Part shown: piece by piece, positions 1 to 64,000 of the stretch | Numbering within the stretch: the first letter of the stretch is position 1 | Layout of the letters: each line of letters starts with the position of its first letter | NCBI GenBank assembly: GCA_001626925.1 | Contig: LUOR01000027.1 | Span: forward strand, 1 to 64,000 | Direction: 5' to 3' | DNA: 64,000 bases | From: Moraxellaceae bacterium REDSEA-S32_B1 | GTDB lineage: Bacteria; Pseudomonadota; Gammaproteobacteria; Pseudomonadales; Moraxellaceae | Position numbers and translations under genes: made by a program | The notes under the pieces: generated by a model | The model's database searches: none | What the model was told of the DNA's origin: nothing | The model's input: only the letters and a program-made list of their open reading frames with translations

Positions 1-87
1 TATCCATGTTCATGGATTAAGTCCCCACTTGTTTTTAGGTGGGAACTAAATTAAGGCTTATAGGATCGCTTGGTAAGGCTGTGTTAG
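1..87. mobile_element. Non-coding DNA interrupting cas3; possible mobile-element end
   Basis: This stretch lies where the middle of cas3 should be but is not coding. On the forward strand, frame 1 has TAA at 52, TAG at 61 and TAG at 85; frame 2 has TAA at 47 and 74; frame 3 has TAA at 18. It holds two hairpins: TCCATG-TT-CATGGA at 3-16, and CCCACTT-GTTTTT-AGGTGGG at 24-43. The motif AAGGCT occurs twice, at about 54 and 76. Hairpins close to an end would suit an IS200/IS605 or TnpB-type element, but no transposase is visible and the other end lies outside the window, so the family is not established. Confidence 0.45.
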
Positions 88-1632
88 CCGGATGCTTACG
101 ATTTTCCAGCGTTGTGTCGATTGGTGAATTGGGCAGGAATGCTTGGAAGTAAAGTATTGATTTCAACTGCAACGATTATACCTGTTGAGGCGCAAGCCTT
201 ATTTGAAGCCTATAAGCACGGTAGGGATCATTATCTAAAAGCTAAGCAAGATCAATCTGAAACAAGTAAAATATGCTGTGCTTGGTTTGATGAATGCAAT
301 ACACCAAATCAGCAATTGATTGATTCGGTTGAAGCATTCAAACAGACACACGCTAAATTTGTTATTGAGCGAGATAAAAAACTAGCAAAAACTAGCCTCA
401 AATTAAGACAAGGAAAACTGATAGATATCAATGGTAATGAACCGTCTTACAGTGAAAGGATGGCAAGTCGTATTTATCAATCAATCATTGAATTACACAA
501 ACATCATACCGTTGATCTGGCTGATAAACATATTTCAATCGGGTTAGTGCGTATTGCCAACATCAATCCGTTAGTACAAATTGCCAAACTGTTATTAGCC
601 AAAGATGCACCTAGTAATACACGTATTCACTATTGTGTTTATCATGGGCAATATCCGCTATTGCAACGGACAAGTATTGAGCAACTACTGGATAAGGCCT
701 TAAAACGACATGATTATGATACTTGGTGCAAAGACTCAGGTATCGCTGAAATTGTCCGATCAAGTAAAGAACAACATCATATTTTTGTAGTGTTGGCAAC
801 ATCGGTAGCAGAAGTAGGACGCGATCATGATTACGATTGGGCTGTGGTAGAACCGAGTTCACAGCGTTCGATTATTCAATTGGCAGGACGAGTGCAACGT
901 CATCGTAAGCAAACGCCAAAAATAGCCAACATTCATGTGTTAGCAAAAAACTATAAAGGGCTTAAAGGTATGGGTATTTGCTTTACTAAACCTGGGTTTG
1001 AGACTAGCTTAATTCGATATTGCTCTTATGATTTACATCAACTGAACATTGAAGATAGCCTTACTGATATTACCGCTTCTTCACGTCTATTAGAGCCTTC
1101 AGCACCTGCATTGACAAATGATAGACCGCCAAAGTTCATGAAATTTTCAGAGCTTGAACATATTGCGCAGCATATTACGCTTTATGGTAGTAAAAGTAAT
1201 TTGAATTATGCTGCTCGTTGGTGGAAACATAATGTAAGCTGGTGTGCAGAAATGCAACGCCTACAACCTTTTCGTCAGTCATTACTAAGCCATGATTATT
1301 GCTTAATGTTGACTAGAGAAAACAAAGCCAAGTGGCAACGTAAAGTTGAAGGAGAATATCCGATTAAATATCAACCGACTGATGATATTCAGATTCCAAA
1401 AAATGCCGTTGCTTTGGCATCAGGAGTAAGTATGTGGCATCACTTTAATTTGGCGCAAAAAGTCATCAGTTTAAGTGAAAAAGTTGGGAAAAGTCAGTTG
1501 CATACCTTACAAACTTATACCCATGTATCATTGCAAGAATATGATACAGATAATCCTAGCCAGTGGTACTATCAAGCTGAATTAGGAATTTATAAACAAT
1601 TAAGAAAGGATGACTGTGGAAATGACAAATAA
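88..1632 (+). pseudogene. cas3: cas3 (type I-F Cas2-3) C-terminal half, 5' part missing
   Basis: This is the helicase C-terminal half of the type I-F nuclease-helicase that degrades targets marked by the Csy complex. Cas3-like sequence starts abruptly at codon CCG (88) as PDAYDFPALCRLVNWAGMLG. It continues through motif III (ISTAT) and motifs V/VI (VLATSVAEVGRDHDYDW, then QLAGRVQRHR). The HD nuclease, Walker A and DExH motifs, and the Cas2 part, should lie upstream. Instead an in-frame TAG directly precedes the homology at 85-87. The TTG at 112 used by the ORF track is not a convincing start. The family is roughly 1,050-1,100 residues; about 514 remain. The end overlaps csy1 by 23 bp. The fragment cannot work as a helicase-nuclease alone. 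Confidence 0.85.
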
Positions 1633-3136
1633 AGATACTGTGGTAGCACTTGCCAAAAAAATAGAGGAATATTTGGCAACACGCAGAGATAAGAAACATG
1701 AAGACTACTTAAAATCGAAGCCTAAAAAAAATAAACAAGGAGAAGTGAGTGCTGGAATAATGATTCGATTATTGGCAACAACCAAAAGACTCACCAATAA
1801 AAGTGAGGAAATAAAAGCGATTGAAAACTCTAAAAAGTCCAAAGAACAAACTACGGTTGAGTATCAGATACAAAAATACAATTTGCTCATGGAACTAATT
1901 GGAGAAAATCCCCTTGATAACGAACTTAGCGCATTAAAATCTGAGTATTTACAATTTGTAAATGAACTGAATTTTCAACATCAACCTATTAACTGGCTTA
2001 ATGAATGGACAGATAAAGCCAAAGACATTAGCTTTGCCACGCATGTTGCGAAACTCACACACTCAAGTTCAAAAGGAACTAGTATCTTAGACAGCTCGCA
2101 AAGTAAAGATAGTCACTATTTAACAACGAGCTGTTTAGTGGAGCCTGAAATAGATACCGCTTCTGCAAATGCAGCATCTTTGCCTATTGCTGATGTACTA
2201 AAAATTGAACATGACGGCTATTCAATATTAGACTGCGTGAAATCTGGAGATGGAGCTGTATTCACCACTTTTACCAATGAGGAAGCTCAGATAGATAGGT
2301 GGATGGAAGCATTAAAACAAGCCTATGATAATGACACCAAACAAAGCTATTTCCTCTCCAAACAGGTGTATTTTCCAATCGCTGATAATGAATATCACCT
2401 GCTATTACCATTGACATCATCATCATTGGCACAGGCTATCCATGAGGAGCATCAAATCTATTTTGACAAAGAACAAACAAAGGCAAGAGAACAACAAAGA
2501 GAGGGAAAATATAGTGCGACGACGGTTGTAAGGTATCCACAAAAAGCGAAACTAAATATTACTGGTTCTAACCATTCAAATGCATCTTCATTAAATGGTA
2601 AACGAGGTGGAAAAATCACCTTATTTGTGGCTCAACCACCACAATGGAAACAACAACCAAAAAGTTTTGGTCATGCTGATGATGAAGATTTTCTTAAACA
2701 TTTAGTGTTTGTTTTACAAGACGATATTAATGAGTTGCATGACTATCTAAAACTACTTAAAAATAAAAAACTAAGCGATAGTAAACCCGTGCGAGCCAAT
2801 GCCATTCACAGAAAAGTCGAAGCCATTAGTCATACCTTATTTGATACGGTTATTTTGATCAATCAGAACGAAACAGAAAACTGGACAATATCAAGCCAGC
2901 TATCACTACCGTATCAATTATTGTTTGAGCCTTATCGTGATGATGAATCAGCAAAGGCAGAAAAAGTCACTAAAGAGTGGCTATCAATAGTGAGTAAATC
3001 TTTTGGTATCTTTCTAAATAAGCAGCTCAACCGAAAAAGCAAATTGAACTTAACACCAATTCATTCAGAGCTTTGGGCAAAGATATTTGCAGAGTACCTG
3101 AGAATAGATATCGCAACAAGGGAAGTTTCGCTATGA
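1610..3136 (+). CDS. csy1: Type I-F Cascade large subunit Csy1 (Cas8f)
   Basis: Csy1 pairs with Csy2 to hold the crRNA 5' handle and read the PAM in the type I-F surveillance complex. Recognition rests on position between cas3 and csy2 and on a Csy1-like block near residues 320-350 (GSNHSNASSLNGKRGGKI, then QPPQW). The protein is 508 residues, longer than the 434-residue Pseudomonas protein; the N-terminal 110 residues are Lys/Glu rich. The ATG at 1610 overlaps cas3. A second in-frame ATG at 1622 is an alternative start, and the AGGA at 1606 is too close to the first ATG to decide. The frame is intact, so the crRNP could still assemble. Confidence 0.9.
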   Translation: MTVEMTNKDTVVALAKKIEEYLATRRDKKHEDYLKSKPKKNKQGEVSAGIMIRLLATTKRLTNKSEEIKAIENSKKSKEQTTVEYQIQKYNLLMELIGENPLDNELSALKSEYLQFVNELNFQHQPINWLNEWTDKAKDISFATHVAKLTHSSSKGTSILDSSQSKDSHYLTTSCLVEPEIDTASANAASLPIADVLKIEHDGYSILDCVKSGDGAVFTTFTNEEAQIDRWMEALKQAYDNDTKQSYFLSKQVYFPIADNEYHLLLPLTSSSLAQAIHEEHQIYFDKEQTKAREQQREGKYSATTVVRYPQKAKLNITGSNHSNASSLNGKRGGKITLFVAQPPQWKQQPKSFGHADDEDFLKHLVFVLQDDINELHDYLKLLKNKKLSDSKPVRANAIHRKVEAISHTLFDTVILINQNETENWTISSQLSLPYQLLFEPYRDDESAKAEKVTKEWLSIVSKSFGIFLNKQLNRKSKLNLTPIHSELWAKIFAEYLRIDIATREVSL

Positions 3137-4188
3137 GTCAATACATCGTACTAAGTAAGATAAAAATTCAAAATGCCAACTCAATTGCTGGATTTACTTG
3201 GGGATTCCCAGCAATTACCCAATTTTTAGGCTTTACCCATGCCTTAAGTCGTAAGATTTCCAGTCAATATAATGGAGAGTATGATACAGAATTCAGTGGC
3301 TGTATGGTTGTTGCCAATCAGGTCGATAATAAAGTCTATCAACCAAGAGCTTATGGAGATTTTGAATTTTTACAAAGTCGTAATCCTCCTGTTTTGGAAA
3401 AAAATAAAAACTATTCCCCTTCACCACCAATTATTGAGGAAGGTAAACTTAATACTACAGTAAGCCTAGTGATTGAGCTTTCACAATCACTTGACTTGAC
3501 AACAGATGAAGTAAAAAAGCTAGAGCAAAAAATCAACTCACTTTGTCATGTTATGCGTATTGCTGGCGGTAGCGTGATTGATATCGGGGCAATCAAACTT
3601 TTTTCTGCAACTACAGAAGCAGATAAGACAAAACAACTTGCTCGTATCAAACGCCTATGTATGCCAGGATTTGTGTTACTAGACCGCAGCGAGTATTTAG
3701 CTGAGCATACTACTAATTTGGCAAAGGTAACCAGTGATCAATTACAGCCTTTTCAAGCATGGCTAGATTTTTCTGCATTAAAAGCGGTTGCCACTGCTAA
3801 ATTGACAGAAAATCAAAACGAAGTCGATGAAAGAACTGCCGCAGATTGGCACTACCAAAAAAAGCCGTTTGACGGATATTTAGTACCACTTATGACGGGC
3901 TATAAAGCGATTAGTGAGATTTATCCAGCTGGACAAGTTGATGATGTAAGAGATCCAGACACACCAACACGTTTCGTTGAAGCAGTACATAGTGTAGGCG
4001 AATGGTTTAGTTTACATAGAGTAAAGCAGTTAAATGATTTTATATGGCGTTATTACCATGAGGGTGACTGGTATTTATGTAAACAAAATTCAAACGACTC
4101 GAAGGATGAAAAATTGATACAGCCATTGGACACTACTGATGAAAGTCAGCAATTAAATATTGAAGATTTAGTACATAGCTTATTTTAA
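3133..4188 (+). CDS. csy2: Type I-F Cascade subunit Csy2 (Cas5f)
   Basis: Csy2 is the Cas5-type subunit that caps the 5' handle of the crRNA with Csy1. The ORF track opens it at 3073, but those first 20 codons are a shadow of csy1. The ATG at 3133 gives MSQYIVLSKIKIQNANS, and its ATGA overlaps the csy1 stop, which implies translational coupling. The early block GFTWGFPAITQFLGFTHALS matches the Csy2 family, and a PGFVLLDRSEYL block follows near residue 180. The length of 351 residues compares with about 327 in Pseudomonas. No break or frameshift was seen. Confidence 0.92.
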   Translation: MSQYIVLSKIKIQNANSIAGFTWGFPAITQFLGFTHALSRKISSQYNGEYDTEFSGCMVVANQVDNKVYQPRAYGDFEFLQSRNPPVLEKNKNYSPSPPIIEEGKLNTTVSLVIELSQSLDLTTDEVKKLEQKINSLCHVMRIAGGSVIDIGAIKLFSATTEADKTKQLARIKRLCMPGFVLLDRSEYLAEHTTNLAKVTSDQLQPFQAWLDFSALKAVATAKLTENQNEVDERTAADWHYQKKPFDGYLVPLMTGYKAISEIYPAGQVDDVRDPDTPTRFVEAVHSVGEWFSLHRVKQLNDFIWRYYHEGDWYLCKQNSNDSKDEKLIQPLDTTDESQQLNIEDLVHSLF

Positions 4189-4200
4189 GGAGACATAGAA

Positions 4201-5220
4201 ATGATTAAATTACCAACAGTTTTAGCTTTTGACCGTAACCTCGAGCCTTCTGATGGTGTTATGTTTTCAGGAAACTGGAAAGATATTGATAATGAAAAAA
4301 GCTGGCAACCTATACCACTTTTTGATAGACGCAATCGTGCTGTAAAAAGTAATTTTAAACAGGAAGTCCTCGAAAATGAAGAGGAATTACAAAAGCAAAT
4401 TGCCGAAGCCAACTTATCGTGGGGGGATGATGCCTCACTTAAGCATGGACAGGATACGCTGCGATTGAGTTTTAGTCTGCGTATTGTAGCGGGATTACAA
4501 ACCCCAACAGCATGTAATAATACGGAATTTGAATCACGCATTAATGAAGTTATTTCAGCCTATGTAAAAAGTAATATGATGATATTGGCAGAAAGATATG
4601 CGTACAACATTGCTAATGGACGTTTTTTATGGCGTAACCGCGTTGGTGCAGAGCAAATAAAAATCAGAGTGAGTGGTAAAGGGCTGAATGAAATAATTGA
4701 GTTTAATGCTTATGACTATTCTCTTGCGCAAACGACATCAGATAATGCAAAAGTTAAACATTTAGCTGAAGCGATTCAAGCTGGTTTTACTGGTGAAGAG
4801 ATTATTATTCTAAAAATAGATGCATTTGCGAAATTAGGTGGTTCTCAGCGAGTCTGGCCATCACAGGAAATGGTGTTAAATGCATCAAAAGGTGAAAAGA
4901 GTCGTCATCTTTTTTCTTTAAATGATGTGCAAGGAGTTGATAACGTCGCTGCAGTGCATTGTGAGAAAATAGGTAATGCCCTGCGCACCATCGACGACTG
5001 GTATCCTGATTATGAAAAAACAAAAAAACCGATAGCAATTGAAGCATATGGTTCTGTTACTCAAAGAGGAGTTGCTTACCGCTCGGCTAGAAATGACTTC
5101 AAAACATTGCTGTTAAAGTGGCTTGATCCTGAAAAATCCGCTTCACTAACTGATACAGATAAACACTTTGTTGTAGCAATGTTGATTCGTGGTGGTGTTT
5201 TCGGTGAAGGTGAAAGCTAA
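4201..5220 (+). CDS. csy3: Type I-F Cascade backbone Csy3 (Cas7f)
   Basis: Csy3 is the Cas7-type backbone; in characterised type I-F complexes six copies coat the spacer part of the crRNA. The N-terminus VLAFDRNLEPSDGVMFSGNW is typical of the family, and GRFLWRNRVGAEQIKI near residues 140-155 is also characteristic. The length of 339 residues agrees with the usual 340 or so. A good ribosome site (AAGGAG, 8 bp before ATG) lies in the 12-bp gap after csy2. This gene has the strongest translation signal of the operon, as expected for the most abundant subunit. Confidence 0.94.
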   Translation: MIKLPTVLAFDRNLEPSDGVMFSGNWKDIDNEKSWQPIPLFDRRNRAVKSNFKQEVLENEEELQKQIAEANLSWGDDASLKHGQDTLRLSFSLRIVAGLQTPTACNNTEFESRINEVISAYVKSNMMILAERYAYNIANGRFLWRNRVGAEQIKIRVSGKGLNEIIEFNAYDYSLAQTTSDNAKVKHLAEAIQAGFTGEEIIILKIDAFAKLGGSQRVWPSQEMVLNASKGEKSRHLFSLNDVQGVDNVAAVHCEKIGNALRTIDDWYPDYEKTKKPIAIEAYGSVTQRGVAYRSARNDFKTLLLKWLDPEKSASLTDTDKHFVVAMLIRGGVFGEGES

Positions 5221-5229
5221 GGCGTTTTT

Positions 5230-5841
5230 ATGAATTACTACCAAGAAATCACGATCATTGAACAGGCGGAAATCCCCTTATATTTCATCTGGTCAAAACT
5301 CTACACCCAACTCCACCTCGCCTTTGTCGAGCAAAAGGATGATGCAGAACAGATCGCCTACGGCGTATCTTTTCCGCAGTATCGTCTGCACGAACAGAAG
5401 CAACTTGGACATTTGGGCAGTAAGATCCGCATCTTTGCCAATAGTCTTACCGAGTTGGAAAGACTCGATTTGCAAAAATGGTTAGAACGACTCGAAGACT
5501 ATGTGCATGTCACTCGACCTAGAGATGTTCCGAAGGACAAAATTACGGGATATGCAAACTACAACCGAATTCGACCACTCAAAAATAAGCAGACTCGTAT
5601 ATTGCATCAAGCAAAGCGTCGCAATATTTCCGTGGAAGAGTCGGCAAAGTATTTTGAACAGTTTACTGAACGTAAGCGTGGCGAGCCATTTATCCAGTTA
5701 AAAAGCCAAAGTAGCAGTGATGTAGATCAGCCAAAACTCGAGTTTAATTTGTACATTTCTAAGCAAAATGTAGAAGCTGAGCATCTCGGGAAATTTGGCA
5801 CCTATGGACTGAGTCAAAATTCAACTGTTCCCGAGTTTTGA
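5230..5841 (+). CDS. csy4: CRISPR repeat endoribonuclease Csy4 (Cas6f)
   Basis: Csy4 cuts the array transcript at the 3' base of each repeat hairpin and stays bound to the mature crRNA. His29 (in QLHLAFVE) sits exactly where the Pseudomonas catalytic histidine is. An Arg/Lys-rich segment (NKQTRILHQAKRRN, around residues 117-130) could be the RNA-groove helix. The C-terminal GKFGTYGLS is the usual Gly-rich end. It has 203 residues against about 187 in Pseudomonas. It follows csy3 by 9 bp and stands directly before the leader. Its expected substrate, a 5-bp stem with a 5-nt loop, is present in the neighbouring repeat (CCATC-GCACA-GATGG). Confidence 0.93.
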   Translation: MNYYQEITIIEQAEIPLYFIWSKLYTQLHLAFVEQKDDAEQIAYGVSFPQYRLHEQKQLGHLGSKIRIFANSLTELERLDLQKWLERLEDYVHVTRPRDVPKDKITGYANYNRIRPLKNKQTRILHQAKRRNISVEESAKYFEQFTERKRGEPFIQLKSQSSSDVDQPKLEFNLYISKQNVEAEHLGKFGTYGLSQNSTVPEF

Positions 5842-5973
5842 CCCAATATTTTTTCGACTCTTTAACAGCTTAGTAAAATCAACAAGTTATAACATGTGCT
5901 AAAAACTTTGGGTATTTGATACTTTTTAGGGTTAAGGCACTGTTATGGCTTATTTTATTGTGATAATTTTATG
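5842..5973 (+). promoter_or_regulatory. CRISPR leader
   Basis: This AT-rich, non-coding 132 bp lies between csy4 and the first repeat, where a type I-F leader is expected. It ends in a run of T and A (GTGATAATTTTATG) against repeat 1. It should carry the array promoter and the site for new spacer insertion. I saw no convincing pair of -35 and -10 boxes; GATACT around 5919 is only a weak -10 candidate. Confidence 0.75.
5877..5889 (+). promoter_or_regulatory. Putative IHF site in the leader
   Basis: AATCAACAAGTTA fits the IHF consensus WATCAANNNNTTR at every fixed position. It lies 84 bp before the first repeat. IHF bending of the leader is known to be needed for type I-E spacer insertion and has been reported for type I-F; its role here is inferred. 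Confidence 0.55.
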
Positions 5974-7381
5974 GTTCTCCATCGCACAGATGGCTTAGAA
6001 ATCGACTTAAAATAGTGTTAGTACACGCTAAGCGTTCTCCATCGCACAGATGGCTTAGAAAATTCGCCATATTTTCGCCGTAGCGCAACAAAAGTTCTCC
6101 ATCGCACAGATGGCTTAGAAAACGCTTGCGCTTAGTCCACATGGAATTTAGATGTTCTCCATCGCACAGATGGCTTAGAAACTCAATCTTGAACCCTTGT
6201 CGCTTCATATAGCGTTCTCCATCGCACAGATGGCTTAGAAAACATAGTGCTGTGGCAATGTTGGCACTTGATCGTTCTCCATCGCACAGATGGCTTAGAA
6301 ATAGTTATGATTACGTGTTGATGAATCCTCCATGTTCTCCATCGCACAGATGGCTTAGAAAATCAATGCCTACAACTGGAGTAATGCCACCACGTTCTCC
6401 ATCGCACAGATGGCTTAGAAATACCAACCGTGCGCTCCCGATCTAAATCAAATGTTCTCCATCGCACAGATGGCTTAGAAATCTAATTCGTGTACGTCCT
6501 CGATGGTAATTATGTTCTCCATCGCACAGATGGCTTAGAAATAAATGTGAGCTTAAACAGAAACAGTGTTGTGGTTCTCCATCGCACAGATGGCTTAGAA
6601 ATATGCGGTATGACACGCCGATTTTGGCTTAAGGTTCTCCATCGCACAGATGGCTTAGAAAACGATGATGTTTAATGCGCGTGCAATCTGATTGTTCTCC
6701 ATCGCACAGATGGCTTAGAAAATGAGCTTAAAAACGGCGCAGTCAATACGACTGTTCTCCATCGCACAGATGGCTTAGAAAACCCAAAGGGACTTTGACG
6801 TTTTGGGCTTTGAGTTCTCCATCGCACAGATGGCTTAGAAAACCCCATTGAACAATACGGGCATAAGGTTGACGTTCTCCATCGCACAGATGGCTTAGAA
6901 ATAAATCAAAATCTGAAAAATTCTCAGCAAAAAGTTCTCCATCGCACAGATGGCTTAGAAACTGCCAAAATTTCAGCCATGCTTGAGCTTGTGGTTCTCC
7001 ATCGCACAGATGGCTTAGAAAATACAACTTGTTAAAATTACAAATTGATATGAGTTCTCCATCGCACAGATGGCTTAGAAATGATAAAGAAAAGCCGACT
7101 TTTGATTTTAGTAGTTCTCCATCGCACAGATGGCTTAGAAATGATGTAGTTTTTAACGGCATAATTGCCGAACGTTCTCCATCGCACAGATGGCTTAGAA
7201 AAACATCAAATCCGTAGACACGGCATATAGATAGTTCTCCATCGCACAGATGGCTTAGAAAATTATAAGCCTTTTGATGTAACACATCATCCAGTTCTCC
7301 ATCGCACAGATGGCTTAGAAAATCTGTTAAAGGGTTATCATTGATGATTCTAGGTTCTCCATCGCACAGATGGCTTAGAAA
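5974..7381 (+). CRISPR. Type I-F CRISPR array, 24 repeats and 23 spacers
   Basis: The 28-bp repeat is GTTCTCCATCGCACAGATGG followed by CTTAGAAA, with a strict period of 60 bp and 32-bp spacers throughout. I read all 24 copies and found no mismatch, including the last one at 7354-7381. The repeat contains a 5-bp stem with a 5-nt loop (CCATC-GCACA-GATGG). Cutting after it would leave the type I-F style 5' handle CUUAGAAA, which sets the orientation as plus, the same as the cas genes. No two spacers are alike. Several spacers read as open protein-coding frames on the reverse strand, consistent with capture from genes. Spacer 6 (6302-6333) encodes a methyltransferase-like NPP motif. Confidence 0.98.
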
Positions 7382-7531
7382 TTTTTTAAGTATCCTTGCT
7401 TATGCAGCATTGCAGTAATCAAGGGCAATTTACAAGCGATTTTCAAAATTTATCTCTGAGTAATTAGCCATATACAAATCGAAAATTCAAAACCAAGATG
7501 ATTAAAAGTCTTATTAATAAACACATTAACT

Positions 7532-8146
7532 CTAGTAATTTTCAATCAATCCCAAGACACCCGTCACCATCATGTCAATTGCAATCGTACCTATAAGTAA
7601 TGCAGACAATCGCCCAACAATATCAAAATAATGATCAATGTATTTAGCATGACTATAACGTAGATTATCATGAAAATATTTCATTAAAATCAGAATAATA
7701 CAGGTAATACTCAAGGTTAATGCGACGATCACGATCGTTGCCATCATACCATGATTGATGCCTGTGACTACGGCGGCGCTGATCGTACCTGGCCCAATCA
7801 TAAATGGCATTGCAACCGTGCCCGCAAGATGCTCAGGTGCACCACGAATCTCGCCAATAGTATCTGCACCATGAAATACGTAACGATAGCCGATCACTAA
7901 GAAAATGATGCCACCAAAGATTTGAAAGGACTCAAAACGCACATTGAGATAATGGCTAAAGATCGCCTCTCCACCCCATGCAAAAAAGATAAAGACCAAA
8001 AAAGCAATCAAACTGCCTTGGATCAACGCATGATTAAATACCTTTGCTTCTGAATTTCTGATCATCCCGATCATATAGATGCTCATCAGAAAGGGATTAA
8101 TCAGTGAGAAAAATAATGCAAAAGCATGGATATATGAAGATGACAT
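7532..8146 (-). CDS. MarC family integral membrane protein
   Basis: This 204-residue inner-membrane protein belongs to the MarC/YhgN family, whose biochemical role is unknown; the old link of MarC to multidrug resistance has not held up. Six hydrophobic segments are visible. Family marks include LINPFLMSIYM near the N-terminus and MPFMIGPGTIS around residues 113-123, the usual (M/L)PFxxGPGxI block. It is convergent with the CRISPR array, 150 bp from the last repeat. The intervening DNA shows no gene. The start is the only ATG before the first membrane segment, with a weak ribosome site. Confidence 0.88.
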   Translation of the reverse strand: MSSSYIHAFALFFSLINPFLMSIYMIGMIRNSEAKVFNHALIQGSLIAFLVFIFFAWGGEAIFSHYLNVRFESFQIFGGIIFLVIGYRYVFHGADTIGEIRGAPEHLAGTVAMPFMIGPGTISAAVVTGINHGMMATIVIVALTLSITCIILILMKYFHDNLRYSHAKYIDHYFDIVGRLSALLIGTIAIDMMVTGVLGLIENY

Positions 8147-8295
8147 AAGTGCCTGCCAGTGCCAAAAGTCGCCGTAAAATTCACGGTATGAATTGGCGGA
8201 ATTTTAATGCAACGCGATTATTCATCACAAGCATTTTTAGACAATTGAAAACAAATTTAAAAGCACAAATCTGATTTTAAAAGATGGCTAAAAAC

Positions 8296-8931
8296 TCAAG
8301 TTTGATCGAATACTAGAAACCGCTCAATCACCGTTCTCAGTGGATTCAGGTAGCCCGTAAAAAAATGATTCGCCCCCGGCATGATGGTGATTGGGTGTCG
8401 TTGAGGTTTCGCCCAAGCCACCACATCAGCAAGCGGTGTAATGTCATCTTGCTCACCATGAATCAGCAAAATATCGTGATCAATTTCAGGCGTTTGATAA
8501 TCTACCATATCACGAACACGCCCAGCAGGAAGCCCTGCCAAAACCATTTGCTTAGGACGATGTGCTTCATCCAGTAAATGGAAACTTTTCGCCCAAACAT
8601 GTGAGCCAAAAGAAAAACCACCTGCATAAAATGGCAGATTTGGATATTTCTCCTGCATCTGCATGGCAAGATTGGCAATATCTTTACTCTCACCGACACC
8701 ATCATCATGCTCACCTTGTGAATCCCCCGACCCACGAAAGTTTGGTCGCCATACCAAACAACCATGCTCAGCAAAAATCTCTGCCATGAGCTGTGGAATT
8801 TTATGTTTTGGATTACCACCCATCAACGGATGTGGATGCGTGACTAAGGCAATGGCTTTGATATTTTCTGGAAGGTCTTCATAGACTTGTACTTGCCCGG
8901 CTTCACATTGCAGATAGATTTTTTCAGTCAT
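8296..8931 (-). CDS. Alpha/beta hydrolase (COG2945-type)
   Basis: This 211-residue cytoplasmic hydrolase is of the small dienelactone-hydrolase-like group; its substrate is unknown. The nucleophile elbow is GGFSFGS around residues 105-111 (G-x-S-x-G). The acid is probably Asp in LLIHGEQDDITP, and the catalytic His is in PGANHFF near residue 188. The oxyanion region HPHPLMGGNPKHK is typical of the family. AGGTGA stands a few bases before the ATG. It is transcribed away from yaaA. Confidence 0.82.
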   Translation of the reverse strand: MTEKIYLQCEAGQVQVYEDLPENIKAIALVTHPHPLMGGNPKHKIPQLMAEIFAEHGCLVWRPNFRGSGDSQGEHDDGVGESKDIANLAMQMQEKYPNLPFYAGGFSFGSHVWAKSFHLLDEAHRPKQMVLAGLPAGRVRDMVDYQTPEIDHDILLIHGEQDDITPLADVVAWAKPQRHPITIMPGANHFFTGYLNPLRTVIERFLVFDQT

Positions 8932-9129
8932 AATTCACCTGTATTTGTTGAAGTTATTGTAGCAATCTTTACTCTAATAATTTGTGCAAAATGTTGTTTT
9001 AAGTATCATCCAAAAGGATTGTTCAAATCAAAAAAGAATTTACCCATAAAACTCATCACAGATTTCCATTTGCAGTTTAAGTTTGCTTTGCTAAGCTAAG
9101 TATTAATGATCACTATGAATTAAAATCTT

Positions 9130-9909
9130 ATGTTTATCGTCATTTCCCCTGCAAAATCCTTAGACTACGAATCAGAATTACCCACTGAAAAATTCACCCA
9201 ACCACGCCTGTTAGATGATTCTTTTGAACTCATCCAAGAAGCTCGAAAATTGTCTGCTTCGCAACTCGGTCAATTGATGAGTATTAGTGAAAAACTCTCT
9301 CAGCTCAATGTCGATCGTTTTAAAGATTGGCAAAAGGACTTTGACCTACATAATGCGCGTCAAGCAATCTATGCCTTTACAGGTGATGTGTATACAGGAT
9401 TGGATGCTACAACTTTAAATCAAACTCAAATCAACTATGCACAAAAGCATTTACGGATGCTATCAGGTTTGTATGGTTTGCTTCGTCCATTGGATTTGAT
9501 GATGCCGTATCGTTTGGAAATGGGTACAAAACTAAAAAATGATCGTGGCACGAATCTTTACCAATTTTGGGGAGATCAAATCAGCGAATTGCTTCGTGAA
9601 GATATGAAAGCGGAAAAGTCTAAAATCTTAGTCAATCTTGCTTCTGATGAATATTACAAATCCGTCAATGAGGAAGTATTGAACTGTGACATCATCAAAC
9701 CTGTATTTCTCGATCAGAAGAATGGCAAATACAAAGTGATCAGCTTCTATGCAAAAAAAGCACGAGGCTTAATGTCGCGCTTTATCATTGAAAATAAAAT
9801 CCAAAAAGTTGAACAATTGAAAGACTTTAATGTCGATGGTTATTACTTCGATAAAGAAAACTCAAATACACAAGAGTTGGTGTTTAAACGTGATGAGCAA
9901 GCCGCTTAA
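9130..9909 (+). CDS. yaaA: Peroxide stress protein YaaA (DUF328)
   Basis: YaaA lowers free iron and DNA damage during peroxide stress in E. coli and binds DNA. The protein has 259 residues, the family's usual length. It opens with the characteristic [15 protein letters not shown] and contains [22 protein letters not shown] around residues 113-134, a hallmark block. YFYAKKARG-like and YYFDKENS segments follow at the C-terminus. A strong two-way terminator separates it from the convergent lysS. No peroxide-regulator operator was identified upstream. Confidence 0.93.
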
Positions 9910-9942
9910 ACTGTTATAAACTATACAACTTCCTAAAAGCAG

Positions 9943-9968
9943 AAAAGCCTTCAACTGAAGGCTTTTTT
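9943..9968. terminator. Bidirectional terminator between yaaA and lysS
   Basis: The hairpin AAAAGCCTTC-AACT-GAAGGCTTTT is followed by T residues. The A-tract on the other side lets it also serve lysS, which converges on it. Confidence 0.9.
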
Positions 9969-9986
9969 ACGCATCTTTATCAAGAT

Positions 9987-11516
9987 TTAAACATCTTTAC
10001 GACGCATATGCGGGAACAAGATCACATCACGGATACTTGGCGCATTGGCAAAGATCATTACCAAACGGTCAATCCCAATCCCTTCACCTGCGGTCGGTGG
10101 CAAACCATATTCAAGCGCTTCAATAAAGTCTGCATCGTAGTGCATTGCTTCATCATCACCTGCATCTTTTTCTACCACTTGGGCTTGGAAACGCTCTGCT
10201 TGGTCGATTGGATCATTCAACTCCGAGAAACCATTGGCAAGCTCACGCCCACCGATGAAGAATTCAAAACGATCGGTAATGTGCGGATTATGATCATTAC
10301 GACGTGCAAGCGGTGAGGTTTCAGCAGGATATTCCGTGATGAACGTCGGCTGACGAAGTTTAGTTTCTACGGTTTCTTCAAACACAATGGTTTGCAGTTT
10401 ACCCAAGCCAAAGAACGGTTTAACTTGTTCTTTCAGTGTGTTTTTCACATAGTCCGCCAAGAATTCACGATCACCGACATTTTCAGCAGTAAATTCTGGA
10501 TTATGTTCTAAGATCGCATCGAACATCGAGATTTTCTTAAATGGACCTTTGAAGCTAAACACTTCTTCACCATATGGCACATCAGTCGAACCCAAAATGT
10601 CGAGTGCCAATTTCTCCAGCATATTCTCAGTTAATTCCATCAAGTCTTTATAATCTGCATAAGCTTGGTAGAACTCAATCATGGTGAATTCAGGATTGTG
10701 ACGTGTTGATACACCTTCGTTACGGAAGTTACGATTGATCTCAAACACACGTTCAAAACCACCAACCACAAGACGCTTCAAATACAGCTCAGGCGCAATA
10801 CGCAAAAATAGTGGCATATCCAAGGCATTATGATGGGTTTCAAATGGTTTCGCTGCCGCACCACCTGGAATGACGTGCATCATCGGTGTTTCAACTTCCA
10901 TATAACGCTGTTCAGTCAAAAATTGACGAATACCTGCAACGACTTTGGCACGAATTTCAAAAGTTTTACGAGTTTCTTCATTCACGATCAGATCAAGATA
11001 ACGCTTACGATATTTCGCTTCGGTATCTGATAAGCCGTGGAATTTGTCAGGCAATGGACGCAATGATTTAGTCAGTAACTCAAACTGTTCGATATGCACA
11101 TAAAGGTCGCCTTTACCCGAACGACCGATATAGCCCGATACCGCAATAATATCGCCCAAATCCAAGCCTTTGATGGTTGCAAGCGTACCAGCATCCAACT
11201 CTTTACGAGCGACATAGAGCTGAATACGCCCTGTCATGTCTTGAATGACCAAGAAAGAGCCACGATTGAGCATGACTCGCCCTGCGACTTTGACATAGAC
11301 ATGTTCCGCTGCTTCGATTTGTTCTTTAGTTTGCTCTAAAAACTGCGCTTGCAAGTCGCCTGCATAATGCTCACGTTTAAAGGTGTTTGGATAGGCGCTT
11401 AGGTTAGACTGTTCAGCCTTTTCTTGGAGCTGTTTTAATTTGGCATGACGCTGAGCGATTAAATCGTTTTCAGAAATTTGTGGTTCGGAAGTCGATTGAG
11501 CGTTATTTTGCGTCAT
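9987..11516 (-). CDS. lysS: Lysyl-tRNA synthetase, class II
   Basis: The enzyme charges tRNA-Lys with lysine. The 509 residues show an N-terminal OB-fold anticodon-binding domain ([22 protein letters not shown], residues 75-96). The class II catalytic domain follows, with motif 2 ([23 protein letters not shown]) and motif 3 ([13 protein letters not shown] near the C-terminus). [10 protein letters not shown] is also typical of LysRS. GAGG lies 5 bp before ATG. A TAGAAT -10 preceded by TG (minus strand, 11561-11566) suggests its promoter. Confidence 0.97.
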
Positions 11517-11730
11517 CTTTGCCTCGATATCTAAGAGAATGAAAATTTTGGAAGTGCGCTATTCTAGCAAAAAATGGTAGATTTCGCACACTTACACAGC
11601 AATACAATTTAAAAAATTTGCAAATTGAAAGCAACGCTATCCTATGTTTCAATGAAAATAGATGTAGCGTGATTTTATAGTAAGTTTTAAAGTAAATTCG
11701 ATATAGAAATGATAAAAAAGGAGTTACACC

Positions 11731-12180
11731 ATGAGCTACCAGCACATTCTCGTTCCAGTCGACGACTCGCCAATCTCGTATGCCGCAGTTGATCATGCCA
11801 TCACACTTGCCAAATTATGTCACTCACAAGTGACATTGGTCAGTGTGGTTTCGGTTGACCCTTATGTTGGCGTGGATTTTTATCAAGTTGCCCCTGCGAT
11901 CACCGATCACTTTATGGAAGCAGAAGCATCGGCAAAATCTCGATTACAAGAGATTGCACAAACATTTGAAAATGAAGGTATTACAGCGCAGCCCAAAGTC
12001 TTTCATGGAAGTCCATCAGAAGGCATTATCCATGTCGCTGATGAAGTCGGTGCAGACTTGATTGTCATGGGCTCGCATGGTCGTACAGGCGTGAAAAAGT
12101 TGGTTTTGGGTAGTGTGGCGCAGTCGGTATTAACCCAATCGCCTATTCCTGTGATGGTGATTAAGCATCAATCAAGCTGA
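11731..12180 (+). CDS. Universal stress protein, UspA family
   Basis: This is a single-domain 149-residue Usp protein. It begins YQHILVPVDDSPIS, with the early Asp of the nucleotide pocket. It ends with the ATP-binding signature GSHGRTGVKKLVLGSVAQSV (G-2x-G-9x-G-S), so it is likely the ATP-binding kind. Such proteins act in the cytoplasm during stress or stasis; a specific partner cannot be told. A strong AAAAAGGAG ribosome site lies before the ATG. It is divergent from lysS across 214 bp. Confidence 0.92.
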   Translation: MSYQHILVPVDDSPISYAAVDHAITLAKLCHSQVTLVSVVSVDPYVGVDFYQVAPAITDHFMEAEASAKSRLQEIAQTFENEGITAQPKVFHGSPSEGIIHVADEVGADLIVMGSHGRTGVKKLVLGSVAQSVLTQSPIPVMVIKHQSS

Positions 12181-12232
12181 TCCTTAAAATCCATACCTAA
12201 AATTAATGTTTAGAATTGAATTTTTAGTTTAA

Positions 12233-13258
12233 TTAATGGGTAGCTAACAGATCCACTTGCTCAACTTGCACATCAGCCAGACTCTGACCATGATGTAACA
12301 GTTGCTCAAAATAGTCTGCTACGACTTGCGCTTGCTCGGCAGTTGATTCGACTTTATACATGGATTGACGAAAGGCATTGCTATCTCGTAAACCTTTCGT
12401 GTACCACGCAATATGTTTCCGAGCGATACGACAACCTGAATACTCACCGTAGAATTGATATAACTCTGACAAATGTCCTAATAGTACTTCTCGGATTTCA
12501 GTGATTTTAGGCGCTTGTAAATGCGTTCCTGTTTTTAAGTAATGCTCTATCTCACGGAAAATCCACGGACGACCTTGCGCAGCTCGACCAATCATGATCG
12601 CATCGGCACCTGTGTAGTCCAATACGTATTTGGCTTTTTCAGGGCTATCAATATCACCATTGGCAATCACAGGAATATTGATCGACTGCTTGACTGCTTT
12701 GATGAGTTCGTAGCGTGCGGTATTCAGATACATATCTTCACGAGTTCGACCGTGTAAAGCCAATGCTGCAATCCCCGCCTGCTCTGCATATTGAGCAACT
12801 TTTAGAATATTTTCTTCACCATTTTTAAAGCCTAAGCGAGTCTTCAACGTCACAGGGACATCAACCGCTTCAACGACTGCATTTAAGATGCGTTGTACCA
12901 ATTCTTCATCTTGGAGTAGTGCCGACCCTGCGAGTTTATTGCAGACTTTCTTGGCAGGACAACCCATATTGATATCGACGATTTGCGCACCATTGGCGAC
13001 TTGGTAGCGTGCCGCTTCTGCCAGTTGCTCGGGATCTGATCCTGCGATTTGTGCAGAGATTGGCGCAAGCTCACCATCGAAATTGGCGCGATACAGACTT
13101 TTTTTAGACATGCGCAATGTCTTATCAGCGGTCATCATTTCACTGACCGCATGTCCTGCACCAAAGTGCTTACACAGCGTGCGAAATGGACGATCTGTGA
13201 CTCCCGCCATCGGTGCCACGATCAAAGCATTGTCTAGTTGATAAGAACCGATACGCAT
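12233..13258 (-). CDS. dusB: tRNA-dihydrouridine synthase B
   Basis: This FMN enzyme reduces uridine in the D-loop of tRNA. The 341 residues form a TIM barrel opening with IVAPMAGVTDRPFR. The catalytic cysteine is in INMGCPAKKVCNKLAGSALL near residue 100; HGRTREDMY and GADAIMIGRAAQGRPWIF bind flavin phosphate. The C-terminal helical domain (GCRIARKHIAWYTKGL) is DusB-like. In E. coli dusB precedes fis; no fis is seen here. Confidence 0.93.
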   Translation of the reverse strand: MRIGSYQLDNALIVAPMAGVTDRPFRTLCKHFGAGHAVSEMMTADKTLRMSKKSLYRANFDGELAPISAQIAGSDPEQLAEAARYQVANGAQIVDINMGCPAKKVCNKLAGSALLQDEELVQRILNAVVEAVDVPVTLKTRLGFKNGEENILKVAQYAEQAGIAALALHGRTREDMYLNTARYELIKAVKQSINIPVIANGDIDSPEKAKYVLDYTGADAIMIGRAAQGRPWIFREIEHYLKTGTHLQAPKITEIREVLLGHLSELYQFYGEYSGCRIARKHIAWYTKGLRDSNAFRQSMYKVESTAEQAQVVADYFEQLLHHGQSLADVQVEQVDLLATH

Positions 13259-13458
13259 ATAATGTTTGAAACAAACCTCAAAAATACAGAATATTGCTAA
13301 TAAAATTCAATGCTGAACTTAATAGTCAATACGATTTCAATTGGCACATAGTATACGCTATGCTCAAATTTATTCTATAATTGACTAGGTCTGCTTTATC
13401 TTTCTGCTCTGATCATTGACTTCTATTTTAGAATCGCTCATTCAATCAACGAAAATCT

Positions 13459-14664
13459 ATGTCTCATTCCCATTCTACATTCAAGATGTCGAACGCTTTT
13501 AAGCGCAATGTTTTCTGTCTATCACTTTCTGCGACCATGTTTTTGACGGCATGTGATGGTAGTTGGTTTAACCGTGATCAAGAACCACAACTCGATGCGG
13601 AGCAAATCAACAAACTGATTCCCAATCGTGTCAAAGACAGTCAAAGCTGGGCGAATGATATTTTTGCCATTAGCGAAGAACTAGACATAATTCGTGATAA
13701 GGAAAATGTCTGTACGATGATCGCAGTCATTGACCAAGAGTCTAACTTTATTGCCGATCCGCATGTGCCGAATCTTGGTCGGAAAGCAGTAAAAGAAATC
13801 AATGAACGATTAGAAGAAAAGCTTGGCAAAACGATGGCGAAGTATTTTCAGAATATGCTCAAAACCAAGCCAACGCCTAAAGATAACTACTTAACAAAAT
13901 TAGAAAAAGTTCAAACTGAACGTGAGCTTGATCAACTCTATCGTGAAATGTTTGAATATTTCGCTAAGCATTATCATGTGGTTGCCGTTGCAGGCGCTGC
14001 AAAAATGGTCGGAAAAGATATTGCCGAAAGCTTTAATCCGATCACCACACTTGGATCGATGCAAGTCCATATTCGCTACGCCAAAGCACATAAACGCAGC
14101 GTCATGGGCATCAACCAATTGCGAGATGACTTATATACCCAATATGGTGGCTTGTACTACGGTATTCATCGGCTGATGATGTACCCTGCGGATTATGAAA
14201 AGCCGCTCTATCGCTTTGCTGATTACAACTCTGGCATGTACTCCAGTCGCAATGCTGCTTTCCAAAAAATGCTGAATCGACTGACTGATTCCGATCTCGA
14301 CTTGGATGGCGACTTGTTGCTTTACAACAAAGATAATGACGTGCGACTGCAAAAAAGTAGTACGGAAAAAACCATCATTGAATATTTCTCAACCAATCCA
14401 AATGCACCGTCACCACGTAAGATTCGTCGAGATTTGAAAAAAGAAAAACGACAAGAATTTGAACAAACTGATACCTATCAATTGATCAAAGCCAAATACG
14501 AACAAAAAACAGGAAGTGATGCGCCTTATGCGATCATGCCAAAAGTCGTGATCTCAGGACCAAAGCTTAGCCGTGACTACAATACTAATTGGTTCGCCGA
14601 ACGTGTAAATGGACGTTATCAAAACTGTATGTCCAAAGCCAAACGCATTAAACTCGAAGAATAA
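13459..14664 (+). CDS. DUF1615 family lipoprotein
   Basis: This is a predicted outer-membrane or periplasmic lipoprotein of unknown function. A basic start, a hydrophobic stretch and the lipobox LTAC are present. Starting at the second in-frame ATG (13486, MSNAFKRN) would give a more usual 20-residue signal, so the start is uncertain. The mature part has AVIDQESNFIADP and later SMQVHIRYAK and ADYNSGMYSSRNAAFQ. These loosely recall the Glu and Ser/Asn motifs of lytic transglycosylases, so a cell-wall role is possible but unproven. The sirtuin gene follows 23 bp later, probably in the same transcript. Confidence 0.8.
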   Translation: MSHSHSTFKMSNAFKRNVFCLSLSATMFLTACDGSWFNRDQEPQLDAEQINKLIPNRVKDSQSWANDIFAISEELDIIRDKENVCTMIAVIDQESNFIADPHVPNLGRKAVKEINERLEEKLGKTMAKYFQNMLKTKPTPKDNYLTKLEKVQTERELDQLYREMFEYFAKHYHVVAVAGAAKMVGKDIAESFNPITTLGSMQVHIRYAKAHKRSVMGINQLRDDLYTQYGGLYYGIHRLMMYPADYEKPLYRFADYNSGMYSSRNAAFQKMLNRLTDSDLDLDGDLLLYNKDNDVRLQKSSTEKTIIEYFSTNPNAPSPRKIRRDLKKEKRQEFEQTDTYQLIKAKYEQKTGSDAPYAIMPKVVISGPKLSRDYNTNWFAERVNGRYQNCMSKAKRIKLEE

Positions 14665-14687
14665 TTTCTAAAATTTGAGTAAAACTG

Positions 14688-15395
14688 ATGAAAAATTTAG
14701 TAGTGTTTTCAGGTGCAGGCATGAGTGCCGAAAGTGGTATCAATACCTTTCGAGATAGCGATGGACTTTGGGAAAACTACCGTATCGAAGACGTTGCCAC
14801 ACCTGAGGCTTGGGCGAAGAACCCTAAACTTGTTCAGCAGTTTTATAATCAGCGTCGTAAACAAATCATCGAAGCACAGCCAAACAGCGCACATCTCGCC
14901 ATTGCTGAATTAGAAAATGATTTTTCAGTGCAAGTGATCACGCAGAATATTGATGATTTGCATGAGCGTGCAGGCAGTCAACATGTATTACATTTGCATG
15001 GAAATATTCGTTTAGCAAAATCTTCAAAATTGTCTTTGGATGCAAAAGAAACCTATTATCCCATCGAAGGTTGGGAACTTGATCTTGAATGTGACCTCTG
15101 CCCACAAGGCTATCCGCTTCGTCCGCATGTGGTGTGGTTTGGTGAAGCCGTGCCTGCATATGAACAAGCAATTCATATGGCGAATAAGGCAGATATTTTT
15201 ATTGTGATTGGGACAAGTCTAGCAGTCTATCCTGTTGCTGCTTTAGTGCATGAAATCCCTGCACATTGCCAAGCCTTTTATATTGATCCAAAAGCAGATC
15301 AATCTGCAATCCCTGCGCAATATCAACGTATCACAATGACCGCAAGCGAAGGCATGCAATACATTCAAGATGTCTTGCGAAAAGACAATAATTGA
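14688..15395 (+). CDS. cobB: NAD-dependent protein deacylase (sirtuin, CobB-like)
   Basis: The enzyme removes acyl groups from protein lysines using NAD+. The 235 residues show GAGMSAESGINTFR (NAD site), QNIDDLHERAGS and the catalytic His in LHLHGN. Tyr and Arg of FYNQRRKQ match the class III residues that bind succinyl or malonyl groups, so desuccinylation is likely. Oddly, only one cysteine pair (CDLC) of the usual four zinc ligands is present; the region after LHLHGN has none. It sits close behind the DUF1615 lipoprotein gene. Confidence 0.88.
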   Translation: MKNLVVFSGAGMSAESGINTFRDSDGLWENYRIEDVATPEAWAKNPKLVQQFYNQRRKQIIEAQPNSAHLAIAELENDFSVQVITQNIDDLHERAGSQHVLHLHGNIRLAKSSKLSLDAKETYYPIEGWELDLECDLCPQGYPLRPHVVWFGEAVPAYEQAIHMANKADIFIVIGTSLAVYPVAALVHEIPAHCQAFYIDPKADQSAIPAQYQRITMTASEGMQYIQDVLRKDNN

Positions 15396-15431
15396 ACTGG
15401 AGGACAATTCAGTTAAAAGGCGAAAATATAT

Positions 15432-15460
15432 TTGACATTGTTGTAACAGCTCTATATGAT
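15432..15460 (+). promoter_or_regulatory. Promoter of tRNA-Glu
   Basis: TTGACA (15432-15437) and TATGAT (15455-15460) are separated by exactly 17 bp. This is a near-consensus sigma-70 promoter, with the tRNA starting 17 bp after the -10 box. Confidence 0.88.
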
Positions 15461-15476
15461 ACGCACACCTCACAAC

Positions 15477-15552
15477 GTCCCTATCGTCTAGAGGCCTAGG
15501 ACATCGCCCTTTCACGGCGGTAACCGGGGTTCGAATCCCCGTAGGGACGCCA
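15477..15552 (+). tRNA. tRNA-Glu (anticodon TTC)
   Basis: The acceptor stem GTCCCTA pairs with TAGGGAC, the anticodon loop CTTTCAC carries TTC, and the T-arm is CGGGG-TTCGAAT-CCCCG. The CCA end is encoded. The 76-nt gene follows its own strong promoter. Confidence 0.97.
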
Positions 15553-15696
15553 TTATTCTTATAATAATTTTCTCTCTTTTTAATTTTTCCTTTCTAATCA
15601 AGTTCATTGAATGTTTCGCATTTTCTATTTTTCACTTTTTAAATCTTTGTTTTCCTTTTAAACTCATTGCTATCTTTTACTTTTTATTCTTCATGT

Positions 15697-16614
15697 ATGT
15701 TTTCACATTTAGATGATTATTACTGCTTTGCCATGGTTGTTGAGTATGGTGGCTTTAGTGCAGCCGAACGTGCTACAGATATTCCAAAATCAAAGCTGAG
15801 CCGTCGTATCCAAAAGCTTGAAGAATATTTAGATATTCGCCTCATTCATCGCAACTCAAGACAGTTCTCTGTGACCGATATGGGCATGCAAGTTTATGAG
15901 CGTGCAAAAGTCATGATCGAAGCTGCCAAGTCTGCCGAAGATTTTGTGCAAAACCTGAGCGATACGCCACGTGGTACGGTCAAAGTCAGTATTCCTACAT
16001 CAATGGCACAGAATGAATTTGCAAAAATTCTGCCTGAGTTTTTGGCACTTTATCCTGAAGTACGATTACAGCTTTTAATTAGCAATCGACGTGTTGATCT
16101 GATCAATGAAGGCATTGATTTGGCAGTTCGTGTCCGCACACAGCTTGATGAAGATAGTAATTTGATTATTCGTCGTTTTGGCATCAGTGAACAACATCTA
16201 TGTGCAAGCCAAGCCTATCTCAATCAATATGGTGCGCCAAACAGCCCTGATGAACTTGCAACACACCGTATATTGAGTATGTCAGATCAATTTATTCAGC
16301 AAAATATTGAACTGAAATGCACCGATGGCTCTTTGGAAAAAGTACAGATTCAGCCGATGTTATTGGGCTCCGATTTGATCATGCTCGCAGAATTGGCCGC
16401 CAAAGATTGTGGCATTGCCCTACTTCCCGATTCTGTAACATCGGAAAAAATTGCCTCAGGTGAGTTGGTCTATGTCTTGCCTGATTATCATGCGCAACAT
16501 GGTATTTTCCATATGGTCTATCCAAGTCGCAAAGGTGTTTTACCTGCGGTACGTGTATTGATTGACTATTTGGCAGAAAAATTAACCCAAGAATGTGAAA
16601 TTCCTATGACTTGA
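15697..16614 (+). CDS. LysR-type transcriptional regulator
   Basis: This 305-residue regulator has an N-terminal winged helix-turn-helix (FSAAERATDIPKSKLSRRIQKLEEYL) and a periplasmic-binding-like effector domain from about residue 90. The ORF track starts at a TTG (15667); the ATG at 15697 (MFSHLDDYYCFAMVVEYGG) fits the family start better. It lies 190 bp upstream of, and in the same direction as, the nitroreductase gene, which may be its target. Its effector is unknown. Confidence 0.9.
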   Translation: MFSHLDDYYCFAMVVEYGGFSAAERATDIPKSKLSRRIQKLEEYLDIRLIHRNSRQFSVTDMGMQVYERAKVMIEAAKSAEDFVQNLSDTPRGTVKVSIPTSMAQNEFAKILPEFLALYPEVRLQLLISNRRVDLINEGIDLAVRVRTQLDEDSNLIIRRFGISEQHLCASQAYLNQYGAPNSPDELATHRILSMSDQFIQQNIELKCTDGSLEKVQIQPMLLGSDLIMLAELAAKDCGIALLPDSVTSEKIASGELVYVLPDYHAQHGIFHMVYPSRKGVLPAVRVLIDYLAEKLTQECEIPMT

Positions 16615-16686
16615 TTGAAGCCATACCAACTATGGGCTTCAAGTTAGCTTTTTAATCTTTTGAATTGTTCGTTGCAAATATAAAAC

Positions 16687-16705
16687 AGTGTATTGTAAAT
16701 ACACT
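16687..16705. promoter_or_regulatory. Perfect palindrome upstream of nitroreductase
   Basis: AGTGTATT-GTA-AATACACT is an exact inverted repeat with 8-bp arms, 99 bp before the nitroreductase start. It looks like an operator for a dimeric repressor. It is not the classic LysR T-N11-A pattern, so the regulator may be encoded elsewhere. Confidence 0.6.
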
Positions 16706-16804
16706 ACTGCAAGATATTTCATTCAACTTTATACTGCGCTTGTCTTGTTAAATTAACTGAACAATTAACGCTGAACAATCAGTACAGATTGAAGGAATAT
16801 CACC

Positions 16805-17398
16805 ATGTCTTTTATCGAACAAATCAAACAACGTCGTTCTATCTACGCCATTGGCAAAAACGTCAGCCAAACGCCTGAACAGCTTGATGCTGTGATTCAG
16901 GAAGCGATCAAACAATCGCCATCTTCGTTTAACTCTCAATCTTCTCGTGCAGTGACTTTATACGGCGAGTCACACACCAAGTTTTGGGAAATCGTGCGTG
17001 AAACATTGCGCAAAATGGTGCCTGAGGAAAATTTTGAATCAACCAGTCAAAAAATTGACAGCTTCTCAGCAGGTTATGGCACAGTATTATTTTATGAAGA
17101 TCAAGATGTGATCAAAGACTTGCAAGATCAATTTCCACTTTATGCAGATAATTTTCCAGTGTGGTCTGAGCATTCTTCTGCAATTGCACAGTTTACAACA
17201 TGGACTGCCCTAGCGGAAATCAACATTGGTGCATCATTGCAACATTACAACCCTATCGTTGATGAAGAAGTTGCACAGACTTTTGACATTCCTGCAAATT
17301 GGAAGCTTCGTGCGCAGTTGGTACTTGGCTCGATCGAAGCACCAGCAGGTGAAAAGTCATTTATGGATGATAGCAAACGTTTTAAAACATTTCGCTAA
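16805..17398 (+). CDS. Nitroreductase family oxidoreductase
   Basis: This 197-residue FMN-dependent oxidoreductase is of the small nitroreductase group related to YdgI/HBN1; it probably uses NAD(P)H to reduce nitroaromatics or quinones. The N-terminal QRRSIYAIG holds the FMN phosphate-binding RR(S/T) motif, and AIKQSPSSFNSQSSRAVTLYG continues the flavin site. AAGGA stands 8 bp before the ATG. A perfect palindrome lies in its 190-bp upstream region. The natural substrate cannot be told from sequence. Confidence 0.88.
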   Translation: MSFIEQIKQRRSIYAIGKNVSQTPEQLDAVIQEAIKQSPSSFNSQSSRAVTLYGESHTKFWEIVRETLRKMVPEENFESTSQKIDSFSAGYGTVLFYEDQDVIKDLQDQFPLYADNFPVWSEHSSAIAQFTTWTALAEINIGASLQHYNPIVDEEVAQTFDIPANWKLRAQLVLGSIEAPAGEKSFMDDSKRFKTFR

Positions 17399-17426
17399 TC
17401 CCTAAAATTAAAACCATAAAAACATT

Positions 17427-17452
17427 AAATCCCTCTTTATGAGGGATTTTTT
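17427..17452 (+). terminator. Terminator after nitroreductase
   Basis: The hairpin AAATCCCTC-TTTAT-GAGGGATTT is followed by a T-tract. It may also serve the converging YqaA-type gene. Confidence 0.88.
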
Positions 17453-17458
17453 ATTGTT

Positions 17459-17896
17459 TTAATATGCGCTATACGCAAGATAAATGACTAAATATCTTAA
17501 AAATTTTGCCACTGCGACAAAGCATAAAAATCTAAAAAAATTTTCTTTGAGTATACCACTAATTAAAGTGATTGGATCACCAATGATCGGTAGCCAACTA
17601 AGTAATAAAATCGGCGAACCATATTTGGCATATAAGTTTTGTGCTTGATCTAGCTTTTGCTCAGATATTGGAAACCACTTTCGATATCTATAAGTTTCAA
17701 TTTTTATACCTAACAACCAATTCACACAAGCACCTAAGACATTGCCAAATGTTGCGATCATTAATAGTAAAACAGTCGAGTATTTTTCAGAAATCAATAA
17801 TGCAATTAGCAAAGCTTCCGACTGTAGCGGAAGTAGCGTAGCTGCACCAAATGCACTTAAAAATAAGCTAAGATAACCGATGAGGATTTCATTCAT
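17459..17896 (-). CDS. YqaA-type VTT/DedA membrane protein
   Basis: This 145-residue inner-membrane protein is like E. coli YqaA, a short member of the SNARE-associated/DedA group. Family marks are SAFGAATLLPLQSEALLIALL at the N-terminus, ATFGNVLGACVNWLLG in the middle and LLLSWLPIIGDPITLISG near residue 100. Related DedA proteins act in lipid or proton transport across the membrane; no function is shown for this subgroup. It is convergent with the nitroreductase gene. Confidence 0.85.
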   Translation of the reverse strand: MNEILIGYLSLFLSAFGAATLLPLQSEALLIALLISEKYSTVLLLMIATFGNVLGACVNWLLGIKIETYRYRKWFPISEQKLDQAQNLYAKYGSPILLLSWLPIIGDPITLISGILKENFFRFLCFVAVAKFLRYLVIYLAYSAY

Positions 17897-17971
17897 TTTA
17901 TAGGCGAGATTGAGATGAACTATTGAAAAATTATTAAGAATTTAAAAGCTTTTAACAAAATATAGATATAA

Positions 17972-18001
17972 AAAAACCTGCTAAATGTTAGCAGGTTTTT
18001 T
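17972..18001 (-). terminator. Terminator behind tRNA-Trp
   Basis: Stem AAAAACCTGCTAA-ATG-TTAGCAGGTTTTT. Read on the minus strand it closes the tRNA-Trp transcript and ends in T residues. Confidence 0.88.
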
Positions 18002-18008
18002 CGAATCT

Positions 18009-18082
18009 TGGCAGAGGATCAAGGACTCGAACCTTGACGAACGGTTTTGGAGACCGTCATGCTACCATTACACCAATCCTCT
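18009..18082 (-). tRNA. tRNA-Trp (anticodon CCA)
   Basis: On the minus strand the acceptor AGAGGAT pairs with ATCCTCT, the anticodon arm is ACGGT-CTCCAAA-ACCGT (CCA), and the T-arm is CAAGG-TTCGAGT-CCTTG. The CCA end is encoded. The D-stem GTGT/GCAT relies on two G-U pairs. The gene stands alone, not in the common tufB-secE setting. Confidence 0.92.
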
Positions 18083-18112
18083 ATATTTGTCTGATCTCTC
18101 AAGACGATGCGA

Positions 18113-18141
18113 AAGATAACATAGTGCATCGATCAATTCAA
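18113..18141 (-). promoter_or_regulatory. Putative promoter of tRNA-Trp
   Basis: On the minus strand TTGAAT (18136-18141) and TATCTT (18113-18118) are 17 bp apart, and the tRNA begins about 30 bp further on. Confidence 0.5.
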
Positions 18142-18193
18142 TCACTCTGCGTGCGACTGCACATTTCTAAGCCGTTTATTAGATCGTCATTGG

Positions 18194-20077
18194 TCAAATC
18201 ATCAAACTATTTTGTTTTAGCATGCGATCGACAATGCTATTCGACTCAAAACCAAAGCGCCAGTAAAGCAATTCTAACACATCGAGCTCATCTTGGCTGA
18301 TGGATCGATTTGCCCACATTTCTTGTTCAATCACAGCGAGCAAATACATCCGTTGTCTATATAAAAGTCCTGAGATGCTTTGAATACACTGCCCCAAATC
18401 TATCTCATGTTCTGTAATCCGAGTATAGGCTTGCAACTCATGATGTTTAAGAATTTTCTTTAAAATCCGTTGCCTGACTTTCACTTGCCTAAGACTGTCA
18501 ATTTGTTGTACATGAAGCACCGCATCAACCACAACGACTAGCTCAGTTAAACAGTTTTCACGAATCACAGGCAATGATGGCTCAAGTAATGACTGTGTTG
18601 CTTTCACCCGATCAAAAAGCAAACTATCTAATAAGCCAATCTCGCCATCAGCCTGAATAAGCGAAGCAATTTTCTTTAGATAATGATGACTGATGATATT
18701 CGGCATACGATCAATATATTGCAAAGCATCATTAAAGATTTGCAAATGGATACGACCATCAAGCTTTAGCAATGCTTCAACGATCGCCCGACTCACCTCT
18801 GCATCTTCAGGAATAAACTCACGGTATTGGCGAATCATAAATATCGCCAAAATGACCTCACGGCTACCTGTCGCCGTTTGCATTGCACGGACAATGACGT
18901 CAGGTCGTTGCCAACCTTGTCTTAACTCAAGGCTAAGCGGTTTCATTGCATCTTTGGTCGCAAAGCTAATCGGTGAAAGTCGAAGTACAGGTGATGGATG
19001 TATTGAAAATTGATTGCTAGTATCAAAAATTTCCAGTACACGTGTTTCATTGGTTGGCAACAAAAAACGTGCGGCAAGCTTTTTCCAATCAATGACATTA
19101 TTTTTATTTTGCAGTTTGAAAATCTGGCTATTTAAATCATGCAGTTGATCAATTCGATCACTGAGAATTGCATGGACTCTAAACCAACTTTGTTCAGTCA
19201 ACGCATTAGCAAAGCACATATGTGCAAGTGCTTCACTTTCTACTCGAAAAAGTTGTGAGCCGTAGGTATGCACATAGATACGACTCAGTGCGTGTAACAA
19301 GTCCTCTTCAGCAACGAAGCTTAAAGTTTGCTGGTCAACTGGATATTCACGACGGACATACAACAGAAATTTGACGATGCGGCTAATCAACACCCCAAGA
19401 CTGCCCAATAGCCAAATAAACCCGCCCCAAGCCACATAGATCGCTGCAAACTTACTATCCATCACCAACGATTTACGCTTCGTGCCTTTTACAACAAACA
19501 AACTACCAAGCTGTGAAAAATATAAAAGACCACTGCACCAAACGAGTAATCGAGTATGTTCAATAAATGCATTGGATTGAATATGTACATACTGCTGAGC
19601 AATGAGTGCTTTAATCTCAGGATAATCCATCGATTGAAGCGCACCCCATGTCAGCACAATACTGGCATCTTTTTTCCCAAACCCCACGGTAAATGCATTA
19701 ATACCAAGCTCATCATGTAGCACAAATAAATATGCAGGTTTGACACCACAAAGACTGGCGATTTCATCATTGATTTGTAATGCAATGCTTTCATTTGGGA
19801 CTGCATTGAGTCGCTCAATCGCTTTTGCACGAAGGTGTTTTGCAACAAATCGTCCATCACCTTTATAAATAAGCTGTCGATAAATAATATTCAGACCACA
19901 CAGCAAAAATATACCAATAATCACTGCAGGACTAAGTACATGCCACCAAATAGATTGTGTACTATCAAAAAAATGCACAATCAAACCAAATATAAAATTC
20001 AGTACCACAATGACGGAAACCAACGCCAAAGCAAAGACCACAAGCAATTTAAAATGATGAATCCGTAAACTGATCAT
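18194..20077 (-). CDS. Membrane protein, degenerate M48 (Ste24/HtpX-like) metallopeptidase
   Basis: This 627-residue protein has two N-terminal membrane segments (about 10-35 and 46-66) and two more near 178-195 and 213-235. Between them lies an M48-like block: AFTVGFGKKDASIVLTWGAL, then IKALIAQQYVH. Active M48 enzymes have HEFSH where this one has QQYVH (161-165), so the first zinc His and the catalytic Glu are lost. The family's later RREYxxD block is kept as RREYPVD (242-248), and the usual THPPLxERI has become VHAILSDRI. The C-terminal 300 residues are helical and unassigned. It is probably a pseudo-protease with a scaffold or regulatory role. Confidence 0.75.
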   Translation of the reverse strand: MISLRIHHFKLLVVFALALVSVIVVLNFIFGLIVHFFDSTQSIWWHVLSPAVIIGIFLLCGLNIIYRQLIYKGDGRFVAKHLRAKAIERLNAVPNESIALQINDEIASLCGVKPAYLFVLHDELGINAFTVGFGKKDASIVLTWGALQSMDYPEIKALIAQQYVHIQSNAFIEHTRLLVWCSGLLYFSQLGSLFVVKGTKRKSLVMDSKFAAIYVAWGGFIWLLGSLGVLISRIVKFLLYVRREYPVDQQTLSFVAEEDLLHALSRIYVHTYGSQLFRVESEALAHMCFANALTEQSWFRVHAILSDRIDQLHDLNSQIFKLQNKNNVIDWKKLAARFLLPTNETRVLEIFDTSNQFSIHPSPVLRLSPISFATKDAMKPLSLELRQGWQRPDVIVRAMQTATGSREVILAIFMIRQYREFIPEDAEVSRAIVEALLKLDGRIHLQIFNDALQYIDRMPNIISHHYLKKIASLIQADGEIGLLDSLLFDRVKATQSLLEPSLPVIRENCLTELVVVVDAVLHVQQIDSLRQVKVRQRILKKILKHHELQAYTRITEHEIDLGQCIQSISGLLYRQRMYLLAVIEQEMWANRSISQDELDVLELLYWRFGFESNSIVDRMLKQNSLMI

Positions 20078-20242
20078 ATGCAGACCGAAAAATGGTGATA
20101 AAACAGCATGTGTAAGTAAATCTATCCGTATATTTTTAGTGATAACTTATTTTGAGTCGTATCGCAAGCATATCCATTGGATATAGTTCACTGAAACGAC
20201 CTGAATTCTGAGCCAAAAACAAATATGATGGAAAATAAGATG

Positions 20243-20279
20243 AAAAAAAGACGCTTAAACTTTTCGCTTAAACGTCTTT
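20243..20279 (-). terminator. Terminator of purF
   Basis: Read on the minus strand, AAGACGTTTAAGC-GAAAA-GTTTAAGCGTCTT forms a 13-bp stem with two G-U pairs, followed by a T-tract. Confidence 0.85.
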
Positions 20280-20306
20280 CTGCTAGCTCATCAAACACGA
20301 TAAATC

Positions 20307-21848
20307 TTAAGCGTCTTCTTTGATACCAGTTAGATCAACCGATGCCGCATCGACGTTGACATCAATGTAGCCATCTTTTTTCTTCTTCGCCGTATCATTA
20401 CGACTTTGTTCAAGACGCTTCAAATACTCGGCATCAATGCCTTCAGTGACATAATGTCCATCAAATACCGCACAATCAAACTCGGTGATTTTAGGGATTT
20501 TCTTAGTACGTACAGCCGCTTTTAAGTCTTCCAAATCTTGGAAAATCAAACGATCTGCGCCAATGATTTGACGGACTTCTTCAACGGTACGATCCGCTGC
20601 GATCAATTCAGATTTTGCAGGCATATCAATACCATAGACATTCGGGAATTTAATCATTGGCGCTGCAGAGGCAAAAAACACTTGTTTCGCACCAGAATCA
20701 CGTGCCATTTGAATAATTTCTTCACAGGTCGTACCACGTACGATCGAGTCATCAACAAGCAATACATTCTTGTCTTTAAACTCAAGTTCTACAGGGTTGA
20801 GCTTTTGACGGACTGATTTTTTACGCTGTTGCTGACCTGGCATAATGAAGGTACGACCGATATAACGGTTTTTCATAAAACCTTCACGGAACTTCACACC
20901 AAGATAATTTGCAAGTTCAAGCGCAGATGTACGACTGGTATCTGGAATCGGAATGACCACATCAATTTCGTGATCTTTGCCCCATTCTTTAAGAATTTTA
21001 TGTGCAAGCTTTTTACCCATTTTCAAGCGAGCCTTATAGACAGAAATCCCATCAAGCGTCGCATCTGGACGAGCAAAATACACATATTCAAAAATACATG
21101 GACGATGTAATGGCGCAGTCGCACATTGCTGTAGGAAAAGATTACCTTTGCTATCAACAAACATCGCTTCGCCGGGTTCAAGATCACGTTCAACCTTAAA
21201 GCCTAGAGAAGTAATCGCAACCGATTCTGACGCGATAATATATTCCATACCTTCATCAGTTTCACGAGAACCATAAACCAAAGGACGAATACCATTCGGA
21301 TCACGGAAGCCTACCAAGCCATGCCCTGTGATCAATGCGACCACACCATACGCACCTTTACAACGCTGATGTACACTAGTTACAGCGATGAAAATGTCTT
21401 TTTCGCTTGGGTTGACCTTGCCACATTTTTGCAATTCATGTGCAAAGACATTAAGTAAAACCTCTGAGTCGGAGTCAGTATTGATATGACGCAAATCTGC
21501 GCTAAATAAATCTTTATGAATATCTGCTGCATTGGTCAGATTGCCGTTATGGGCAAGGGAAATACCATATGGCGAATTGACATAAAACGGTTGTGCTTCT
21601 GCACTACTTGATGAACCTGCAGTCGGGTAACGAACATGACCGATGCCATAGTTGCCGACTAATGCACGCATGTGGCGTGTGTGAAACACATCTCGCACCA
21701 TGCCATTGTCTTTACGGAGATATAGACGCCCATCATGGCAGGTAATGATCCCTGCTGCGTCCTGTCCACGATGCTGTAACATGGTTAACGCATCATATAA
21801 CATTTGATTTACTGGCGACTTCGCAGCTATACCAACCACACCACACAT
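20307..21848 (-). CDS. purF: Amidophosphoribosyltransferase
   Basis: PurF makes phosphoribosylamine from PRPP and glutamine, the first committed step of purine synthesis. The nucleophile Cys2 follows directly after Met (MCGVVGIAA), giving an N-terminal Ntn glutaminase domain with HRGQDAAG and [11 protein letters not shown]. The phosphoribosyltransferase domain has the PRPP loop [13 protein letters not shown] near residue 360. The length of 513 residues is normal. It follows cvpA by 113 bp in the same direction, the classic cvpA-purF pairing. Confidence 0.97.
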
Positions 21849-21961
21849 AGAAACCTCGCAGACTGGCTAGGAACTTCATAGATAAAACGAGTGTTAAAAC
21901 AACAGCATAAAACCATTTGAATATCTATTCGAATTGATACGAAATAGTCTTTCAAATAATT

Positions 21962-22546
21962 TTATAAAAATGGATTGGCAGTCTTAGACTGATTTTCCCC
22001 ATTTGAGGGCGATATTATATCATCTTGCGCTTTAGAATGATCATCAGAATTGAAGCTTTCTAACTCAGCAGTCGTTTTTTGTACGATCTGTTGTGAATAT
22101 TCAATGGTTTGTGAGGCATAAGGTTGAAGCCATCCGATCACTTTTGAATCTTGCCACATTTTGGTTTGTGCAACCCAGCCTTGCAAGATATGAATTGCGA
22201 TCAAAAATACCACAGCCATTTTTGCAAAACCAAATGCACCGCCTGCCAAACGATTAAACCAAGACAGTTTCAACTTTTTGACCACTTGATGCAACAAATA
22301 TCCCAGTGTCCACGTTAAAATCACCACAACCAAAACAATCGCAATAAAGGCAGCAATATGTTGAACGGTCTGATCTTGACCGATAAAACCCATCAGCGGA
22401 CGCAGAGATTCACTAAATTTCGTTGCACAAATCAGCGCAAGCACCCAACCAATCAGATTGGCTAAGGCATGAATCAAACCCTGACGCAGACCATTCATGG
22501 TACTGATCAAGATGAGGATGATCATGATAATATCAAGGGTGTTCAT
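21962..22546 (-). CDS. cvpA: CvpA family membrane protein
   Basis: This 194-residue inner-membrane protein has four hydrophobic segments and a polar tail. CvpA is needed for colicin V export in E. coli and has been linked to envelope stress; its molecular action is unknown. The start LDIIMIILILISTMNGLRQGLIHAL and later FNRLAGGAFGFAKMAVVFL are typical. It sits between pyrD and purF on the same strand, possibly forming one nucleotide-synthesis transcript. The tail after residue 165 is acidic, Ser-rich and probably disordered. Confidence 0.9.
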   Translation of the reverse strand: MNTLDIIMIILILISTMNGLRQGLIHALANLIGWVLALICATKFSESLRPLMGFIGQDQTVQHIAAFIAIVLVVVILTWTLGYLLHQVVKKLKLSWFNRLAGGAFGFAKMAVVFLIAIHILQGWVAQTKMWQDSKVIGWLQPYASQTIEYSQQIVQKTTAELESFNSDDHSKAQDDIISPSNGENQSKTANPFL

Positions 22547-22623
22547 GCACTGCTACTCAACAATACTCAAGCTTTCATCGACACTTTAAATTCAATCAAA
22601 AATATTGAAATTAAAAATCAGAT

Positions 22624-23631
22624 TTAAAAAGATTCAACACAATCTGCAATTAGATTCGGACCTGTATAAATCAAACCACTATAAATTTGTACTAGGCTTG
22701 CGCCTGAAGCACGTTTCAACGCAGCTTGTTCCCCCGACAGAATACCACCGACACCAATCAATGGGATTTGATCTTGTAATATTTTGGAAAACTGACTGAG
22801 GCATTTGGTACTTTTTGTGAAGACAGGCTCACCTGATAAACCGCCCTGCTCATCACCATGAAGCATGCCTTCGACACCTTCACGACCGAGCGTGGTATTG
22901 GTGACGATCAAACCATCAATTTTAAATTTGAGTAATTGATCTGCAATAAACTCAATATCTTCAGCTGTTAAATCTGGTGCAACTTTGAGTACTAATGGCA
23001 CATAAAAGCTAAATTGTTCTGCAAGCTCTAATTGTTTATTTTTTAAGGTTTCTAAGAGTTCAGTCAGCGCATGACCACTCTGCAAGCTACGCAAACCTTT
23101 GGTATTTGGTGAGGAAATATTGACCGTGACATAGGACGCATATTGATAGACTTTTTCTAAGCAAATCAAATAGTCTTCTGTGGCATTTTCCACTGGTGTA
23201 TCGGCATTTTTACCGATGTTAATGCCAAGCACACCTTGATATTTTGCACTTTTTACATTTTCAACGAGCTTATCTACACCATCATTATTAAAGCCCATAC
23301 GGTTAATGATTGCTTTGGCATCAGGAAGGCGGAACAAGCGTGGATGTGGATTGCCTGATTGTGGACGTGGAGTGATTGTACCAATCTCAATAAAGCCAAA
23401 ACCTAAAGCTGCTAACGCATCGATGTAGTCGCCATTTTTATCCAAACCTGCGGCAAGTCCAACTGGATTTGGGAATTGAATACCCATACAGGTCACAGGC
23501 TTTTGATATTGTTTATAAATATTTTGGACCAAGCCAAGCTTGTGAGCGATTTTCAGTGAAGATAAAGTCACTTCATGAGCACGTTCGGCTTCGAGCTTAA
23601 ACAACATTGAGCGAGCTAAGGAATATAACAT
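22624..23631 (-). CDS. pyrD: Dihydroorotate dehydrogenase (quinone), class 2
   Basis: This membrane-associated FMN enzyme oxidises dihydroorotate to orotate and passes electrons to quinone in pyrimidine synthesis. The 335 residues begin with the amphipathic N-terminal helix of class 2 enzymes ([20 protein letters not shown]). [14 protein letters not shown] and [20 protein letters not shown] follow. The catalytic base is the Ser of [14 protein letters not shown], as expected for class 2. GVGGILSG near the end binds the FMN phosphate. Downstream cvpA begins after 77 bp. Confidence 0.97.
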
Positions 23632-23766
23632 TGCGATTTGACAGGTATTTTATTGAAAAATTCGCCAAATAGTTTACGTGAACTATACACAAAAATATAG
23701 GGTTAGTTTTGAACTTGCATCAGTCGATTTAGCAAATCAATTCGTAATCTTATCGTGTTAAACATC

Positions 23767-23797
23767 AAAAAAAGACCCAGTAAAAACTGAGTCTTTC
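23767..23797 (-). terminator. Terminator of glcB
   Basis: Read on the minus strand, AAAGACTCAG-TTTTTA-CTGGGTCTTT is followed by a run of T. Confidence 0.87.
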
Positions 23798-23823
23798 TTT
23801 TTAAAGCGGTTTCATCGAAATGA

Positions 23824-25986
23824 TTAGTCGCCCTTATAACCTTTCAACTTCAAACGTGCAGCGTGCAATAGTGGCTCTGTATAACCAGATGGTTGCTCTG
23901 CGCCTTTGAAGATCAAGTCAGATGCTGCTTGGAACGCAATACCGTCAAAGTTTGGTGCCATTGGCGTGTAAAGTGGATCATTAGCATTTTGTTCATCAAC
24001 GATTTTCGCCATGCGCTTCAATACTTCTTCCACTTGCGCTTGAGTCACGATACCGTGACGCAACCAGTTGGCAACGTGTTGAGATGAAATACGCAAAGTT
24101 GCACGGTCTTCCATCAAACCGACATTGTTGATGTCTGGTACTTTTGAACAACCTACACCCAAGTCAACCCAACGAACTACATAACCCAAGATACCTTGAC
24201 AGTTATTTTCAAGTTCGTTGTTGATCTCTGCTTCTGACCAGTTAGTTTCTGGTGCAAATGGTGGTGTCAATAGATCGTCTAAAGACAACATTTGTTCAGT
24301 TTTCAATTGATCTTGACGTGCTTTGACGTTGATTTGATGATAGTGCATTGCGTGAAGTGCCGCACCAGTCGGTGACGGTACCCATGCACAGCTTGCACCT
24401 GCATTTGGATGTGCTGTCTTCGTCGCAAGCATGTCTTTCATGCTATCAGGTTTTGGCCACATGCCTTTCCCGATTTGCGCTTTGCCTTGTAGACCACAAG
24501 CAAGACCGATTGCGACGTTACGATTTTCGTAAGCGGCAATCCATTTTTGTGTTTTAACAGCTTCTTTACGTACAACAGGCGCAGCTTCCATAGAGGTATG
24601 GATTTCATCACCAGTACGATCCATAAAGCCTGTGTTGATGAAGATGGTACGATCTTTCGCTTCAGCGATACAGTTCTTCAAGTTCACAGAAGTACGACGC
24701 TCTTCGTCCATGATGCCGACTTTCAAACACTTGTCAGGAAGACCTAAAGCTTTCTCTACACGACCAAACAATTCAACCGTAAATGCCACTTCTTCTGGAC
24801 CGTGCATTTTAGGCTTAACGATATACATCGAACCTTTACGAGAGTTCTTGAGTTCGTTTTGACCTTTGATGTCCGCAACGGTAAGCAATGGTGTAATCAA
24901 TGCATCCATGATGCCTTCATAGATTTCTTGACCATCCACTAAGATCGCTGGATTTGTCATCAAGTGACCCACATTACGAAGTAACATCAATGAACGACCG
25001 TGAAGCGTTGTTTCGCCACCGATCAAGTTTTTGCACGTACGGTCTTTGTTCAAAGTACGGGTAATGACTTGATCACCTTTGGTAATAGATTCTTGAAGCG
25101 TACCACGCATCAAACCTAACCAGTTGCGGTAGCCTTCAACTTTCTCTTCTGCATCAACCGCAGCAACCGAGTCTTCCAAATCTTGAATGGTGGTAATCGC
25201 CGCTTCCATGATCAAATCTTTCACGCCAGCAGAATCCGCTTGACCGATTGGGCTTGACGCATCGATGTCGATGATTACGTGCAGACCATTGTTGAGCAAA
25301 ACGATTTCTGTCGGTGCAGATGCTTCTCCATTGAAGCCAACGAATTGTGATTCATTTTTCAACGTCGTGGTTGAACCGTCTTTCAGCGTAACCACAAGTG
25401 CATTAGATTCCACAGCATATTTAGTCACATCATCGTGTGAACCTTGTGCCAATGGAAATGTTTCATTCAAGAAGTTCTTCGCAAATGCAATGACTTTTGC
25501 ACCACGAGCAGGATTGTAGCCTTTACCTTTTTCTGCGCCACCTTCATCAGAGATGACGTCGAATCCGTACAAGGCGTCATACAATGAGCCCCAACGTGCA
25601 TTGGCAGCGTTCAAGCTGTAACGTGCATTACGTACTGGTACAACCAACTGCGCACCTGCAAGAAGTGCAATCTCTTCATCAACATTTTCCGTAGTGATTT
25701 GGAAATCTGCAACTTCAGGCTCTAAATAACCAATATCAGTTAAGAAAGCCTTGTACGCTTCGAGTTCAAACGTGTTGTTGCGATGCCATTCATCGATTTG
25801 TTTTTGTAAAGCTTCACGCTTTTCAAGCAATGCTTTGTTCTTTGGGCTAAGGTCGACAACGACTTGTTCAAAGTTTTTCCAGTATGTTGCACTGTCGATA
25901 CCGCTGCCTGGGAGTGCTTCATTTTCAATAAAATCGTAAAGTTCTTTGGCAATCGCAAGTTTGCCTTGTTGAATACGTTCAGTCAT
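23824..25986 (-). CDS. glcB: Malate synthase G
   Basis: The enzyme condenses glyoxylate with acetyl-CoA to malate in the glyoxylate and glycolate pathways. It has 720 residues, the G-isoform length. Landmarks are [19 protein letters not shown] (residues 270-290), [34 protein letters not shown] with the catalytic Arg region after it ([13 protein letters not shown]), and [14 protein letters not shown]. No glc regulator or aceA is adjacent. A well-formed terminator follows. The 250 bp upstream hold no gene. Confidence 0.97.
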
Positions 25987-26237
25987 TGTGCTTCCTAACT
26001 TTTGGATACTTTGAATTTATGATTAAGGTTCAGTTTCGCCTGTGTTTATACAAGCGCAATCGACACAAAATTCAATCAAACAACTAGTATACTGATGAAA
26101 AATCATCTGCATACCTCTATTACCACGTAAAATAATAAACATGTTTTAAGAAAATAATAGTCTTTTCTCTAGCTTGTAATGCTTTTAAACAAAAAAGCTG
26201 AGTAAATCCTAAGATTCATGAATCCATCAAAAAATCT

Positions 26238-27380
26238 TTAGATCAACTCACGCTGTGTCGCATTGGTCAATTCATTCAAACGATGTTCAGTATTGAGGTA
26301 GTCCTCGGATTGCATCTCAAGCAAACGTGAACGAGTTCGTTCAATCTCAAATGCAAGACGCTCACCTTTGTACAATTGGATAATGGAGTCTTCCGAGGTC
26401 AAAATCAATTTCACACGACGATCGTAAAACTCATCAACTAAATAAATAAATCGACGTGTCCCATCCGCCAAATGATCATTAAGATGCGGAATATGACTCA
26501 CGAGAACCGTATTAAAAGTATTAGCAATTTCAATAAAATCCGCTGGACTGCGAGGCTTTAAACACAGCTCAGAAAAGTCACACCACAATACATCTTCTGT
26601 GTGCATGCGTGTTACGACCACACGATTATTGACCAAAATCGGCTCAGGTGATTTCACTTGATTATTGGTTAAACTGTTAAAACGCTCTTCGATCCACGCT
26701 TCATGCTCACGATTCAGTGGATATTTAAACAATTGCGATTGCTTGAGGACACGTAGACGATAATCCACACCCGAATCAACATTAAGCACGGTACAATTCT
26801 TTTTCACCAATTCAATGGTTGGTAAAAAACGATCACGATGAATGCCATTCTTATATAGACCATCAGGGGCAATATTTGACGTCGCAACCAACGTTACGCC
26901 ACGACTAAATAGCTTTTGAAAAAGATCGCCCAAAATCATTGCATCGGTCACATTCGATACAAAAAATTCATCGAAGCAAATCACCACCGCATCACGATAA
27001 ATCTGATCGGCAACGATATCGAGCGGATTACGCTGACCAGAGAGTTTGTTGAGCTCAAGATGTACATGTTGCATGAAGTGATGAAAGTGCATGCGCATCT
27101 TACGGCGAAACGGTACGGCATCATAAAACTGATCCATCAGCCACGTTTTACCACGTCCTACACCGCCCCACATATAGACACCATTAGGTGAATTCTGACG
27201 GCGAAAACGACGGAATGCTTTTTTGGAGGATTTATAGCGTTGAATCAACTCTTGCCAAACACGCTCTAAGTTTTCTACTGCTTTGGCTTGCTCAACATCA
27301 GGGCTAAATTGACCTGAATCTAAAGCATTTTGGTAACGGGTCGCAGGAGAAAGTACTTCGCTGGTTTGAAAAGTGTTCAT
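26238..27380 (-). CDS. zapE: Cell division ATPase ZapE (AFG1-like)
   Basis: ZapE is an AAA-type ATPase that binds FtsZ during constriction in E. coli; the family is shared with mitochondrial AFG1. The Walker A is GGVGRGKTWLMD near residue 75, and Walker B is VVICFDEFFVSNVTDAMIL near 133. TSNIAPDGLYKNGIHRDRFLP is a diagnostic block. The length of 380 residues is normal. Transcribed towards glcB with a 250-bp gap; no clear ribosome site was seen, so the ATG is chosen by family start. Confidence 0.92.
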   Translation of the reverse strand: MNTFQTSEVLSPATRYQNALDSGQFSPDVEQAKAVENLERVWQELIQRYKSSKKAFRRFRRQNSPNGVYMWGGVGRGKTWLMDQFYDAVPFRRKMRMHFHHFMQHVHLELNKLSGQRNPLDIVADQIYRDAVVICFDEFFVSNVTDAMILGDLFQKLFSRGVTLVATSNIAPDGLYKNGIHRDRFLPTIELVKKNCTVLNVDSGVDYRLRVLKQSQLFKYPLNREHEAWIEERFNSLTNNQVKSPEPILVNNRVVVTRMHTEDVLWCDFSELCLKPRSPADFIEIANTFNTVLVSHIPHLNDHLADGTRRFIYLVDEFYDRRVKLILTSEDSIIQLYKGERLAFEIERTRSRLLEMQSEDYLNTEHRLNELTNATQRELI

Positions 27381-27549
27381 AGGAGATAAAATATTTATAC
27401 AACTGTGCAGGAGAGTATAACAGACCGAGAGGGAGAAACATGCAACTTTAGTGAAAGCACAGTCAGATCAAAAAAATATATGCTGAACGATCAGAAAGTT
27501 GCATGTACAAAACAGATTAGAAATTTTATAATTAAAAGATCCCTAATGC

Positions 27550-28065
27550 TTAAGCTGTCGCCAATTTCTTTTTAATTTCGTCTTCAACGATTGAAATTTC
27601 TAAATCGCTAAAACGACGAATCTCACCTTCTGCATGTTTTTCAAGCATACCGCCGATAAGTGGCACTTTCACCTTAACCGTCCAATTCAGCTTAAAATTC
27701 ACTTGATTGGCATCGCCTGTCACTGTACGTTGACTGGTTGCTTGTAGTGGCAGATTTGCACCAAGTTCAACCGTAGAAGTGAGTTGCTCTACATTGGTCA
27801 CATCACTACGCTTTAGACGAAAGGCATCTTTGAGTAGTTTTTTAGCTACTTCAGGAATATTCACATCAAGGTTATATTCACGACGTAAAGTGTAAATATT
27901 ACCATTCAAATTTGATTCAAGAATTTCCAGCTTTTCACCTGGAATACGGCGACACACGGCTTCGTGTAATTCGGTATCTTTAACCAAAGTTTTAAACTGC
28001 TCAAGTGAAACCCCAGTAATCGTTGCATCGACAGTAAACTGATGTGCCATAAACTTCATTTCCAT
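27550..28065 (-). CDS. DUF2505 domain protein
   Basis: This 171-residue protein of unknown function has the SRPBCC-like DUF2505 pattern: a lipid-binding-type fold suggested by alternating beta stretches (MAHQFTVDATITGVSLEQFKTL, then EIRRFSDLEISIVEDEIKK at the end). There is no signal peptide or membrane segment. Three in-frame ATG codons (28065, 28059, 28050) make the start uncertain; the third, giving MAHQFTV, has GGAAATGAAG at a fair distance. The gene stands alone, with 169 bp to zapE downstream. Confidence 0.72.
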   Translation of the reverse strand: MEMKFMAHQFTVDATITGVSLEQFKTLVKDTELHEAVCRRIPGEKLEILESNLNGNIYTLRREYNLDVNIPEVAKKLLKDAFRLKRSDVTNVEQLTSTVELGANLPLQATSQRTVTGDANQVNFKLNWTVKVKVPLIGGMLEKHAEGEIRRFSDLEISIVEDEIKKKLATA

Positions 28066-28242
28066 AGTTTGGTTTTTTATTGAAGTACTTATTTAACTTG
28101 AATTATAAGTATTTGTAAAACGCATTTTAGCCAAAAGTTAAACAGTATTTTACGACAGTGTGCGTAATGCTCTTTTCACAATGTACTGTGTGGATTTTAT
28201 CTGACTTCGCTATTGCCATGTTTCGCATAGATTTTGTACGAA
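28066..28242. other. Intergenic DNA, nothing recognised
   Basis: This is the left part of a 454-bp gap between the DUF2505 gene and the TelA operon. It presumably holds the DUF2505 promoter. I saw no gene, repeat or clear hairpin. The right part of the gap carries the broken small ORF listed separately. Confidence 0.5.
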
Positions 28243-28447
28243 TTATGGATATGTACTGATTTTCGATAATAATTTTGCTGAATGCTCCGACAAAGTAACC
28301 TGATACAGCAAACTGTCAATACACGCATTGCGACAATTTAAGGTTAGCTTTTTCAGGTTTTCAATCTGTTTCATTCCCAACCAGTTTAGGATCGGGTTCC
28401 GGCCAAAATTCTTCAATTTCGAGTAATGCTTCTTTTAATTTACTCAT
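28243..28447 (-). pseudogene. Small ORF, apparently frameshifted
   Basis: An ATG at 28447 preceded by AAAAAGGA opens a 28-codon ORF, MSKLKEALLEIEEFWPEPDP to VGNETD, ending at TGA 28361. Skipping one base near GGGAATGAAAC continues in another frame as MKQIENLKKLTLNCRNACID and runs to TAA at 28243-28245. Both halves look protein-like, and joined they would give about 67 residues. Either this is a decayed gene, or the first ORF is a true 28-residue peptide. It lies 72 bp downstream of the TelA operon on the same strand. No family was recognised. Confidence 0.45.
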
Positions 28448-28519
28448 GTTATTCCTTTTTATATGGGTAATTTATTGCAATGGATAATTTTTTATTGGTT
28501 AGTAGTCGCCATCAAACTC

Positions 28520-29185
28520 TCATTGTAATAACTGCTGTTCAATCCGCCCTAGCCGTTTGCTTAGTCGCCAATTCAGCAGATAAAAAATCATCATTAACAC
28601 AGTAAAGCTAATAATCAAAGCAATTAAAATCAATTGCATGATTTGCACAATACGATTTGCTTCATTGACTTGATTTTGCACAGTTTCGGCAAATGGTGTC
28701 ACTGCTTTGCCATAGATTTGATGCTGCATCATCCACATTTGCTCAGGTTTAAAACCATACGTCACCATTTGACTTGTATCATTTTTCTCAATTTTGGCGA
28801 GCTTGGATAAATAAGCCAATGCCACTTCACGATCTATTGGACGGTGTAGAATTGCTGTCTGCGCCAACAAATAATCCGCAACAGGCTCATCAATTTTGCT
28901 TTGCTGAATATAACGATAGACATCACTTTGCCCAATATTTGTTTTGTATTCAACCGCTTCTATATACTGCTCTTGCTGACGATCATCACCAACCCATTCG
29001 TACTGCGCAAAACTCAATCCTACCCACAACAAGATAAAACTAATCACAAATGCCAAAGTCGTTTGTACAAAACCTTTCAATTTTTGCTTAAAAAAAGAGA
29101 GTTTCTTTGCGTAGAAAATCAGTAAAATCGCTCCGACAAAAGACACACTGAGCTTAAGTCCAAGCCATAAAATCCACTGAATCAA
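28520..29185 (-). CDS. Membrane protein of TelA operon, unknown
   Basis: This 221-residue protein has two N-terminal membrane segments (about 5-25 and 40-60), a polar middle of about 110 residues facing one side, and a third segment near 183-207 followed by a basic tail with RLGRIEQQLLQ. I recognise no family. It overlaps the preceding 82-residue gene by ATGA, so the two are translationally coupled and probably interact. It is the last intact gene of the TelA operon. Confidence 0.7.
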   Translation of the reverse strand: MIQWILWLGLKLSVSFVGAILLIFYAKKLSFFKQKLKGFVQTTLAFVISFILLWVGLSFAQYEWVGDDRQQEQYIEAVEYKTNIGQSDVYRYIQQSKIDEPVADYLLAQTAILHRPIDREVALAYLSKLAKIEKNDTSQMVTYGFKPEQMWMMQHQIYGKAVTPFAETVQNQVNEANRIVQIMQLILIALIISFTVLMMIFYLLNWRLSKRLGRIEQQLLQ

Positions 29186-29430
29186 ATGACTAAAATAATC
29201 ATTTTGCGCACATGCAGTTGTTGCAAGGTCGGTGAAATCTCAAAAAAAGCGTAAATCAATTGTTGATTAAAATACAACGCCACCACCGCCATGATGCCCA
29301 GCAGTAAAGACAACATCATCGAGGCACGCATTTTGTTTCGCCGTGCTTTGAGCTGAACTAAACCTTGCTCAAACTCGACCCGTTGTTGCACAGATAGGTG
29401 TACCGATGACGACTCTTTTAATTGGCTCAT
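29182..29430 (-). CDS. Small membrane protein of TelA operon, unknown
   Basis: This 82-residue protein has a charged N-terminal 35 residues predicted helical (VQQRVEFEQGLVQLKARRNK). One membrane segment follows (SMMLSLLLGIMAVVALYF), then a second hydrophobic end. It lies 33 bp after telA and overlaps the next gene by 4 bp. I recognise no family. Its position suggests it anchors or partners the cytoplasmic TelA proteins at the membrane; this is inference. Confidence 0.65.
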   Translation of the reverse strand: MSQLKESSSVHLSVQQRVEFEQGLVQLKARRNKMRASMMLSLLLGIMAVVALYFNQQLIYAFFEISPTLQQLHVRKMIILVI

Positions 29431-29463
29431 ATGCGTTGATGCTCAAAATTAAATGTGCTGAGG

Positions 29464-30621
29464 TTAAGATTTTTTAATTTCAGATTGACTGCCTTCGATC
29501 ACCAATTGATTGAGATTCGATTGTAAAGATTTCAACTTTTCAGTGGCTTGCACACGTTGTTGCATGCCCTCTTTTTGAATCTGAATCACATCATTGACGG
29601 TTTTGATCAAGGTATTTTGCACATGCTCCAAAGTTTCTACATCAATCACTGCACGTTGATTCGCCTTTGCCGTTTTTACAGAATTATCATGTAAAAGTTC
29701 AGCATTACGACGCAGTAATTCATTGGTCGCATCATCAATGGTATTTGCCAATTCGACGCTATTTTTCTGCTCATTTAAGGACAGTGCTAAGCTAATCTGA
29801 TTTTTCCATGCAGGTAAAGTGATGTTTTTAATCGCATAAAATTTATCGACCAACATCAAATTATTAGATTGAATAATACGAATCATCGGCAATGTTTGCA
29901 GTGCAGACTGTTGTAATGTGCGCAGATCATGTACTCGTTTTTCCAAATTATTGGCATGATGATTCAGGTCATAAATCTGACTGACGATGTGTTGATTGCT
30001 TTGATCATTGTTTTGACTGCTTAATTGGCTGATTTGATTGGCAATCTGCTTTTGCTTAAGCTGTCCAGAGGCAACATAAATCCCAAGCTGACGGTACTCA
30101 TCTTGAATCGCCCTGTGCATTTTATCCAACATATCCACGCGTTGTTTTAGTCCGCTTTGTGTGGTTTCAATCTCTTTGACCAAAGTGTCGATTTGCGCCT
30201 TGCTATCATTAAAGCGCAGTTGAAAACTTTGTTTTGCGCCGTTGAATTTCGACAAAATCGAACCGATCAGCCCTTTCTTTTTATTTTCTGCAAGTACATT
30301 GTCACTATTGAGTTGCTGTGCAACTTGCACCACTTGGTTGAGCTTTTGCCCTGTTTCATCCAAGTCTTTACTTTGCACCATTTGTAGCAATTCATCGGTA
30401 TAGCTTGAAGTCGCTGATGCGATATTTTTGCCATACTCCGCCACACTATGCTGACCCAATTCGTCAAGTTCATGACTGACTTCTTGTACTTTGGCAAAGT
30501 CCTGCTCAGATAAACCCAAAGATTGCAAATCGAGTTGCTCAAATTCGGATTGGCTGATTTTATTTTCCGTCAGAATGACTTGATTTTGCGGGTCAGAAGA
30601 CGATGGATTTGAATTACTCAT
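29464..30621 (-). CDS. telA: TelA family protein (toxic anion resistance)
   Basis: This 385-residue soluble protein is largely helical and coiled-coil. TelA/KlaA proteins are linked to tellurite resistance on plasmids; chromosomal copies have unclear roles in envelope stress. Family marks are the SIRPLDxxxxxKVxxL-like segment LGLSEQDFAKVQEVSHELDE, NNLMLVDKFYAIKNITLPAW and NAELLHDNSVKTAKANQRAV. The ORF track begins at a TTG that lies in the ribosome site; the ATG at 30621 with GAGGAAAA before it is the start. It is flanked by a TelA-like paralogue and two membrane proteins. Confidence 0.85.
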   Translation of the reverse strand: MSNSNPSSSDPQNQVILTENKISQSEFEQLDLQSLGLSEQDFAKVQEVSHELDELGQHSVAEYGKNIASATSSYTDELLQMVQSKDLDETGQKLNQVVQVAQQLNSDNVLAENKKKGLIGSILSKFNGAKQSFQLRFNDSKAQIDTLVKEIETTQSGLKQRVDMLDKMHRAIQDEYRQLGIYVASGQLKQKQIANQISQLSSQNNDQSNQHIVSQIYDLNHHANNLEKRVHDLRTLQQSALQTLPMIRIIQSNNLMLVDKFYAIKNITLPAWKNQISLALSLNEQKNSVELANTIDDATNELLRRNAELLHDNSVKTAKANQRAVIDVETLEHVQNTLIKTVNDVIQIQKEGMQQRVQATEKLKSLQSNLNQLVIEGSQSEIKKS

Positions 30622-30654
30622 GATTGTTTTCCTCAAGATCGTTTTTCTCAGAAT

Positions 30655-31545
30655 TTATTTGATGTTGGTTGCATTTGGACTTTGCTGTGCTTGTGTTGAC
30701 TGGGACTGAGAGTGCTCAATATCTAAAGTACGAATCAGTTGTTCCCGCAGTCGATTAAGTTTCTCCAACTCCGCAGGACTTTGCCCTGCATGACTTGCCC
30801 GAATCTGTTGATACCACAGTGGAATCAGTACATTTTTCGCTTCATTAAAGCGGTCTAGAATCGTCAGCGCCACATTTTGATTGAGCTGAATCTGCGCCAT
30901 GGCGAGGTCAGTGGCATGTTGCGAAGTTATCAGCATGTTGATTTTTTTATCCAAACGCATGGCAAATGGCTCATATTGCCCACTCGATGTAAATTGTTTG
31001 GCTTGCTGTAAAAATTGTTCTGCTGCCTGAATATGCTGTGACATTTCTGCTCGTTTACTTTCTAAAGCATGAAAATTCTGCTGAGATTGCATGATCTCAC
31101 CATAGACACATTGGCTTAAAACCGTGGCTTGCTCAATACTTTTTTCCAGTTGCTTTAAGAAGTTCATCGAACCTGCCTGATGCTCTAAATCGACACCAAA
31201 CCAACGATGTAAGAAGTGATATTTCTTTGCACTAAATAGTTTTTTCGATTGATGAAGCTGTTTAATGATATTTTGGATCAGTCGCCCAAGTTCGGCAGAA
31301 TGTGCAATATTTGCTTGCGCCAAAAGACGTTGCTGATCTTGAATAATCGCATCACCGTAATGACTAAGTTTAGACTGATCATTGAGTATGGGTGTGAGAA
31401 TATCTCGTTGAATGGCGATGATTGCTGATTGGTCTGATTGAGATTGATCAATGCCACTCTCATGATTTACTAAGTTTAAATCAAGTGCGCTTTTTTCATC
31501 GGACTGTTTGTCTATTCGACTTGATCGCTTAAACGAAATACCCAA
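30655..31545 (-). CDS. TelA-like/XpaC-type coiled-coil protein
   Basis: This is the first gene of the operon. Its 296 residues are mostly helical and Gln-rich. The block LTILDRFNEAKNVLIPLWYQQI mirrors VDKFYAIKNITLPAWKNQI of the neighbouring TelA, so it is a divergent relative. The ORF track starts at a TTG (31605), but a good promoter (TTGTTA-17-TATAGT) overlaps those codons. A TTG at 31545 has GGGGGTGA shortly before it, so I prefer the shorter form starting with GISFKRSSRI. The function is unknown. Telurite or envelope-stress linkage is only by association with telA, 33 bp away. Confidence 0.65.
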   Translation of the reverse strand: MGISFKRSSRIDKQSDEKSALDLNLVNHESGIDQSQSDQSAIIAIQRDILTPILNDQSKLSHYGDAIIQDQQRLLAQANIAHSAELGRLIQNIIKQLHQSKKLFSAKKYHFLHRWFGVDLEHQAGSMNFLKQLEKSIEQATVLSQCVYGEIMQSQQNFHALESKRAEMSQHIQAAEQFLQQAKQFTSSGQYEPFAMRLDKKINMLITSQHATDLAMAQIQLNQNVALTILDRFNEAKNVLIPLWYQQIRASHAGQSPAELEKLNRLREQLIRTLDIEHSQSQSTQAQQSPNATNIK

Positions 31546-31573
31546 ATGAGCTTCACCCCCAAATGCCTTATAA

Positions 31574-31602
31574 ACTATAGATTGCAAACTATACGTTAAC
31601 AA
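31574..31602 (-). promoter_or_regulatory. Promoter of the TelA operon
   Basis: On the minus strand TTGTTA (31597-31602) and TATAGT (31574-31579) stand 17 bp apart, a good sigma-70 match. It lies about 30 bp before the preferred TTG start. Confidence 0.62.
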
Positions 31603-31816
31603 CAAACAATTGAATTACCTGTTAATAATAAATGGTATTTTCCCTCTCCATTTCAACATTTATCTTTTAAAAATTACAAATTCGCTACGTAGATTTTTCA
31701 CTCATCAAGCAGATGAATTTAAAAGTCATCTGAATGTCTCAATACAATGAAAGACCCTTGGTTCTGTTATACTTCTTTTCCATTTTTTTTGAATTATTTT
31801 TATTCATCTCACGTTT

Positions 31817-32911
31817 ATGTCCAAAGCCATTCCCAGTATCGACTTACAGCTTCGTAACGATCCGATTGCACTCAAAGCATGGATCAAAGCAGAGGCACGA
31901 GATTTAGGTTTTGCCGACTGTGTGGTGGCTCCCCCTAATACAGAGGATCAAATCCCGCATCTACAAGCCTATTTAGACAAAGGCTATCACGCCGATATGC
32001 ACTATTTGGCTGAGAACTTGGATAAACGTGCCAATCCAAAACTCTTGGTCGACGGCACAGAATGTATTCTGTGCGTCAGACTGAATTATCTACAAGAAAA
32101 ACCACAAGGTCGCTATGTACCTGAACAGCCCGATGTTGGCATCATTGCACGTTATGCACGCGGGCGGGATTATCACAAAATCATGCGTGGACGACTGAAA
32201 CAACTTGCACAGCGTATCGAAGCCAAAGTTGGACAATTTTCTAGTCGTCCATTTAGCGACTCTGCTCCGATCTTCGAAAAAGCCCTCGCCGAAAATGCAG
32301 GCATGGGTTGGACAGGCAAACACACTTTACTCATCAATCGAGATTCAGGGTCATTTTTTGTATTGGGTGAATTATTTTGTGGCTTGCCCTTGCCATTTGA
32401 TGAGCCGACCACGGCACACTGTGGCAGTTGCTCCGCCTGCATAGATATTTGCCCGACCCAAGCCATCATTGCGCCGTATCAGCTCGATGCACGCAAATGT
32501 ATCGCTTATCTCACCATTGAATATAAAGGCAGTATTCCCCTCGAACTGCGTCCGCAGATCGGCAATCGGATTTTCGGCTGTGATGATTGTCAGCTAGTCT
32601 GTCCGTGGAATCGTTATGCGCATGTCACTAGCATTGATGATTTCTTGCCTCGCCATGGCTTAGACCACACGTCGTTACTGGAGTTTTGGCAATGGGATGA
32701 AACGACTTTTTTACATAAAACCGAAGGCAGTCCAATCCGCCGAACTGGTTTTCAAAGTTTTAAACGCAATGTCGCCATCGCTTTGGGTAATGCACCGTAT
32801 TCTGATGAAATTATTCAACAACTTTCCGTACAAAATCATGATCAATATCAAGATATTGTCCTTGAACATCAACACTGGGCATTGCAACAACAGCTTGCTA
32901 AAAACATTTAA
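31817..32911 (+). CDS. queG: Epoxyqueuosine reductase
   Basis: QueG is a cobalamin and iron-sulfur enzyme that makes the last step of queuosine in tRNA wobble position 34. The 364 residues carry two 4Fe-4S sites: CGSCSACIDICPTQAI near residue 200, then CDDCQLVCPWNRY near 255, with ARKCIAY between. The N-terminal part LGFADCVVAPP and the Asp of FSDSAPIFEKALAENAGMGW belong to the cobalamin domain. An extended -10 (TG-T-TATACT) lies about 50 bp upstream. Confidence 0.95.
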   Translation: MSKAIPSIDLQLRNDPIALKAWIKAEARDLGFADCVVAPPNTEDQIPHLQAYLDKGYHADMHYLAENLDKRANPKLLVDGTECILCVRLNYLQEKPQGRYVPEQPDVGIIARYARGRDYHKIMRGRLKQLAQRIEAKVGQFSSRPFSDSAPIFEKALAENAGMGWTGKHTLLINRDSGSFFVLGELFCGLPLPFDEPTTAHCGSCSACIDICPTQAIIAPYQLDARKCIAYLTIEYKGSIPLELRPQIGNRIFGCDDCQLVCPWNRYAHVTSIDDFLPRHGLDHTSLLEFWQWDETTFLHKTEGSPIRRTGFQSFKRNVAIALGNAPYSDEIIQQLSVQNHDQYQDIVLEHQHWALQQQLAKNI

Positions 32912-32939
32912 AATATTCTTTTATCAAACAGATTTGCAT

Positions 32940-32963
32940 AAAAAATGACGCACTAGGCGTCAC
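32940..32963 (-). terminator. Terminator of the RDD gene
   Basis: TGACGC-ACTAG-GCGTCA; on the minus strand the stem is followed by six T residues. Confidence 0.8.
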
Positions 32964-32985
32964 TCATTATTCGGTGTAAAGCGTC

Positions 32986-33420
32986 TTATGACACTTCTTT
33001 GACCACGACAGATTTGGCAATCTTGTCATGCCAACCTTGCTTTTTGCCGTCCCAAATAATCCAAAAGTAACCCAAGAAAAGTACCAAAGTGGAAGGGATA
33101 TAGCCAATATAGCGAAGGATCGCTTGCCCAATACTGAGGTTGTTGCCAGTCGCTTCATCTAAAACTTTTAATTTAAGCAGTCGCTTTCCTGGTGTTCCTG
33201 CAAACTTCACCCAACAGAACACGATAAAGATAATGCCAATTGCTTGCATAATCCAATCTGCTTTCGTCCATGCAAATGGATTTTGCATATCCGCTTCTGA
33301 TGCGAATAAAAAGCCAATTGGAGTAAAGATAATCATTAAAATAATGGTGTCGATGATCACCGCCGCTAGTCGAATCCAGAATCCTGCGTATTGGTATTGT
33401 CCAGACATGTTTATACTCAC
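32986..33420 (-). CDS. RDD family membrane protein
   Basis: This 144-residue protein has three membrane segments. The N-terminal [18 protein letters not shown] carries the Arg and Asp that name the RDD family. The middle has [18 protein letters not shown], the family's second signature. Function is unknown for most members; some act in sodium or proton exchange. It is convergent with queG across a terminator and follows the pepN terminator, so it is a single-gene unit. Confidence 0.88.
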
Positions 33421-33441
33421 TTTATATTTAATTTAATCATG

Positions 33442-33490
33442 AAAAAACCAGTTAAAACTTTACGATGCCGTAAAACTTAACTGGTTTTAT
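33442..33490 (-). terminator. Terminator of pepN
   Basis: On the minus strand AAAACCAGTTAA is matched by TTAACTGGTTTT across a structured loop that itself pairs (GTTTTACGGCATCGTAAAG), followed by T residues. Confidence 0.82.
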
Positions 33491-33591
33491 TCTATTTGAA
33501 AAATATTCTTATTAAAAGTGCTAAGTTACTGTACTAAGTTACCGCACTTTCTCAAGAAATCTATTCTCTGTAATATCTTTTGTGAGTCGAT

Positions 33592-36207
33592 TTATACACT
33601 CAGCATACTATTGATGGTTTCCACCACATTTTTCGACTTGGCTTGACCTTGTAGCGTTTGCAGTTTTTCTTTGAGCTCAGTACGTTTAGGTTCACTCAAA
33701 GTATACCAACGTGACAAGGCTTGGATCATACGAGAGCCAACGATTGGATTTTTCTGATCCATGATTTTTGCCAAGTTAATAAAGTGCGCTGTACCGACAT
33801 CTCCCCAGAGGTTGACTGGACGTAAACCAAGTCCGCCTGTAATAGCTCGAATACGATTCGGCGTACCGAGATCATAATCAGGATGCGCTACTAACTGCTC
33901 AATGCGTGATTGATCGGCACGAGGATACGCTGCTTGAATCATAAACCATTGATCAATCGCCAAATCTTCATCTTTAAAACGATCATAAAAATCTTGTAAA
34001 GCATCAGACGCTTGCGGCGCATCAAACCAGACGAGGACACGAAGCGCACCAAGACGTTCGGTCATATTGTCAGTCGTTTGATATTGCTGATATGCGAGAT
34101 CAAATACGTCGTTTAAGCCTTGTCGAGCCATCATGCTGAGTGCAATATTTCTTAAAGCACGAATGCCCATCGCTTGGCTAAATTCCGTTTGAGATGTTGG
34201 ATCAAGTGTTAAATAAATCGTTTTCCAAAACTCACCAAATTGTTTTGCCAAATCATTCAGCAAGGCTTCACGTTTGACTTCGACGATTTCAGGGCGATAG
34301 TTGCTATCTATACGACTTGCCAAATAGCTTTCTGACGGCACATCGAGTAAGCGAGAAGCAAGGTTTGGATCAGTTTTGATCAGCTCAGGTAGTAGTTTTG
34401 CATTGGTAATCGCATCTAAATATACGGTCGCATCGTGATCTTTGAGCAGTATATTTTCCAATAAAGTCTGCGCTGCTTGCCATTGATTAAAACCACTGGT
34501 TTCATGTTGAAGCAGAAACGCAAGCTCGGCATCGTTATAAGCAAATTCAAGATTCACTGGCGCAGAGAAATTACGTAGTAATGATACGACTGGGCGATTG
34601 GTCACGTTGTTAAAGTGTACCGTCGCTTCATCTTGATCAAATAAAATCATGCCATCTTTCACGTGATTTTCAATTAATGACTCACTATCCAGTTCAAATG
34701 GCTCACCTGTTTCCGCATCAAATAGCGCAATCGCCACAGGAATCGGCACTGCTTTGAGATTTGGATATTTGGCATGTGGTTTGACGCTTTGTTTTAAACG
34801 CAAAGTATAGACTTGCGTGGTTGCGTCATATTCTTCATTGACTTCGAGCGTTGGCGTACCCGGTTGGTTATACCACGTCAGAAATGCCGATAAATCCACA
34901 CCTGAACCCGCACTCAGTGCTGCCACCCAATCCTCGACTGTCACCGCTTGCCCATCATGACGTTTGAAATATTCATCTGTACCGAGGCGGAATTTTTCTT
35001 TACCAAGCAAAGTCGCCATCATGCGAGAGATTTCCGCACCTTTTTCATAGACGGTTGCGGTGTAGAAATTATTAATCTCAACAAAATGGTCAGGACGTGC
35101 AGGATGTGATAACGGTCCTGCATCTTCTGGGAATTGGTGTGATTTTAATACTGACACATCATCAATGCGCTGAACCGCAGCCGACTGTAAATCTTCGGAA
35201 AAAGATTGATCACGGAAAACGGTTAAGCCTTCTTTTAGACAGAGTTGGAACCAATCACGACAAGTAATGCGGTTACCCGTCCAGTTATGAAAATATTCAT
35301 GGGCAATCACCGACTGCACTCGCATGATCGCTGCATCTGTGGTGTATTCAGGATCAGCGAGCACACACGAGGTATTGAAGATATTTAAGCCTTTATTTTC
35401 CATTGCACCCATGTTGAACGCACTGGTCGCCACGATCATATAGTTGTCCAAATCATACGGACGACCGTAATGCACTTCATCCCATTTCATCGAATCTTTC
35501 AGCGCTTGCATAGCAATATGACATTTCGGAATGTCTTTGGCTTCGGCGTAGATTTCCAATGCCACGTCACGTCCCTCGATGGTGGTGTAGCTGTCTTTCA
35601 GCACTTGTAAATCACCAATTACACAGGCAAATAAATAGCTCGGTTTTTTGGTTGGATCTTGCCAAACCGTATAATGACGACCGCAGTCCAACTCACCTTT
35701 TTCAATCAAGTTCCCATTGGCAAGTAACACAGGAAATTTTTGATCGGCTTCGACACGGGTGGTAAATACCGACAACACATCAGGGCGATCAGGATAAAAG
35801 GTAATTTTACGGAAGCCTTCAGGCTCGTTTTGCGTAACAAAAAGATCATCGCCTGCTTTGTACAGACCTTCAAGTTGTGTATTGGACTCAGGGTGAATGA
35901 TCACTACGGTTTCAACAATGGCATGATCAGGTGCATCGGCAACAGTAAGTTGTTCGCTATCGAGTTGATATTGTTCAGAGCTAAGTGCTTGACCATTGAT
36001 TTTGATTGATTTTAATTCTAAATCTCGCCCAAGAAGTATCAAATTGCCTGCATGTTGGCGTTGCATATCTAGTTTAGCAGTGACTTCAGTGTAAGTATCA
36101 AATACTTGAATATCCAAGTCGATGCTGTTCACCGAAAAGACAGGTGGCGTGTAATCTTTTAAATAAATGGTTTCAGGGACACTAGGGCTATCAACAGCAA
36201 TATTCAT
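33592..36207 (-). CDS. pepN: Aminopeptidase N
   Basis: This zinc M1 aminopeptidase removes N-terminal residues from peptides in the cytoplasm. The 871 residues show the exopeptidase motif GAMENKGLNIF near 255. The zinc site HEYFHNWTGNRITCRDWFQL is near 292, with the third ligand Glu in CLKEGLTVFRDQ. The ATP-free C-terminal helical domain is complete. AGGA stands 8 bp before the ATG. Length and motifs match the E. coli type closely. Confidence 0.97.
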   Translation of the reverse strand: MNIAVDSPSVPETIYLKDYTPPVFSVNSIDLDIQVFDTYTEVTAKLDMQRQHAGNLILLGRDLELKSIKINGQALSSEQYQLDSEQLTVADAPDHAIVETVVIIHPESNTQLEGLYKAGDDLFVTQNEPEGFRKITFYPDRPDVLSVFTTRVEADQKFPVLLANGNLIEKGELDCGRHYTVWQDPTKKPSYLFACVIGDLQVLKDSYTTIEGRDVALEIYAEAKDIPKCHIAMQALKDSMKWDEVHYGRPYDLDNYMIVATSAFNMGAMENKGLNIFNTSCVLADPEYTTDAAIMRVQSVIAHEYFHNWTGNRITCRDWFQLCLKEGLTVFRDQSFSEDLQSAAVQRIDDVSVLKSHQFPEDAGPLSHPARPDHFVEINNFYTATVYEKGAEISRMMATLLGKEKFRLGTDEYFKRHDGQAVTVEDWVAALSAGSGVDLSAFLTWYNQPGTPTLEVNEEYDATTQVYTLRLKQSVKPHAKYPNLKAVPIPVAIALFDAETGEPFELDSESLIENHVKDGMILFDQDEATVHFNNVTNRPVVSLLRNFSAPVNLEFAYNDAELAFLLQHETSGFNQWQAAQTLLENILLKDHDATVYLDAITNAKLLPELIKTDPNLASRLLDVPSESYLASRIDSNYRPEIVEVKREALLNDLAKQFGEFWKTIYLTLDPTSQTEFSQAMGIRALRNIALSMMARQGLNDVFDLAYQQYQTTDNMTERLGALRVLVWFDAPQASDALQDFYDRFKDEDLAIDQWFMIQAAYPRADQSRIEQLVAHPDYDLGTPNRIRAITGGLGLRPVNLWGDVGTAHFINLAKIMDQKNPIVGSRMIQALSRWYTLSEPKRTELKEKLQTLQGQAKSKNVVETINSMLSV

Positions 36208-36312
36208 ATAATTATCCTTTCATGTGAATTCAATTTAAACCATGCAATATTAAGTAATGGCGAATCATTAATTTTAAAGGGAGATCACAAATAGCATGAT
36301 TCATTTTTGTGC

Positions 36313-36648
36313 TTAATGTGAAACAGATTTGGAAAATAAGTTGATTACAATGAGACCAAGAATAATTAAGGCAATGCCAATCTGCGCAGGCAGATCAAGC
36401 CGTTGATTCAAATAAATCCAACCCACAATCGAAATGAGCACAATACCCAAACCACTCCACAAGGCATAAGTAATGCCAATCGGAATACTCTTACTGACGA
36501 TGCTGAGGCAATAAAAAGCGATGCCATAGCCAAGCGCCATAATTAAGGTTGGCACCAGCTTAGTAAAACCTTCTGAACGTACTAAAGCCGTAGTTGCGAT
36601 CACTTCACAAGCAATCGCAAAAGCAAGAATCAAATAGCTTTTTAACAT
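36313..36648 (-). CDS. SMR family drug efflux protein (AbeS/EmrE-like)
   Basis: This 111-residue protein has four membrane segments and works as a dimeric proton/drug antiporter in the family. The essential Glu is in ILAFAIACEVIATTAL (membrane segment 1). IPIGITYALWSGLGIVLI and the final LGLIVINLFSKS match AbeS of Acinetobacter, which exports quaternary ammonium compounds and some drugs. AGGTGG precedes the ATG. It is a chromosomal, stand-alone gene, not in an integron context. Confidence 0.92.
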   Translation of the reverse strand: MLKSYLILAFAIACEVIATTALVRSEGFTKLVPTLIMALGYGIAFYCLSIVSKSIPIGITYALWSGLGIVLISIVGWIYLNQRLDLPAQIGIALIILGLIVINLFSKSVSH

Positions 36649-36800
36649 TATCCACCTGCGCGGCTCATTAAATTAAGTCGCTAAATTATAAATGATTTTA
36701 TAAATTTTTCTGTCAATCGGTTAAAAAATTACACGAAAAAATAGGTTGGATACTTTACAATAGCACTTTCTAACTTTCACTCGATCATCAAATCTGCGCA

Positions 36801-37994
36801 ATGCCCGAAGTCAGTCAAATTTTCCAAAAACAATTGGACGCCAGTCAGCATTGCCCTGTCTGTCAGGCAGCGATGTATTGGGTCGAGGCAGAAAACTATC
36901 ATCAGCCAATGAGCTACCACCAATGCTCACACTGTGATCATTGTCAGTTCGTACAAAATGCAGGACAAAACTGTCACTGCGAACACTGTCTAAAACAACG
37001 CAAAAAATCCATCCAAAGCAGTTTATATACCGAACGCAAGGAACACCAACGCAAAAAACAACGTGCCGAAGACAATTTGGAATATTTACTTGATGATTTA
37101 AGTTTGTTGGAGAAGTTATTTTTACTCAGCTTACTTGATGGTACGGTGGATGACCATCGTGCACACGATCAGTTTCTTGACTTTTCACGTTATCGTTCAA
37201 CGCATATCGCACCGAGTTATCAACTGTTTAAAATGCTAAAACAGCAATTGATCAATAATGACTATTTGTTAGAAAAACCGCTTTTAGAAAAACAACACTC
37301 AGAAAATGCAGAACAATATTATACCAATTTGAAACTGCAAGGCTATCGAGAGCCAAGCCTACTCAGTATCACGGAACAACTTCGAGCATGGTTTTATCGT
37401 GACTTTTGTCAAGGTGTACCATTCCGAAGTAGTAATGAAGTGAAACAAACTTTACAACTCATCTTGGCGCATGAGCTTTTGCATTTTTGCCAATATCGTT
37501 GTCAGGCGTTAAAAGTGCAATTTTATGGCAATCAAGCCTTGATTGATCAGTTTCAAACTTTACTCAATGAACTTGCCGTAACACAAATCTACTTTTTGAT
37601 CGATCGTGCACTCAATTATTTGGCTGAAAAAAAACTGTTAGAGCCGTCTAATCAAAACTACGTGAATACCAATCGACTACGCAAAACACTGGTAGAATAT
37701 CGGCAACGAGGCATTGAACAGCATTGGGAAACGCAAAATCTACCACGCCTGCAAGATATGCCATGTTCGCAGATGACGGAGATTTTCCTACATCGTTTTT
37801 TAAAACTCGATGAAAAGGTCTATCAACAACCGCTATGGAAATCGTGGCAACTGATCTTGCCAAAGCTGCGTTTTTTCGCGGAATGTCATTGTATTCAATG
37901 TGGTAGCCGTGATTTGACCATTGAATATTCGACTGAAGAATATGTGTCGTTTAGCTGTTTGCGTTGTAAGCAACAAGATCATTATTTTATTTAA
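36801..37994 (+). CDS. Cysteine-rich protein of unknown function
   Basis: I do not recognise this 397-residue protein. The N-terminal 66 residues hold seven CxxC-type pairs or near pairs (CPVC, CSHCDHC, CHCEHC), and the C-terminus has CHCIQCG and CLRC, so it probably binds zinc at both ends. The middle is helical and charged, with LAHELLHFCQY near 228-238, which recalls a metal-peptidase HExxH (HELLH) motif. No signal peptide or membrane segment was seen. It stands alone between the SMR gene and ahpF. Confidence 0.6.
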   Translation: MPEVSQIFQKQLDASQHCPVCQAAMYWVEAENYHQPMSYHQCSHCDHCQFVQNAGQNCHCEHCLKQRKKSIQSSLYTERKEHQRKKQRAEDNLEYLLDDLSLLEKLFLLSLLDGTVDDHRAHDQFLDFSRYRSTHIAPSYQLFKMLKQQLINNDYLLEKPLLEKQHSENAEQYYTNLKLQGYREPSLLSITEQLRAWFYRDFCQGVPFRSSNEVKQTLQLILAHELLHFCQYRCQALKVQFYGNQALIDQFQTLLNELAVTQIYFLIDRALNYLAEKKLLEPSNQNYVNTNRLRKTLVEYRQRGIEQHWETQNLPRLQDMPCSQMTEIFLHRFLKLDEKVYQQPLWKSWQLILPKLRFFAECHCIQCGSRDLTIEYSTEEYVSFSCLRCKQQDHYFI

Positions 37995-38024
37995 ATCTCG
38001 TAATACTTTTTACACAAACATTTA

Positions 38025-38064
38025 AAAACCCAAAACCATTACCATGATTTTGGGTTTTATTTTT
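38025..38064. terminator. Bidirectional terminator between the Cys-rich gene and ahpF
   Basis: AAAACCCAAAA pairs with TTTTGGGTTTT over a 12-nt loop, with A and T runs on the outer sides, so it can stop both converging genes. Confidence 0.85.
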
Positions 38065-38096
38065 AGATTACTTTTTACCAACCATTCAGTGCAATA

Positions 38097-39662
38097 TTAC
38101 TGACCTGAACGAATCATATAATCAAAGGCGCTGAGTGACGCTTTTGCACCTTCACCAGTCGCAATGATGATTTGCTTATATGGCACAGTGGTACAGTCCC
38201 CTGCGGCAAACACACCTTGTACATTGGTTTCGTTACGATCATTGATCACGATCTCACCACGAGGGCTCAGCTCGATTGCACTGTCTTTTAAGAAGTCCGT
38301 ATTTGGCAAAAGTCCGATCTGCACAAAGATACCCGCAAGCTCCACGGTATGTTCTTGATCAGTGGCACGATCTTGATATTTCAATGCCGTCACTTGTTGA
38401 CCATCACCAATCACTTCGGTACTGAGCGCATTTAAGATGACTTCGGTATTTGGCAAGCTATTGAGCTTATTTTGCAATACTTGATCAGCACGGAGTTTGG
38501 TATCAAACTCAATCAAGGTCACATGCTCGACAATCCCAGCAAGGTCAATTGCCGCTTCCACACCCGAGTTTCCACCACCGATCACCGCCACCCGTTTACC
38601 TTTGAATAATGGCCCATCACAGTGTGGGCAGTACGCCACGCCACGAGTCGCATATTCATTTTCACCTGGGACGCCCATTTTTCTCCAGCGTGCGCCTGTC
38701 GCCAAGATCACTGTTTTTGATTCCAGTTTTGCGCCATTTTCTAGCTCGACTTCGACCATGCCATAGGTAGTTTGATCGGCACCTTTGATTTTGCTGACTT
38801 TTTGCAAATTCATGATATCGACATCATAGTCTTTGACGTGTGCTTCGATATCGGCTGCGAATTTCGGCCCTTGGGTTTTCTGTACTGACGTAAAGTTTTC
38901 AATGTCCATGGTATCCATGACCTGACCACCGAAGCGTTCAGACACGATCCCTGTCGCAATGCCTTTACGTGCTGCGTAGATCGCCGCTGTTGCGCCCGCA
39001 GGACCACCACCGATCACCAACACATCAAAAGCCTCTTTGGCGTTGATCTTCTCGGCGTCTTTACTGGCAGAGTCGGTATCCAATTTCGCCACGATCTCTT
39101 CCAAGGTCATACGACCTTGACCGAACTGTTCTTCACCTACGAAGACCATAGGCACAGCCATGATTTTGCGTTGCTCTACTTCATCTTGGAAAAATGCACC
39201 ATCGATCATGGTGGTGGTAGCATCTGGATTGTAGATTGCAATCAAGTTCAACGCCTGCACCACATCTGGACAGTTGTGACAGCTTAATGATACGAACACA
39301 TCAAAGTCACCTTTCAAATTCAAACCTTTGATTTGATTTAAAATTTCATCAGAAACTTTTGGCGCATAACCAGAGACTTGCAATAATGCCAAGATCAATG
39401 AAGTAAACTCATGACCCATCGGCAAACCAGCAAAGTGCACACGTGGTTGTTCACCGACTTTGGCAATGGCAAAACTCGGACGACGTGTATGTGTCCCATC
39501 AAATCGTGCGGTCACTTGATCTGACAACTCAGCAATCTCAGTCACGAGCTCTTTGATTTTGGCTGCATTATTTGATTCATCGAGTGAAGCAATAATTTCA
39601 ATCGGTGATTCCAAACGCTCTAAATAAGTTTTTAATTGTGCTTTAACGTTTTGCTCTAACAT
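38097..39662 (-). CDS. ahpF: Alkyl hydroperoxide reductase subunit F
   Basis: AhpF passes electrons from NADH through FAD to the peroxidase AhpC. Its 521 residues have an N-terminal thioredoxin-like domain with CHNC ([13 protein letters not shown]). A thioredoxin-reductase-like part follows, with [17 protein letters not shown] and the second redox pair CPHC ([13 protein letters not shown]). The ORF track starts 16 codons early; the ATG at 39662 has GGAG before it and gives [14 protein letters not shown]. ahpC is not adjacent and must lie elsewhere. A TTTACC-17-TATTAT promoter lies 60-80 bp upstream. Confidence 0.95.
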
Positions 39663-39717
39663 CGTCAAACTCTCCAAATGTCTAAAATGTAAAGGGTTAA
39701 AACTTTTCAATGAAGCG

Positions 39718-39746
39718 ATAATATGCTGTTTTTAATGATTGGTAAA
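39718..39746 (-). promoter_or_regulatory. Putative promoter of ahpF
   Basis: On the minus strand TTTACC (39741-39746) and TATTAT (39718-39723) are 17 bp apart. I saw no clear OxyR site. Confidence 0.5.
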
Positions 39747-39852
39747 ACAGAATGATTTTATCAATACAATCGGTTTTTTAGATTTTTATAAAAATAACGA
39801 TGAAATAACCGATCAATGTTGAATACACCATTTTACGATGATTTCTCTACAT

Positions 39853-39881
39853 TTGCACAATCAATCAGATGCTTTTAGAAT
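39853..39881 (+). promoter_or_regulatory. Putative promoter of trmB
   Basis: TTGCAC (39853-39858) and TAGAAT (39876-39881) are 17 bp apart, ending 38 bp before the trmB ATG. Confidence 0.62.
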
Positions 39882-39919
39882 AGCGCCCACTTATCGTTAG
39901 TCATTAGCGCACCTTTTCC

Positions 39920-40723
39920 ATGTCAGATCAAAATACCTCACCACTTATGCCGCAAAGTGCGCCGCCTGTTTCCAACACGCCACAAAATGCGCTAGAAATT
40001 CGTGATCAAATCGCTGCTATCAAAAATCTTGATGAATTGACTGAGCATCGTGAAATTGTGACGTTTATGCGTCGCTCTTCACCGTTGAATACCTCACAGC
40101 GTACAGCGCTAGAAGATTATCAGCATTTAATCCTTGATCTCAAAGCCGAAGCGTTACAATCAGGTGATCTACGTCAGGCTTTTACGCACCCTGAACGCCC
40201 ATTAACGGTGGAAATTGGTTTTGGTATGGGGCGCTCGCTGGTAGAGATGGCGAAAGCCAATCCCGAACGTAACTATATCGGCATTGAAGTGCATGTGCCT
40301 GGGATTGCGCAGTGTGTCTATGAAGCAGGCCTTGCAGAAATTGACAATATACGTGTCATAGATGGCGATGCAATTAAAATTCTGACGGCAATGCCTGACA
40401 ATAGCATCAATTGCATCCAACTGTATTTCCCTGATCCGTGGCAAAAGAAACGTCATTACAAACGTCGTTTTGTCGTACCAAAACGTATGGCATTGGTGGA
40501 AGAAAAATTAGAAATTGGCGGGACTTTTCATTCTGCAACCGACTGGGAACATTATGCGGCGTGGATGCTTGAAGTGCTTTCAAGCCGTGAACGTCTGAAA
40601 AATCTTGCAGGTGAAGGTAATGCTTTCCCTCGACCAGATTGGCGACCGATGACTAAGTTTGAACGTCGTGGGCTGGAAGAAGGTCATGTGATTAATGATT
40701 TTATTTTTGAGAAAATCAATTAA
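39920..40723 (+). CDS. trmB: tRNA (guanine-46-N7)-methyltransferase
   Basis: TrmB methylates G46 in the variable loop of tRNAs with S-adenosylmethionine. The 267 residues begin with an extra Gln/Pro-rich segment of about 25. The methyltransferase fold follows: VEIGFGMGRSLVEMA (motif I), NYIGIEVHVPG, and the signature LYFPDPWQKKRHYKRRFV near 175-192. E. coli TrmB has 239 residues, so the N-terminal tail explains the difference. A good promoter lies just upstream, divergent from ahpF. Confidence 0.95.
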   Translation: MSDQNTSPLMPQSAPPVSNTPQNALEIRDQIAAIKNLDELTEHREIVTFMRRSSPLNTSQRTALEDYQHLILDLKAEALQSGDLRQAFTHPERPLTVEIGFGMGRSLVEMAKANPERNYIGIEVHVPGIAQCVYEAGLAEIDNIRVIDGDAIKILTAMPDNSINCIQLYFPDPWQKKRHYKRRFVVPKRMALVEEKLEIGGTFHSATDWEHYAAWMLEVLSSRERLKNLAGEGNAFPRPDWRPMTKFERRGLEEGHVINDFIFEKIN

Positions 40724-40876
40724 AAACCACATTCAATCTTTAAAATGGCGAAAATCATCGGAAATATCACGCAGAAAACTCGATATTTCCTTTATTATTG
40801 TCACTTTATCACATTGCTTAATACACATTAGGCACATAATAATATTCACGAATTCTACTTTGTATTGTGTACATCA

Positions 40877-41422
40877 ATGAAAAAATGGATTGGAAAAACG
40901 ATCTTTAAACTTGCAGGATGGCAGTATCAAGTCGATGAAAGTCTGCTTGAAGATAAACAAGTGATCATTGGCTTTGAACATACCTCAAACTTAGATGCAA
41001 TACTCGCCTACTCGATTTTTGGGATACTCGATCTCAAAGCGCATGTCTTAATCAAACAAGATTGGTTTCGTGGTCCCATGAAGCCGATCATGACAAAGCT
41101 TGGTGGCATTCCAGTCGATCGCAGTAATAATAAAGATGTCGTCGGGCAAATGGTCGATGTCTTTGCACAGCATGAAAAGTTTACTTTAGTGATCGCACCA
41201 GAGGCGACTCGTGCCAAGAATGGTGTAGAACGCAAACCGATTCGTACTGGATTTTGGCATATTGCCAAAGCAGCCAATGTACCGATTGTATTGATCTACG
41301 CACATGCCAAAACCAAGAAAGGCGGACTATTTGCCAAGATTTATCCAACAGATTTAAAAAGTGATTTGATCAAAATCAAACAACTTTATGCAGAACTTGG
41401 GATAGATGTGCGGATTGAGTAA
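40877..41422 (+). CDS. PlsC-type lysophospholipid acyltransferase
   Basis: This 181-residue membrane-associated acyltransferase is of the short 1-acylglycerol-3-phosphate acyltransferase type. The catalytic HX4D is HTSNLD (in GFEHTSNLDAIL). Acceptor and phosphate-binding blocks are GGIPVDRSNN and IAPEATRAKNG, the latter replacing the common FPEGTRS. The ATG at 40877 is preferred over the upstream TTG of the ORF track. Substrate and chain specificity are not evident; it could act in phospholipid remodelling. Confidence 0.86.
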   Translation: MKKWIGKTIFKLAGWQYQVDESLLEDKQVIIGFEHTSNLDAILAYSIFGILDLKAHVLIKQDWFRGPMKPIMTKLGGIPVDRSNNKDVVGQMVDVFAQHEKFTLVIAPEATRAKNGVERKPIRTGFWHIAKAANVPIVLIYAHAKTKKGGLFAKIYPTDLKSDLIKIKQLYAELGIDVRIE

Positions 41423-41477
41423 TCCGCACTGTTTTAAATCTTGAGTTAAATTTCAAATAAAACTTCAAAAGAACATT

Positions 41478-41507
41478 GGCGAATTAAATATTCGCCTTTT
41501 GTTTTTT
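41478..41507 (+). terminator. Terminator of the acyltransferase gene, inside the end of the DUF4349 gene
   Basis: GGCGAAT-TAAAT-ATTCGCC is followed by TTTTGTTTTTT. It overlaps the last codons of the converging DUF4349 gene, whose stop is at 41484. Confidence 0.78.
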
Positions 41508-42374
41508 CGCTCGTATCACTCGAACAAACACATAAATCACCAATAGCACCACATACGCAGGCCATATATAAATTAGCCACAGAATAAGTGCTTTAAACAT
41601 TTCAAACCCATCTTGCAAGGCATACCAAATCCGATGATGGAAAGCATCTTGATGCGTTGCCACCACCTCATCGAGATTCATATCTTGACGTTGACGTAGT
41701 TCAGGCATTTGGAAATAGGTCAGATGAATCGTGCTGTATTGCAAACGGTCTTTTGCTTCTGATTTAGTCAGTTGTTGTAATTGTCTATCAGTCTGTTCCG
41801 ATACATTATTGGTGCGATCTGCTGTATTTAGACGTTGTTCTAAAAGTTTTAATTGATAGCGCTTTGCCTCATATGACTGCGCATCAAAATATTTCATCAT
41901 CGCAGGTAAGGCATTTAAAAAGTTTGCCACTTCGGCATTTGGCACACGTACTGTAATACTTGTCGTTGGGACAATCTTCTCAAAAATCGTCACTGTGCCG
42001 TCGTTATGATTTTTACGGCGATAATCATTCACTTCATATCGTAGCTCTCTCGCTTCGATATAGCCTTTGTGGCTTGCGAGTTGTTGTTCAATTTTCGCTG
42101 TAGTACTTTGAATATTCTCTACTTCAAAACGTACCGTCGCCGACTTCACCAATTGTCGTGATTGTTCGAGCTGTTGTTGTGTATCGGAAACCAGTTGCTC
42201 AGGATTCTCAATATTTTCTCGGCTCATGTCCGTAGCAGATACCGCCGAAGCTGCTGACTCTGAAACCGCATCGCCACTCGCATATTCACTAGGCTTACTA
42301 CACGCCGAAAGGATCAGTACCGTACTTAATGTAGCGACAGTCAACGCATTAGTCGTTTTAATCGGATTCATCAT
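41484..42374 (-). CDS. DUF4349 lipoprotein
   Basis: This 296-residue lipoprotein has a signal peptide and lipobox LSAC near residue 26. A Ser/Ala-rich linker and the DUF4349 region follow (VKSATVRFEVENIQSTTAKIEQQLASHKGYIEA), with a coiled coil and LKLLEQRLNTADRT. A C-terminal membrane segment (LILWLIYIWPAYVVLLVIYVFV) ends in basic residues. Thus it may be tethered by lipid at one end and span the inner membrane at the other. Function is unknown; it may be in envelope quality control. Confidence 0.8.
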   Translation of the reverse strand: MMNPIKTTNALTVATLSTVLILSACSKPSEYASGDAVSESAASAVSATDMSRENIENPEQLVSDTQQQLEQSRQLVKSATVRFEVENIQSTTAKIEQQLASHKGYIEARELRYEVNDYRRKNHNDGTVTIFEKIVPTTSITVRVPNAEVANFLNALPAMMKYFDAQSYEAKRYQLKLLEQRLNTADRTNNVSEQTDRQLQQLTKSEAKDRLQYSTIHLTYFQMPELRQRQDMNLDEVVATHQDAFHHRIWYALQDGFEMFKALILWLIYIWPAYVVLLVIYVFVRVIRAKKQKANI

Positions 42375-42458
42375 TTTTCTCTTTTATAAATTTTGGCTTT
42401 TATAAACCATCTAGGAAAACACTTTAATTGTCATAGCAATGCTTTTCAATGTAATCCG

Positions 42459-43088
42459 TCATACAGAAATGGCTAATGCTTTTTGCACCGCATCACGTGC
42501 ATGAATCCGCTCAAAATAAGCTTTTACATTTGAAAAGTCATTGAGATCAATATGTTGCCATTCATGCGTCAACATCCATGGAAAGATCGCCATATCCGCA
42601 ATCGAATACTCGCCTTGACCTTGTCCTGCCACGAATTCACGATTTTGCAAATGTGTATTTAACACACCATACAAGCGTTTGGTTTCTGCTTGATAACGCT
42701 TGGTTGGGTATTCAAGTCGTTCAGGTGCAAACTTGGAAAAGTGATGGTTCTGCCCAAGCATCGGACCAAAACCGCCCATTTGCCACATCAACCATTGCTC
42801 CACTTGAATCCGATCACGTTCATTTTGCGGATAAAACTGCCCTGTTTTCCGCCCTAAATATTGCAAGATCGCACCCGATTCAAAGATTGAGATCGGCTGA
42901 CCATCAAAGGTATCGTGATCGACAATCGCTGGAATTTTATTGTTTGGGGAAATTTTTAAATAGTCAGGATCAAACTGATCATTTTCCATAATGTTAATTG
43001 GGTGAAGCTTGTAAGCGAGTTGCATTTCTTCTAAAGCAATGGAAATTTTATGTCCATTTGGCGTACCCCAATAATATAAGTCGATCAC
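42459..43088 (-). CDS. Glutathione S-transferase family protein (YfcG-like)
   Basis: This 209-residue protein has the thioredoxin-like N-terminal domain (IDLYYWGTPNGHKISIALEE) and the glutathione-binding NNKIPAIVD and SIFESGAILQYLG blocks. The TPNGHK start and the ILQYLGRKTGQFYP segment resemble E. coli YfcG and YghU, disulfide-bond oxidoreductases that use two glutathiones. The C-terminal helical domain has YSIADMAIFPWML. The gene is single and divergent from the yebC gene. Confidence 0.9.
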   Translation of the reverse strand: MIDLYYWGTPNGHKISIALEEMQLAYKLHPINIMENDQFDPDYLKISPNNKIPAIVDHDTFDGQPISIFESGAILQYLGRKTGQFYPQNERDRIQVEQWLMWQMGGFGPMLGQNHHFSKFAPERLEYPTKRYQAETKRLYGVLNTHLQNREFVAGQGQGEYSIADMAIFPWMLTHEWQHIDLNDFSNVKAYFERIHARDAVQKALAISV

Positions 43089-43328
43089 AAGATTGCTCCA
43101 TCTAAGTTTTATCCAATTGTTCTCAGCAATTTATAGCATGCAGTATTGAGCCACACAATTTACACTACAAAACTGCTATACAACTTTTTCGATGTGAACT
43201 CCTGTAACCACAGCGAATAAAACAACACCGCAATATTTTCAAAAATCCTGCGCTATGCTAAGATTTCGCCACATTTTTTATTTAACATTTTTATTCAGTA
43301 ATGGATTTAGCGTCGGAGTACTTTTCAC

Positions 43329-44075
43329 ATGGCGGGTCATTCAAAATGGGCAAATATCAAGCATCGTAAAGCAAAACAAGATGCGAGCCGTGGCAAGGTG
43401 TTTACCAAATATATTCGTGAGATTGTCACTGCTGCAAAGCTTGGCGGTGCTGACGCTGCGAGCAACCCTCGTCTACGTGCTGTAGTGGAAAAAGCCCTCT
43501 CTGTGAATATGACACGTGATGTCATTAACCGTGCCATTCAGCGTGGTGCAGGTGGCGAAGACAATGACGACTTAAAAGAAGTGACCTACGAAGGTTATGG
43601 CGTTGGTGGAGTCGCGGTGATTGTCGAAACCATGACGGATAACCTGAATCGTACTGTGCCTGATGTACGTCACTGTTTCTCTAAGACAGATGGTAATCTA
43701 GGTACGAACGGTTCAGTATCATTCTTATTTACCAAGCGTGGTGAGATCAGCTTTGAAGATGTATCGCTTGAAGATCAAATCATGGACGTGGCTTTAGAAG
43801 CAGGCGCAGAAGACATCGAAGTGTCTGAAGATGGCATCCTCGTCATCACCACACCTGAAACATTTGGTACAGTACAAGATGCCTTAACTGAAGCAGGCTT
43901 AAAGTCTGACAATGCCGAAGTGGTAATGAATCCTTCGACTAAAGCTGAAATCACTGACATTGATCAAGCGAAAAAAATCATGAAAATGATTGATATGCTT
44001 GAAGATTTGGACGATGTACAAAACGTCTATACCAATGTTGAATTTAGCGATGAAGTGATGGCTGAGCTTGAATAA
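43329..44075 (+). CDS. yebC: YebC/PmpR family protein
   Basis: YebC-family proteins were described as transcription regulators, and recent work shows that some act on ribosomes stalled at proline runs. The 248 residues open with the diagnostic [47 protein letters not shown] and a C-terminal [21 protein letters not shown] follow. GGAG lies 10 bp before the ATG. In many bacteria it precedes ruvC; here it is a single gene closed by a terminator. Confidence 0.95.
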
Positions 44076-44116
44076 TTTGTTCTATTGATTCAAATATCTG
44101 TTGATTAGTATAAATG

Positions 44117-44146
44117 AAACGTCACACTGGTGGCGTTTTATATTTT
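44117..44146 (+). terminator. Terminator of yebC
   Basis: AAACGTCAC-ACT-GGTGGCGTTT with one G-U pair, followed by a T-rich stretch. Confidence 0.78.
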
Positions 44147-44251
44147 TATCGAGTGATTAAAGTAAATCTTTACAAAGCTGTGCATGACTATTTCCTCAAC
44201 AGTGATAAGAATAAATAAAGAACTATAAATTTACTTTGAGTAGACAATTTA

Positions 44252-44854
44252 ATGACAATATTTAGAAGTTTTCCTCGACACATTCTATTTTTGAGTGTGA
44301 CTTGTTTCAGTTCGATTTTTAGCACTTTCAGCTATGCAATCTCTGCCAATCAGTTGGTTAAAGATGCTCGCAGTCAAATTGGCCAAACACTAACCTATGA
44401 TCCTGCTTATACACGTTTAAGCTATCCAATGGGTGATGTGCCAATACAAAAAGGTGTCTGTACTGATGTCGTGATTCGTGCTTTACGCAAGCAAAATATT
44501 GATCTGCAAAAAGTCATTCATGAAGATATGAAGCGAAATTTTAAAGCCTATCCACAGTTTTGGGGTTTAAAAAATACCGATCGTAATATTGATCATCGCC
44601 GTGTTCCAAATATCGCCAAATATATGACACGTCAAGGTTATAGCGTACAGAAAAGCCCTTTCAAAACTGCATTATTTAAAGCGGGTGATATTGTGACGTG
44701 GGATTTAGGTCGTGGATTGGTGCATATTGGTATCGTGTCAGATCGAAAATCTATAAGCCAAGTACCATTGATCATTCATAATATTGGGCGTGGTACGCAG
44801 GAAGAAGATATTTTATTGCAGTATAAAATCACAGGACATTATCGTATCCAATAG
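44252..44854 (+). CDS. DUF1287 secreted protein
   Basis: This 200-residue exported protein has a signal peptide (ILFLSVTCFSSIFSTFSYA, cut after AYA-like residues near 29). The DUF1287 domain resembles NlpC/P60 or amidase folds: YPMGDVPIQKGVCTDVVIRAL with a possible catalytic Cys, HEDMKRNFKAYP, then GDIVTWDLGRGLVHIGIVSD with a His, and HNIGRGTQEED. A role in cell-wall cutting is suggested by the Cys-His pattern but is not shown. It stands upstream of metR in the same direction. Confidence 0.82.
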   Translation: MTIFRSFPRHILFLSVTCFSSIFSTFSYAISANQLVKDARSQIGQTLTYDPAYTRLSYPMGDVPIQKGVCTDVVIRALRKQNIDLQKVIHEDMKRNFKAYPQFWGLKNTDRNIDHRRVPNIAKYMTRQGYSVQKSPFKTALFKAGDIVTWDLGRGLVHIGIVSDRKSISQVPLIIHNIGRGTQEEDILLQYKITGHYRIQ

Positions 44855-44872
44855 ATTGAATCTGAATAACAT

Positions 44873-44887
44873 TGAATGAAGCATTCA
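44873..44887. promoter_or_regulatory. Palindrome upstream of metR
   Basis: TGAATG-AAG-CATTCA is a perfect inverted repeat one base before the MetR-box match; it may be a second regulator site. Confidence 0.4.
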
Positions 44888-44888
44888 G

Positions 44889-44901
44889 TGAATTCAATTC
44901 A
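44889..44901 (+). promoter_or_regulatory. MetR-box match upstream of metR
   Basis: TGAATTCAATTCA fits the MetR binding consensus TGAANNNNNTTCA exactly. It ends 59 bp before the metR ATG, as expected for autoregulation. Confidence 0.55.
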
Positions 44902-44960
44902 TGACTATTATGCTAAGATGAATATTATTAAATATAAATTTTATCTGTTGAATTTTCATC

Positions 44961-45878
44961 ATGCTAGAACTTCGTCATCTGCGCACACTGAGCGCTCTAC
45001 GCTATCACGGTTCATTGGTTGCCGCAGCCAATGAGCTGAATCTTACACCATCTGCAATTTCACATCAGCTGAAAGAACTTGAGCATTGGTACGATGTAGA
45101 AATCGTGAATCGGCGCAGTCGTCCCCTACAATTCTCTACGGTTGGTTTACGACTGCTTCAACTTGCCGATGATATTTTACCGCAAGTACAACTCAGCCAA
45201 TCTGACATTACCCGCATCGTACATGGACAAACTGGACGAATTATTTTGTCTTCCGAATGTCATAGTTGTTTTGATTGGCTCATGCCACTGCTTAATCAAT
45301 ATCGACTGAACTATCCTGATGTGGATTTGGACTTTGCTTCGGCTTTTGAGGTGAATCCGCATGAGCTATTGCAAAATAGTGAGTTTGACTTACTCATCAC
45401 CGCTGATCCAATTGCATTGAAAGGCATTGAGTATTTCCCCATATTTGAATATGAATCTCGGCTCGTTTTGGCGCATACACATCCTTTAGCACGTAAGGCT
45501 GACATCACGCTACAGGATTTGAGCGAAGAAACACTGATCACCTATCCAGTCGATAAACATCGCTTGGACATCATGGCGCATATCTTTATCCCTGCAAATG
45601 TTCAGCCAAAGCAAATCCGTACGACAGAACTCACGCAAATGCTGATCCAATTGGTCGCCAGTGGTCGGGGAATATCTGCTCTACCTGATTGGGTGGTCAA
45701 TGAATATGAGCAAAAAGGCTGGGTGACAAGTCGCCGTTTTGCCTTTGTATCAGACAACGGCTTGCGTCGTACTTTATATGCAGGATTTCGCAGTGAAGAT
45801 AAACATAAAGAATACTTCGCAGGATTTTTACAACAGTTAGAGAAGTTTTCGAAAAAACGAGAAAGTTATTATGATTAA
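44961..45878 (+). CDS. metR: LysR-type regulator MetR
   Basis: MetR controls methionine genes such as metE with homocysteine as effector. The 305 residues align well by eye with E. coli MetR: LRHLRTLSALRYHGSLVAAANELNLTPSAISHQLKELE, then SSECHSCFDWLMPLL in the effector domain, ETLITYPVDKHRLD and GRGISALPDWVV. A MetR-box match lies in its upstream region. metE is not in the window, so its main target must be elsewhere. Confidence 0.88.
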   Translation: MLELRHLRTLSALRYHGSLVAAANELNLTPSAISHQLKELEHWYDVEIVNRRSRPLQFSTVGLRLLQLADDILPQVQLSQSDITRIVHGQTGRIILSSECHSCFDWLMPLLNQYRLNYPDVDLDFASAFEVNPHELLQNSEFDLLITADPIALKGIEYFPIFEYESRLVLAHTHPLARKADITLQDLSEETLITYPVDKHRLDIMAHIFIPANVQPKQIRTTELTQMLIQLVASGRGISALPDWVVNEYEQKGWVTSRRFAFVSDNGLRRTLYAGFRSEDKHKEYFAGFLQQLEKFSKKRESYYD

Positions 45879-46050
45879 CTACGCTTTAAGATTGCACTTT
45901 TTAACTGTGATATAAAATTGATGCTCGAAAAAATAAAGGAGATCTACTTACAGCAATCTACTGATTCATCATCATTTTTCATACATGAGCAAGTAAAGCA
46001 AACGGCATAATGATGTAAATCAATGAATTTTAAAAAATGAGGTACTGCAT

Positions 46051-46437
46051 ATGCAAAATTTAGTAAAAGCGCATTCACGCAAATGGGTCGTTGGCGCAAG
46101 TGTGCTATCTATCGTAGCACTCGTTGGCTGTCAAACCACTGAAACCACAACACTTGCAATGCAAAAAGAAAATAATCAATATCAAATCACAGGCATTGGT
46201 AAAGATAAACTCACTGCACAAAACAACGCAGTCAAAGCCGCACAAAAAACCTGTAGCCGTGGCACATCACCAGTCGTAACGAACGAAGCTGTGCAATACA
46301 ACGGTGTCGTCGATGAAAAAACAGGAAAAATGATCAATCAGGCAGGTACGATTGCAGGTGTATTTTTAGGTAAAGATGTCAACATCAGCCAAGATACCGA
46401 CTATCAAGTGACCTTAGATTTTTATTGTAAGTCTTAA
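46051..46437 (+). CDS. Small lipoprotein, unknown
   Basis: This 128-residue lipoprotein has a basic start, a hydrophobic core and lipobox LVGC (cut before Cys27). The mature part has one Cys pair (CSRG and FYCKS) that could form a disulfide. The segment GIGKDKLTAQNNAVKAAQKTCSRG resembles small YecR/RcsF-like or DUF-type outer-membrane lipoproteins, but I assign no family. GAGG lies 8 bp before the ATG. It forms a single-gene unit ending in a strong terminator. Confidence 0.75.
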   Translation: MQNLVKAHSRKWVVGASVLSIVALVGCQTTETTTLAMQKENNQYQITGIGKDKLTAQNNAVKAAQKTCSRGTSPVVTNEAVQYNGVVDEKTGKMINQAGTIAGVFLGKDVNISQDTDYQVTLDFYCKS

Positions 46438-46483
46438 TTGACTTGATTCTCATGTTTCTGTTGGCTAAAGACTTTATAAAAAG

Positions 46484-46513
46484 AAAAGCGTATTGATTTC
46501 AATACGCTTTTTT
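46484..46513. terminator. Bidirectional terminator before rhlB
   Basis: AAAAGCGTATTGA-TT-TCAATACGCTTTT, followed by T on the plus side and A-rich on the other, so both converging genes may use it. Confidence 0.9.
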
Positions 46514-46533
46514 TAAAAACCATCAAATAGATA

Positions 46534-47685
46534 TTAACAATACCCATCAAGCCGTGTCAGTGGCAACTTCTGCCCAATGGCTTTTTCAATATTCGGCAAG
46601 TTAAAGGCATCATCCTCCGATAAGAAGCTGATACTTACACCTTGCTCGCCTGCTCGACCTGTCCGTCCAATGCGATGTACATAATCATCCGACTGCTCAG
46701 GCAAAGTGAAATTCACCACATGCGACACGCCATCAACATGAATCCCACGCCCTGCAACATCAGTCGCAATCATGATATTGATATTACCTTTCTTAAAATT
46801 ATCCAGCATCTTGGTGCGTTTATCTTGTGAAATCTCACCAGAGAGCATGCCAACCTTGTAACCATCTTTTTTCAGACGATCGAATAGACGGCGCACTTGA
46901 TCACGACGATTGGCAAAGATCATGACTTTTTCAATCGGTTCATTTGCTAAAACATCTTCGAGTAAACGATATTTGTCCGAATTCGACACCATATAGACAC
47001 GTTGTTCTACGTCGGCATTGGTTTTATTTTCAGGTTCGATCTCAACGGTGATCGGTTCAAATAACCAGCGATGTGCTAGATTCAACACATCAATGTTAAA
47101 GGTCGCAGAGAAAAATAAGGTTTGGCGGCAATCTTTTGGCGGAGAATAACGCACGATTTTTTTCACTGCAGGAATAAAGCCCATATCGAGCATTCGATCG
47201 GCTTCATCAATCACCAAAAATTCGATCTGATCGAGCCACACTTCTTTTTGTTCAACGAAATCGATCAAACGACCTGGCGTTGCCACCATGATATCTACAA
47301 AATTTTGATCAAGACGCTTTTTCTGTACATCAAAATCCACACCACCAAGCAAAGTGACGATATGCAAATCGGTAAATTTTGTTAGTTCTTTGGCATCACT
47401 TTCGATCTGCAAAGCAAGCTCACGAGTCGGCGCAAGAATTAAAGCACGAGGTTCGCCACGAAAGCGATCTTGTTCAATCGGATTATTGAGTAAATCATTG
47501 ATAATGCTGATTAAAAATGCCGCAGTTTTACCCGTACCAGTTTGTGCTCGACCAATCGCATCGTGTCCACCCAAAGTATATTGAAGTACCTTGCCTTGAA
47601 TCGGCGTCATATGTGTATAACCCAACGCATCAATGGCACGTTTGAGTTTTGGGTGTAGCTGTAACTGGTCAAATCCACGGGTCAT
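46534..47685 (-). CDS. rhlB: DEAD-box RNA helicase, RhlB type
   Basis: This ATP-dependent RNA helicase is probably part of RNA decay. The 383 residues have all core motifs: Q motif (GYTHMTPIQ), I (AQTGTGKTAAF), Ia (PTRELALQ), II (DEAD in VIDEADRMLDMGF), III (SAT) and VI (HRIGRTGRAGEQG). The short C-terminus (GQKLPLTRLDGYC) and lack of a long tail fit RhlB more than RhlE or DeaD. A 10-bp inverted repeat sits at its promoter region. Confidence 0.85.
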   Translation of the reverse strand: MTRGFDQLQLHPKLKRAIDALGYTHMTPIQGKVLQYTLGGHDAIGRAQTGTGKTAAFLISIINDLLNNPIEQDRFRGEPRALILAPTRELALQIESDAKELTKFTDLHIVTLLGGVDFDVQKKRLDQNFVDIMVATPGRLIDFVEQKEVWLDQIEFLVIDEADRMLDMGFIPAVKKIVRYSPPKDCRQTLFFSATFNIDVLNLAHRWLFEPITVEIEPENKTNADVEQRVYMVSNSDKYRLLEDVLANEPIEKVMIFANRRDQVRRLFDRLKKDGYKVGMLSGEISQDKRTKMLDNFKKGNINIMIATDVAGRGIHVDGVSHVVNFTLPEQSDDYVHRIGRTGRAGEQGVSISFLSEDDAFNLPNIEKAIGQKLPLTRLDGYC

Positions 47686-47800
47686 AATTGAGTGCTTTTG
47701 CGACCAATAAAGGTCTTGTCCTTTGACTTAAATCGAGAAAATTCAGAATGATTTATTAATGATGCGCAACAAACGGAAGTCACATCAATAAAACTTCGGC

Positions 47801-47842
47801 ATTATACGCTGAAATTTTGCATGATGGGTTTTATTTCAGCGT
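47801..47842 (-). promoter_or_regulatory. rhlB promoter region with a 10-bp inverted repeat
   Basis: ACGCTGAAAT (47806-47815) and ATTTCAGCGT (47833-47842) are perfect inverted arms 17 bp apart. On the minus strand a TATAAT (47801-47806) follows directly. No T-tract follows, so a terminator role for dnaX is unlikely. Confidence 0.5.
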
Positions 47843-47927
47843 TAACTTTTCACAAACTATAATGTTCTCCCCCCTTTCAAAGGAGAATGAGAAGTATATC
47901 CGCAATGGGAATTTTAATGATGGCACG

Positions 47928-50012
47928 CTAAGTTTTTAATTTTAAATCAACCAATTCCGCTTGAAATTGTGCTTGCAACTGTTTCACCACATTTTGCGAA
48001 CGAATCTTTTGTTCCGCCACATTATAAGCATGTTGTTTGCGTTGTTGTTGTAACTGAATCGGGCTATCTGATTCAAGCACTGTATCGCTTAGTTCAAGCT
48101 GTATATTTGGATTTAAAGCTGTTAAAGCATCTTTTAAATCAGGTAAGAAATTCTGCAACATATTTAAGTAGTTGGCTTCGATATGTAGCGTACTTTTGCC
48201 TGCAATCTCACCTTGCATCACACCACGTTGCGCCAACTCTTTCACTGCGGGTGACAACGACGACTGACGAATCCAATAATCCCATTTCGCCACATCCCAC
48301 TCGCCTTCTAAAGTTTGCACTTGAGGTTGTAATAAGGTGCGTGGATCATCAACATTCAGTGTTTGGATTGGATTTAAAACAACAACTTCTTCTTTCTGTG
48401 AAATGGTCTGTTCTTGAATAACTGCTTGATCAACCGTTTCTTGGGTATCTATTTCTTCCTGAAAATCATCTTGTTGAATTGGTTCTGCTTGAATATCCTC
48501 AGCTCGCATCAACTCTTGTACTGTTTCTGACTGCTGAATCGGTTCTTTAACACCTGTTTCAGATGAAATTTCGGTTTGCGCTTTAAGATTTAATTCTGCT
48601 TCGCTTTGCGTAGTATCAGTAGAAGATTCAATATACTGCGTCTGCGCTAATTCAACGTCATGATTTGCTAATTGTTGATTTTGTAATTGAGGGTTTTCTA
48701 ATTCTACATTTTTATTTGTTGATTGAATGTGCTGTTCATGATCAAAATCATTATTTTGATCTGTGATCTGTTCTGAAATTTGTTCTTTGACTTGAGAAGT
48801 TTCAGTAACTTTCTGATTTAAATTTTGTTCATTTTTTGAATTTTCTACACTATGCTGAACAGTTGAATTTGTAACTTTATTGACGTCAGTATTTTCATCA
48901 ATTGTTGGCTGAATCACTTCATTAACGGACAATGGACGAAATGCCAATAGTCGCATGATGCACATTTCAAAGCCTTGCTCTGGTGTCAAAGCAAGGCTCA
49001 AATCAGATCGCCCTTGCACAGCGATTTGATAATATAACTGCAAATCTTGCGCTTGGATTTGCTTTGCCAACTTTATTTTATAATCGGCATTTTGTGCAGT
49101 CTGTGCATTATTCACATCGCCCAAAATTTGCATCACCGCCAATTCATGTAGGATTGATATCAGTTGCTCTAACACATGTTGGACATCAATCGCTTGCTGA
49201 CGCATATGTTGCACCAACTGCGCTACAACACCTTTTTGATTTTGATGAATCGCATCTAATAAATCAAAGACTAAAGTTTGATCAATTAAGCCCAACATGT
49301 CGATGACATCTTGCGTCGCCACCTGACCCTGACCATAAGCAATCGCTTGATCAGTCAAAGATAAGGCATCACGAAGCGAACCTTGCGCAGACTCGGCGAG
49401 TTGCCACAGCGCATCGGATTCATGTTCGATCTGTTCAGTATTTAAAATTTGATCTAGATGATGGAAAATTTCATCTTTGGCGAGCGGTCGTAAAGTAAAT
49501 TGCAAACAGCGAGAAATCACCGTAATTGGTAACTTCTGCGGATCGGTGGTCGCAAATAAGAATTTAACGTGTTCAGGCGGTTCTTCTAAGGTTTTTAATA
49601 ATGCGTTAAAGCTATGCGTGGACAGCATATGCACTTCATCGATCAGGTAGACTTTGTATCGACCTTGCGTCGGTGCATAAGGCACATTTTCAAGCAATTC
49701 ACGAGTATCTTCAACACGAGTCCGTGACGCGGCATCAATCTCGATCAGATCAATAAAGCGTCCTGCATTGACCGATTTGCAAACATTACATTGCTCACAA
49801 GGCGTTGCGGTTACACCCGTTTCGCAATTCAGACACTTTGCCAAAATCCGCGCAATGGTCGTTTTACCTACGCCACGAGTCCCAGTAAACAAATACGCAT
49901 GATGCAAACGACCTCGTGATAAAGCACTGCTTAATGCTCTAGAAACATGGCTTTGTCCCACCAATTGGCTAAAATTTTGTGGACGATATTTGCGTGCAAG
50001 TACCTGATACAT
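47928..50012 (-). CDS. dnaX: DNA polymerase III subunit gamma/tau
   Basis: This is the clamp-loader ATPase that also links polymerase and DnaB. The 694 residues show Walker A GTRGVGKTTIAR, the zinc cysteines CLNCETGVTATPCEQCNVC, Walker B YLIDEVHMLS and sensor SRCLQF. From about 385 to 545 there is a Gln/Glu/Asn-rich linker, then a tau-like C-terminal domain. I saw no A-AAA-AAG slippery heptamer of the E. coli frameshift type, so a short gamma form is not evident. AGGA precedes the ATG. Confidence 0.94.
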   Translation of the reverse strand: MYQVLARKYRPQNFSQLVGQSHVSRALSSALSRGRLHHAYLFTGTRGVGKTTIARILAKCLNCETGVTATPCEQCNVCKSVNAGRFIDLIEIDAASRTRVEDTRELLENVPYAPTQGRYKVYLIDEVHMLSTHSFNALLKTLEEPPEHVKFLFATTDPQKLPITVISRCLQFTLRPLAKDEIFHHLDQILNTEQIEHESDALWQLAESAQGSLRDALSLTDQAIAYGQGQVATQDVIDMLGLIDQTLVFDLLDAIHQNQKGVVAQLVQHMRQQAIDVQHVLEQLISILHELAVMQILGDVNNAQTAQNADYKIKLAKQIQAQDLQLYYQIAVQGRSDLSLALTPEQGFEMCIMRLLAFRPLSVNEVIQPTIDENTDVNKVTNSTVQHSVENSKNEQNLNQKVTETSQVKEQISEQITDQNNDFDHEQHIQSTNKNVELENPQLQNQQLANHDVELAQTQYIESSTDTTQSEAELNLKAQTEISSETGVKEPIQQSETVQELMRAEDIQAEPIQQDDFQEEIDTQETVDQAVIQEQTISQKEEVVVLNPIQTLNVDDPRTLLQPQVQTLEGEWDVAKWDYWIRQSSLSPAVKELAQRGVMQGEIAGKSTLHIEANYLNMLQNFLPDLKDALTALNPNIQLELSDTVLESDSPIQLQQQRKQHAYNVAEQKIRSQNVVKQLQAQFQAELVDLKLKT

Positions 50013-50153
50013 GGGTAATCCTTAAGTAAGCCTGATTAGCATACCTTGTTTTTCATTCGCTTTCATCAATAATGATTTTGCTAAAATCAAAACCAACAGT
50101 GTAATGACAAAGAAATTTCATCAAAATTACTTTGAGATGACTTTTAGTTAAGT

Positions 50154-50912
50154 TTAAATTGGATTTGCCAATTCAATATAATGATGCGTCAATTGGAATT
50201 GCTCAGCTAAAGCCTTTGCTAATCGCTGTACACCGTAGCGCTCCGTCGCATGATGACCCGCAGCAAAATAATCCACACCATATTCTAAGGCTTCATGATA
50301 TGTGCGTTCACTAACCTCGCCTGAGATGTAAGCATCACAGTCTAAAGTTGCTGCTTTATAAAGGAAATCTTGTGCACCGCCTGTACAAAAGCCAACTTTT
50401 TGAATAGTCGATTTGCCTGATGCAATATGAATCGGCTGTTGCTCTAACACGTCGATAATTCGCTGATTAAATTGATCAGGAGTCAATGCCGTTTTTAGTT
50501 CACCGACATTCCCGATTGGGAAACGCTCTGAACTATCCAAAGCACCTGTGATGTGAATACCTAATAATTCTGCCAAAGCCGCATTATTACCTAGCGTTGG
50601 GTGTGCATCGAGTGGTAGATGATATGCAATTAAAGACACATCCGCTTGCATCAGTTGTTTGATGCGTTTGCCCTTAATTCCTGTCAAAGGGCTTGGTTCG
50701 CCTTTCCAAAAATAACCATGATGTACCAAGAGCGCATCGGCTTTTAAGTCCAGTGCTTGCTCGATCGCTACTTGAGAAGCCGTGACGCTACTGACTAATG
50801 TCTGCACTTCAGCCTTGCCTTCGATTTGCAAACCGTTTGGGCAATAATCTTTAAACTGCGAGACCTGTAAAGTCTGTTCGCACCACGCCAATATTTCTGT
50901 AAGTGTTGCCAT
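50154..50912 (-). CDS. Nif3-like dinuclear metal centre protein (YbgI-type)
   Basis: This 252-residue member of the Nif3/YbgI (GTP cyclohydrolase I type 2-like) family has a two-metal site but no settled function. Metal-ligand blocks are DALLVHHGYFWKGE near residue 64 and AAGHHATERYGVQ near 225, with AYHLPLDAHPTLGNNAALAELLG between. The ORF track starts at a TTG; the ATG at 50912 gives MATLTEILAWCEQTL, matching the family start. It is divergent from pyrC. Confidence 0.9.
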   Translation of the reverse strand: MATLTEILAWCEQTLQVSQFKDYCPNGLQIEGKAEVQTLVSSVTASQVAIEQALDLKADALLVHHGYFWKGEPSPLTGIKGKRIKQLMQADVSLIAYHLPLDAHPTLGNNAALAELLGIHITGALDSSERFPIGNVGELKTALTPDQFNQRIIDVLEQQPIHIASGKSTIQKVGFCTGGAQDFLYKAATLDCDAYISGEVSERTYHEALEYGVDYFAAGHHATERYGVQRLAKALAEQFQLTHHYIELANPI

Positions 50913-51047
50913 TTTTTCAATCAAAATATTTATCTAAATCATCATCAGTCTAACAAGAATTATCCGAAATAACTGCAAACTTTTCGAACAATACACTTAG
51001 GATTTTTAATGATTTTGCTTTATCATGTGCGCAATCTTATTTGCGGT

Positions 51048-52091
51048 ATGAACGTCTTGGATAGCATCACTATTTTACAACCTGATGATTGGCACGCACA
51101 TCTTCGTGATGGTGAATCTTTAAAACGCACAGTACCTGACCTCGCCCGTCAGTTTAATCGTGTGATTTGTATGCCAAATTTGGTGCCGCCAGTAAAGACA
51201 GTGAGCGAAGCGCAAGCCTATCGTGAACGTATCATGGCGCATGTGCCTGAAGGTGTGAGTTTTGATCCACGGATGGTGCTGTATTTCACCGATCATACCG
51301 TACCTGATGAAGTAGCAAAGATTAAAGCTTCAAATGAAGTCAATGCGATTAAACTCTATCCAGCGGGTGCGACAACGAACTCCGACAGTGGTGTCAGTGA
51401 TATTCGCAAGGTCTATCATGTTATTGAGCAGCTTGAAGAACACCAAGTACCGCTTTTACTTCATGGTGAAGTGACACACAATCACGTCGATATTTTTGAT
51501 CGTGAAAAACGCTTTCTCGATGAAGTATTGACCCCTTTATTGCGTCAATTCCCAAATCTAAAAATGGTACTTGAACACATTACCACTACGGATGCAGCCA
51601 ACTTTGTCTTAGAACAAGGTCGTAATGTCGCAGCAACGATCACACCACAGCATTTATTGTTTAATCGTAATGATTTATTGGTCGGTGGCGTGAAACCGCA
51701 TTTCTATTGCTTACCGATTTTAAAACGTCAAAGCCATCAAACCACCTTGCTTGAAGTGGCAACCAGTGGTAATCCAAAATTTTTCTTAGGCACAGATTCT
51801 GCACCACATGCACAAAGCAAAAAAGAAAATGCCTGTGGCTGTGCAGGTTGTTATAGTGCCCCATATGCGATTGAGCTATATGCCCAAGCCTTTGACCAAA
51901 TGGGTAAAATTGAAAAACTTGAAGGCTTTGCCAGTCACTTTGGCGCAGACTTCTACGGTCTAGCTCGCAATACTGATACCATCACTTTAGTGCGTAAACC
52001 ACAAACCATTGCCGAGCGTATGGATTATTTGCCAAACGATGACATTATTCCGCTACATGCAGGACAAACGATTGATTGGTCTGTTGCTTAA
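51048..52091 (+). CDS. pyrC: Dihydroorotase
   Basis: PyrC closes carbamoyl-aspartate to dihydroorotate in pyrimidine synthesis. The class II-type zinc enzyme is 347 residues from the ATG at 51048, matching E. coli (348). Zinc ligands appear in [12 protein letters not shown], the carboxylated Lys in [17 protein letters not shown], and further His and Asp ligands in LHGEVTH and [13 protein letters not shown]. An upstream ATG at 51009 has a better ribosome site (AGGA, 6 bp), so a 13-residue extension or translated leader is possible. rnt follows after 16 bp. Confidence 0.94.
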
Positions 52092-52107
52092 AGGATAAGA
52101 TTCAAAA

Positions 52108-52773
52108 ATGAGTATTGAAAATCCAAATCAGCAAGAAAATCAACCCCCTGTCATTGGACAGCGCTTTCGTGGGTTTCTACCAGTTGTTGTCGATGTCGAA
52201 ACGGCTGGTTTTAATGCACAAACTGATGCACTTTTAGAGATTGCCTGTATTCCAATTGTCTATGATGAACATGGACAATTTATTCAAGGCGAAGCTTTTC
52301 AAGCACACATCAATCCTTTCGAAGGCGCAAATCTTGATCGTCGCTCGCTGGATTTCACTGGAATTGATCCGTTCAATCCGATGCGAATGGCAATGGCAGA
52401 AGATGAACGTGACGCACTAAAACGTATTTTTAAATCTTTAAATACTATTCGCCGAGAACAGCAATGTACGCACTGCGTGCTTGTTGGTCACAATGCGCAT
52501 TTTGATTTGGGTTTTTTACAAGCTGCAATTGCTCGGACGAGTACCAAAAATCAAAATCCTTTTCATAGTTTTTCAGTCTTTGATACGGTATCACTCAGTG
52601 CGGCTGCATTTGGACAGACTGTTTTGGCACGTGCATGTATTCAGGCAGGGATTGAGTTTGATGGTAAAGAAGCACATTCTGCATTATACGATACCCAGAA
52701 AACTGCCGAATTATTCTGTCACTTAATGAATAATGCGATTCAATATACGCCTGCTCAGCAACAAGAAACTTAA
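52108..52773 (+). CDS. rnt: Ribonuclease T
   Basis: RNase T trims 3' ends of tRNAs and other stable RNAs. The 221-residue DEDDh exonuclease has VVDVETAGFNAQTDALLEIA (D and E of ExoI), GHNAHFDLGFLQAA (ExoII) and HSALYDTQKTAELF (ExoIII). It starts 16 bp after pyrC with AAGGATAAG before the ATG, so the two are likely one transcript. Length and motifs are normal for the family. Confidence 0.95.
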   Translation: MSIENPNQQENQPPVIGQRFRGFLPVVVDVETAGFNAQTDALLEIACIPIVYDEHGQFIQGEAFQAHINPFEGANLDRRSLDFTGIDPFNPMRMAMAEDERDALKRIFKSLNTIRREQQCTHCVLVGHNAHFDLGFLQAAIARTSTKNQNPFHSFSVFDTVSLSAAAFGQTVLARACIQAGIEFDGKEAHSALYDTQKTAELFCHLMNNAIQYTPAQQQET

Positions 52774-52929
52774 AAATATTTTTCATCATATTTCAAATAA
52801 TGATTTTTTTTGCCGAAAATTGATTAACAGATAGTCAGTTTCGGCAAATTTTCCCATTGAATTGCAGTCAAAACTTTATTCTTCATAAAACTGTGCCTAC
52901 AATAGATTCCTTTTTCGTTTGAATCATAA

Positions 52930-54321
52930 ATGTCGAATACAGCTACTCCACAATTAAAACGTGCCATGCAACGACGTCATTTGGTGATGCTCTCACTAGG
53001 CGGTGCGATTGGTACAGGCTTATTTTTAGGTTCTGGTGAAGTGATTTCCCAGACTGGTGCTATCGGCGCAATCATCGCTTATGCGCTTGGGGGATTGATC
53101 GCTTATATGGTCATGTTGTGCTTAGGTGAGCTTGCAGTACATATGCCAGTGGCAGGTTCATTTGGTGCCTATGCAGATCGTTATATCAATCCAGCCACAG
53201 GCTATATGATCACGTGGATGTATTGGCTGACGTGGACTGTCACGCTTGGCACGGAGTTTACTGCTGCTGCACTACTCATGCAGGAATGGTTTCCACATGT
53301 GTCGATGTGGATTTGGACGATTATTTTTGCGGCGACGGTCTTTATTTTGAATGTCAGCTCAACACGGTTCTTTGCAGAATCTGAGTTTTGGTTGGCAATG
53401 GTCAAAGTTGTCACAGTCATCGTCTTTATTCTGCTGGGCTGTTTGGCGATCTTTGGTATTTTGCCAATGCAAGGCTATGACAGCGCACCACTATTCAGTA
53501 ATCTAAAAGCACATGGCTGGTTTCCTGAAGGTTTATGGCCAATCTTTGCAACCATGCTCGTGGTGAATTTTGCATTCTCAGGCACAGAGCTGATCGGTGT
53601 TGCAGCAGGTGAAACTGAAAATCCTGAAAAGAATATTCCTCGGGCGATCAATGCGGCGATTTGGCGATTATTAATTTTCTTTGTTGGGACGATTATCATT
53701 ATTAGCGCCCTGTTGCCTTATCAAGCCACTGCTGTCGATAGTGCGCATGGACTAAGTCATAGTCCATTTGTCAGCGTATTTTCACGCATCGGTATTCCTT
53801 ATGCAGAAGATATAATTCGCTTTGTCATCATTACTGCATTGCTTTCAGCTGCCAACTCAGGGCTTTATGCTGCATCACGTATGCTATGGTCTTTATCCGA
53901 TCAAAATAAATTACCAAAAGTCTTCTCAAAACTTTCTCGTTCAGGTACACCGTTGATCGCCATTATGGCAACGATGATGGGCGCTCTGCCGGGATTGCTG
54001 TCTGAGTTTTTTGCACCTGAAGCGATCTTTGTGAATTTGCTGAACATCGCCGCTTTCACGATGGTGATTGTGTGGATTTCGATTTGTATCAGTCAATTTA
54101 ACTTCCGTCGTGAGTGGTACAAGGCAGGTCGAACACGTCAAGATTTGAAGTTTTCTGCGCCACTTTATCCAATGGTTCCCATCTTGGGTGGTGTTTTCTG
54201 TGTGATCACTGGCTTGAGTATGGTTGCTGACCCAACTATGCGTGCAAGTTTTATCGGTTGTCTTGTGATTATGCTGTTATGTTATGTGCATTATTACTGG
54301 CGTGTTAAGCCACGTCACTAA
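52930..54321 (+). CDS. Amino-acid permease of the APC family (RocE/LysP-like)
   Basis: This 463-residue inner-membrane permease has about 12 membrane segments. The first helix motif LGGAIGTGLFLGSGEVIS, WMYWLTWTVTLGTEFTAAALLMQ, and NFAFSGTELIGVAAGETENPEKNIPRAI match amino-acid:proton symporters, closest by eye to Bacillus RocE and LysP types. Basic amino acids are plausible substrates, but this is inferred. It follows rnt by 156 bp and ends in a strong terminator. Confidence 0.88.
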   Translation: MSNTATPQLKRAMQRRHLVMLSLGGAIGTGLFLGSGEVISQTGAIGAIIAYALGGLIAYMVMLCLGELAVHMPVAGSFGAYADRYINPATGYMITWMYWLTWTVTLGTEFTAAALLMQEWFPHVSMWIWTIIFAATVFILNVSSTRFFAESEFWLAMVKVVTVIVFILLGCLAIFGILPMQGYDSAPLFSNLKAHGWFPEGLWPIFATMLVVNFAFSGTELIGVAAGETENPEKNIPRAINAAIWRLLIFFVGTIIIISALLPYQATAVDSAHGLSHSPFVSVFSRIGIPYAEDIIRFVIITALLSAANSGLYAASRMLWSLSDQNKLPKVFSKLSRSGTPLIAIMATMMGALPGLLSEFFAPEAIFVNLLNIAAFTMVIVWISICISQFNFRREWYKAGRTRQDLKFSAPLYPMVPILGGVFCVITGLSMVADPTMRASFIGCLVIMLLCYVHYYWRVKPRH

Positions 54322-54372
54322 GTCTTCATTCACACCGATGTGCATAAACAATATGCCCTAAAATATAGACAT

Positions 54373-54405
54373 AAAAAATGCGAGTAATATCACTCGCATT
54401 TTTTT
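54373..54405. terminator. Bidirectional terminator between permease and LysE-type gene
   Basis: AAAAAATGCGAGT-AATATC-ACTCGCATTTTTT, with A and T runs on either side. Confidence 0.92.
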
Positions 54406-54436
54406 ATGAAATCTTTGAATTATTTAAAGCATTAAA

Positions 54437-55060
54437 TTACTTTTGACCTAAAAGATACAAGCCAAATGCGGTAAATATCCCACCTGAAAAACTATCAATC
54501 CATTGCTGTGCTTTTTCATAGGCTTGCTTAAACGTTGGTAAAGAAAAAATAAGGATCACAGCTAAAAACCACAAAAAAGTTTCAACCGCAACGATCACAA
54601 AAAGTAAGCCATGCAAATCATCCAAAATAGGATTATTTAAGAAAAGTGAAAATACACTACCGAAATAGATCACTGCTTTTGGATTCAGCAGATTCGTTAA
54701 AAAACCTTGTAAAAAGAAACGCCATGCGGATTTAGGTAAAGTTGGAATGTGCATTGTGTGATTCGCATCTTGCTGCGCAAATGCGGAACGAAGCATCTGA
54801 TAGCCGAGCCAACACAGATAAATCCCACCTGCGACAAAGAGTAATTTTTTCAACCAATGTACTTGCTCAAACAAAATATTTAAGCCCAATAATGCCAACA
54901 TCGCCCAAATCATCACACCCAACGTGATCCCTGCAACAACCATCAGGCTATCACGTCGAGAGCGACTAATCGCCGTCTGAGAGACTAAGAAGAAATCTGG
55001 ACCGGGAGTAATTAATGCGCAAAAGTGAATAAACACTAAGGTCGCTAAGGCAATAAACAT
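54437..55060 (-). CDS. LysE family amino-acid exporter (RhtC-like)
   Basis: This 207-residue inner-membrane exporter has about six membrane segments. The family signature is CALITPGPDFFLVSQTAISRSRRDSLMVVAG at the start, then GGIYLCWLGYQMLRSAF and GFLTNLLNPKAVIYFGSVF. The ORF track starts 20 codons early; the ATG at 55060 (MFIALATLVF) has GAGAAAG before it. Threonine or a related amino acid is the likely substrate, but it is not certain. It converges on the permease across a two-way terminator. Confidence 0.9.
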   Translation of the reverse strand: MFIALATLVFIHFCALITPGPDFFLVSQTAISRSRRDSLMVVAGITLGVMIWAMLALLGLNILFEQVHWLKKLLFVAGGIYLCWLGYQMLRSAFAQQDANHTMHIPTLPKSAWRFFLQGFLTNLLNPKAVIYFGSVFSLFLNNPILDDLHGLLFVIVAVETFLWFLAVILIFSLPTFKQAYEKAQQWIDSFSGGIFTAFGLYLLGQK

Positions 55061-55172
55061 CGCTTTCTCAACACATCTATAAAATAAAAAATCGTAAAAA
55101 CAAAACGGTCTAATTGACAAAACTATTCTCTATCATTTAGACCGTTAAATTAAGGCTGATTAGACTAAAAGA

Positions 55173-58076
55173 TCAAACTAAAATATCACGCTTACCATTG
55201 GCACCCATCGGACTAACTAGACCATTTTCTTCCATTTGATCAACAATACGTGCAGCTCGGTTATAGCCTAAGCTGAACTTACGTTGTAATGACGACACAG
55301 AAACTTTCCGTGACTCAAGTACGAAGGATACACACTCATCATACAAGGCATCACGATCCGCCGAACCTTCGCCCGAGTCATAACCACCCGCAGAACCACC
55401 TTCTTCATCATATGGTGTCAGGATTTCATCGACATAATTAGGTGAACCACGTTCACGCCATGCGTCACAGATGCGATTCACTTCATCATCACTGATAAAT
55501 GCACCATGCACACGTTCAGGCTCAATTTTCCCAGGTCCTAAGAACAGCATATCGCCGTGACCGAGCAAATCTTCTGCACCACCCGCATCGAGAATGGTTC
55601 GCGAGTCAATCTTACTATTTACACGAAGTGCGACACGAGTCGGAATATTGGCTTTGATCAAACCTGTGATGACATCAACCGACGGACGCTGTGTCGCAAG
55701 TAATAAGTGAATCCCTGCTGCACGTGATTTCTGCGCAAGGCGTGTGATCATTTCCTCAGCTTTTTTACCGACTTGCATGATCATGTCCGCAAACTCATCG
55801 GCAACGATGACGATCATTGGTAACGGTGTCAAACGTGGTGCACGTTCTTGCGTTGCAGAATCACTTGGCTTCCACGTTGGATCAATAAGATCTTCACCGC
55901 TAATTAACGCCTCTTCGACTTTGCGATTGTAATCCGTGATTTTACGAATCTTCATGAATGACATTAATTTATAACGTCGTTCCATCTCATTCACACACCA
56001 GTTGAGCGCACTGACCGCATCTTTCATATCGGTAACGACTGGTGTCAATAGATGTGGAATATCATTGTAGTTGGCAAGTTCAAGCTGTTTCGGATCAATC
56101 AAAATCAAACGTAATTGATCAGGTGTATATTTGAGGAGCATCGACAGAATCATGGCATTGACTGCCACAGATTTACCTGAACCTGTCGTTCCTGCGACGA
56201 GCATATGTGGTGCTTTGGCAAGATCGGTCAATACAGGATTACCTGAAATATCTTTACCCATCGCCATACTGATCAAACCACTTGGATCACGATAAGCTGG
56301 CATTTCCAAAAGCTCGACCAAACGCACCATTTCACGAGCACTGTTTGGAATCTCAATACCAATATAGGGCTTCCCTGGAATCACTTCGACCACACGTACC
56401 GATGCCATCGACATAGAGCGTGCCAAATCTCGGGAAATATTGGTGACTTTCGAAGCTTTTACACCTGGCGCAAGATCAAGTAAGAAGCGTGTTACTACAG
56501 GGCCAGGCTGTGCTTCAACCACCGTCGCTTTGACATTAAAGTCTTGCAGTTTGATTTCTAACAGCTCAGACAAGCGATCTAACTGTTCTTTGGTAAAATT
56601 GACCTTTTTATTCGGATCAACTTTATCCAATAATTCCATCTCAGGGAGTTTGGATAAATGCTTACGCTTCTCAACCACTTGCATGGCAGCAGATACAGGT
56701 CGACCTGACGCATCTGTCAGTGGTGCATCCAAATCATCCCAAAATGCATCACCATCTTCATCGTCAGGTTTGCCTGCGGTCTCATGCCAAGCTTCGATGA
56801 ATTCTTCTTTATTTAAATGATGAATATCCTTCTCCGCATCTGCAGGTGGTTGATCAATTTCACTTGCAGTCGCAGGCTGATCACTTGGAAAAGGTTGATT
56901 TAGCTTGGCACGTTGCACTGCGCTGAGATCTGATTCTTCTACTGGTTTTTGATCAAAAATGGCATGCTTATTTGGCGTAACTGGTGGCTTTGTATCAGGC
57001 ACAGCAGCGAGAAGCTCATCAAACACCTCATCATCACTCCAGTCTAATACTGACTTTGGCTGTTCTAATTGTTGAGCTGAAGCGTGTGAAAAATCTGCTG
57101 AATTTGGTCGAGCGCGCTGCTCACTTAAATGACGGTCTGCTTCTGCAATCAACTGACTGATTTCATCATGAGAGGGATCATTGTGATACTTATCATTGAC
57201 GATCGGTTTTTGAGTTTGCGAAGTACCATGATTTGAATCTGACGCAAACGCATCATCGAATGAATGTGGGTTCGGTTGCGTAGCGATCTTTTGTTCTAAT
57301 TGATGCTCTGCCACATCATGTTGCATTTCATCCTGAAACTGCTGATGCAACACACTCTGATCATCATCTTGATTGCGAACGGCATGATGCTCTTCAAATT
57401 CATCTAAATGCTGTGCATTCGATTTTGCATGTGGTGCTTTTGTTGCAGTATTTGATGTGGATTGCTTGCCAAGGCTTAGGTCATAATCTTCAGCATCCGT
57501 CGGTACATTTTTATAGAATAAATCATTCAGATAATCAGGAATCTTTTTAATGAGTTGTCCTGTTTTCAACCATTCAATTTTAAAGGCTAAAGTCCATAAG
57601 GCAAATACAAACATCACTAAAAAGAAAATTGAAAAATACAAACCCACCAAACTAGATAAACTACGTCCAACTTCATAGCCAATAATACCACCCGAAGCGT
57701 TGACTAAAGAATCTGTAGGCACTTGCCAAAAGAAATACAACAAGGTCGCAGTGGTCAAAATGATGAAGAATTGTGCCGCATAGCGAAAAGGACGATTGAG
57801 ATAACTGCGCGGCCACCACACTTGGATCGCTTCAATGATCAAGAAGAATGGTAATAATAGCGCCGCCCAACCAAATAAGCCGTATAACATGTCTGCAAGC
57901 CATGCCCCTGCGACACCACTGGCATTACTGACCTGCTGTGTATCGCTAGAAATACGCATCCAACCCGGATCAAAAGGTGTGTACGTCACCGTCGCCAAAA
58001 ATAAATAAATCCCAAACGATATGAGGAAAATGGTACTAATGACACGATGCGCATATTGACCTGTTGCTACACTCAT
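55173..58076 (-). CDS. ftsK: DNA translocase FtsK
   Basis: FtsK pumps DNA at the division septum and triggers XerCD resolution. The 967 residues have four membrane segments in the first 170, then an acidic, Gln/Asp-rich linker (about 200-460). The motor domain has Walker A AGTTGSGKSVAVNA and Walker B VIVADEFADMIM, and the C-terminal gamma winged helix (SSLQRKFSLGYNRAARIVDQME) reads KOPS sites. The ATG at 58076 with AGGA upstream is preferred to the TTG two codons earlier. A near-consensus promoter lies 86-114 bp upstream. Confidence 0.96.
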   Translation of the reverse strand: MSVATGQYAHRVISTIFLISFGIYLFLATVTYTPFDPGWMRISSDTQQVSNASGVAGAWLADMLYGLFGWAALLLPFFLIIEAIQVWWPRSYLNRPFRYAAQFFIILTTATLLYFFWQVPTDSLVNASGGIIGYEVGRSLSSLVGLYFSIFFLVMFVFALWTLAFKIEWLKTGQLIKKIPDYLNDLFYKNVPTDAEDYDLSLGKQSTSNTATKAPHAKSNAQHLDEFEEHHAVRNQDDDQSVLHQQFQDEMQHDVAEHQLEQKIATQPNPHSFDDAFASDSNHGTSQTQKPIVNDKYHNDPSHDEISQLIAEADRHLSEQRARPNSADFSHASAQQLEQPKSVLDWSDDEVFDELLAAVPDTKPPVTPNKHAIFDQKPVEESDLSAVQRAKLNQPFPSDQPATASEIDQPPADAEKDIHHLNKEEFIEAWHETAGKPDDEDGDAFWDDLDAPLTDASGRPVSAAMQVVEKRKHLSKLPEMELLDKVDPNKKVNFTKEQLDRLSELLEIKLQDFNVKATVVEAQPGPVVTRFLLDLAPGVKASKVTNISRDLARSMSMASVRVVEVIPGKPYIGIEIPNSAREMVRLVELLEMPAYRDPSGLISMAMGKDISGNPVLTDLAKAPHMLVAGTTGSGKSVAVNAMILSMLLKYTPDQLRLILIDPKQLELANYNDIPHLLTPVVTDMKDAVSALNWCVNEMERRYKLMSFMKIRKITDYNRKVEEALISGEDLIDPTWKPSDSATQERAPRLTPLPMIVIVADEFADMIMQVGKKAEEMITRLAQKSRAAGIHLLLATQRPSVDVITGLIKANIPTRVALRVNSKIDSRTILDAGGAEDLLGHGDMLFLGPGKIEPERVHGAFISDDEVNRICDAWRERGSPNYVDEILTPYDEEGGSAGGYDSGEGSADRDALYDECVSFVLESRKVSVSSLQRKFSLGYNRAARIVDQMEENGLVSPMGANGKRDILV

Positions 58077-58444
58077 GAACAATCCTATTGTGCTTTAAAC
58101 CTCTAGCCTAGACCTATTGTGTGATCTGACTATGACTTTGAAACTACGGTGACTTTGATGAATATTATTCGTAACTATAAATCATGACAAAAACAGCAAC
58201 TTTATATTATGCACAGCTTTGATACGAAAATCTTGTCAAATTATGCAATTGCCTCACTTTGCATACAATTTTTCCTATATTTTTCTGCGAAAAACTCTCT
58301 AGAATTCTTGGTGAAAAATCAAGGCTCATCGAATTTTCTAATCTCAATGATTAAAATTACACGTTGAACAAAGCCCCAAATCGAACGTCAAATCACGTAT
58401 ACTTGGCAATATCGTTTAAAAGCAATTAATTTAAGGAAAAGTAA
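58077..58444. other. Divergent intergenic region, ftsK to trxB
   Basis: This 368-bp gap holds the ftsK promoter listed below and a possible trxB -10 (TATACT, 58398-58403) whose -35 is weak. I found no gene, repeat or strong hairpin. Confidence 0.6.
58162..58190 (-). promoter_or_regulatory. Promoter of ftsK
   Basis: On the minus strand TTGTCA (58185-58190) and TAATAT (58162-58167) are 17 bp apart, a strong sigma-70 match. Confidence 0.72.
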
Positions 58445-59392
<948 letters not shown>

Positions 59393-59507
59393 TCTATATC
59401 TGTTATTAGCTAATCATCCAAAACCAAAGTGACGTGAGTTGCTTTGGTTTTTTACTGTCTAGATTTGCTTTATACTTTTTCAACAATAGTCTTAAACAAG
59501 GCGTATT

Positions 59508-60275
59508 ATGTTCATATCACACACCGATCAAGACAGTCTGCATGATGCATTTTGCATTTATGATTTTCCTGATATTGCACAAGCCGATCAGCACGGACAA
59601 GGCTTGATTTGCATTGGTGGTGACTTGCAACCTGCGACATTAATTAGCGCTTATCGACATGGATTGTTTCCATGGTTTAATGAAGATGATCCGATCTGTT
59701 GGTGGAGTCCTGAGCCACGTTGTGTGATTTATCCTGAGCAATTTCAACCGAGTAAAAGCTTAGTGCGCAACATGAAAAAATTTGATTATCAGATTCGTTT
59801 TGATCAGGCTTTTCGTGATGTCATTTCGCAATGTGCAGCGCCAAGAAGCTATGCAGAAGACACATGGATTAGCGAAGAAATCATCGAACAATACGTTGCA
59901 TTACACCAGCTCGGTTTTGCGCACAGTGTCGAAGTATGGGATGGTGATGAACTCATTGGTGGCTTGTACGGGCTGAATTTTGGACGTGGCTTCTTTGGTG
60001 AATCGATGTTTAATCGCCGTGTCGACACCTCCAAAATGGCATTCTATGCCTTGATGTTACTGGCTAAAAAAGAACAATTGCCGTGGGTAGATTGTCAATT
60101 GGTCAATGATCATTTGCTCAGTTTAGGTGCGACTGCCCTGCCACGGGCTGATTTTTTACAATCTTTAGAAAAAACCATTACACAGCCCAATATCGATTGG
60201 CAACCGTATCAAAACAGTGTATTTTCTACTAAAGGACTTGCAGAAACACAAAGCTTTGTGTCATCTGCGCAATAA
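59508..60275 (+). CDS. aat: Leucyl/phenylalanyl-tRNA-protein transferase
   Basis: Aat adds Leu or Phe from tRNA to proteins with N-terminal Lys or Arg, marking them for ClpS/ClpAP. The 255 residues include [26 protein letters not shown] and [14 protein letters not shown] near the start, [29 protein letters not shown] in the core, and [16 protein letters not shown]-like [16 protein letters not shown] at the end. It is followed 38 bp later by bpt, so the two N-degron writers are probably one operon. Confidence 0.96.
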
Positions 60276-60313
60276 ATAAACCAATTGACAATCACCACAG
60301 CTCAAAATAGGTA

Positions 60314-61123
60314 TTGCCAATGAAACCATATTCGCCATTTACATCTTTAGATGATCTGCAATATTACATCACGCCACCGCATGAATGTAGTTATTTGGCG
60401 CGTCGTTCGGCACGTATGGTTTTTCTTGATCCAATTCATTGCATCGATACCGTCACACTCTCTGAACTGTCCCGCTCGGGTTTTCGTCGTAGCGGTGACT
60501 TTGTTTATCGCCCAGAGTGCCATCTCTGTCGGCAATGTCTTTCTTCTCGTGTGCCTGCTGCGCTTTTTACACCAAATAGCCAACAAAAGAAAACCATTAA
60601 GCGCAATCAAGATTTAGAAATGCGCATTACCCCTACTTCGCAGCCGCAAGATTATCATTATGATTTGTACGAACGCTATATTCGTTTGCGTCATCATGAT
60701 GGCGACATGTTTCCACCGAGCTATGAGCAATTTGAAAAATTCCTTGTGCATAGCTGTACTCATAGCTTTTTCTTAGAGCTATGGAAAGATGACCGTTTAA
60801 TGAGTGTGGCAACTTGTGATCAGCTCGATGATGGCTTGTCTGCGGTGTATACTTTTTTTGAACCTGAAGAAGCCAAACGAAGTCTCGGCGTGTATTCCAT
60901 TCTCAATCAAATTGAATATGTCAAAAGTCAGGGTTTAAGTTATCTCTATCTCGGCTACTGGGTGCCACATTCCAATAAAATGAATTATAAATCGCAGTAT
61001 GCGCCACTTGAGATATTACTTGATGGACAATGGCATCGTTTAAACAAGCATTTGAATGCGGATGAAATTCAACGGCTTGGTGATTCATTACTGACAACTT
61101 TGCCGTCGCATTTAAGTCGTTGA
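60314..61123 (+). CDS. bpt: Aspartate/glutamate leucyltransferase
   Basis: Bpt (ATE1-like) adds Leu to proteins that begin with Asp or Glu, feeding the ClpS pathway. The 269 residues carry the N-terminal block CSYLARRSARMVFLDP and the cysteine cluster RPECHLCRQCLSSRVP. The transferase core has AVYTFFEPEEAKRSLGVYSILNQIEYVKSQGLSYLYLGYWV. It stands directly behind aat. The length is within the family's range. Confidence 0.94.
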   Translation: MPMKPYSPFTSLDDLQYYITPPHECSYLARRSARMVFLDPIHCIDTVTLSELSRSGFRRSGDFVYRPECHLCRQCLSSRVPAALFTPNSQQKKTIKRNQDLEMRITPTSQPQDYHYDLYERYIRLRHHDGDMFPPSYEQFEKFLVHSCTHSFFLELWKDDRLMSVATCDQLDDGLSAVYTFFEPEEAKRSLGVYSILNQIEYVKSQGLSYLYLGYWVPHSNKMNYKSQYAPLEILLDGQWHRLNKHLNADEIQRLGDSLLTTLPSHLSR

Positions 61124-61145
61124 TTTAAAACTTTTAGAAAACAAA

Positions 61146-61173
61146 AAGTTGCCCAAAATTTCTTGAGCAACTT
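61146..61173. terminator. Terminator between bpt and prpF
   Basis: AAGTTGCCCAAAA pairs with TCTTGAGCAACTT (two G-U pairs); read on the minus strand it ends in TTTTTG, fitting prpF, and it may stop bpt too. Confidence 0.75.
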
Positions 61174-61198
61174 CTTTAAACTAATTCAAACTGACAAG

Positions 61199-62425
61199 TT
61201 ATTTTAAAGTATCGGCAGGCACTCGCACCCAACCTTCCATAATCACTCGCGCACTACGGCTCATGATGGCTTTTTTTACTTGCCATTGACCATTTTGCTG
61301 TATCGCTTCAGCGCCGACTTTCAGCGTGCCTGATGGATGACCAAAGCGAACAGTTTGACGTACCGCACCGCCTGCGGCTAGATTGACCAATGTGTTTGGA
61401 ATCGCTGCCGCCGTACCGATTGCCACCGCTGCAGTACCCATCATGGCATGATGCAGTTTGCCCATCGACATGGCACGCACCAACACATCTATATCTGCAG
61501 CTAAAACTTGTTTACCACTTGATGAGACATAGTCAGTGGGTTTAGCGACAAAGGCAATTTTCGGCGTGTGCTGACGTGATGCTGCCTCACTCACCTCTTG
61601 AATTAAGCCCATTTTTAATGCGCCATACGCTCGAATAGTTTCAAGTTTTGCCAATGCTTGAGTGTCATTATTTATGTGATCTTGTAGCTCTGTGCCTGTG
61701 TAGCCCAAATCTTCCGCATTAATAAAAATGGTCGGAATACCTGCATTGATAAAAGTCGCTTGAAAACTACCAATATTGGGTACGTCAAAAGTATCCACCA
61801 CATTCCCCGTTGGAAACATTGCACCGCCATCTTCACCATCATCGGCTGGATCAAGAAACTCAATCTGCACCTCTGCCGCTGGGAAAGTCACGCCATCCAG
61901 CTCAAAATCACCCAACTCTTGTACCTCACCATCCGTCATTGGAATATGCGCTATGATGGTTTTTTCAATATTTTTCTGCCAAATGCGTACCGTACATAGA
62001 CCATTTTCAGGAATGCGATTTGCATCGACCAAACCGTTGTTAATCGCAAATGCACCGACCGCTGCGGTGAGATTGCCACAATTCCCACTCCAATCCACAA
62101 AAGCTTTATCTATCGACACTTGCCCGAATAGGTAATCCACATCATGGTCAGAAGATTCACTTTTCGACAAAATGACTGTCTTACTGGTGCTAGAGCTCGC
62201 TCCGCCCATGCCATCGATTTGTTTGCCGTAAGGATCAGGACTGCCAATGACACGCAATAAAAGTTGATCACGAATCCGCCCTGTTGTTTGCGCTTCCACT
62301 GGCAAATCAGTCAGTTTAAAAATTACGCCTTTACTGGTACCACCACGCATATAGGTTGCAGGTATTTTGATTTGTTTGCTCGATGTGGTTGTCTGCGTAT
62401 TGTCTTGAGCATGGGTAGAAGACAT
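61199..62425 (-). CDS. prpF: PrpF-family isomerase
   Basis: PrpF isomerises 2-methylaconitate in the AcnD branch of the methylcitrate cycle. The 408 residues open with IPATYMRGGTSKGVIF, whose Lys and Cys-free loop are typical. GNCGNLTAAVGAFAINNGLV holds the catalytic-type Cys, and the end has VRQTVRFGHPSGTLKVGAE. No prpB, prpC or acnD lies nearby, so a related activity such as 4-oxalomesaconate tautomerase is possible. GAGGA is 8 bp before the ATG. Confidence 0.85.
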   Translation of the reverse strand: MSSTHAQDNTQTTTSSKQIKIPATYMRGGTSKGVIFKLTDLPVEAQTTGRIRDQLLLRVIGSPDPYGKQIDGMGGASSSTSKTVILSKSESSDHDVDYLFGQVSIDKAFVDWSGNCGNLTAAVGAFAINNGLVDANRIPENGLCTVRIWQKNIEKTIIAHIPMTDGEVQELGDFELDGVTFPAAEVQIEFLDPADDGEDGGAMFPTGNVVDTFDVPNIGSFQATFINAGIPTIFINAEDLGYTGTELQDHINNDTQALAKLETIRAYGALKMGLIQEVSEAASRQHTPKIAFVAKPTDYVSSSGKQVLAADIDVLVRAMSMGKLHHAMMGTAAVAIGTAAAIPNTLVNLAAGGAVRQTVRFGHPSGTLKVGAEAIQQNGQWQVKKAIMSRSARVIMEGWVRVPADTLK

Positions 62426-62520
62426 ATTGAAAAATCCTCATTTACAATCAATTAAAAGGTGCATCATTTAAACGCTAGAAAAATATTAGAAAATTTTAAC
62501 CAGTTTTTGAGCGATTAGAA

Positions 62521-63828
62521 TTATCCTAAAGAACCATTTTTCATTTCTACAAAAGTTGCTTTGGCTGCCGCAATGGTTTTTTCAATATCTTTATCGCTGT
62601 GCATCGATGAAATGAAACCCGCTTCAAATGCTGATGGTGCAAGATACACGCCACGATTTAACATGCCGTGGAAAAATTGTTTAAAAGCTTCGCTATCACA
62701 TTTCAACATCGCTTCAAAACTGGATAAATCCTCTTGATCAGTAAAGTACAGACCAAACATTGCGCCAACTTGTTGGGTTTTAAAAGCAACACCCGCTTCA
62801 TCAGCAGCAGATTGTAAACCTGCGAGTAATTTTGCCAATTGTGCTTCAAGCTTTGCATAGAAACCATCTTGGCGAATATGTTTAAACATTGCCAATCCTG
62901 CACGCATCGCCAAAGGATTTCCTGACAATGTACCTGCTTGATACACACCACCAAGTGGTGCGATACATTGCATCATTTCACGCTTGCCACCAAACGCACC
63001 GACTGGAAGCCCTGCACCAATAATTTTCCCTAAGGTAATTAAATCAGGTTCAACATTGTACAGCGTATGCGCACCGCCAAGTGCCACACGAAAACCTGTC
63101 ATGACCTCATCGATGATAAAGACAGCCTTGTATTGATCGCAAACACGACGAATCGCCTGTAGAAAGCCTTCTTTTGGAATGACGAGATTCATATTACCTG
63201 CGACTGGCTCGACAATCACCCCTGCGATTTCTTGACCGAATTTTTCAAAACATTTCTCCAAAGCTTCGATGTCGTTATACGGTAAGACGATGGTATGTTT
63301 GGCAAAATCTTCAGGTACACCTTTCGAGGTTGGTTCGCCCAAAGTCAACAAAGCAGAGCCCGCTTTAACCAAAAGTGAATCGGAATGACCGTGATAGCAA
63401 CCTTCAAACTTAATAATTTTATCTCGTCCAGTATAGCCACGAGCAAGACGAATCGCCGTCATCGTCGCTTCCGTACCTGAGTTGGTCATGCGAATCAAAT
63501 CAATCGACGGGAGAATTTCGCAAATTACATCTGCAAGCGTCGTTTCTGCAACGGTCGGTGCGCCGTAGCTTAGTCCATCTTCAGCAGCTTGTTGCACAGC
63601 TTTTACAATATCAGGATGTGAATGTCCTAAAATCATTGGCCCCCAAGAGCCAACATAGTCAATATATTGATTGTCATCTTCGTCCCACAAATATGCGCCT
63701 TTTGCACGTTTGATAAATACTGGCGTGCCACCGACACCTTTAAAAGCACGTACAGGTGAATTCACGCCACCTGGAATATGCTTTGAGGCTTCTTCAAAAA
63801 GTTGCGCTTGTTTGGCAGAAGTAAACAT
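62521..63828 (-). CDS. hemL: Glutamate-1-semialdehyde 2,1-aminomutase
   Basis: HemL makes 5-aminolevulinate for haem by moving the amino group, using pyridoxal phosphate. The 435 residues include [53 protein letters not shown] and the PLP Lys in [17 protein letters not shown]. The ORF track starts at a TTG six codons early; the ATG at 63828 with GAG before it gives [19 protein letters not shown]. thiE follows upstream on the same strand, 56 bp away. Confidence 0.96.
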
Positions 63829-63884
63829 AAAATTTCTCGATTTCAATAATTTAAAGACAATTTTGATTTGGAATCACAATACGA

Positions 63885-64000
63885 TTAAGTGTAATTAAAT
63901 AAGGCTGACCATGCTTCAATGCGCTGTGGAATCTGTTCAGATTCAAGCCCGAGTATACCACTGACCACAGCACAAAGATCAGCACCTGCAGTGATGACTG
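63885..64000 (-). CDS. thiE: thiE (thiamine-phosphate synthase), 3' end only
   Basis: The last 38 codons of a minus-strand gene are present: VITAGADLCAVVSGILGL, then a helical tail ending in TAA at 63885-63887. The GADxxAVVSxI block is the phosphate-binding end of ThiE, which joins the pyrimidine and thiazole halves of thiamine. The start lies beyond the window. It reads towards hemL with a 56-bp gap, so the two may be cotranscribed. Confidence 0.75.
   Translation of the reverse strand, partial: VITAGADLCAVVSGILGLESEQIPQRIEAWSALFNYT

Follow-up and report, generated by a model that had tools for sequence, protein, structure and literature searches.

A membrane M48 homologue with a degraded zinc site, kept across Acinetobacter at a locus without lemA

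The locus and its altered motif

We analysed a 64,000-nucleotide window of Moraxellaceae bacterium REDSEA-S32_B1 (contig LUOR01000027.1), in which a gene on the minus strand encodes a homologue of M48 membrane metalloproteases. The features of the gene and its upstream flank are listed with the basis for each.

18194–20077, minus strand: putative M48-like membrane pseudoprotease, 627 amino acids (open reading frame and orthologues)
18197–18997, minus strand: C-terminal helical domain, residues 361–627, possibly TerB-like (conservation and profile comparison)
19136–19732, minus strand: Pfam Peptidase_M48 match, residues 116–314 (E 4.5e-8)
19334–19336, minus strand: Asp248, invariant in 171/171 Acinetobacter orthologues (alignment)
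19346–19348, minus strand: Glu244, third zinc-ligand column, retained here and Thr in most Acinetobacter (alignment)
19361–19441, minus strand: predicted transmembrane segment 4, about residues 213–239 (hydropathy)
19490–19546, minus strand: predicted transmembrane segment 3, weak, residues 178–196 (hydropathy)
19583–19597, minus strand: QQYVH, residues 161–165, in the HEXXH column (orthologue alignment)
19883–19939, minus strand: predicted transmembrane segment 2, residues 47–65 (hydropathy)
19991–20047, minus strand: predicted transmembrane segment 1, residues 11–29 (hydropathy)
20078–20306, no strand: gap between purF and the M48 gene, the place occupied by lemA in the sister-genus locus L079 (locus comparison)
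20245–20281, minus strand: terminator-like hairpin after purF (pattern match; number found not above chance)
20307–21848, minus strand: purF-like gene (GATase and PRTase), the conserved upstream neighbour in Acinetobacter (Pfam)

The reading frame starts with ATG and, as the original prediction had it, is intact across 627 codons. That prediction also placed M48 blocks around the altered motif, and this is confirmed by the Pfam profile (PF01435; 33.6 bits against a cut-off of 20.3). QQYVH (CAG CAG TAT GTA CAT) occupies the column in which orthologues carry HEFSH or HEYSH, so that the first His and the catalytic Glu are indeed both Gln and the HEXXH zinc/catalytic motif of active M48 enzymes is absent. 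The third zinc-ligand Glu (RExxxD) is present in the window clade as Glu244, within RREYPVD (residues 242–248). HMCFANAL (residues 286–293), described as near the end, is so for the M48 domain but not for the protein, more than 300 residues of which come after it.

Hydropathy suggests two N-terminal transmembrane segments and two past the motif, the layout expected of HtpX. Structure prediction from three sequences gave a pLDDT of 37; the family profile matches HtpX (PDB 3cqb) with an E value of 2.8e-11. The protein resembles HtpX and related M48 membrane proteases (PF01435; 3cqb) in its membrane-anchored M48 domain, its matching profile and spacing, and its third-ligand Glu. It differs from them in having QQYVH for HEXXH, carries a further helical domain at the C-terminus (about 270 residues) and scores far below the NCBIfam HtpX cut-off (51.8 against 355 bits). 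Residues 361–500 of this domain are the most conserved part within Acinetobacter. The domain is perhaps TerB-like, which we offer as a lead only: Pfam TerB (PF05099) matches 7 of 19 relatives weakly (best E 2.1e-4) and does not match the window protein's own C-terminal domain, and PDB 2h5n, a structure we take to be TerB-like, comes up weakly in the profile comparison (E 0.04–0.1).

The nearest named records are from an uncultured Acinetobacter sp. (94% identity) and A. sedimenti (88%). Both sister species have QQYVH, with the same residues and the same five codons, at gene-wide dS values of 0.41 and 0.92. Within this trio whole-gene dN/dS is 0.074–0.096, and residues 361–500 have values of 0.02–0.04. 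Given the codon identity in two sisters and a dN/dS of about 0.075, the site is not an error and the gene is not decaying. Many structural residues of the M48 domain (N127, G132, T143, G145, E154, D248, H302 and R308) are fixed or nearly so.

Zinc-site states and repeated residue loss

The gene was matched in 176 of 176 Acinetobacter genomes, the sole genome without a clear orthologue being 64% complete. The site was readable in 171 of the genus, one genome per species, and was scored at His161, Glu162, His165 and Glu244. At least one of these four catalytic or zinc-binding residues is gone in 169 of the 171 orthologues, in varying combinations. All four are intact in only two (L055 and L095; HEYSH followed by the Glu), and these congeners are 55% identical to the window protein. 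Written in the order 161-162-165/244, the states include HEQ/T (n=61), HEK/T (n=48) and YEQ/T (n=31), along with HEQ/Q, HQK/E and YAQ/T; the window clade is QQH/E (n=3). In the rest of the genus it is mostly His165 and Glu244 that are gone. QQxxH is confined to the three-species clade, and the conservation proposed as a check on the original prediction holds across that clade but not elsewhere in the genus, where other residues were lost.

Outside Acinetobacter the site is intact in 26/26 orthologues and in a further 20/20 that were among the lowest scorers of an order-wide search (46/46 in all). A different genus of the family has an M48 relative (L269, G067) with HEYGH in an 800-codon open frame, with LemA upstream. 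Within Acinetobacter, four species (L035, with HEFNH, and L247, L257 and L263) keep HExxH and have Thr in the third zinc-ligand column. Two extremely divergent orthologues, L090 (G156) and L114 (G032), have none of the four residues; their genomes are 1.9–2.4 Mb.

When the motif columns are left out of tree building, the Acinetobacter proteins fall into a single clade with intact sister proteins. The intact pair groups first with L007 (HEYCQ, Gln for Glu244), the next neighbours being L056 (HQYQK, with the Glu) and the window clade; the deepest branching order among the lost lineages is only partly resolved. A single ancestral loss, with all lost proteins as one clade, was rejected (AU test, p 0.00034). 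No residue of the four is missing from all lost lineages, so the ancestor was most likely intact. This implies four or five separate losses, provided that residues are never regained; plain parsimony needs two changes, one loss and one regain, and the count of losses thus depends on irreversibility. Orthologues with HEXXH had been named beforehand as a sign of strain-specific decay. L055 and L095 are literally such orthologues, but both lie inside the group of losers, which points to repeated loss rather than to decay in one strain.

Absence of lemA and shift of constraint

The gene order is pyrD-cvpA-purF-lemA-M48 in L079 and pyrD-cvpA-purF-M48 in Acinetobacter (purF and cvpA identified by Pfam, pyrD named from sequence). 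Outside Acinetobacter LemA, scored in order-level loci with a LemA profile, is encoded directly upstream in 25/25 loci with flanks and in 20/20 extra loci (45/45); the two proteins tested against Pfam gave E values of 1.9e-44 and 1.1e-51. Directly upstream in Acinetobacter, lemA was found in 0 of 18 loci, both intact species included. The LemA-linked proteases of other genera of the family and order (L075–L089, L104–L113 and L264–L285) are like the window protein in tree, length and domain order. They have HEXXH, the Glu and an adjacent lemA, however, whereas in Acinetobacter no lemA adjoins the gene and the zinc site is mostly degraded.

Because lemA is missing also beside the two intact species, parsimony places its loss before the zinc losses. 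As lemA was lost once, a causal connection with the zinc losses has weak statistical support: it depends on the latter being clustered in one clade, for which a crude branch-share calculation gives 0.02–0.05; two LemA-less species, L055 and L095, stayed intact.

In Acinetobacter the balance of constraint has shifted away from the M48 domain and towards the C-terminal one. The ratio of C-terminal to M48 divergence has a median of 2.3 outside the genus (13 pairs) and 0.82 inside it (15 pairs), a pattern from which some small-genome Acinetobacter pairs depart. For the M48 domain, dN/dS is 0.015–0.018 in the sister genus that has LemA, 0.066 in the intact pair that lacks it and 0.075–0.085 in the window trio; the C-terminal domain has values of about 0.04 in both the sister genus and the intact pair; these group values come from single pairs and are indicative. 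Since the intact pair already has a value of 0.066, relaxation of the M48 domain seems to have come after the loss of LemA and before the site broke.

Several other features of the neighbourhood were observed. The hairpin after purF suggests that the M48 gene is transcribed apart from purF, on the basis of a pattern match whose number of hits is not above chance. The LemA proteins that do occur in Acinetobacter were considered as a relocated partner and rejected, as they form separate branches and adjoin TPM or DUF3137-like genes. The window's own genome has, on contig C80 (L155:1402-1980), a divergent second Acinetobacter LemA without the RRxDLIPNLVE core, adjoining a DUF3137-like gene. A conserved family of 213–264 amino acids without a Pfam match is encoded downstream of the M48 gene (L098:4675-5316, L079:1000-1794); it occurs in sister genera, with a leuA-like gene between, and in most Acinetobacter, and is not in the window clade. 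The window also has a Sir2-family gene (14688–15395), then tRNA-Glu (15477–15552) and a LysR regulator (15667–16614).

A proposed history and its alternatives

A protease homologue without catalytic residues that evolves under purifying selection is a pseudoprotease, and the window protein is one by this definition. The kept, non-proteolytic role first proposed for it is well supported by the residue losses in 169 of 171 orthologues, the open frame throughout the genus and a dN/dS of about 0.075. We think it probable, though by no means assured, that a LemA–M48 membrane protease module lost LemA in Acinetobacter and then turned, several times over, into a membrane scaffold without proteolytic activity. 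The gene derives from the protease member of a two-gene membrane module present across the order, lemA with an M48 protease carrying a C-terminal helical (perhaps TerB-like) domain. On the Acinetobacter stem lemA would have been dropped from the locus, lifting constraint on the M48 domain, which could then have shed residues of its zinc and catalytic site on several separate occasions; His161 and Glu162 would both have become Gln in the window clade. The protein would have been retained as a folded, membrane-anchored scaffold without proteolytic activity, selected mainly for a function of its C-terminal domain, and the dead M48 cleft perhaps still binds something. Of this history, the data show the ancestry, the missing lemA, the recurrent residue losses, continued purifying selection and the shifted constraint; the causal part of LemA loss, the lack of catalysis, the topology and the role as a scaffold are inferred. 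A bolder proposal, which we make tentatively and hold to be possible rather than probable, is that a widespread M48 membrane protease cannot do without LemA as its activator, adaptor or substrate gate, so that once LemA is lost the catalytic site becomes dispensable and the orphan became a scaffold at least four or five times in parallel within one genus.

The most likely rival is a regulatory pseudoprotease, whose dead M48 domain would modulate proteolysis by binding substrates or an active paralogue, for instance HtpX, like iRhoms and FtsHi. Purifying selection on the M48 domain (dN/dS about 0.08), its many fixed or nearly fixed structural residues and the presence in the same genome of a further four M48 proteins whose HEXXH is intact all speak for such a role. 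Within Acinetobacter, however, the C-terminal domain is more constrained than the M48 domain, and the gene is unlinked to htpX or another protease; we consider this reading rather unlikely.

Continued hydrolysis through other residues or metals might be expected from the His165, Glu244 and Asp248 that remain in the window protein, and from the four species in which both His are kept (HEFNH in L035). The general base and one His are gone in the window clade, though, the third ligand is missing in members of the main clade, and the retained residues vary by lineage, so that no common alternative site is visible, which makes this very improbable. Slow decay of a dispensable gene would account for relaxed M48 constraint, the residue losses and fast evolution in some lineages, but is hardly tenable for a gene matched in all 176 genomes (the one without a clear orthologue being the incomplete assembly), stop-free over the matched frame in every listed Acinetobacter orthologue, and with a dN/dS of about 0.075 that reaches 0.02–0.04 in residues 361–500. 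Nothing speaks for an artefact of assembly or base calling in the window, and identical codons in two independent assemblies leave it a negligible chance.

On the favoured reading of a converted scaffold, Acinetobacter, which includes A. baumannii, is a natural experiment that would tie LemA to M48 proteolysis: a bacterial M48 pseudoprotease is kept genus-wide, its site intact in some species and half-lost or fully lost in others, and the disappearance of the neighbouring LemA is a candidate cause of site loss. LemA is widespread and, to our knowledge, its function is unclear. Our literature search, in which subscription journals were thinly covered, returned nothing specific on a LemA–M48 pair or an Acinetobacter M48 pseudoprotease. 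Most Acinetobacter members still score at or above the M48 profile cut-off, and the label 'M48 metallopeptidase' would therefore mislead.

Pseudoproteases are known mostly from eukaryotes. The iRhoms are inactive membrane protease homologues retained for binding or regulation; unlike the window protein, they belong to a eukaryotic serine intramembrane protease family. M48 goes unmentioned in a 2024 review of metallopeptidase pseudoenzymes (PMC11266112). The FtsHi pseudo-proteases of Arabidopsis (PMC8197885) are likewise homologues of membrane metalloproteases that have no working zinc motif and yet are functionally important, but they are FtsH-family proteins of plant organelles with an AAA+ motor.
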